This document shows, in pieces, positions 1-29,638 of a stretch of DNA of 29,638 nucleotides; position 1 is the stretch's first letter; each line of letters starts with the position of its first letter. The notes under the pieces are model-generated. The model saw only the letters and a list, made by a program, of their open reading frames with translations, was not told the DNA's origin and did not search any database. The position numbers and the translations under genes were made by a program. This DNA comes from a virus, in the IMG/VR virus record IMGVR_UViG_3300020603_000094, positions 1 through 29,638 of that record; one strand, written 5' to 3'.

Positions 1-362
1 CAAATCAATCGCATATAGGAAAACAAGCCGTTGCACTGGTGATTCTTAATCGTACTGCGATTAAAGAGTACCCGCGAACTGTTTGTGGAGTAGTGCATCA
101 GTCCCTTATGGTAGGGAGTAAACGAATCTGCCAATTTTCTTATCATTGTATGCGGTATTATCCACCTAATCCTCACTTATGGAAAGAATCCAAACTTATA
201 GCACAAAAAAGTTTGAAAAATATCTTTGATCGCGATATACTTGTTCTATTGGGACGTGCGCAATATTTTCATGCGGTTTATGTGAAACCTAGTTGGGTGC
301 GAGAAAAGTTGCGAGTCGCAAAAATTGGCGATCACATCTTTTATCGTGATCGAGAGTTGTAG
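1..362 (+). CDS. SleB-type cell-wall hydrolase, 3' part (start lies before the window)
   Basis: The reading frame is open from the window edge (first full codon at position 3) to TAG/TAA-type stop at 360-362, so this is a C-terminal fragment of about 119 residues. It fits the SleB/Hydrolase_2 family of peptidoglycan hydrolases: GKQAVALVILNRT, then YPRTVCGVVHQ, CQFSYHC, a W-x-IA stretch, and YFHAVYVKPSW followed by IGDHIFYRD. These are the family's conserved blocks in the usual order. The catalytic glutamate normally sits in an EARGE-like motif just before this region, outside the window, so activity cannot be judged. A GTG at 39 is internal and is not the start, because homology continues upstream of it. 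The likely role is host wall degradation at lysis or entry. It ends 28 nt before dsbA and may share its transcript. Confidence 0.85.
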   Translation, partial: NQSHIGKQAVALVILNRTAIKEYPRTVCGVVHQSLMVGSKRICQFSYHCMRYYPPNPHLWKESKLIAQKSLKNIFDRDILVLLGRAQYFHAVYVKPSWVREKLRVAKIGDHIFYRDREL

Positions 363-390
363 TTCATTATTTTTATCATGGAGGTTCATT

Positions 391-672
391 ATGTCTACAG
401 TGTCAACAGTTAAAATCCCCACACTCAGTTTAGAAGAGAAGCAGAAATTATCCACTGCGTTGACTGAAACATCCAAGAGTCTGGCTCGCGCAGAGAGTGA
501 GCGGGAATACGTGCGCGAGTCTATCAAGAAAGTCTCTGGTGATCTTAAATTGCCAAAAAAGCTTGTCTCCAAACTCGTCAAGGTTCATTACAAACAGAAC
601 TTCGATGAAGAGGTTGCACAACATGAGGAGTTTGAAAGGCTCTATCAAACGATCGTCAAGAAAGCTTTCTAA
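391..672 (+). CDS. dsbA: DsbA-like double-stranded DNA binding protein, late transcription region
   Basis: 93 residues, close to the roughly 90 of T4 DsbA, a dsDNA-binding protein tied to late transcription. The N-terminal half is charged and helical (LARAESEREYVRESIKK). The C-terminal half carries VSKLVKVHYKQ followed by an acidic helix and LYQTIVKKAF, like the YHKQ...YD-x-VF ending of this family as I recall it. I chose the ATG at 391 because GGAGG lies at 380-384; an in-frame start at 325 would overlap the hydrolase and has no ribosome site. The next gene starts on the last base of this stop (TAATG at 670-674), which suggests translational coupling. Position in a dsbA-33-59-32 cluster supports the call. 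The protein similarity alone is moderate. Confidence 0.65.
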   Translation: MSTVSTVKIPTLSLEEKQKLSTALTETSKSLARAESEREYVRESIKKVSGDLKLPKKLVSKLVKVHYKQNFDEEVAQHEEFERLYQTIVKKAF

Positions 673-893
673 TGCCCACCAGGGAGGAAAAAGAAACGTT
701 CTTCAGAGCGATTGTGTCAACTTCACAAAAACACGATTTAAATTACATTGAATCTGTGGTACATTACTGTGAAGAAATTGATTTGGAACTGGAATCTGCA
801 TTGTTATTGATGGATGATCGATTAAAGGCGTTGATTGCACAGGATGCTGAAGATTTACATTTGATTCCTCGGTATGGACGTTTGCCTTTATGA
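672..893 (+). CDS. 33: gp33-like late promoter transcription accessory protein
   Basis: 73 residues, acidic and helical, shorter than T4 gp33 (about 112). In T4, gp33 bridges RNA polymerase and the sliding clamp so that the gp55-polymerase can use late promoters. The visible signature is IESVVHYCEEIDLELESA, followed by LKALIAQDAEDLHLIPR, which matches the pattern of short gp33 proteins in T4-like phages (an acidic VV-x-YCE helix, then an A-E-x-L-x-x-x-P ending). The start overlaps the dsbA stop and the stop overlaps the gp59 start (ATGA at 890-893), so all three are probably translated together. Placement between dsbA and 59 is as in T4. The TATAAATA-like late promoters elsewhere in the window imply that such a factor is needed. 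Confidence 0.75.
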   Translation: MPTREEKETFFRAIVSTSQKHDLNYIESVVHYCEEIDLELESALLLMDDRLKALIAQDAEDLHLIPRYGRLPL

Positions 894-1492
894 TGTCTCC
901 GTTTGATGCTGCTGAAATGTTTTTTGCCATGCGATTGCATTTCACCCGTGCGTCCTATGATTATTTCAAGTATCATGGAAAAACTACTCTTACGCAGAAA
1001 AAGTTTGAATTACGTCAAGATCGGTTTGTTTTTGCTAAATTAGCCAAACTATATCAAACTCCAGAACGATTTCAAGATTTATTAGTGGCGAATTGTTTAT
1101 TTGATCCTCATTTGTATAGTCGCATGTTAGTCGCAACAGAGGCACATGATCGGTATTTGACATATCGAAGAGTCCACGAATCGCTTATGTATCAAGTGGA
1201 ACAAGATATACGCTGGTTACACGATCAAACACCCAATCTCAATGAATGGATCTATGTGCATCAGGAATATCCATTATTGTTGACGGCAGTGTGGTCACAT
1301 CGGATCGTGTTAGAGACACTTATTGTGTTGAATCGTGTTTTAAATTTCTTTCCAATGTGGAAAAGTAAGATTCGAGATACGATTCGAACACCAGAATTTC
1401 TATTCACCTGTGAGAAGTATGATCCATTTGTCACGGTTGATGTTGAAAAATCAAAACAATTGTTGCGTAAAAACTTGACCGTGACAGCGTAA
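890..1492 (+). CDS. 59: gp59-like loader of replicative helicase
   Basis: 200 residues, near the 217 of T4 gp59, which binds forks and gp32 and loads the gp41 helicase. The N-terminal part reads SPFDAAEMFFAMRLHFTR, then DYFKYHGKTTLTQKKFELRQDRFVFAKLAKLY, split here by residues Y-x-K-Y-G typical of the family. The pattern of a short helical block, a YN/YHG turn, then (K/R)R-D-x-(Y/F)-x-F-x-K-L is the recognisable gp59 start. The middle contains LLVANCLFDPHLYSRML and the C-terminal helical domain VVLETLIVLNRVLNFFP. The first ATG (890) overlaps the gp33 stop. A second ATG at 893 is equally possible and changes only one residue. The 3' end carries a promoter for the next gene. Confidence 0.85.
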   Translation: MMSPFDAAEMFFAMRLHFTRASYDYFKYHGKTTLTQKKFELRQDRFVFAKLAKLYQTPERFQDLLVANCLFDPHLYSRMLVATEAHDRYLTYRRVHESLMYQVEQDIRWLHDQTPNLNEWIYVHQEYPLLLTAVWSHRIVLETLIVLNRVLNFFPMWKSKIRDTIRTPEFLFTCEKYDPFVTVDVEKSKQLLRKNLTVTA

Positions 1493-1503
1493 TACTATAT
1501 ACT
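1475..1503 (+). promoter_or_regulatory. Sigma70-like promoter for gp32
   Basis: TTGACC at 1475-1480, a 17-bp spacer and TATACT at 1498-1503 give a near-consensus host-type promoter. It overlaps the end of gp59 and sits before the 74-nt gap that precedes gp32, so transcription would start near 1510 with a leader of about 57 nt. This is read directly from the sequence and has not been tested. It would give gp32 its own early or middle expression. Confidence 0.6.
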
Positions 1504-1566
1504 AATATATGTTATTCATTATGGTGTTGTGGACAAATTAATACTTGTTTTTTATAGGAGGTTTTT

Positions 1567-2481
1567 ATGTCATCTTTTGCATCACTTAAACGTAATGATC
1601 TTGCCAAACTCACCAAAGCTCTTGAGGACCTGAGTCGCGGTCAGGGAGAATCGTCCTCAGAGGATTTGCGATTCTGGCAACCTACTGTAGACAAAGCAGG
1701 AAATGGTTATGCGGTGATTCGGTTTTTGCCGTCTCCAGAAAAAGACGGTGAAAATGGATTGCCGTGGATTCGTAAGTTTTCCCATGGATTTCAGGGTCCT
1801 GGGGGTTGGTATATTGAAGAGTGCCCCACCACAATCGGTAAAGACTGTCCTGTGTGCCAGTATAATAACGGTCTTTGGAAAACGGGCATTGAATCCAATA
1901 AAGACATCGTTCGTAAGCAGAAGCGAAAGGTTGTCTATATTTCTAACATCTATATTGTAGCTGATTCCGCAATGCCGGAACACGATAAGAAAGTTAAGTT
2001 GTTTAGATTTGGCAAGAAGATTTTTGATAAGATTAACGAAGCGATGAATCCACAGTTTCAGGATGAGAAGCCCGTGAATCCATTTCACCTGTATGAGGGG
2101 GCTAATCTGAAATTGAAGGTTCGTAATGTAGAAGGCTATCGAAATTATGACAAGAGTGAGTTTGATGGCGTTGCTTCATTGCTGCCCGACGATGCTCAGC
2201 TAGAGAAGATTTGGCACGAGGAGTATTCCTTGACTGAGTTCACTGCGGCGAGTCAATATAAATCCTATGATGTTCTCAAGGCAAAACTCGATAAGGTGCT
2301 GGGCGAAATGGCTTCTTCTAAAGCAGCTGATCTTTCAAAAGTAGTGAGTGCTAAATCCGCAAAGATGAAGGCAACCGCGACGATTGAAGATGATCTGCGA
2401 TCCGTCAAAACGACTGCACCTGCAACGACACTTACTGATGATGATTTAGATTACTTTCAGAAGTTGGCGGACACTGAATAA
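1567..2481 (+). CDS. 32: gp32-like single-stranded DNA binding protein
   Basis: 304 residues, matching T4 gp32 (301). It coats single-stranded DNA in replication, recombination and repair and recruits the gp59/gp41 machinery. A basic N-terminus (SLKRNDLAKLTKAL) would serve cooperative self-association. The core has the zinc-binding set H73, C86, C94 and C97 (HGFQGPGGWYIEEC, then CPVC). T4 uses H64, C77, C87 and C90, so the H-to-first-C spacing is identical and the middle gap is two residues shorter. Aromatic and basic residues follow (KVVYISNIYIV, KLFRFGKKIFDKI). A linker precedes an acidic C-terminal tail (DDDLDYFQKLADTE), the usual docking tail. The ribosome site AGGAGG is at 1557-1562, in an AU-rich leader where T4 gp32 represses its own translation. 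The gene ends 53 nt from a convergent gene. Confidence 0.95.
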   Translation: MSSFASLKRNDLAKLTKALEDLSRGQGESSSEDLRFWQPTVDKAGNGYAVIRFLPSPEKDGENGLPWIRKFSHGFQGPGGWYIEECPTTIGKDCPVCQYNNGLWKTGIESNKDIVRKQKRKVVYISNIYIVADSAMPEHDKKVKLFRFGKKIFDKINEAMNPQFQDEKPVNPFHLYEGANLKLKVRNVEGYRNYDKSEFDGVASLLPDDAQLEKIWHEEYSLTEFTAASQYKSYDVLKAKLDKVLGEMASSKAADLSKVVSAKSAKMKATATIEDDLRSVKTTAPATTLTDDDLDYFQKLADTE

Positions 2482-2534
2482 AGAACTGATTTGCTCGGTT
2501 ATAAGGAACTGGCAGCTGTCTGTTGATATGAACC
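2482..2534. other. Convergent intergenic gap between gp32 and tape measure genes
   Basis: The two genes converge here. A 7-bp inverted repeat (TATAAGG at 2500-2506, CCTTATA at 2533-2539) encloses a 26-nt loop that includes CAGCTG. The arms are weak and no T-run follows on either strand, so this is at best a poor bidirectional terminator. Confidence 0.25.
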
Positions 2535-4445
2535 TTATATGGGAACGTAGTTTTTATTTCTTGATGCTATCCAACTTGATTCTGTTGTACGAGAGCTGGG
2601 CATACCTGTAATAATATTATTATTCGTCGCTCCTTTGTTGTTAATGTTTGTTATCGGTGCATTTACAACATTAGCATTACTTTTCTTCTCTTCTTTTGAT
2701 CTTTCATTCTCACGAGATACGCTATCCATTTTTGTGCCATCAGTTCGTTTGATGGGTTCAGGATCTATTTTTGCTCCATCAGTTTGTTTGACTGGTTCAT
2801 ATGCATTAATATCTGTTGTGGGAGATGTAGATGTGGGATATGTTGGTTCCCCAGTAGGTGAACTTGGTTTAGGAGCACTTGGTTCGGGAGCACTTGGTTC
2901 GGGTGAACTTGGTTCGGGTGAACTTGGTTCGGGTGAACTTGGTTCGGGAGCACTTTCACCTTTATTCTGAAGAAAATCTGTAGCTGCACTTTGCACCATT
3001 TGTGTTAGTTCTGGCATTCTTTGTCCAGCTGAGGGGTCTTTTTCTGGTTCTATTTCATATGCTTCTGTATATACATCGCGAGCGAGTGATGCTACTGTAG
3101 CAGGAATGGCTGTTGCAGCTGATCCAAGTCCAGATACAGCTTCAAGACCAGCACCGACCCAATCACCTTTAACCAAACGACCCACTGCCATTCCCAATCC
3201 TATTGCGGCTCCAAGAAGAGGCACAGATTTCCCCACAGCACCAAGCAATGCTTTTGGCACTTTTTTAGCGATAATCTTAGCAATTTTTGATTTGAGTCCC
3301 TCTTTTGTTGCAGTCTTTGCAGCAGCTTCGGCACCCTCAGCCACAACCTTTGTACCTGCAGTCTTTGCTACGGCTTTAGCCCCATCAGCAGCAACTTTGG
3401 TTTCTGCTATCTTTGTCCAAGGCATTGCAGCTGCTCCAGCAATTCCAGCACCAATTGCACCAATTTTACCAATTTTACCAATTTTTTTGAGACCAACGTT
3501 TTTGAGTATACTTCCTCCTATAGATTTCGCGGCGCCAATTCCTTTTTTAAAAGTTCCCCCAATTGTTTTGGCGCCACCAATGATACCCAATACACTAGAT
3601 AACATACCACCAAATCCAGATTGATCTTCAGGTTGATCTTTTTCATCTTTTTGATCTTCTTTATTTTTGCCTTTCATTAATGATGGAGATTTTCCACCAG
3701 CTTTCTTGCCAGCTTCACGAGCAGCTTCACGAGCAGCGTCATTTGCTTCTTCAGCCAGCTTTGCATTTTCTTTTAAGATTTTATCTTGACTGGTTTCTGC
3801 ATCAACAATTTCTTTTTCTAGTGAAACACTTTCTTCTTGACTCTTTTTGATATCTAAGAGTGTATTGAGTATTGCCGTTTCTTGGTTAGCGTCGTCTTTT
3901 GTTAGAAATTTTGCTCCTTTTTCGGTTTTTTCATATAAACGACCTTCTGAAGTTACTTTTGGTGTTGCCCCCATGGAGTTAGCAATCTGATCAACACGAA
4001 CTGCAATTACATTAAGTGTTTTTAATAAATCATTAACTCCACCAATTTCTTTAGGATTCTCGGTGATATCTTCTGGTGAGTCCGGTGTGGTTGGTTCTAA
4101 TCCAGCTTCTTTTCTAATCTCTTCTTCTGATCGTCCCAAAGCTTTCGCAGTCAACACACCAGCTAACTTACTGTCTCCTGTCATGGATTTGATGATATTC
4201 ACAGGATCAAGCATTTTTTTGAAAGATTCTGTTTTTTCTTTACCGCGTTCTACTAACGATTCTTTCAAAGAAGAAAATATACCCTTTCCTTCTGCCAACT
4301 TTGTTGCTATCTTGTCTGATACTGTTTCGGGTTTTTCAGATTTATTGGATTCCTCAAGTGTTTTCTTGATGCCACCCAGCGCAGATAACACTTCTTTTCT
4401 AGTGTCAGCATCAAACTTGACAGTTGTTGGTTTTTCTATTGGCAT
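2535..4445 (-). CDS. 29: Tail tape measure protein, gp29-like
   Basis: 636 residues; T4 gp29 has 590. The tape measure fills the tube lumen and sets tail length. The call rests on composition and position more than motif. There is a charged helical N-terminus, a coiled-coil stretch (about 195-245), then glycine/alanine-rich hydrophobic segments (about 277-345 and 395-450: LLGAAIGLGMAVGRLVKGDWVGAGLE, split here for length as a G/A-rich membrane-like region, then SLARDVY). A proline-rich linker with five-residue repeats follows (about 497-530), and the C-terminus is short and polar. It lies directly after gp26 and its frameshift extension, where chaperones of tape measures usually sit, starting 3 nt past the extension's stop. 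No strong ribosome site precedes the ATG, which suggests coupling. An alternative is another large hub component. Confidence 0.7.
   Translation of the reverse strand: MPIEKPTTVKFDADTRKEVLSALGGIKKTLEESNKSEKPETVSDKIATKLAEGKGIFSSLKESLVERGKEKTESFKKMLDPVNIIKSMTGDSKLAGVLTAKALGRSEEEIRKEAGLEPTTPDSPEDITENPKEIGGVNDLLKTLNVIAVRVDQIANSMGATPKVTSEGRLYEKTEKGAKFLTKDDANQETAILNTLLDIKKSQEESVSLEKEIVDAETSQDKILKENAKLAEEANDAAREAAREAGKKAGGKSPSLMKGKNKEDQKDEKDQPEDQSGFGGMLSSVLGIIGGAKTIGGTFKKGIGAAKSIGGSILKNVGLKKIGKIGKIGAIGAGIAGAAAMPWTKIAETKVAADGAKAVAKTAGTKVVAEGAEAAAKTATKEGLKSKIAKIIAKKVPKALLGAVGKSVPLLGAAIGLGMAVGRLVKGDWVGAGLEAVSGLGSAATAIPATVASLARDVYTEAYEIEPEKDPSAGQRMPELTQMVQSAATDFLQNKGESAPEPSSPEPSSPEPSSPEPSAPEPSAPKPSSPTGEPTYPTSTSPTTDINAYEPVKQTDGAKIDPEPIKRTDGTKMDSVSRENERSKEEKKSNANVVNAPITNINNKGATNNNIITGMPSSRTTESSWIASRNKNYVPI
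2866..2955. repeat. 15-bp tandem repeats encoding a Pro-rich linker
   Basis: Six consecutive 15-bp units (GGTTCGGGTGAACTT and GGTTCGGGAGCACTT variants; the first is GGTTTAGGAGCACTT) lie inside the tape measure gene. On the coding strand they give repeats of PEPSS/PEPSA at about residues 497-527. Three units are identical (2896-2940), which points to recent slippage expansion. Confidence 0.9.
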
Positions 4446-4448
4446 ATT

Positions 4449-4637
4449 CTATCTCTTTTTTCTGAGTTCTAGTCTTTCATTTTCTTCTTTCACGTATTGG
4501 TTAACCATAGTAATATAGATTAAACGTTCCCATGGCAACATATTTTCTAATTCCTGAATAGAATATCCATGGTGTTGAGCCATAGCGAAGTTTGTTCGAA
4601 AATAGTTTTCCAATGTATCATAACGAAAGATTAGACG
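4449..4637 (-). CDS. Probable -1 frameshift extension of gp26 (tail chaperone, gp51 position)
   Basis: A short frame downstream of gp26, readable from the slippery site (codon at 4637-4635) to the stop at 4451-4449: 62 codons. It contains YDTLENYFRTNFA, then MAQHHGYSIQELENMLPWER and LIYITMVNQYVKEENERLELRKKR in two blocks. The YS-x-x-E-(L/I)-x-NM-x-P-(W/F)-ER pattern is typical of short tail-assembly chaperone extensions encoded just before tape measures. An ATG at 4583 could give a free 44-residue protein, but no Shine-Dalgarno sequence precedes it, and the frame looks protein-like (YDTLENYF) upstream of that ATG. Both points favour production by frameshifting as a gp26 fusion of about 305 residues. 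T4 has gene 51 at this place; I cannot show homology to it. Confidence 0.65.
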   Translation of the reverse strand, partial: RLIFRYDTLENYFRTNFAMAQHHGYSIQELENMLPWERLIYITMVNQYVKEENERLELRKKR

Positions 4638-5365
4638 AAAAAACTTTCAATTCCCTTAGCCTCAATAATTTCCTGATGTTTACACGATGGGCAGACAAAA
4701 TTAACAGTCAAAGTATTTTTTGGTAATGTATTAAAGAAATGATCAAGTTTTTTAAGTTGTTGTGGAGACAATGATTCAATAAACTCTAATAATTCCTGTT
4801 TAGAAATGTCTTTAATATAATGCACACTTTGCTCATCAAACACACTTTCAATACAACTAAGAATAATATCAATGGCATCATCCGCAGTGAAGTTTTCAAT
4901 CAAAGCCTTGGAAAATTTTGAAAACAAAGGATACTGCATCACCACTCCAATTGTGTTTGTCAACATAATTGTTTTTGTGTGATCGGGAAATGTTGTTGGA
5001 GTAAAATTAACAAGATTGATCTCATAATCGGATTTGGTTCCACATGTTGCCTGTGTACCATCATCTTTAGTGATTGTTGCGTTACACTTATAACGAAGAT
5101 TGATTATTTCTCCAATAGATCGTGCCCGAATTTGCAATAACAAATATTCTATATCAAAAATAGGTAATTCATCAATCGTCGGACCACTAATAAGACAATT
5201 AGATAAGACTTGTTTAATATTTGAGATAATTGTTTCTGAATCATCTGAGTGTGCAGCCATCAAAAACAACTTTTCTTCTTTGACTAGAAATGAACGATAT
5301 TGTACGCGTGTGCCAGACGGCAACACCGTCTCATATATCGGTACATCTATCTTTGGTAATGCCAT
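4631..5365 (-). CDS. 26: gp26-like baseplate hub / tail assembly protein
   Basis: 244 residues (T4 gp26 is 208). It fits the T4 baseplate protein family that includes gp26: an N-terminal MALPKIDVPIYETVLPSGT, then FLVKEEKLFLMA, a helical ILSNCL region, and DIEYLLLQIRARSIGE. The latter is followed by paired cysteines (C94, C108) and a C-terminal CPSC (C225, C228), suggesting a split zinc ribbon. The role in T4 is in hub and tail assembly. Its place before the tape measure, together with a slippery sequence at codons 242-243, suggests it works as the short form of a tape-measure chaperone pair, by analogy with lambda gpG/gpGT (inference). The ribosome site GAGGTG lies just upstream of the ATG. 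It starts 8 nt after the gp54 stop. Confidence 0.8.
   Translation of the reverse strand: MALPKIDVPIYETVLPSGTRVQYRSFLVKEEKLFLMAAHSDDSETIISNIKQVLSNCLISGPTIDELPIFDIEYLLLQIRARSIGEIINLRYKCNATITKDDGTQATCGTKSDYEINLVNFTPTTFPDHTKTIMLTNTIGVVMQYPLFSKFSKALIENFTADDAIDIILSCIESVFDEQSVHYIKDISKQELLEFIESLSPQQLKKLDHFFNTLPKNTLTVNFVCPSCKHQEIIEAKGIESFFV
4637..4657 (-). promoter_or_regulatory. Candidate -1 programmed ribosomal frameshift site
   Basis: Read on the minus strand: AAGGGA (4657-4652), 8 nt, then T TTT TTC (4643-4637) in the gp26 frame, followed by GTC TAA. The heptamer is a classic X XXY YYZ slippery sequence in the correct phase. A Shine-Dalgarno-like stretch 8 nt upstream resembles the stimulator arrangement of E. 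coli dnaX. A one-base backward slip enters the 62-codon extension frame. I see no strong downstream hairpin. Confidence 0.65.
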
Positions 5366-5373
5366 AATTCACC

Positions 5374-6309
5374 TCATATTGATGTGGACCCAGGAAGTAT
5401 TCCTTTAACTTTTCGCTTGAGCATTTCATTCTCCTCATTAATCTTCTGTATGAGACGGCGGGTGTCGGCATTGGATTGTTTGGCGAGCCTCAAAACTTCT
5501 CCTGCACGTTGCAATTCCGCCCTTTCTCCACTATCAGTGCCAGCTCCACCAGTGCCTGGTGGAGAACTAGGTGGATTCGTGGCTTGAGTTTTAGTTGAGT
5601 ATCCAGGTAATTCTTTTTCAATTTCCGCTATTCTTGCAATTTCTCGAAAATTTCTAGTTGTATCTTCTAAATCTTCAAGTGATTTGGGTGTCGCTTCATA
5701 AAAAGCTGGGGATTGAGTCGGATCTGTTAAATCATTAACTGTCGCAAAATTTGTTTGCATTTTCTTTTCATCAATAATATAATATTCATAGAAGAATGTT
5801 ACATTTAGTTTGTGGGGTGCATCATCACCCCACGATGTAGTTAATTGATTTATGTTAGTTGGAAATGCCCGAAATAATTGAAACTGAAGAATAGTATTGA
5901 GAGATTCGGTGGTACCACTGACATCATACTGTCTTACGAAAATATCAGTTACGATATCATCAATATAATGTATTGTATTGGTTTCAGAATCAAAGATTTG
6001 ATTCATCCATCTTTCAAAAAATTTACGAATATCCATTTCTGCTGTGTCTACGAAGGTGAACGTGGTCTCAGCATAGATGGAGTCATAGGGTGTTTTATAG
6101 ATTGGTCCATAGATTCTATTATCTGTTGTGCCAATCTGTCTTCCAGGCAATTCAGCTGACTCGCATCGAAGTGTTAAAAGTGGTGCGATGCCTGTTGAAT
6201 CAGGCTCGATAACAACCACAGGTGGAGTTAATTGTACATCAAAATGACTGGTTTTCGCTATTCCGCGTTCTCGAATATCTGCTAAAAATTCACTAATATT
6301 TCCAGGCAT
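5374..6309 (-). CDS. 54: gp54-like baseplate tail-tube initiator
   Basis: 311 residues (T4 gp54 is 320). gp54 sits on the hub and starts polymerisation of the tube; it shares the gp19 tube-protein fold. Supporting blocks are AKTSHFDVQLTPP, CESAELPGRQIGTTDNRIYG, PIYKTPYDSIYAETTFTFV, FFERWMNQI, and AFPTNINQLTTSWGDDAPH with LNVTFFYEYYI. These give the ELPG-x-x-x-x-T-x-x-x-x-YGP and SWG..(H/K)-L-x-V-x-F-x-Y-x-YY signatures of T4-like tube-type proteins. A Gly/Pro-rich linker (about residues 250-262) leads to a charged C-terminal helix (about 265-305). The start overlaps the previous gene's stop by one base. In T4, 48 and 54 are adjacent; here 54 is on the opposite strand from 48. Confidence 0.85.
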   Translation of the reverse strand: MPGNISEFLADIRERGIAKTSHFDVQLTPPVVVIEPDSTGIAPLLTLRCESAELPGRQIGTTDNRIYGPIYKTPYDSIYAETTFTFVDTAEMDIRKFFERWMNQIFDSETNTIHYIDDIVTDIFVRQYDVSGTTESLNTILQFQLFRAFPTNINQLTTSWGDDAPHKLNVTFFYEYYIIDEKKMQTNFATVNDLTDPTQSPAFYEATPKSLEDLEDTTRNFREIARIAEIEKELPGYSTKTQATNPPSSPPGTGGAGTDSGERAELQRAGEVLRLAKQSNADTRRLIQKINEENEMLKRKVKGILPGSTSI

Positions 6310-6890
6310 TAGATACTCCTCACCGATTCTTGATGTACAAAGTCTTTGCTCTTTTTGGCAAACTGTTCAGTTGGCAACAAACACGCGATATCCCATTCTT
6401 CAGCAGGAATTTCTAGAAAGCGTGACTCCACATGAGGATACAGATATCGTTTCAGACAGGGTTCAAACTCAGGAATATTGGTTGCTCGTTGAAGGATATC
6501 ATAAGATAACCGAAACCGTGTCTTTTCATCATATTGATCATTGGTTAAATATGCACTCAGTTTATTTAGTAGACGAACTCGCCTTTTGGGTGAAAGATAG
6601 TGTAGATTAAGCCCCAGAAACCCATCTGAGTACTGCTTAATAGGAATAACAAGTGGAAACCGATCATAGTATGGCAACGTCTCTTTGAGTTTGGGATCAT
6701 AGAAGAAATGGTACATTCTGCCTACAATCGTTTTGTTTCGTTGTTGTTCGCGATCTTTTAGAAAGGCTTGACGGCTTGGTTTGAGATTCTTGGTTTTTTG
6801 TAACAGCCATGCTTGTGCTTTACGAGTGCCTGGAGTCAATCCCTCTTTTTTTAGGGACGCATCAAGTCGCTGAAGTAGTGTTTGAACCAT
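6309..6890 (-). CDS. Conserved T4-like structural-region protein, function unassigned
   Basis: 193 residues, basic. I recognise a pattern that recurs in T4-like phages, but I cannot attach a gp number with confidence: GRMYHFFYDPKLKETLPYYD, then RFPLVIPI, YSDGFLGLNLHYLSPKRRVRLL, and a C-terminal RLSYDILQRA, YLYPHVESRFLEIPAEEWDIACLLPTEQF in separated pieces. YDPK..x..LPYYD-x-FPLV and GFLGLN-x-HYL look like a compact folded domain rather than a fibre or tape. Its neighbours are gp4 upstream and gp54 downstream, so a role in head-tail or tail assembly is likely. A late-promoter motif places the predicted transcription start exactly at its ATG (leaderless), and no ribosome site is visible. Confidence 0.8.
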   Translation of the reverse strand: MVQTLLQRLDASLKKEGLTPGTRKAQAWLLQKTKNLKPSRQAFLKDREQQRNKTIVGRMYHFFYDPKLKETLPYYDRFPLVIPIKQYSDGFLGLNLHYLSPKRRVRLLNKLSAYLTNDQYDEKTRFRLSYDILQRATNIPEFEPCLKRYLYPHVESRFLEIPAEEWDIACLLPTEQFAKKSKDFVHQESVRSI

Positions 6891-6894
6891 AGAA

Positions 6895-6904
6895 GTATTT
6901 ATTA
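6895..6904 (-). promoter_or_regulatory. Late promoter, AATAAATA type, leaderless geometry
   Basis: TAATAAATAC on the minus strand. If AATAAATA (6903-6896) occupies -13 to -6 as TATAAATA does in T4, +1 is 6890, the A of the ATG of the 193-aa gene. The first TAA is the gp4 stop codon. Confidence 0.55.
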
Positions 6905-7333
6905 GAGCCCGAGGTCATTTTCAGTGATTATTTTGAATTCCCAACCATGGTCCTTACAAAACTCTTCGGCTGCCTGCCACTTTGCTTGGTTGACTGCATA
7001 TGTCTTGACTTCCTGTAGAAACTTTTGCGTCTGTCGTTTGGGGGTCCGTAGGGTGGTCTGAGCGAGGGGTTTGACCTCTAGAATATAGGTAACATTGGAC
7101 CCATCTTGCTTCTTCACCTTGACGATGAAGTCGGGAAAGTACCGATGCACACAGTGGTCAACAGGTGAGACATATTTGATGGGTAGTTCTTCTGATGCCC
7201 ACCACTCTACCTGGGGATGCAGATCCAGTTGACGCATGACTTGCTGTTCCCAAGATGATCGATAGATGATCTGATGGGGGTTTCCTCGATACTTTTGAGG
7301 GTGCTTGGGGACGAATTTACCACGATAGGTCAT
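6902..7333 (-). CDS. 4: gp4-like head completion protein
   Basis: 143 residues (T4 gp4 is about 150). gp4 acts in late head maturation before tail joining and has a nuclease-like fold. The family signature is clear: YRGKFVPKHPQKYRGNP, IIYRSSWEQQVMRQLD, VEWWASEELPIKYVSPVD, HRYFPDFIVKV and YILEVKP. The E...D...E-x-K arrangement (W-E, YFPDF, LEVKP) is that of PD-(D/E)xK-like nucleases. I chose the ATG at 7333 because the family begins with an MxYRGK/YRGNP segment. The longer frame to 7411 runs across the divergent gp48 start and promoters and is not believable. Its late promoter is at 7350-7359. Confidence 0.9.
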   Translation of the reverse strand: MTYRGKFVPKHPQKYRGNPHQIIYRSSWEQQVMRQLDLHPQVEWWASEELPIKYVSPVDHCVHRYFPDFIVKVKKQDGSNVTYILEVKPLAQTTLRTPKRQTQKFLQEVKTYAVNQAKWQAAEEFCKDHGWEFKIITENDLGL

Positions 7334-7340
7334 ATAAATA
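7333..7340 (+). promoter_or_regulatory. Late promoter for gp48, exact TATAAATA
   Basis: This is the exact T4 late consensus octamer, 32 nt before the gp48 ATG. With T4 spacing, +1 is near 7346 and the leader of about 27 nt contains AAGGA. The first base is shared with the gp4 start codon on the other strand. Confidence 0.7.
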
Positions 7341-7349
7341 ATCTCAGTT

Positions 7350-7359
7350 GTATTTATTA
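7350..7359 (-). promoter_or_regulatory. Late promoter for gp4, AATAAATA type
   Basis: TAATAAATAC on the minus strand. With T4 spacing, +1 is near 7345, giving a 12-nt leader that begins GAG. It is divergent from, and 10 nt away from, the gp48 promoter. Confidence 0.6.
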
Positions 7360-7372
7360 CAAGGACTCTACA

Positions 7373-8410
7373 ATGGCTGAACCCAATCCAATTAATCCGC
7401 TGTTTGCTCAAAAGGGAACAGGGGCACTGAGTGCTTTAGAAGAAAGTAAGTTTAAGTATAGCCAACTCAGATATCCACTTGATGTTGATAGTAATAAACG
7501 TTTTTCGTACTGGATGAAGTTTAATGTTTTAATGAGTATGCGCAGTAAGTATGCTGAAAAATTAAGTTTTGGAGATTCAGACCAATTTAGGACAATGAAA
7601 GATCAACAGGATGCCATATGGAAAACACGCGAAGCTGGGAATGTCAACCGTGAGGGTGCGGGATGGCAGGTCTCGCAATTCTTTAGACCTCAAGTTGTTG
7701 GAACGAAGCAAAGTATACTTTTATATATGCCAGATACGTTGAATTGGAATTTTAAAAATAGTTGGGACGAGGCTAATGTTCAGGAAATCATGGGAAAGTC
7801 GGGTCTGGCTTTGGAAGCTCTCAATACGGGAAGGTCATGGATATCTGGAATAATGAAGGCAGTGACCGGCAATGCTGGGAATCTGTTTGCTGGTAAGGCA
7901 AATACTACGTTGGCAGCCGGAGCGGAAAGTGTTGCTACGGGGTTAGGACTTGGGGATGCAGGAACAAATTTAGCAGTTCAAGCAACAGGATATGCATTTA
8001 ATCCTGGAGTTGAAGTTTTATACAAATCACCTACGTTACGCGAATTTCAATTTGAATTTATTTTTGCTCCTCGCAACAAAAAAGAAGCGGAGTCTGTTAT
8101 TGAGATTATTCAAATGTTTAAGTTTCATTCAGCTCCTGAATTTATATCTAATGATGCAGGAAGATATTATATTCCTCCGTCTCAATTTGATATTGGATTT
8201 TATGGGCGTATGGGTGATGGTAGCACGGGGGAGATTTGGCAATTAGGAAAAATTAAGTCTCAATGCGTCCTCGATAACGTGACTGTGAATTATGGACAAA
8301 GTGGAAAATTTGCAGTTTTTGAAGATGGCACTCCTACAAATATTCAATTACAATTGAATTTTAAAGAGACATCCTATATCACTAAAGAAGATGTGGAGCA
8401 AGGCTTCTAA
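7373..8410 (+). CDS. 48: gp48-like baseplate tail-tube cap
   Basis: 345 residues (T4 gp48 is 364). gp48 caps the hub and, with gp54, seeds the tail tube. The N-terminus has LRYPLDVDSNKRFSYWMKF. Then come ILLYMPDTLNWNFKNSWDE, a Gly/Ala-rich middle (about 150-215), and NPGVEVLYKSPTLREFQFEF with FAPRNKKEAESVIEIIQMFK. The C-terminus has FHSAPEF, YIPPSQFDIGFY, LDNVTVNYGQSG and PTNIQLQLNFKE. The P-x-LR-x-F-x-F-x-F...P-R....E....I.x-FK..x-P pattern is characteristic of T4-like tube-baseplate proteins. I chose the ATG at 7373 (AAGGA upstream); frames reaching back to 7274 run through the promoter and gp4. The stop overlaps the gp53 start (TAATG). Confidence 0.9.
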   Translation: MAEPNPINPLFAQKGTGALSALEESKFKYSQLRYPLDVDSNKRFSYWMKFNVLMSMRSKYAEKLSFGDSDQFRTMKDQQDAIWKTREAGNVNREGAGWQVSQFFRPQVVGTKQSILLYMPDTLNWNFKNSWDEANVQEIMGKSGLALEALNTGRSWISGIMKAVTGNAGNLFAGKANTTLAAGAESVATGLGLGDAGTNLAVQATGYAFNPGVEVLYKSPTLREFQFEFIFAPRNKKEAESVIEIIQMFKFHSAPEFISNDAGRYYIPPSQFDIGFYGRMGDGSTGEIWQLGKIKSQCVLDNVTVNYGQSGKFAVFEDGTPTNIQLQLNFKETSYITKEDVEQGF

Positions 8411-9027
8411 TGTCTATTCGATATTTCAGTAATTTTCCCATCATGACATATTCATTGGATCCGTCAGCTACGGAAGTTCCTGATTTGCGCACGAATATTT
8501 TTCGCCGAGTTAGTTTTCGTGAAACTATTAGTGAAAACGCTAGATTGTTTTATCCATATAGTGTTAAAGAGAGTGATTTGCCAGAAATTATTGCAGATAA
8601 ATTGTATGGAAGTGTGGACTATTATTGGGTGGTGACTCTCTTCAACAATATTATAGACCCCATTATTGACTGGCCAAAAACTTATCAAAATTTTCAATCA
8701 TATATTATCAATCAATATGGATCGATAGCAGCAGCCAAAAATCAAATTCATCATTACACAAAAACGATATCAAAGGTGAACAGTGTGGGTAATTCAACAT
8801 CAGCGACTTATATTATTGATCTGACTACCTATAATTCGTTGTCCTCAGTTGTGCCCCAATCTTTTGCATTCTCTAATGGATCTACTGTTACTGTTACAAC
8901 CACTCGCGCAAGCGTATCGAGTTATGCTTACGAAGAAACACTGAATGAGAGCAAACGCAACATTCGACTTTTAAAACCTGACTATCTTTCATTAGCTAAG
9001 ACAGAACTTGCAAACCTTTCCATATAG
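8410..9027 (+). CDS. 53: gp53-like baseplate wedge protein
   Basis: 205 residues (T4 gp53 is 196). gp53 clamps adjacent wedges and holds the baseplate in its pre-attachment form. The family pattern is evident: RYFSNFPIMTYSLD, TNIFRRVSFRE, ARLFYPYSVKESDLPEIIAD, KLYGSVDYYWVVTLFNNIID and PIIDWPKTYQNFQSYI. The stretch DLPEIIADKLYG-x-x-x-YYW-x-x-x-LFNNI is diagnostic. The C-terminal third (from about 115) is threonine/serine-rich and beta-like, then ends in a helical LLKPDYLSLAKTEL. It overlaps the end of gp48 and is followed 6 nt later by the hub gene. Confidence 0.92.
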   Translation: MSIRYFSNFPIMTYSLDPSATEVPDLRTNIFRRVSFRETISENARLFYPYSVKESDLPEIIADKLYGSVDYYWVVTLFNNIIDPIIDWPKTYQNFQSYIINQYGSIAAAKNQIHHYTKTISKVNSVGNSTSATYIIDLTTYNSLSSVVPQSFAFSNGSTVTVTTTRASVSSYAYEETLNESKRNIRLLKPDYLSLAKTELANLSI

Positions 9028-9033
9028 TATATT

Positions 9034-10398
9034 ATGGCGCAACCTCCAGAAGAAGGCGTTCAATTAGCGACTGATTATCGTCTCGTTGCGGCAAGTATTA
9101 TTAGTAGTACTGGCGCTGTGATAGATGTTCGATTGATTTTGGATGAAATTAATATTTATGAAGACATATTGAGCCCGGTAATTACTGGCAATATTATTTT
9201 ACATGATTCGAATGATTTAATTAATAAATCGCCTATCACAGGATTTGAATATTTCAGTGTGGAATTTGAAAAACCATCAAGTTCTCAAAAATATTCAAAA
9301 ATCTTTCGCATTTATAAATTAACAGATAGAAAGCGTATCAACGCACAGAATGAAATGTTTGTTCTTCATTTTTGCTCTGAAGAATTACTTATTAATGAAT
9401 TGAGTCGCGTATCAAAAACGTATCAGAGTAAAACCATTGATAGTATTGTTCGTGATATTGCTCGTAATTATTTAAAAATTGATTCAAAAAAAATTCCAAC
9501 ATCTCAAATACATCCAACAGTAGGCACTCATTCTATTGTTATTCCAAATTGGAATCCATTTTTTGCGATTAATTGGTTGAGCCGAATGGCAATACATTCT
9601 ATCTATTCGAGTCCATCTTATGTTTTTTTTGAAGATCGTGATGGATTTCATTTTACGCCACTGGAACTCTTGAGCCAGGGAACACCTATTAGAGATGTAT
9701 TAGTATCACCGAGAAATTTAGGATTTGAAACAGATAAATCAGAACCTGATCTAGAGACTTCTGGAAAAACGTTGTATGAATGGGAAATGCCATGCGGATT
9801 TGACATTATTCAAAATATTTCTTCTGGAATGTATTCCGGATCTGTGATTACAATTGATCCTGTTCGTCAGCGAATAGGATCCATGAATCTCAGTTCGTCG
9901 GAAATGTTCAAGAAAACCAAACATCTAAATGATAAAAATATGACTAGTAATCTTATGACGAGACGTGGCACAACTCTTGAAGGTGAATTTAATTCTCTTT
10001 TGAGAATGTATCCAACGACCTTGGGACATGATAACTTGAAATATGGAGGTCTCAGTGGAGTGGCACTTCCAAATAAAGTTGAACAGTGGCTTATTCAACG
10101 TAATATGTATTTGTCGTTGCTTCATTCTTCTCGCGTTAATATTTCTATGCCTGGCGATACAGAGTTTCGTGTAGGACAAGTTTTAAACGCAAAATTTCCA
10201 TCGCTTATCATGCCTGATAAAACAGAAAAGCCACTTGATAAATTGTATAGTGGTAAATACTTTATCGCCGCTCTTCGTCATTCGCTTAATCGTCAAAGTC
10301 ATATGTGTTATTTGGAATTGGCAAAGGAATCAACTGCAGTTTCTTATCCACAGACACTTAATACTTCTCAACTAATTAAAGCTGCAATAAGTATCTAA
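9034..10398 (+). CDS. 27: gp27-like baseplate hub protein
   Basis: 454 residues (T4 gp27 is 391). The trimeric hub forms the base on which the spike sits and extends the tube. Features are DVRLILDEINIYEDILSPVI, TGNIILHDSNDLINKSPITG, KIFRIYKLTDR, EMFVLHFCSEELLINELSRV, then YQSKTIDSIVRDIARNYLK and NWNPFFAINWLSRMA. These follow the tube-domain pattern of hub proteins (gp27/gpD/VgrG type): an N-terminal sheet, an S-x-Y..x-I-x-x-I-V helix, and a second sheet with SPSYVFFEDRDGFHFTPL. The later part holds a second barrel-like region (VNISMPGDTEFRVGQVL...GKYFIAALRHSL). Position before the spike gene fits. The stop overlaps the next start (TAATG). Direct homology to T4 gp27 is inferred. Confidence 0.8.
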   Translation: MAQPPEEGVQLATDYRLVAASIISSTGAVIDVRLILDEINIYEDILSPVITGNIILHDSNDLINKSPITGFEYFSVEFEKPSSSQKYSKIFRIYKLTDRKRINAQNEMFVLHFCSEELLINELSRVSKTYQSKTIDSIVRDIARNYLKIDSKKIPTSQIHPTVGTHSIVIPNWNPFFAINWLSRMAIHSIYSSPSYVFFEDRDGFHFTPLELLSQGTPIRDVLVSPRNLGFETDKSEPDLETSGKTLYEWEMPCGFDIIQNISSGMYSGSVITIDPVRQRIGSMNLSSSEMFKKTKHLNDKNMTSNLMTRRGTTLEGEFNSLLRMYPTTLGHDNLKYGGLSGVALPNKVEQWLIQRNMYLSLLHSSRVNISMPGDTEFRVGQVLNAKFPSLIMPDKTEKPLDKLYSGKYFIAALRHSLNRQSHMCYLELAKESTAVSYPQTLNTSQLIKAAISI

Positions 10399-12293
10399 TG
10401 TTACAAGAATCAAATTACATGGGATATGATGGGTTTGTGTGGTGGGTTGGAGTGGTAGAGGATCGTTTTGATCCACTCAAACTGGGTCGGTGTCGTGTTC
10501 GCATTGCTGGTGCGCACACAGCGGACAAGTCTTTGATTCCTACAGTTGAATTGCCTTGGGCGCATCCATTGATGCCACTCACTGATTCATCTATGTTAAT
10601 GTTTAAAGAGGGCGACTATGTGATGGGTTTTTATTTAGATGGACCTAACGCTCAACATCCTGTGATGATGGGAATTTTGCCTGGCATTCCTGATCGATTA
10701 TTAGATAAGACTGTGGGGTTTTCAGATCCACGAACTGATTCTGAATTAAAAGAATCTCCAAGGCCACCTCAAAAATTACAATCTACTTCGGGTGTGGGAG
10801 TCAAAATTATCGAATTTCCCAACGCTCAACGATACCCAAATGTAATCAATGAACCAACAATCAGTCGTGTGGCTAGAAATGAGCAGATTAAAGAGACTAT
10901 CGTTCAAGCTAAAAAAGACTCTGTGGTCAAAAATGCACCAACAACCTATGTGCGAACATTCGATGAACCTCCAACTCCTTATTATGCCAAATATCCTTAT
11001 AATAAGGTAATTGAAACGGAATCGGGGCATTTATTTGAATATGATGATACTCCAGGAGCAGAGAGGATTCATTTCTATCACCGATCTGGAAGTTTTATCG
11101 AAATGCACAACGATGGCACAGTAGTGGTGAAAACAAGCGGAGCTGGTTATGAGTTCGTATTAGCCGATAAGCAAATTTACGTGGCAGGTGATTGCAATAT
11201 TACATCATCTCAAAACATCAATATTAAAGCTGCCAAAGATATTGTGATGGAAGCAAATACTATTATTATGACTGCCAACAATTCTGTGAAAACATATGCT
11301 GGACAAAATATATCTGGAGTAGCAGGAAATAATATTGATTTGGGCGCTCTCTCTTCCTTTATCACGTCAGGAAACTCTTCTGTTACATTGTTTAGCGCAG
11401 GGACCGTCACCATACAGGGTGCGACTACACAAATTAATCCTGGCATAATCATGATTGATCCATTGTTGCCAAGTTTGTTGAAACCACCCCAAGATGTACT
11501 CGATGCATTGACAGACGAATCAGAGCAAAAATTAATTGCACTAGAAGGATCAGAAGCACCAATCGATGGGGGCGCAAATGCGAATAACGCAGCAAGCTTA
11601 AATTCGCCAATAAATACTCCTCCGATAGCAGCACTTCCAAAAGATTCTACTATTGATACTCGTCCTTTACCAGACGCGATTACTCCAAAAACAATATGTG
11701 AAGGTGTTTCGTTGTCTGGAGGAAGTATCAATTATGAATTACAGTTATCATCACACTTTAAACTTAAACATTTAACCAACGCAACAATTTTTCAACATCA
11801 GATTCCTTTGGGAGGACAGTATGGTAAAACTGCTGAAGAGATTATTTGTAATTTAAAAGCGTTGGCTGAAAATATTCTAGAGCCGTTGCTGAAACAATAT
11901 CCAGGATTTCGAATCAATTCTGCATTTAGATCAGAGCAGTCTGCTGGGGGTAAATCACAACATCCTATGGGGCAAGCAGCAGATATTCAATGGCCAGGGC
12001 AGTCTACTAAACAATTGTATGAAAAGGCTAAATGGATAAAGGATAATCTTCCTTATGATCAATTGATTTTCGAATATGGAGAATCAGCATGGATTCATAT
12101 AAGTTTTAATCGTAAAGGTAATCGCGCTTCGTCAGCTCCTAATAAAGTTTGTTCATATCATCCTCAGGGGTGGCCAATAGTTGCTGGACAACCAACACCT
12201 ATAACACCTGGTGGATTGTATACGAAAAATTTGGTATTATTGGCGAATAGGGAGAAGGATACGCCTGGTCCTGGCGGCATTATCTTTACATAA
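10398..12293 (+). CDS. 5: gp5-like spike protein with C-terminal M15 peptidase domain
   Basis: 631 residues. Residues 10-100 form the gp5 OB-fold (DGFVWWVGVVEDRFDP, GRCRVRI, ELPWAHPLMP, EGDYVMGFY, QHPVMMGILPGI). Residues 190-260 match the segment before the needle (PYYAKYPYNKVIETESGH, DDTPGAERIHFYHRSGSF). Residues 258-350 are short beta-helix repeats (ITSSQNINIKAAKDIVMEA), shorter than many needles. After a Ser/Ala/Pro linker, residues 453-570 form a D,D-peptidase-like M15 domain: INSAFRSEQS, SQHPMGQAADI with candidate zinc ligands H522 and D529, then E559 and WIHISF with H567. T4 gp5 instead has a lysozyme inserted between OB-fold and needle; no lysozyme is visible here. The likely role is wall cleavage during injection. 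The PAAR tip gene follows 3 nt later. Confidence 0.88.
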   Translation: MLQESNYMGYDGFVWWVGVVEDRFDPLKLGRCRVRIAGAHTADKSLIPTVELPWAHPLMPLTDSSMLMFKEGDYVMGFYLDGPNAQHPVMMGILPGIPDRLLDKTVGFSDPRTDSELKESPRPPQKLQSTSGVGVKIIEFPNAQRYPNVINEPTISRVARNEQIKETIVQAKKDSVVKNAPTTYVRTFDEPPTPYYAKYPYNKVIETESGHLFEYDDTPGAERIHFYHRSGSFIEMHNDGTVVVKTSGAGYEFVLADKQIYVAGDCNITSSQNINIKAAKDIVMEANTIIMTANNSVKTYAGQNISGVAGNNIDLGALSSFITSGNSSVTLFSAGTVTIQGATTQINPGIIMIDPLLPSLLKPPQDVLDALTDESEQKLIALEGSEAPIDGGANANNAASLNSPINTPPIAALPKDSTIDTRPLPDAITPKTICEGVSLSGGSINYELQLSSHFKLKHLTNATIFQHQIPLGGQYGKTAEEIICNLKALAENILEPLLKQYPGFRINSAFRSEQSAGGKSQHPMGQAADIQWPGQSTKQLYEKAKWIKDNLPYDQLIFEYGESAWIHISFNRKGNRASSAPNKVCSYHPQGWPIVAGQPTPITPGGLYTKNLVLLANREKDTPGPGGIIFT

Positions 12294-12296
12294 TCT

Positions 12297-12578
12297 ATGG
12301 GATCTGCTGCACGATTAGGGGATATGTGTACGGGGCATGATTGTTTTCCACCAAGACCATCAATTTCAGCTTCGCCAGACACGTTTATTGATGGTATTCC
12401 TGCGTTGCGAGTGGGTGATAAATATGAAGAACATTGTTGTGTCACCTGTCATGAAGGAATCGTTATTGGGGGTTCTAGCACAACTTTTATCAACGGTATG
12501 CCAGCAGCACGGGTTGGTGATCCCATAGATTGTGAGTCTTTCATTGCTGAGGGGTCAAATAGCACGTTTATAGGATAA
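12297..12578 (+). CDS. 5.4: PAAR-motif spike tip protein, gp5.4-like
   Basis: 93 residues, the usual size for single-domain PAAR proteins that sharpen the tip of gp5/VgrG spikes. Visible motifs are GSAARLGDMCTGHDCFPPR, DGIPALRVGDKYEEH and NGMPAARVGDPIDC, i.e. two P-A-(A/L)-R-V-GD elements. His and Cys residues (C11, H14, H46, C47) could supply the tip metal site. It lies between the spike gene and an unassigned gene, with no obvious Shine-Dalgarno sequence, so translation may be coupled to gp5. T4 gp5.4 is 97 residues and sits next to gp5 in the same way. Confidence 0.92.
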   Translation: MGSAARLGDMCTGHDCFPPRPSISASPDTFIDGIPALRVGDKYEEHCCVTCHEGIVIGGSSTTFINGMPAARVGDPIDCESFIAEGSNSTFIG

Positions 12579-12579
12579 T

Positions 12580-13386
12580 ATGCCATTTGGTATTCCTACT
12601 GATATTCCTGTTATTCCAGGCTTGAGTGGTGTCGTTGGTGCTGCTACCTCAGGTGTCACTGATGGAGCAAAAGCTGCTATTACGGAGTTAACATCAAGTG
12701 CTCGATCAGCGTTGTTTTCAAATCCGATGGTTGGGGCTATTGGTGGCGTCTCTAATTCAATCACCACACTTCAGAGCAAATTGACACAAATCGCATCAGG
12801 TAGTATAACTGGTGGTTCTATTTCGAGTGGGGATGCAGCAACCTTTTTATCTGGTACAGGATTCAGCGATCTTAGTGCTAGTTTATCAGCTCTCACATTA
12901 CACACGAATCGTCTTTCGGGTGTTTTGCAAGGCACCGGAATAACTGTCCCTGGGCTTGAACAAATAGCCACTATTGGTAAAATGATGAATGATATGTCGA
13001 ATTTTATAGATGGGTCAAAAGGTTGTTTGAATATTATCGGTGCAACGACGGGATTATTTTCGCAAAATCAATTGAATGGAATCGCAGGATCAATTAATTC
13101 TGTGATTACTCGTGTAAACAACGGGATAGTCGCAATTTCTGAAATTACCGATCTGGTAGTTAATTTGAAAAATCAAATTTCTGCTATTGTTAGCAAAGAT
13201 ACTAATTTTTTGAGTCAATGCGTGGCGCAACTCAAAAACGCAGCATTTGGATTTGCTTTAAACTCTGCGATGCGTGATCCTTGTGCTAAGTTCATTTTAG
13301 AACAAGTTGGAGTGCCTAGCTTTTTACAAAAATTACAGGTGCCACCCTTGCCTTCTATTAGTGTGCCTCGTGTTCGTGGATTGTAA
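12580..13386 (+). CDS. Unassigned baseplate-region protein between PAAR and gp25
   Basis: 268 residues. I do not recognise a T4 counterpart. The protein is Gly/Ser/Ala-rich with long amphipathic helical stretches: VGAIGGVSNSITTLQSKL, LSASLSALTLHTNRLSGVL, NGIAGSINSVITRVNNGI and ISEITDLVVNLKNQISAI. The C-terminal segment (DPCAKFILEQVGVPSFL, then a proline-rich LQVPPLPSISVP) resembles an anchoring tail. The LHTNRLSGV piece recalls uncharacterised proteins found at this location in other T4-like phages (recollection, not checked). Likely a structural or assembly component of the hub or spike. Its stop TAA is the first triplet of the late-promoter motif that serves gp25. Confidence 0.75.
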   Translation: MPFGIPTDIPVIPGLSGVVGAATSGVTDGAKAAITELTSSARSALFSNPMVGAIGGVSNSITTLQSKLTQIASGSITGGSISSGDAATFLSGTGFSDLSASLSALTLHTNRLSGVLQGTGITVPGLEQIATIGKMMNDMSNFIDGSKGCLNIIGATTGLFSQNQLNGIAGSINSVITRVNNGIVAISEITDLVVNLKNQISAIVSKDTNFLSQCVAQLKNAAFGFALNSAMRDPCAKFILEQVGVPSFLQKLQVPPLPSISVPRVRGL

Positions 13387-13393
13387 TAAATAC
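13384..13393 (+). promoter_or_regulatory. Late promoter for gp25, AATAAATA type, leaderless geometry
   Basis: TAATAAATAC, with AATAAATA at 13385-13392. With T4 spacing (-13 to -6), +1 is 13398, the A of the gp25 ATG. No Shine-Dalgarno sequence lies in the 11-nt gap. The first TAA is the preceding gene's stop, the same design as at 6895-6904 on the other strand. Confidence 0.55.
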
Positions 13394-13397
13394 TAAT

Positions 13398-13778
13398 ATG
13401 TCTATCTATAAAGATCTGGATCTCAATTTTAGCATTCATCCCATCAAGAAGGATGTGACAACCCTACAAGATGGTAATGCTATTGTGCGATCTGTTTACA
13501 ATTTGATCATGACAAATCATTATGAGCGCCCATTTCGTCCTGAGTTGGGATCCAATATTCGGCAGATGCTCTTTGAGAATGTCGATGAGTCAACTGCTCA
13601 TTCTCTCAAACGATTTATTGAGGAGACTATTAAAAACTTTGAACCTCGTGCTACCATTCGGCGTGTGGATGTGCTTCCTAAAGAAGATCTCAATGCGTAT
13701 GAAGTGCGACTTGAGTTTTTTATCGACATTCAACCCACACCTTTCACCACATCCTTTTTGCTTGAACGAATACGATAG
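13398..13778 (+). CDS. 25: gp25-like baseplate wedge protein
   Basis: 126 residues (T4 gp25 is 132), a member of the GPW/gp25 family that joins the wedge to the sheath and has relatives in every contractile injection system. Blocks are IYKDLDLNFSIHPIKKDV, NAIVRSVYNLIMTNHYERPF, PELGSNIRQMLFENVD, and IEETIKNFEPRATIRRVDV. The NHYERPFRPELGS-x-x-x-x-LF and EPR motifs are diagnostic (T4-type systems use the EPR turn to initiate the sheath). No ribosome site precedes the ATG; see the promoter at 13384. The downstream gp6 ATG follows 10 nt after the stop with GAGGA. Confidence 0.95.
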   Translation: MSIYKDLDLNFSIHPIKKDVTTLQDGNAIVRSVYNLIMTNHYERPFRPELGSNIRQMLFENVDESTAHSLKRFIEETIKNFEPRATIRRVDVLPKEDLNAYEVRLEFFIDIQPTPFTTSFLLERIR

Positions 13779-13788
13779 TTGAGGAATT

Positions 13789-15822
13789 ATGCCAGAAAAA
13801 CTACAAATTACTGAACTCGACTTTGAAGTTATCAAGACTAATCTCAAGGATTTTCTACGCAATCAGACGGCTTTTAAAGATTATGATTTCGATGGATCTG
13901 GATTGTCGGTGTTAATCGATCTGTTAGCATACAACACACATTATAATGCGTATTATCTCAATATGGTCGCTAATGAAATGTTTCTGGATAGTGCGATTGT
14001 GCGTGATTCGGTTCTGTCGCATGCTAAGGCACTCAATTATACACCCACTTCAGCCCGGGCAGCAACCGCAAATGTTACAGTGGTTGTTGCGCCTCCTGTT
14101 GGAAACACTCAATCGGCATTGACACTTGAGCGATTTCAGTCGTTTCAATCAGAAGCGGTCGATGGTGTCAATTATACCTTTATGACAACAAAAGCACAAA
14201 CGGTATTGAAAGATAGTGACGTCTTTACTTTCTCTGGTGTAGAACTCAAACAGGGTACACCACAAGTGTATCAACAAACGTATAATAATGTTACGAATCC
14301 CCGTCGTGAGTTTGTATTGCCGGATAGCACTATTGATACGACCACGCTACAGGTGCTTGTTCAGGAATCTAGCACCAACACTTCTACAAAAACGTTTACT
14401 CTTTCTACCGATGCGACGATTGCTAACTCCACCAGTCAAGTGTATTTTCTGGATACTTCAGTCAACAATCAATATAAAGTACGATTTGGAGATGGAGTCA
14501 TTGGCAAATCCTTGGCAAATGGTAATATTGTCATTAGTTCGTATCTGGCAACTGATGGTGATACAGCAAATCGCGCTAACAGTTTTTCCACAGGAACCAT
14601 TTCAGGATTCTCTAACGTTGTAGTGTCATCGATTTCTTCTGCTGAAGGTGGTGCTGCTCAAGAAACTTTGACATCTATCAAGTATCGTGCGCCATTAGCG
14701 TACACTTCTCAGAATCGAATGGTGACGACTCTCGACTATGAAACCTTGATTCGCAATCGGTATCCTGCGTTTGAGAGTTTGTCTGTGTGGGGTGGTGAAA
14801 CACAAAATCCTCCTGTCTATGGTAAAGTGTTTCTTTCTTACTTGTTGAAAACAGGTGTGACGATTAATGAAACAGAAAAAGCACGAATTCTTCGGGAAAT
14901 CATTATTCCCAACTCTGTCATTACGGTGACACCGCAGTTTATTGATCCTGATTTTATCTATTTGATTTTATCTGTAAATATTAAATATACCGCGAAAAGC
15001 ACCATCCTCACGGCGGGAGAAATTGAAACTTTGGCTCGTACTGCGGTTCAAACGTATCTAGGTGATGATTTTAATAAGTTTGGTGGTGTGTTGGTTCCGT
15101 CTCGCTTAGAACGCGCAGTGGATGATATCTCAACAGCGGTGATTGGTAATAATACCACGATTCGTCTTCAAAAGCGAGTGGAACCCCTATTGGATACTTT
15201 TAAGACGTATACGATTGACTTTGGATTTCCAATTCGTCGCGGGAGCGTGCTAGACACAGTAACTTCAACAGGATTTTCTGTGTATGATAATTCCAACGCT
15301 TTGCGGTTAGCATTTTTGGATGAGGAGCCCAATTCGTTTACGGGAGTGGATGAAATTGTGATCAATAACCCTGGATTTGGATACACTGAAACGCCAACGA
15401 TTACTATTACTGGTGATGGCACCGGCGCAACAGCAAAAGCCATCCTTGTCAATGGGCAGATTACAAAAATAGAACTGTTGACACGCGGTGTGGGATATAC
15501 TCGCGCGGTAATTCTTATCAAAGGAACTGGGTATGGCGCTGAAGCCACTGCTGTGATTGTTGCTCGCTTTGGAACTCTACGGACATTCTATTATAATGAA
15601 TTGGCACAAAAAGTTGTGATTAATGCTACCGCTGGCACCATTGATCATACTATTGGACAAATCATCCTAGACAATTTAAAAATTTTAGAAGTGGATGCTG
15701 ATGATGGATTACTACGTATTAATGCAGAAGTGGAACCTGAAATTTTGACTGCAAAGAGAAATCAGATTTTACGTTTGGATACTACAGATCCAACAGCTTT
15801 GCAAATTACTGCTGTATCATAA
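13789..15822 (+). CDS. 6: gp6-like baseplate wedge protein with repeat insertion
   Basis: 677 residues (T4 gp6 is 660), the baseplate J/gp6 core of the wedge that forms the inner iris ring. The N-terminus is characteristic: MPEKLQITELDFEVIKTNLK, FLRNQTAFKDYDFDGSGLSV, LIDLLAYNTHYNAYYLNMVA, then NEMFLDSAIVRDSVLSHAKA and LNYTPTSARAA. The middle has YKVRFGDGVIGKSLANGN (the F-GDG-x-x-G motif) and IKYRAPLAYTSQNRMVTTLD. Residues about 525-594 hold two GxGYT-type repeats (GFGYTETPTITITGDGTGA, GVGYTRAVILIKGTGYGAEA), an insertion shared with other wedge proteins here. The C-terminus closes with beta-strands (LLRINAEVEPEI). gp7 follows 3 nt later. Confidence 0.93.
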   Translation: MPEKLQITELDFEVIKTNLKDFLRNQTAFKDYDFDGSGLSVLIDLLAYNTHYNAYYLNMVANEMFLDSAIVRDSVLSHAKALNYTPTSARAATANVTVVVAPPVGNTQSALTLERFQSFQSEAVDGVNYTFMTTKAQTVLKDSDVFTFSGVELKQGTPQVYQQTYNNVTNPRREFVLPDSTIDTTTLQVLVQESSTNTSTKTFTLSTDATIANSTSQVYFLDTSVNNQYKVRFGDGVIGKSLANGNIVISSYLATDGDTANRANSFSTGTISGFSNVVVSSISSAEGGAAQETLTSIKYRAPLAYTSQNRMVTTLDYETLIRNRYPAFESLSVWGGETQNPPVYGKVFLSYLLKTGVTINETEKARILREIIIPNSVITVTPQFIDPDFIYLILSVNIKYTAKSTILTAGEIETLARTAVQTYLGDDFNKFGGVLVPSRLERAVDDISTAVIGNNTTIRLQKRVEPLLDTFKTYTIDFGFPIRRGSVLDTVTSTGFSVYDNSNALRLAFLDEEPNSFTGVDEIVINNPGFGYTETPTITITGDGTGATAKAILVNGQITKIELLTRGVGYTRAVILIKGTGYGAEATAVIVARFGTLRTFYYNELAQKVVINATAGTIDHTIGQIILDNLKILEVDADDGLLRINAEVEPEILTAKRNQILRLDTTDPTALQITAVS

Positions 15823-15825
15823 TCT

Positions 15826-18378
15826 ATGAGTCAAGAGGCTCTACTCTCCAGTCTTGTGCGGTCTCAGCTGCCTGAGTTTATTCGGGCAGACTATGAGACC
15901 TTTGTTGCGTTTATTGAAGCCTACTATGAATATTTGGAGCAGACGAAAAAGGCGACGGACTTTGGAAAGCATCTATTGCAATATGCTGATGTGGATCGAA
16001 CGCTCAGTGACTTTGAAGAGTATTTTGTAAAAACGTTTTTACCGCTGATTCCTGCAGATTTGATAAACAACAAACCAGCCCTGATTAAGTCTGTTAAACA
16101 ATTTTACGCTGCAAAGGGAACTGAAAAATCTTTCAAATTTTTCTTTCGTGCGTTATATAAGGAAGATGTTGATCTTTTTTATCCTAAAGATTTTGTTCTC
16201 CGCACATCAGATGGCAAATATGTGCAACGTAATTCCTTACGATGCGCTAATGAGTATTTTACAACTGCGACTGGAAATGGAACGACAAAAACATTTCGTC
16301 TTGTTGAAGTAATTGCGGCAGCAAGTGATCTCGCCGTCTATGTAAATGGTGTGCTACAAACTTCAGGATATACTATTTCACTCAATGAACCCTTTCTAAC
16401 TTTTGCCACAGCTCCTACAGCGGGGCACGCGATAAAGTTCGTCTTCTTCTCTGATCAATTATTGAACGCAATCAATGCAGGTGGGGTTCTCTTAGATGTT
16501 ACAGGTGTCACGAGTGGTGCTAAGGCATCGGTGGAACGGGCTAATAAGACTATTCTCGGAAACACGCGCAGCACTGAGTTGTTTATTACACCTATATCCA
16601 GCAAGACGTTTAGTCAAGGAGAATTAGTTACTGCGCAGTATTATTACACCAATAATGATTATTTCACCTTGACTTTTACTCTATTATCATTGTTGGAATC
16701 TATTACGATCGTCAATGGAGGTGCCAGTTATAATGTCGGCGATTCAGTTTTAGTGACAGGTGGAAACCCAACAACTGCAGCGACAGCGATTGTGGAAAAA
16801 GTTTATCTTGCAGTAATTACTAAGATTTTTGTGTTGAGCGGTGGTGCGGGATTTCGTGTGGGTGATCTTATCCATGTTATCTCTACTCCCAATACTGGAT
16901 TGAGCATGGCGATTCTGTCAAATAATGACAATGAATACTATCATGCTAACACACTCTCTATTAATAATGATGTGATTTCGTTGTATGCTAATGTTGCAAT
17001 TAATGCGGCTAATTATGGATTTCCTGTAAGCGGGAACGAAAATCAAAATACTCGCGTGATTGATGCATTAAGTTCACAATCTATTAGTGGATTGGGACCC
17101 ATCACTAATGTACAAATTCTGTCTAGTACCACTCAGTTTGCATCGTTGCCTGTGTTAGATGCCGACTCTTCGGTATTTTCCTTTACCTCTACCAATGCGT
17201 CCTCAAATACAGCAAATGGTGTGCTGCGACTCGTTGATTTGGGTATTTTGGGGCGCATGAATGTGGTCAATGGTGGCAATGGCTATGTGCCTGGAGATGA
17301 GGTGGTCTTTACCAATCTTCCTATGTCCAATGTACAGGGATGGGGTGCTGCTGCTGAAGTCATTACAGTTCATCCAGCTAACAACGGCATTTCTACAGTC
17401 AAGTTTCAACCTCCACGGATTAATGGTACGGTGAATGCGAATTCGTCGGGCGTGATCGTCACTGGTACTGGCACAAATTTCTTGGGTGAATTGGTGGTCG
17501 GTGATAGAATTGAACTCAATAATGAATCGCGTTATATTAACACCATCACTAGTAATACGTCTTTGACTGTCAATGTGGCATGGACGAAAACATCCACTAA
17601 CAGAAAGTTGGGTGTGCATGATCTCTCATTTATTGGTGGAGAGCGATATTGTCAGGATTATTTGCCCACGGTAACGATTTCGTCCGCGAATGGAATTGCT
17701 AATGGAGCAAATATTATTGTTGAAGCTATTTACAGTGATGGCGAACAATTACTTGCTAATTCGTCATTAAATCCTGGGGCAATTCAGTCGATTTTGATTA
17801 CAAATAGCGGTGCAGGCTATACTAGTGTACCCCTGATCAATTTGACAGGAAAGGGTAATGGATTAGCCACTGCGATAGCAAATTTATTCGTCTCTCGATT
17901 TGTGTATTCTGGTAAATTCATTACCACTGACAGTTTATTGAGTTCAGATCGGCGACTGCAAAATCGTGACTACTATCAAAACTTCTCTTACGTGATTCAG
18001 TCACAAATCGATTTTCCTCGCTATAAACAAATTTTGTTAGATTTATTACATCCTGCCGGTATGCGGGTATTTGGTGAGTATATGTTAGATGAACAGGTAA
18101 TTGCTGTGGCTTCAACGACAGAACTTGATCAGCTGGTTTTAGAAACTACGCTAGGAGGAACTGTCAATGTGGGAGCTGCATCGCTTGCCGTAACAGGTAC
18201 TGGGACTACCTTTAATGTCGCGCAGTCTCAAAATGTCTTGACTGCAGGTACGACTATTCAAGTGAATAATCAATTGCGGGTTGTTAATACTATTATAAAT
18301 AATACGAGTTTGACCGTAACGAATTCCTTCACCTATACTTCAAACGCTCAAACGATGGTGGCGCTGAAAACGATATAA
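15826..18378 (+). CDS. 7: gp7-like baseplate wedge protein
   Basis: 850 residues; T4 gp7 is 1032. The first 130 residues match wedge initiators of environmental T4-like phages: LVRSQLPEFIRADYETFVAF, IEAYYEYLEQTKKA, VKQFYAAKGTEKSFKFFFRA, LYKEDVDLFYPKDFVLRTSD. The rest is beta-rich and modular. A VYVNGVLQ module lies at about 147-208. GxGY-type repeats are near 295-350, 480 and 658. A duplicated GTxxF module lies at about 534-598 and 778-846. Between them is DRRLQNRDYYQNFSYVIQSQ, then a helical RYKQILLDLLHPAGMRVFGEY that resembles the N-terminal helical domain in style. The call of gp7 rests on position between gp6 and gp8 and on the N-terminus. No Shine-Dalgarno sequence is obvious; coupling to gp6 is likely. 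Confidence 0.8.
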   Translation: MSQEALLSSLVRSQLPEFIRADYETFVAFIEAYYEYLEQTKKATDFGKHLLQYADVDRTLSDFEEYFVKTFLPLIPADLINNKPALIKSVKQFYAAKGTEKSFKFFFRALYKEDVDLFYPKDFVLRTSDGKYVQRNSLRCANEYFTTATGNGTTKTFRLVEVIAAASDLAVYVNGVLQTSGYTISLNEPFLTFATAPTAGHAIKFVFFSDQLLNAINAGGVLLDVTGVTSGAKASVERANKTILGNTRSTELFITPISSKTFSQGELVTAQYYYTNNDYFTLTFTLLSLLESITIVNGGASYNVGDSVLVTGGNPTTAATAIVEKVYLAVITKIFVLSGGAGFRVGDLIHVISTPNTGLSMAILSNNDNEYYHANTLSINNDVISLYANVAINAANYGFPVSGNENQNTRVIDALSSQSISGLGPITNVQILSSTTQFASLPVLDADSSVFSFTSTNASSNTANGVLRLVDLGILGRMNVVNGGNGYVPGDEVVFTNLPMSNVQGWGAAAEVITVHPANNGISTVKFQPPRINGTVNANSSGVIVTGTGTNFLGELVVGDRIELNNESRYINTITSNTSLTVNVAWTKTSTNRKLGVHDLSFIGGERYCQDYLPTVTISSANGIANGANIIVEAIYSDGEQLLANSSLNPGAIQSILITNSGAGYTSVPLINLTGKGNGLATAIANLFVSRFVYSGKFITTDSLLSSDRRLQNRDYYQNFSYVIQSQIDFPRYKQILLDLLHPAGMRVFGEYMLDEQVIAVASTTELDQLVLETTLGGTVNVGAASLAVTGTGTTFNVAQSQNVLTAGTTIQVNNQLRVVNTIINNTSLTVTNSFTYTSNAQTMVALKTI
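18294..18301 (+). promoter_or_regulatory. Possible late promoter for gp8, exact TATAAATA inside gp7
   Basis: This is the exact octamer inside the gp7 coding sequence, 88 nt before the gp8 ATG. It could add a gp8 transcript, but AT-rich coding sequence makes chance matches common. Confidence 0.25.
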
Positions 18379-18389
18379 CTGAGTAAACG

Positions 18390-19712
18390 ATGCCAAATCT
18401 GTCCTATCACACATTGGGGTATCATCATGCGATTCAGTTCGCTGAAGGTTTCTCCGAACCAGACGCCACAGTAGGATATGTTGTTTTAGGAAAGTCAGCA
18501 TCCTGGAACGCGAATGACGCTCCTCCTAATACCGCTGATACCGAATATTCCACATTTGACGTTACTAATGTTGCCTTTGGAGGGAAAAAAGTATCAGGAA
18601 ATGATGTGTCTTTAGTCATTCCGCGTCGAAATTGGACTGCCAATACCGTCTATACATCTTATGATGACCGTACGGCTTCGCTCTTTGCGACGGCGAATGG
18701 GCAATATGTGTATACTTCTACAGGATCCGTCTATCGGTGTTTAAGTAATGCCAATAACGCTCGCTCAACCGTTGAGCCTAGTGGCGATTATAGTATAGAT
18801 AATGGATTTATTGAAACAGCAGATGGATACGTCTGGAAGTATGAATATGCGATTCTCTCAACAGATAAGTTTCTGACGACTGACTGGATGCCTGCTCCTA
18901 CAGCTCAAGTGACTGCGTATTATGGTTCATCTAACAACGTTGTGGCTGGTGCGGTGTCTCAGTTGATTGTGATATCAAGTGGAAGTGGATATGGTAATAC
19001 GAATACGACTATTAATATTGTGGGAGATGGTGTCGGTGCTGTAGCGAATGCAAATGTCGTTGCAGGTGCATTGGTTTCCTGCGATTTGTTTTCATATGGA
19101 TCGGGTTATACTTATCAAAATTGTAGTGTGACTGTTGTAGGATCGGGATCTGGAGCCAATGTGCGTCCTGTATTGTCTCCCTATTTTGGACATGCCTATA
19201 ATCCTGCTCTTCAGTTGGGTGCGAATACTGTAATGATTTCTATGAAAATTGGGGCTGGCGATGCTACTGAGGGTGGTAAAATTACTGCAAATAACGACTT
19301 TCGTCAGATTAGTTTGTTATTGGGACCACATAAATATAATGTGAATACGGAAATAAGTTCGGCGAATGCGAATTCTGCCGTGCTTTTAGCAGAAAAAATT
19401 TTGGTGACGACTGGATCAAATTTTACGCGAGATGAATTTGTGTATCAGGGAACAAATCTTGCCAATGCCACGTATCGTGGTGTTGTCACTGATTATTCAG
19501 ACACTGAAATCTTTGTTACGGAACAGTTTGGAACAATTCAGGTGGGCAGCGTGTTGAAAGGTAATACATCAGCTGTAACACGAACTGTTATGGACCAGAT
19601 ACCATCCGAATTGGATCCACGAAGTGGATCGTTAGTCTATGTGGAAAATCGCGCTCCTGTGAGCCGTGCAATTAATCAAGCAGAAAACATTAAATTTGTT
19701 GTCTCATTTTAG
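18390..19712 (+). CDS. 8: gp8-like baseplate wedge protein
   Basis: 440 residues (T4 gp8 is 334). Family blocks are FGGKKVSGNDVSLVIPRRNW, VYTSYDDRTASLF, YVYTSTGSVYRCLSNANNA, RSTVEPSGDYSIDNGFIETA, DGYVWKYEYAILSTDKFLT and DWMPAP. The P-R-x-x-W-x-x-x-x-x-Y-x-x-YDD and YRCL-x-N...ST-x-P...DGY-x-WKY patterns are typical of T4-like gp8. Residues about 195-255 insert two GxGY-type repeats (GSGYGNTNTTINIVGDGVGA, GSGYTYQNCSVTVVGSGSGA), which explains the extra length. The C-terminal third is a second sheet domain (FRQISLLLGPHKYN, YSDTEIFVTEQFG, ENRAPVSRAINQAENIKFVV). gp8 dimers link wedge parts in T4. GAG precedes the start. Confidence 0.9.
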   Translation: MPNLSYHTLGYHHAIQFAEGFSEPDATVGYVVLGKSASWNANDAPPNTADTEYSTFDVTNVAFGGKKVSGNDVSLVIPRRNWTANTVYTSYDDRTASLFATANGQYVYTSTGSVYRCLSNANNARSTVEPSGDYSIDNGFIETADGYVWKYEYAILSTDKFLTTDWMPAPTAQVTAYYGSSNNVVAGAVSQLIVISSGSGYGNTNTTINIVGDGVGAVANANVVAGALVSCDLFSYGSGYTYQNCSVTVVGSGSGANVRPVLSPYFGHAYNPALQLGANTVMISMKIGAGDATEGGKITANNDFRQISLLLGPHKYNVNTEISSANANSAVLLAEKILVTTGSNFTRDEFVYQGTNLANATYRGVVTDYSDTEIFVTEQFGTIQVGSVLKGNTSAVTRTVMDQIPSELDPRSGSLVYVENRAPVSRAINQAENIKFVVSF

Positions 19713-19722
19713 GTAAATCTCT

Positions 19723-22700
19723 ATGGCACTTGATCTGACTCAAAATCCATATTTCGATGATTATGACGAAACAAAAGATTTTTATCGTCTCTTGTTTCGT
19801 CCAGGTTATGCGGTGCAGGCACGTGAACTTACTCAGATTCAAACAGGGCTTCAAAAGCAACTGGATCACTTTGGATCCCATATTTTCAAAAACGGATCCA
19901 TGGTGTTGGAGGGGCAAACAACACTTGAAACCCAACATATCAAATTTGTCAAGTTGAATACAGTCAATGTTCTTAATGAGACGATTGATGTTAGTAATTT
20001 TCTTAACACCTTTGTAATTGACACTACCAACCGTGGAGTACGTGCCTATGTGATTGCAGTGGATAGTGGCGCGGATGGCAATCCTCCTACGCTGATGCTC
20101 AAGTATGTGTCTGGTGTAGAGCTTACTGATAATGAGAATATTCAAACCGCTAATGGCGTATATAAAGCCACCACGCTTTTGACTAGCGCCACGGGCAACG
20201 GCTCTGTCTGCTCTATCAATAACGGCATTTTCTTCATTAATGGGTTCTTTGCTCGCGTCGGTGCGCAGACGATTATTTTAGAGCGGTATTCTACTACTCC
20301 GTCTTATCGTATTGGATTAGAAATCGGTGAAACAGTTGTTGATGAAAATCAGGACACCACACTTTTAGACCCCGCTCTTGGTTCATCTAACTATCAAGCA
20401 CCAGGTGCTACTCGGTATAAGATCGCGCTGACTTTCGCCAAACGGTCTTTGACAAGTGTGGATGATTCTACGTTTATAGAATTATTGCGTGTCAATGATG
20501 GTGAACTTCTCAAGAAAATTGTGTACCCGCAACTTTCTGAACTGGAAAATACTTTAGCGCGTCGCACATATGATGAATCGGGCAACTATTTGGTTCGCCC
20601 ATTTCAGATTGCGTTGAATAATCATAACACGTATGCCAATGCGTTCAATGTGGTCATGGAAGCGGGCAAAGCCTATGTGCTAGGATATGAGTTTGAGACG
20701 ATTGCGCCTACCGTTATTGTCAATGAGCGGGCGCGTGATGTGGCGAATGTCTACAATTATCCACTCACTGTAGATTATCAAAATTATATTGATGTCACGG
20801 GGTTATCGGGACCCATTGCGTTTGATACGCTTGCGCCGTTGACGATTCATTGTGTGAATACCGCATCTATCAATACGACGAGCGCAACAACAGCGGGTGC
20901 TACGAATATCGGTACATTGCGTATTCGTGCGCTGGATTATCAGTCAAGTGCTACTTCTTCATCTATCAGCACTGGTATTTGGCGTGCCTATGTGATTGAC
21001 GCAAATGTCGCGTCACGATCTGCCAACTGTGGTGGTACTGGGACCACAAATACGATTCAATTAGATTCCAATGCATCGAGTGTCACAGATGCGTATGCGG
21101 GTGTGATGATTCGTATTGTCACGCATGCAGGAGCTTCTGTAAGTGAGGTTCGTCAGATTAGTTCCTATAATGGTTCTACTAAAGTGGCCACAGTGTCGCG
21201 CAATTTCTCTTTTGGTACACCCACAACTGCTACCATCTTCTCGTTGGACTATGAGTTCAAAGACGCGGAATCTTTTGTGTATGGATCAAGTAATATTATC
21301 ACCACCGCGATGAATATCTCAAGCGACAGCAAACTACCCACACTGGTCGATACCTTTCAGGGTGCGTTTTTATCTGACACGAATTTTAATCGTGCGATTC
21401 TTCAGTTGCCCAATTTTTCGATTGGAAACTCATCAGTGGTGGGTGGGACGCCAATTACGAACACAGAATACTATGGGCGCAAACTCTTTACACAAACATT
21501 CTCAAGTGGCGTCATCAGTTTCACTACAACAACGGGAATCACTTCAGCAGTTAATGGATCGCCACTGAGTGCCGCAGATGCAATTGATAACGTGTTGGTG
21601 GTGACGACAAGTGGTGGTGTGTTAGCAAATAATCAAGTGATCAATTTTGCGAACAGCAGCGCGAATACGGTCACTGTCACAACTTCCTCGAATACCTCGA
21701 CCTATACGATTACTGTACCAAATGCCGGTTCACAGAGTGCGAAAGTTTATGTGAAAGTGAAATTGCCGTATTCGCATTCTTTGGGCAGCTTGCGGAGATC
21801 GAAACAGACACAGACAGCAAACACCACGATTATTGATACGAGCAGTGCGACCACGGTGTCTGCCACGACAACTTGGTATAAACAGTCTAGCTCGCAGGGC
21901 GCACAAGTTGTCTTTTCGTCATCTGGAATCTCGGGGCTACAGACACCCAACTATGCGCAATCAGTATATACTGCCGATGTAATTAGTCTGGCAGGAGTAT
22001 ATGATTTTGGAACCAACGCAGTCTCTACGGCAAATCTTGCGAGCGCAACAAATTTAACAGCTAATTATACATTGGATAATGGGCAACGTGATAACACGTA
22101 TGATCATGCCACAGTTCGTTTGCTGCCAAATCGCCAAGGTCCATCAGGCAATACGGTGGTGTATTTAAATTATTATGAACATACAGGATCAGGATATTTG
22201 ACTGTTGATTCGTATATTGATGCTGGTGTGGGGTATTCTGATATTCCCACCTACACTTCTTCGCAATCCGCCGCTGTCTATCGTCTGCGTGATTGTATCG
22301 ATTTTCGTCCGCGTCGGAAAAATGCAGACACCGCAGGATTGTTTGATGAGATTATTCTCGGAATTTCTGGAACGAACTTTGAAACCGACTTTAGTTATTA
22401 TCTGCCCCGTATTGATAAGATTGTACTGACTAAAGATCGTTCTTTTGAAGTCATTCGTGGTATTTCGTCTCTCAACCCACAGACACCAGCTGATCAAGTC
22501 AATGCTATGACATTGTATACCTTGATGTTGCCTGCCTACACGGACTATCCCAGTGATATTCTAGTGAAGTATCTTGATAATCGCCGATACACCATGCGGG
22601 ATATTGGCACATTAGAAAAACGTATTTCTAATTTGGAATATTATACTTCACTCAATTTGTTGGAACAAGATGCAAAGAATCAACAGATTATTGATAACGA

Positions 22701-25700
22701 AACAGGATTGAATCGATTCAAGAATGGCATTCTCGTTGATCCGTTTAAGGGGCACAATATTGGTGATGTACTCAATAAGGATTATATTTGTGCCATTGAT
22801 CAACAGACTCAAGAGTTGCGGCCGCCGTTCTTGACGGATAATTATCCTATGACTATTAATGGTGAATATTCATCTAATTATGAGCGCAGTGGCTCTATTA
22901 TTTCGCTTGATTATAATGAAACAGCATTTATAGAGCAGCCCTTAGCATCCACCTTTATTAATGTGAATCCGTTCAACACTGTCGCTTTTATTGGACAGTT
23001 GAAACTGGATCCAACATCAGACACCTGGGTAGATACAAATCAAAATCCTGATGTGTTGGTGAATACTGAAGGTGATAATGACACATGGGCAGCACTAACA
23101 CAGGGCATTGAGCGAGCAGCTCCTGATATTTTCGGTACTGTCTGGAATAATTGGCAAACACAGTGGTCAGGTGTTACTAATGTTCGCACAGACACAATTA
23201 ATCCTCAGTGGCGTGGATGGTTAGGTGCTACAGGAACCTGGAGAGGAGTTTTTGGTGATGTAATTCAGAATACCATTGCTGATATTACTACGCATCAAGG
23301 TCGCACAGGCGTGCAAACCAACCTTTCGATGGATGTGATTACTCGTTCTCTGGGCAATCGTGTGGTTGATACTTCGGTGGTGCCTTATATTCGGTCACGC
23401 GGAATACTCTTTGTGGGATCTGCGTTCCGTCCGAACACCGCTCTTTACGGATTCTTTGATAATACTGCGGTGCAATCGTATCTGAATAAAACGAACATTA
23501 TTGAATTGTCAGGCAACACAGCATCGTATGTGGACACGTATCAAGATAATGAAACTGTTCGCGTGTTTGAACCCGCCACGAGTGCCAATCTTGCGAGTGC
23601 GGTGGTCGTTCTTAACCGAAAGAATATAAGCACCACAAACGTCTCAGTTGTTAATGTGAGTGCTGGCGACGATGCTAACATTGGCAATGTGAAAATTGTG
23701 TCTGCCAATTCGACGTTCTTGATCGGAAATACATCTGGGTCCAATACGCGCATTATAGGTTATCATCATCATTCTGGTGGAGCTTATGCGGGCTCATCGA
23801 ATACCGTCACACTGTCTAACGATGTCATGTTGTCCAATACTGCATCAGGATATGTTGGGCAGACGATTTTCCTCACTTCAGGAACAGGATTGGGGCAATC
23901 AAAAACGATTGCGGCCTACGATACTTCTTCGAAAATTATTACAGTATCGGGCACATGGACTACCACCCCTGATAACACGTCTGCGTACTCAATCGGCTCA
24001 CTGACCTCTGATCTTCGCGGTGAAGTGACAGGCGTGTTTGTTGTTCCTAGTACGGCTACTTTGAAATTTAGAACAGGTGAACGCATCTTCCGTTTGATTG
24101 ATGTCCCATCAGGTGATGTGCCTAGTTCAACAACGAATGCTGATGCGCGATACTTCGCGCAAGGATTATTGCAAACTGCTGAACAAACTATTCTCTCAAC
24201 TCGCGTTCCCGTTATTCGTCGCACGGGAGTGTCACAAGAACAAACAGTTGTTGAGCGTGACGTTCTACAACGATCAGAAGTAATTGGGCGACAACTCGTT
24301 GCATATTGGGATCCACTGGCACAAACATTCTTAGTCGATCAGAATCAATATGAGAATGGAGTGCAGGTGACGTCCGTGCGACTACTCTTCAAGAGTAAGG
24401 ATGACAATATTCCTGTTCAGATTCAATTGCGTCCGGTGGTCAATGGATACCCACATTCATCTCAGATTATTCCCTTCTCAGAAGTTACGCTGAATCCTAA
24501 TCAGGTCACTGTCGTCACGCAAAGTGCATTATCTGCTCGGCTCGCAGACCCGACATTGACTGCGCCATTGCAAGATGCTGCGTTCTATACAGAAGCACGG
24601 TTTGCTGCACCGGTGACATTACAGACGGGTCGGGAGTATGCAATTGTCATTCTTGCAAATAGTACACAATATGAGGTTTATCTGGCGCAAATAGGGCAGA
24701 CGGTGCTTGGAACTGATCGGTTGATTTCTTCGCAGCCGTATTTGGGATCCTTCTTCAAGTCACAAAATGCGTCTACGTGGACTGCTGCGCAAGATCAAGA
24801 TTTAATGTTCCGTCTTATGCGGGCATCGTATACAAGCACCACGGCAAATGTTGAGTTTGCGGTGACATCCGCGAATGCTCCCACTGCGAATGTGCCTATG
24901 GATACGTTCTATATGACGTCGGGCAATCTTGTGTTACCAAATACGAGCGTGTCGTCCTATTATTCGACTACGCTGGCGTCAGGCGGACCGCAAGAAGTTT
25001 ATCGTCCATTTGATATTGATAACAATGTCTTCTTTGATGATACATTGGGTCGGCGTGTTATTACGACGAACAATCAGTCCTTCAAAGTGCGTTTATATCT
25101 CAACAGCAAAAATACAGATATCTCTCCGCTCATAGATATGGAACGGCTGAGTGTGTTGGCGATTGAAAATCGTGTCAACAATCTTGGACTCGCAAACGGC
25201 GATATAGTGGTGACAAGTAGTACCGCGACGTTTGCTAATTCAAACGTCTCGATTACTCTGAGTGGCGGTGGGGGATCTGGTGCTAATGCGTACGCCGTGA
25301 TTACCAGCAATACTCTCTCATCGATTATTGTCAATGCACCAGGATCAGGCTATACGAGTTCACCGACCGTTACGATTACCGGTGGTGGTGGTACGGCGAC
25401 AGCAGTTGCGATTGGTGAAACGTCTGCTTCTGGTGGTCCTGCTGATGCCCGTTATATTACGCGCAAGGTTGTCTTATCCGAATATATGGATGCGGGCGAT
25501 CTGCGAGTCTATCTCACAGCGTATAAACCCAGCGAGTCGAATATTCATGTGTATTACAAACTTCTCTCTGCAGATGATGTCAATAGTTTTGATGAACAAT
25601 CGTATCAACTCATGACTTGCATTCAGGGTTTCAATAATATCTCTTTGAATAGCGACGATTTGAAAGAGTTTGTATTTGCACCAGGAACGAACACGATTCC

Positions 25701-25836
25701 CAAAAATCAGATTTCGTATGGCACCTTTACGAATTTTAGATATTTTGCTATTAAGATTGTTATGACATCTACTAATACAGCACGAGCGCCACGAATTAAA
25801 AATTTCAGAACAATTGCGATTCCGTCCTTATCATGA
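19723..25836 (+). CDS. Giant DUF4815-type virion structural protein (baseplate periphery)
   Basis: 2037 residues, the largest gene here. The N-terminus fits the DUF4815 family: NPYFDDYDETKDFYRLLFRP, GYAVQARELTQIQTGLQKQL, FGSHIFKNGSMVLEG, FFINGFFARVG and RTYDESGNYLVRPF. A conserved RDCIDFRPRR lies near 856-865, followed by LPRIDKIVL and a coiled segment (TLEKRISNLEYYTSLNLLEQ, about 963-985). The C-terminal third has YWDPLAQTFLVD (about 1527), then NGVQVTSVRLLFKSKD, a GxGY repeat (GSGYTSSPTVTITGG, about 1874), and a sheet region ending NFRYFAIKIVMTSTN. In T4-like environmental phages such proteins replace or absorb the gp9-gp12 peripheral baseplate; none of those genes is recognisable here. Exact T4 equivalence is unclear. 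Its start has AGGT upstream; the end overlaps the next gene (ATGA). Confidence 0.85.
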   Translation: MALDLTQNPYFDDYDETKDFYRLLFRPGYAVQARELTQIQTGLQKQLDHFGSHIFKNGSMVLEGQTTLETQHIKFVKLNTVNVLNETIDVSNFLNTFVIDTTNRGVRAYVIAVDSGADGNPPTLMLKYVSGVELTDNENIQTANGVYKATTLLTSATGNGSVCSINNGIFFINGFFARVGAQTIILERYSTTPSYRIGLEIGETVVDENQDTTLLDPALGSSNYQAPGATRYKIALTFAKRSLTSVDDSTFIELLRVNDGELLKKIVYPQLSELENTLARRTYDESGNYLVRPFQIALNNHNTYANAFNVVMEAGKAYVLGYEFETIAPTVIVNERARDVANVYNYPLTVDYQNYIDVTGLSGPIAFDTLAPLTIHCVNTASINTTSATTAGATNIGTLRIRALDYQSSATSSSISTGIWRAYVIDANVASRSANCGGTGTTNTIQLDSNASSVTDAYAGVMIRIVTHAGASVSEVRQISSYNGSTKVATVSRNFSFGTPTTATIFSLDYEFKDAESFVYGSSNIITTAMNISSDSKLPTLVDTFQGAFLSDTNFNRAILQLPNFSIGNSSVVGGTPITNTEYYGRKLFTQTFSSGVISFTTTTGITSAVNGSPLSAADAIDNVLVVTTSGGVLANNQVINFANSSANTVTVTTSSNTSTYTITVPNAGSQSAKVYVKVKLPYSHSLGSLRRSKQTQTANTTIIDTSSATTVSATTTWYKQSSSQGAQVVFSSSGISGLQTPNYAQSVYTADVISLAGVYDFGTNAVSTANLASATNLTANYTLDNGQRDNTYDHATVRLLPNRQGPSGNTVVYLNYYEHTGSGYLTVDSYIDAGVGYSDIPTYTSSQSAAVYRLRDCIDFRPRRKNADTAGLFDEIILGISGTNFETDFSYYLPRIDKIVLTKDRSFEVIRGISSLNPQTPADQVNAMTLYTLMLPAYTDYPSDILVKYLDNRRYTMRDIGTLEKRISNLEYYTSLNLLEQDAKNQQIIDNETGLNRFKNGILVDPFKGHNIGDVLNKDYICAIDQQTQELRPPFLTDNYPMTINGEYSSNYERSGSIISLDYNETAFIEQPLASTFINVNPFNTVAFIGQLKLDPTSDTWVDTNQNPDVLVNTEGDNDTWAALTQGIERAAPDIFGTVWNNWQTQWSGVTNVRTDTINPQWRGWLGATGTWRGVFGDVIQNTIADITTHQGRTGVQTNLSMDVITRSLGNRVVDTSVVPYIRSRGILFVGSAFRPNTALYGFFDNTAVQSYLNKTNIIELSGNTASYVDTYQDNETVRVFEPATSANLASAVVVLNRKNISTTNVSVVNVSAGDDANIGNVKIVSANSTFLIGNTSGSNTRIIGYHHHSGGAYAGSSNTVTLSNDVMLSNTASGYVGQTIFLTSGTGLGQSKTIAAYDTSSKIITVSGTWTTTPDNTSAYSIGSLTSDLRGEVTGVFVVPSTATLKFRTGERIFRLIDVPSGDVPSSTTNADARYFAQGLLQTAEQTILSTRVPVIRRTGVSQEQTVVERDVLQRSEVIGRQLVAYWDPLAQTFLVDQNQYENGVQVTSVRLLFKSKDDNIPVQIQLRPVVNGYPHSSQIIPFSEVTLNPNQVTVVTQSALSARLADPTLTAPLQDAAFYTEARFAAPVTLQTGREYAIVILANSTQYEVYLAQIGQTVLGTDRLISSQPYLGSFFKSQNASTWTAAQDQDLMFRLMRASYTSTTANVEFAVTSANAPTANVPMDTFYMTSGNLVLPNTSVSSYYSTTLASGGPQEVYRPFDIDNNVFFDDTLGRRVITTNNQSFKVRLYLNSKNTDISPLIDMERLSVLAIENRVNNLGLANGDIVVTSSTATFANSNVSITLSGGGGSGANAYAVITSNTLSSIIVNAPGSGYTSSPTVTITGGGGTATAVAIGETSASGGPADARYITRKVVLSEYMDAGDLRVYLTAYKPSESNIHVYYKLLSADDVNSFDEQSYQLMTCIQGFNNISLNSDDLKEFVFAPGTNTIPKNQISYGTFTNFRYFAIKIVMTSTNTARAPRIKNFRTIAIPSLS

Positions 25837-26072
25837 GTACCGTTAAGATTACTAACACTGAGTTTGTACGCGATATGAATACGCAAGCGATACTAAATAC
25901 TGATATTGCAGCAAGGCAACAGTTTGAACAAACCAGAAAACGAATTAAAGCAGAACGTGTTGATCGTACTGAAACCAAAGAACGACTTCGGCAACTTGAG
26001 CAAAGTATGCATGAACTTAAAACGATGATCGCAGAACTTTGCGCTCTCAAGGATACGCATGGCAATCACTAA
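25833..26072 (+). CDS. Small coiled-coil protein
   Basis: 79 residues. The ATG overlaps the preceding stop (ATGA) and the end overlaps the next start by 14 nt, so it sits tightly in an operon. The second half is a charged heptad-like helix (RQQFEQTRKRIKAERVDRTE, RLRQLEQSMHELKTMIAELC). I do not recognise a family. Likely a minor structural or assembly protein for the appendages; codon use and reading frame look like the neighbours. Confidence 0.7.
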   Translation: MSTVKITNTEFVRDMNTQAILNTDIAARQQFEQTRKRIKAERVDRTETKERLRQLEQSMHELKTMIAELCALKDTHGNH

Positions 26073-26322
26073 CATTACCAATGCGAATACGTTTGGTCAG
26101 TGGCTCTCCACGACACAATCTCTTGTCTCGGTCGCTAATTCCTTGACAGATGGGCCCATACTGACTGCAAACACTCTTTTACGTCTAACGCATGCTGGCG
26201 AAACCCTGAATGTTGTTAACACCGCAACATTTACTGGCAATGTTGTAATGAACGGTACTGTGTTAATTAATGGTCGCACACCAGAAGAAATTGCTATTGC
26301 AATGGTAATTGCATTAGGATAA
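26059..26322 (+). CDS. Small structural protein, tail-appendage type
   Basis: 87 residues, beginning MAITNITNANTFGQWLSTTQ and including LTDGPILTANTLLRLTHAGE, VNTATFTGNVVMNGTVLING and a closing helix (PEEIAIAMVIALG). The V-x-x-x-TF-x-GNV-x-x-x-G-x-V stretch is the beta-repeat style of phage fibre and appendage proteins, and the N-terminal W-helix may dock to the baseplate. No known family is assigned. The overlapped start suggests coupled translation with the coiled-coil protein. Confidence 0.7.
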   Translation: MAITNITNANTFGQWLSTTQSLVSVANSLTDGPILTANTLLRLTHAGETLNVVNTATFTGNVVMNGTVLINGRTPEEIAIAMVIALG

Positions 26323-26343
26323 TATCGATAGGGGATAACAACG

Positions 26344-26670
26344 ATGGCTAATACGTTTAAATCTAATTTACGTGCGAATCTGGTGACAACTGGAAATACT
26401 GTCTACACTTGTCCTAGTGGAACTCAATGTACATTGATTGGATTATCGCTGGCAAATAAATCAAGTGGAACAGTCACTGCTAATGCCTATATTACTCGAT
26501 CATCGGTAGATTATGCACTTATCACGCTGGGACCAATTTTGAGCGGATCTACACTGGTGGTTGTGGGGGCAGAACAAAAAGTTGTGTTAGAAGCTAACGA
26601 TATTCTAAAGGTAGTGGCATCGGCGAATGGTTCGGTGGACTGTGTTGCGTCACTCTTAGAGATTACATAA
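26344..26670 (+). CDS. Small beta-rich phage structural protein
   Basis: 108 residues with ribosome site AGGGG about 10 nt upstream. It reads MANTFKSNLRANLVTTGNTV, YTCPSGTQCTLIGLSLANKS, VTANAYITRSSVDYALI, VVVGAEQKVVLEANDILKVV and CVASLLEIT. The layout (a YT-x-P-x-x-T/C-x-x-x-x-GL-x-x-x-N start, then L-x-x-x-D-x-(L/I)-K-V-x-(A/S) and an S-x-LEI end) recurs in small decoration-like proteins of tailed phages near fibre genes. It is a beta-sandwich by pattern. Function unknown, possibly a baseplate or fibre adaptor. Confidence 0.75.
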   Translation: MANTFKSNLRANLVTTGNTVYTCPSGTQCTLIGLSLANKSSGTVTANAYITRSSVDYALITLGPILSGSTLVVVGAEQKVVLEANDILKVVASANGSVDCVASLLEIT

Positions 26671-26680
26671 CGAGATTATT

Positions 26681-27409
26681 ATGGCATATCTAGGCAGTAC
26701 CTATACAAGGTTTGATCCCACTCGGACTATCGCTGCGCCGCGTGACGCAGATCGATTTTCTGGTAATGCCTCTACTTTGACATTCACACTCACACGTGCA
26801 GTAGATGCACCTACTGACATTGAAGTTTTTGTCAATAATGTTCAGCAAGAACCGATGACTGCGTATAATGTCATTGGTACTTCCTTAACCTTTGCGGCAG
26901 CGCCACCTAGTGGAACGAACAATGTCTATGTGGTCTATCGTGGATTCAACACAGGTGTTATTGGTATCACGCTTCCAGATAATTCTGTCACAACATCGAA
27001 GTTAGCCACCAATATTCGTCTATTTACGGTTGATAATTATACTGCGAACGGATCCGCTACAAATTTTACCTTGTCAGATACACCACCTGATGCGAATACG
27101 TTGATGGTCGCAGTCAATGGAATTCTCCAAACTTCTCCTAATAATTATACCGTTTCTGGATCAACACTGACCTTTACCAGTGCGCCTGCACTCAATGCCA
27201 ATGTTACGATTCGGCATCTTGGCTTTCGATCTTCAGTAGCACAGACAGCACTTACAATGGTCGATGTAATTGCAACCGCAAGTTTACCTGCAGCTGGAAC
27301 GTCACAAAACGGGCGAATCGTGATTGAGGATGCTGGTTCTGGTGATCGTAATCTCATTCTCTACGCCGGGGGTCAACGATTCCGGATTGACGGTGGGGTC
27401 GCGTTCTAA
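26681..27409 (+). CDS. Tail-fibre-like structural protein with duplicated VNG module
   Basis: 242 residues. After an N-terminal segment come two copies of a module of about 65 residues: about 26-89 (FSGNASTLTFTLTRAV, DIEVFVNNVQQEP, SLTFAAAPPSGTNNVYVVYR) and about 113-176 (YTANGSATNFTLSDTP, TLMVAVNGILQTSPNNYTVS, TLTFTSAPALNANVTIRHLG). Each has the pattern TF-x-L...V-x-VN-x-(V/I)-x-Q-x-x-x-x-Y-x-V-x-(G)-x-x-LTF-x-x-AP. The linker IGITLPDNSVTTSKLATNIR is of the fibre type (LPDNSVTT-x-KL). The C-terminus (GRIVIEDAGSGDRNLILYAG, RFRIDGG) is a common fibre ending. Likely a fibre or an adaptor between baseplate and fibre. Confidence 0.8.
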   Translation: MAYLGSTYTRFDPTRTIAAPRDADRFSGNASTLTFTLTRAVDAPTDIEVFVNNVQQEPMTAYNVIGTSLTFAAAPPSGTNNVYVVYRGFNTGVIGITLPDNSVTTSKLATNIRLFTVDNYTANGSATNFTLSDTPPDANTLMVAVNGILQTSPNNYTVSGSTLTFTSAPALNANVTIRHLGFRSSVAQTALTMVDVIATASLPAAGTSQNGRIVIEDAGSGDRNLILYAGGQRFRIDGGVAF

Positions 27410-27504
27410 TATCTAACCCTATTAATTCAAATGAGGCCCTAATATGGCGATAAATATGGCGATAAAGGCGATAAATAGATAAAATAAACACAGAAGGAGT
27501 TCAC
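27410..27504 (+). promoter_or_regulatory. Intergenic region with two late-promoter octamers in short direct repeats
   Basis: GATAAATA occurs at 27449-27456 and 27470-27477. They lie in a direct repeat: TATGGCGATAAA at 27443-27454 and again at 27455-27466, then GGCGATAAA at 27467-27475. With T4 spacing the second gives +1 near 27483 and a 22-nt leader carrying AAGGAG before the ATG at 27505. This is the largest non-coding gap in the right part and probably starts the fibre transcript. Confidence 0.6.
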
Positions 27505-27750
27505 ATGATTACTATTAATATGGATAAAGCACGTAAGATTAAACAAGATCAGATTCGAGACGAACGCAAACCGTTGCTGGAAAAACTTGATGTGCAGTTT
27601 ATGCGTGCCGTTGAATCTGGTAACAGTGCGCTTCAAACAGAAATTGCGACACAGAAACAAGCCTTACGGGATTGCACTGTGGATCCAGTGATTCTCAATG
27701 CTGCAACTCCAGAGGCACTCAAGGCTGCTCGTCCCGCTGCATTAAAGTAG
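27505..27750 (+). CDS. Small tail-fibre-associated protein
   Basis: 81 residues, helical and charged: MITINMDKARKIKQDQIRDE, RKPLLEKLDVQFMRAVES, then IATQKQALRDCTVDP and LNAATPEALKAARPAALK. Proteins with an M-x-x-x-NMDKA...IR-x-x-R-x-P-x-LE-x-LD...QK-x-x-LRD pattern are common beside tail-fibre genes in many tailed phages (recollection). Their role is not established; assembly chaperone is a guess. A strong AAGGAG ribosome site and two candidate late promoters precede it. Confidence 0.75.
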   Translation: MITINMDKARKIKQDQIRDERKPLLEKLDVQFMRAVESGNSALQTEIATQKQALRDCTVDPVILNAATPEALKAARPAALK

Positions 27751-27760
27751 GAGTGGTTAC

Positions 27761-28183
27761 GTGGGATATATTGGAAATCAACTGCTTGGTGGGCAACAGC
27801 AGGTTCAATACTTGTCTGGTGACGGTAGCACAACCTCATTTGTATTAGATCATGCCACTGGAGCAGAAGCTTCTGTACTTGTGTTTATTGCTGGTGTAAA
27901 ACAGAAAGCCTCAACGTATTCTCTGTCCAATGGTCGAATTAACTTTACGAACGCACCAGCCAGCGGAAGCAATAATGTCGAATTGATTTATCTGGGTGGA
28001 GCGGTCCTCACCACGCCGTATCTTAGCGCCGATACGTTTGGCATCATTCGCATCAATGCTAATACCATTACACAGAACTGTACTATTACGACGGGCTATA
28101 ATGGATCCAGTGCTGGACCGCTGAGAATTGCGAATAATGTAACGATTACGATAGCCAATAATGCGACCTGGCATATTATTTAA
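27761..28183 (+). CDS. Tail-fibre-like protein with VNG-type module, GTG start
   Basis: 140 residues starting at GTG (27761), with AGGAG at 27749-27753. After VGYIGNQLLGGQQQVQYLSG comes one copy of the appendage module (about 19-81): GDGSTTSFVLDHATGAEASV, LVFIAGVKQKASTYSLS, RINFTNAPASGSNNVELIYL. The C-terminal part is a short repetitive sheet ending in ITIANNATWHII. This last element (I-x-N-(N)-V/A-x-x-x-I-x-x-x-A-x-W) is common in fibre proteins that end in a right-handed beta-helix. Probably a fibre segment or a fibre-baseplate connector. Confidence 0.75.
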   Translation: MGYIGNQLLGGQQQVQYLSGDGSTTSFVLDHATGAEASVLVFIAGVKQKASTYSLSNGRINFTNAPASGSNNVELIYLGGAVLTTPYLSADTFGIIRINANTITQNCTITTGYNGSSAGPLRIANNVTITIANNATWHII

Positions 28184-28200
28184 CGAGTAGAGGATTATAG

Positions 28201-28989
28201 ATGGCGGGAAATATTCGTGCGGATTACATTCTTGTTGATGACTCTTTGAATGTCAAATTAGGAAATAACAGTGTTGTTTTGTCTGTTACTGCCAATGACA
28301 CATTTGTTGCTGCCAATACTACGCAGACGCTGACAAATAAAACGCTGACTGCACCTCTGTTCTCTGGCAACGTGGGGATTGGGACAGCGGGAATCGTAAC
28401 TCCTTCTTTTCCGCTTACTGTTGTTACGCCTGCCAGTGGTTTTGCACTAGCACTAAATGGACGGTCAACGGATAATTTGGCGGGTATTCAATTCTTTGCG
28501 TATAACAGCGGAACAATACATGCTAGAATTACAGCTACGGCAAGTGAATACAAAACAGAAGCGGTATCCAATGCTGTTCAGACTTTTCACACTAACAGCA
28601 TCGAACGCATGCGTATCGACTCCTCTGGCAACCTGCAATTTAACTCCGGCTACGGCTCTGTGGCTACCGCCTTTGGCTGCCGTGCGTGGGTGAACTTCGA
28701 TGGCACGGGGACGGTGGCGATCCGTAGTAGTGGCAATGTGAGCAGCATTACGGATAATGGACAGGGCGACTATACCGTCAACTTCACGACGGCGATGCCT
28801 GATGCGAATTACGTCGCATTTGGCTCGGTTATAGGTTCTAGTAACACAGATTATACAAATGGTTTTATAAACGGTGGACTAAACGCAGCAACCGGAACCC
28901 ACACCACAACAGCCTTTAGATTTCTAACAGTGCATATCACTGCTGGTGTGACAGATTACAACCAAGTCCAAGTTGCGGTAATCCGCTAA
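28201..28989 (+). CDS. Mosaic tail-fibre protein
   Basis: 262 residues. It has an N-terminal segment (NIRADYILVDDSLNVKLGNN), the TQTLTNKTLTAP fibre motif (about 41-52), and GNVGIGT. Then come the IHARITATAS and SIERMRIDSSGNLQF blocks that link fibre repeats to a tip domain. From about residue 158 follows CRAWVNFDGTGTVAIRSSGN, VSSITDNGQGDYTVNFTTAM, PDANYVAFGSVIG and a closing sheet. The CRAWVNFDGTGT...GDYTVNFT-x-x-MPD domain is a frequent phage fibre tip. DNA at 28621-28800 is about 58% GC by hand count, against about 37% on the 60 bp just 5' of 28561 and 38% just after, so the gene is a recent mosaic. GAGG lies about 6 nt before the ATG. Confidence 0.85.
   Translation: MAGNIRADYILVDDSLNVKLGNNSVVLSVTANDTFVAANTTQTLTNKTLTAPLFSGNVGIGTAGIVTPSFPLTVVTPASGFALALNGRSTDNLAGIQFFAYNSGTIHARITATASEYKTEAVSNAVQTFHTNSIERMRIDSSGNLQFNSGYGSVATAFGCRAWVNFDGTGTVAIRSSGNVSSITDNGQGDYTVNFTTAMPDANYVAFGSVIGSSNTDYTNGFINGGLNAATGTHTTTAFRFLTVHITAGVTDYNQVQVAVIR
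28321..28355 (+). repeat. 35-bp direct repeat shared by two fibre genes, copy 1
   Basis: Identical to 29394-29428. Both copies encode the QTLTNKTLTAP part of tail fibres. Exact identity at the DNA level points to recent exchange or a recombination hinge. Confidence 0.9.
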
Positions 28990-29003
28990 TAAGGAGAACA
29001 TTT

Positions 29004-29264
29004 ATGAATCAACGAATTATTTACTCAACAGATGAAGGTGGTGTCGCCGTGATTGTGCCTGCACCGGAATGTGAACTGACGATTGAGCAGATTGCTCAAA
29101 AGGATGTCCCTGCTGGCAAGCCCTATCAGATTTTGGATGTCGCGGACATTCCGTCTGATCGCACCTTTCGGAATGCATGGGAAGCAGAAATTCCTACACC
29201 TGATGGACATGGAATGGGGCATGACGCTTGGTACGCAGCGCAAAATGAAGAAGTAGAGGAGTAA
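29004..29264 (+). CDS. Small fibre-region protein, hypothetical
   Basis: 86 residues with AAGGAG 10 nt before the ATG. It reads MNQRIIYSTDEGGVAVIVPA, then LTIEQIAQKDVPAGKPYQIL and PSDRTFRNAWEAEI. The pattern (RIIY-x-x-x-x-GGV...IA-x-KDVPAG-x-PY-x-I-x-D...PSDR-TFRNAW) recurs next to tail-fibre genes of tailed phages, with no known role (recollection). It sits between two fibre genes, so an assembly or accessory role for fibres is plausible. The Asp/Glu-rich end has no visible motif. Confidence 0.8.
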   Translation: MNQRIIYSTDEGGVAVIVPAPECELTIEQIAQKDVPAGKPYQILDVADIPSDRTFRNAWEAEIPTPDGHGMGHDAWYAAQNEEVEE

Positions 29265-29270
29265 GGTTGT

Positions 29271-29638
29271 ATGTCATCTCTTAGTATTGCGGGTGATACT
29301 AGCGGACAGATTACACTAGAAGCTCCCGCTGTAGCGGGGAGTAATACTCTTACTCTGCCCATCATTAGTGATACGATTACAACTGCGAATTCAACGCAGA
29401 CGCTGACAAATAAAACGCTGACTGCACCCGTGTTGTCTGGGACTGCAACAGGCACGTATACACTTAGTGGGACTCCGACGATTAGTTCACCCACCATTAC
29501 AACACCGACCATTAGTGCACCGGTGTTGTCTGGGACTGCGACAGGGACCTATACACTCGCTGGGACTCCAACGATTAGTTCACCCACCATTACAACACCG
29601 ACCATTAGTGCACCCGTGTTGTCTGGGACTGCGACAGG
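29271..29638 (+). CDS. Repetitive tail-fibre protein, 3' truncated by window end
   Basis: At least 122 residues are visible, with no stop before the window ends. It starts MSSLSIAGDTSGQITLEAPA, then VAGSNTLTLPIISDTITTAN, the TQTLTNKTLTAP motif, and 31-residue repeats of the kind PVLSGTATGTYTL and PTISSPTITTPTISA. Such tandem Thr/Ser repeats form extended fibre shafts. The 35-bp repeat at 29394-29428 is shared with the preceding fibre gene. A weak Shine-Dalgarno sequence (GTAAGG) precedes the ATG 6 nt after the previous stop. Confidence 0.85.
   Translation, partial: MSSLSIAGDTSGQITLEAPAVAGSNTLTLPIISDTITTANSTQTLTNKTLTAPVLSGTATGTYTLSGTPTISSPTITTPTISAPVLSGTATGTYTLAGTPTISSPTITTPTISAPVLSGTAT
29394..29428 (+). 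repeat. 35-bp direct repeat shared by two fibre genes, copy 2
   Basis: Exact copy of 28321-28355, 1073 bp downstream and in the same reading frame relative to the coding sequence. Confidence 0.9.
29424..29638 (+). repeat. 93-bp tandem repeats in fibre gene
   Basis: Units begin at 29424, 29517 and 29610 (period 93 bp, 31 codons) and the third runs off the window. The copies differ at only a few bases. Each encodes about A-P-V-L-S-G-T-A-T-G-T-Y-T-L followed by a T-I-S-x-P-T-I-T-T-P-T-I-S segment. Confidence 0.9.

Follow-up and report, generated by a model that had tools for sequence, protein, structure and literature searches.

The window analysed here, a 29.6-kb virus fragment, carries on its minus strand a 244-aa gp26 homologue (4631..5365), the predicted short form of the tail-assembly chaperone (TAC), read in the zero frame. 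In a profile search this protein matched PF12322 (T4_baseplate) with an E-value of 1.4e-57 and 195.4 bits, against a curated cut-off of 24.5, and in PHROGs it matched phrog_150 (baseplate hub; E 1.3e-63). A tail-tube-like gene lies immediately upstream (5374..6309, minus strand; phrog_45 tail tube, E 4.8e-40 in PHROGs). Further along, the tail-tube-cap gene (7274-8410, plus strand) and the head-closure gene (6902-7411, minus strand) have overlapping starts when each is taken as its longest ORF; their true starts probably give shorter genes.

The 3' end of gp26 reads, on the minus strand, GCT AAG GGA ATT GAA AGT TTT TTC GTC TAA. It includes a Shine-Dalgarno (SD)-like element, AAGGGA (4652..4657, minus strand), identified as a candidate frameshift stimulator by its anti-SD pairing, and, after a spacer of 8 nt (ATTGAAAG, from 4657-4652 to the heptamer), the heptamer T TTT TTC (4637..4643, minus strand), a candidate -1 slip site placed one codon (GTC) before the stop codon TAA at 4633-4631. 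An initial annotation had proposed a -1 frameshift at this motif, and every coordinate it gave was correct; the heptamer at 4643-4637 is indeed in the X XXY YYZ phase suited to a tandem slip. The slipped frame (4449..4637, minus strand) reads CGT CTA ATC and onward from 4637 to 4452, 62 codons in all, and ends in TAG at 4451-4449. The -1 frame as a whole is free of stops over 65 codons, beginning 13 nt ahead of the gp26 stop. Its first ATG lies 18 codons past the slip, within the conserved core, and would give a product of 44 aa, compared with a predicted fusion of 243 + 62 = 305 aa; we reproduced all three lengths given in the initial annotation. The 636-aa ORF that follows (2535..4445, minus strand, from the ORF list) has its ATG at 4445, three bases past the TAG, so the claimed spacing held. 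Since no family was found for this ORF in Pfam or PHROGs, the tape-measure name that had been attached to it is positional only. In Synechococcus phage S-PM2, the 1168-aa gene directly after gp51 (L003:2086-3111) has an ADP-ribosyltransferase-like domain at residues 65-218 (PF01129, E 2e-6), which is odd for a gene in the tape-measure position.

The 62-codon extension matched phrog_634, "baseplate hub assembly catalyst", with an E-value of 7.3e-23, over profile positions 59-115 of 121 only. It also matched phrog_150 at positions 235-281 of 282, directly behind the gp26 domain. The two matches indicate that both families already include members recorded as a single protein.

We then considered whether the slip site is conserved. 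Across the larger ORFs of the window, in-frame T TTT TTC occurs once in 9,120 codons. Related loci were retrieved with single gp26 proteins as queries, as an alignment of 13 diverse gp26 sequences gave no conserved stretch for scanning; gp26 of nt-1 as query returned two loci only. The initial annotation had asked for a slippery site in relatives, and we found T TTT TTC at the same codons in all 80 loci kept as closest to the window (40-100% identity) and in 82 of 82 further loci of the frameshift (FS) type, obtained with cyanophage-like and KVP40-like queries. It is also present in S-PM2, P-SSM2, ACG-2014j, phiAS5, Marzo, PhiW-14, nt-1, OLIVR5 and Aeromonas phage 65.2. In distant phages the last base alone differs, giving T TTT TTA in XG4 and Rhizobium phage RHph_I1_18 and T TTT TTT (seven T) in phiM12, and these are the changes that the slip rule allows. 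One gp26 gene (L091:3001-3729) has an internal stop codon, leaving an open frame of 197 codons, and an intact terminal T TTT TTC.

The heptamer is conserved beyond what codon usage and protein constraint would give. When sequences were grouped at 90% identity, T TTT TTC was used in 87 of the 88 clusters that have Phe-Phe at the slip place; of 94 Phe-Phe pairs at other positions in these genes, 1 had it (Fisher P 2.5e-50, which is not a true probability because the sequences are related). Codon usage predicts the heptamer in 16% of cases, and 99% was observed. With clustering at 50% identity the proportion was 14/15, and the heptamer was kept in two phages of 54-56% GC.

Many genes of the window overlap the downstream gene in the -1 frame. 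Because open -1 frames are common in this compact genome, such a frame alone would prove little, and the case for frameshifting rests on comparison. A complete extension was present in 164 loci, of which 108 had no ATG in the first nine codons past the slip and 56 had an ATG within five codons. An SD sequence preceded the extension's first ATG in just 7 of the 164, compared to 76 of 122 for gp26's own start, in agreement with the earlier observation that this ATG lacks a ribosome site. The frame was also conserved ahead of the ATG, a further check that had been proposed: across the 164 loci, Arg occupied codon 0 in 97%, and Leu (codon 8) and an Asn were each present in 98%. In 72 independent pairs, substitutions counted by codon position in the -1 frame numbered 136/71/300, and the new frame is thus coding from the slip onward, with residues conserved ahead of any ATG. 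An independent TTG start was considered and rejected, as the Leu concerned is encoded by TTG in the window but by that codon in just 15 of 160 relatives. These comparisons indicate that translation enters the -1 frame at the slip and not at a separate start codon.

To characterize the candidate stimulators, we calculated anti-SD pairing over the 15 nt preceding the heptamer. The duplex energy at the window's element was -6.1 kcal/mol, and the mean over 111 distinct sequences was likewise -6.1 kcal/mol, compared to -1.1 kcal/mol for in-gene controls. Pairing at or below -4 kcal/mol was found in 87% of the 111 distinct relatives and in 8% of the controls. A conserved Gly codon within the SD-like element is also retained in T4-type gp26, so part of this signal may reflect protein constraint. 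Downstream RNA structure had a mean z of -1.8, being stronger in several relatives, P-SSM2 and nt-1 among them, and weak in the window (z -0.3). When a consensus hairpin was sought downstream, single sequences folded well but the structures shared within groups were weak or absent, so we propose no such hairpin for the window.

In T4 the same family is represented by two genes. Both gp26 (E 9e-64) and gp51 (E 4e-52) belong to PF12322, and the two align with each other at E 2e-6. T4 gp26 matches the gp26 profile just to its end and stops at the junction, and gp51 is one protein with a gp26 domain and the extension, which matches phrog_634 too. Searches of whole records gave one PF12322 copy in each of the 18 single-gene phages sampled, all of which retain the -1 arrangement, and two copies in the 10 sampled T4-type phages, all of which lack the heptamer; in the gp26 of the latter, Phe-Phe is encoded as TTC TTT or lost. 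One of the 10 records shows three PF12322 matches, its gp51 being split. The gp51 of L185 is divided into ORFs of 126 and 153 codons, which may be a sequencing error or a broken gene. In RB43, gp51-like and gp26-like genes stand in tandem on the same strand, whereas the T4 pair is divergent. On a protein tree, all T4-type gp26 and gp51 grouped as a clade (100/99) separate from the single-copy phages, which include the Straboviridae phiAS5, 65.2, nt-1 and KVP40; several branches are long and the bootstrap had not settled. From these sequence relationships, T4 gp26 is best read as the short form without a slip site and gp51 as the long form fused in frame. The simplest history would start from one frame-shifted gene, which was replaced on a single occasion through duplication and fusion. 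The suggestion that a T4-type gp26/gp51 pair arises by frameshifting is thus supported for the window and its single-copy relatives, but not for T4 itself, where two genes supply the two forms.

Some phages depart from the canonical site. All Ackermannviridae examined (L010, L193-L212) have GAR ATT TTC ATY TAA at the slip place, with an open -1 frame and no canonical heptamer; most have no ATG ahead of the extension core, and Limestonevirus has TAATG at the stop. The canonical heptamer is also missing from Vibrio phage K469, which reads CTT TTT GCG TAATG. A single tRNA-Phe slip or reinitiation may operate in these phages. A wider history is plausible, though we lean slightly against it as a whole: the gp26/gp51 frameshift would be ancestral to T4-like and Ackermannviridae-like phages and would have been replaced once, in T4-type Straboviridae, through a gene duplication in which one copy became permanently fused and the other lost its slip site, with Ackermannviridae keeping the architecture on their non-canonical site (GAR ATT TTC ATY TAA) by a single-tRNA slip. 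The ancestral frameshift and its single T4-type replacement may already be contained in Vladimirov et al. 2022, and the non-canonical slip of Ackermannviridae is perhaps absent from that work.

Collectively, the sequence evidence makes us highly confident that in this uncultured T4-like phage one gene gives two TAC forms by -1 slippage of the lambda gpG/gpGT type. Most ribosomes would stop at TAA and release gp26 as the short form of 244 aa. A minority would be held by the SD-like element upstream, slip one base back on U UUU UUC, with both tRNA-Phe re-pairing on UUU, and add 62 residues to give the 305-aa long form, whose C-terminal part corresponds to the gp51 of other records. The occurrence of slippage and its efficiency are predictions, as is chaperone action. 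If the proteins act as lambda gpG/gpGT do, the tape-measure protein would be coated by the short part, the extension would bring in the first subunits of the tail tube or hub, and both forms would leave before the tail is completed. The idea that the gp26/gp51 position uses a lambda-type trick is supported, with one refinement: the extension represents the C-terminal, gp51-type portion of the long chaperone form. By sequence, a short and a longer form share their N-terminus as gp26 and gp26-51, and T4 gp26 and gp51 are paralogues. An AlphaFold2 model of gp26 (mean pLDDT 88) was compared to the PDB using Foldseek; the HK97 TAC (2ob9) had the highest probability (0.47) among the 50 matches listed, with a non-significant E of 0.6, giving only a hint of fold similarity between the window's gp26 and the HK97 TAC. 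A model of T4-type gp51 gave no Foldseek match, and nothing relevant was found in PDB sequence searches with T4 gp26 and gp51.

The frameshift could be real and the proteins instead be structural parts of the hub or catalysts of hub assembly, with no role as tape-measure chaperones. T4 nomenclature points this way, naming gp26 a hub subunit and gp51 the hub assembly catalyst, and the next gene is not a tape measure in Ackermannviridae, K469 and PhiW-14. A review of T4 describes gp51 as essential and of unknown function, but it also states that the particle does not contain gp51, and it counts gp26 as well as gp51 among the hub assembly chaperones (PMC3004832). The title of Vladimirov et al. 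2022 and the text of papers citing it name T4-like TAC genes, and the weak fold match to the HK97 TAC also argues for the chaperone role, so that we consider the purely hub-related reading unlikely.

The remaining alternatives concern how, or whether, a fused product arises, and we consider each of them less probable again. One is that the extension is translated on its own as a small protein (gp51), either from an ATG or TTG within it or through termination-reinitiation where gp26 stops. This agrees with the free gp51 annotated in public records (S-PM2, P-SSM2, nt-1) and with the ATGs at or near the stop in some phages (TAATG, TGATG), including the 56 loci noted above. We find it very improbable, given that the window's first ATG lies inside the conserved core with conserved residues ahead of it, that early ATGs lack an SD, that the TTG codon is rarely kept, and that a free protein leaves the fixation of T TTT TTC unexplained. 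Transcriptional slippage on the T run could also yield the fused product, as the run has six T and, in phiM12, seven. Longer runs would be expected to favour RNA polymerase slippage, yet in 87 of 88 clusters a final C limits the run to six T, and the conserved X XXY YYZ phase and upstream SD-like element fit ribosomal slippage; we give the transcriptional route hardly any weight. Least credible is that the T run is a by-product of a conserved Phe-Phe motif and T-rich codon usage. Phe-Phe is a conserved protein motif and these AT-rich phages do prefer TTT (71%), but the excess over codon usage (99% against 16%) and the TTC TTT retained in some T4-type gp26, once a second gene supplies the extension, already refute this reading on comparative grounds.

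A 2016 review described the G-T frameshift as conserved in long-tailed phages "except T4" (PMC5009743). T4-like TAC genes were identified by Vladimirov, Gautam and Davidson (2022, Virology 566:9-15), and papers citing that study report from it that T4-like TAC-N genes use poly-T stretches as signals for frameshifting (PMC12846349) and that in some T4-like phages the place of a frameshift is taken by two genes, one short and one a longer fusion (PMC10274946). So far as these citing papers show, the core of the T4-like TAC frameshift was therefore published in 2022. As the citing text credits the same study with the two-gene T4 solution, we dropped any claim of novelty for the T4 paralogy. With this kind of frameshift already known, on the word of the citing papers, what needs correction is that gp51 is annotated as if it were a free gene. 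In many T4-like genomes gp51 is annotated separately or, as in ACG-2014j and Aeromonas phage 65.2, missed, where the sequence points to the frame-shifted end of gp26. Corrected annotation would give the right chaperone pair for a phage group that is among the commonest in water. It would also define a natural experiment, in which the assembly ratio is set by ribosome slippage in single-copy phages and by two genes in T4.

The arrangement in the window resembles three known systems. Lambda gpG/gpGT, to which the initial annotation had compared the locus, has the same order of tail tube, chaperone, -1 extension and a next gene in the tape-measure place, with V before G-T-H corresponding to the tail-tube-like gene just upstream here, and it makes two forms by a -1 slip close to the 3' end, as predicted here. 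Gene order, by position, and two-form logic fit lambda, and the fold may fit weakly. The lambda slip site is G GGA AAG, compared to U UUU UUC in the window, where the extension is 62 aa. E. coli dnaX shares an SD-like element upstream of a -1 heptamer. Its site is A AAA AAG with a 10-nt spacing and a strong downstream hairpin, whereas the window has a spacing of 8 nt and a weak hairpin. T4 gp26/gp51 belong to the same PF12322 family, and gp51 has the same C-terminal extension; unlike the window, T4 has two divergent genes, no slip site and the long form fused in frame.
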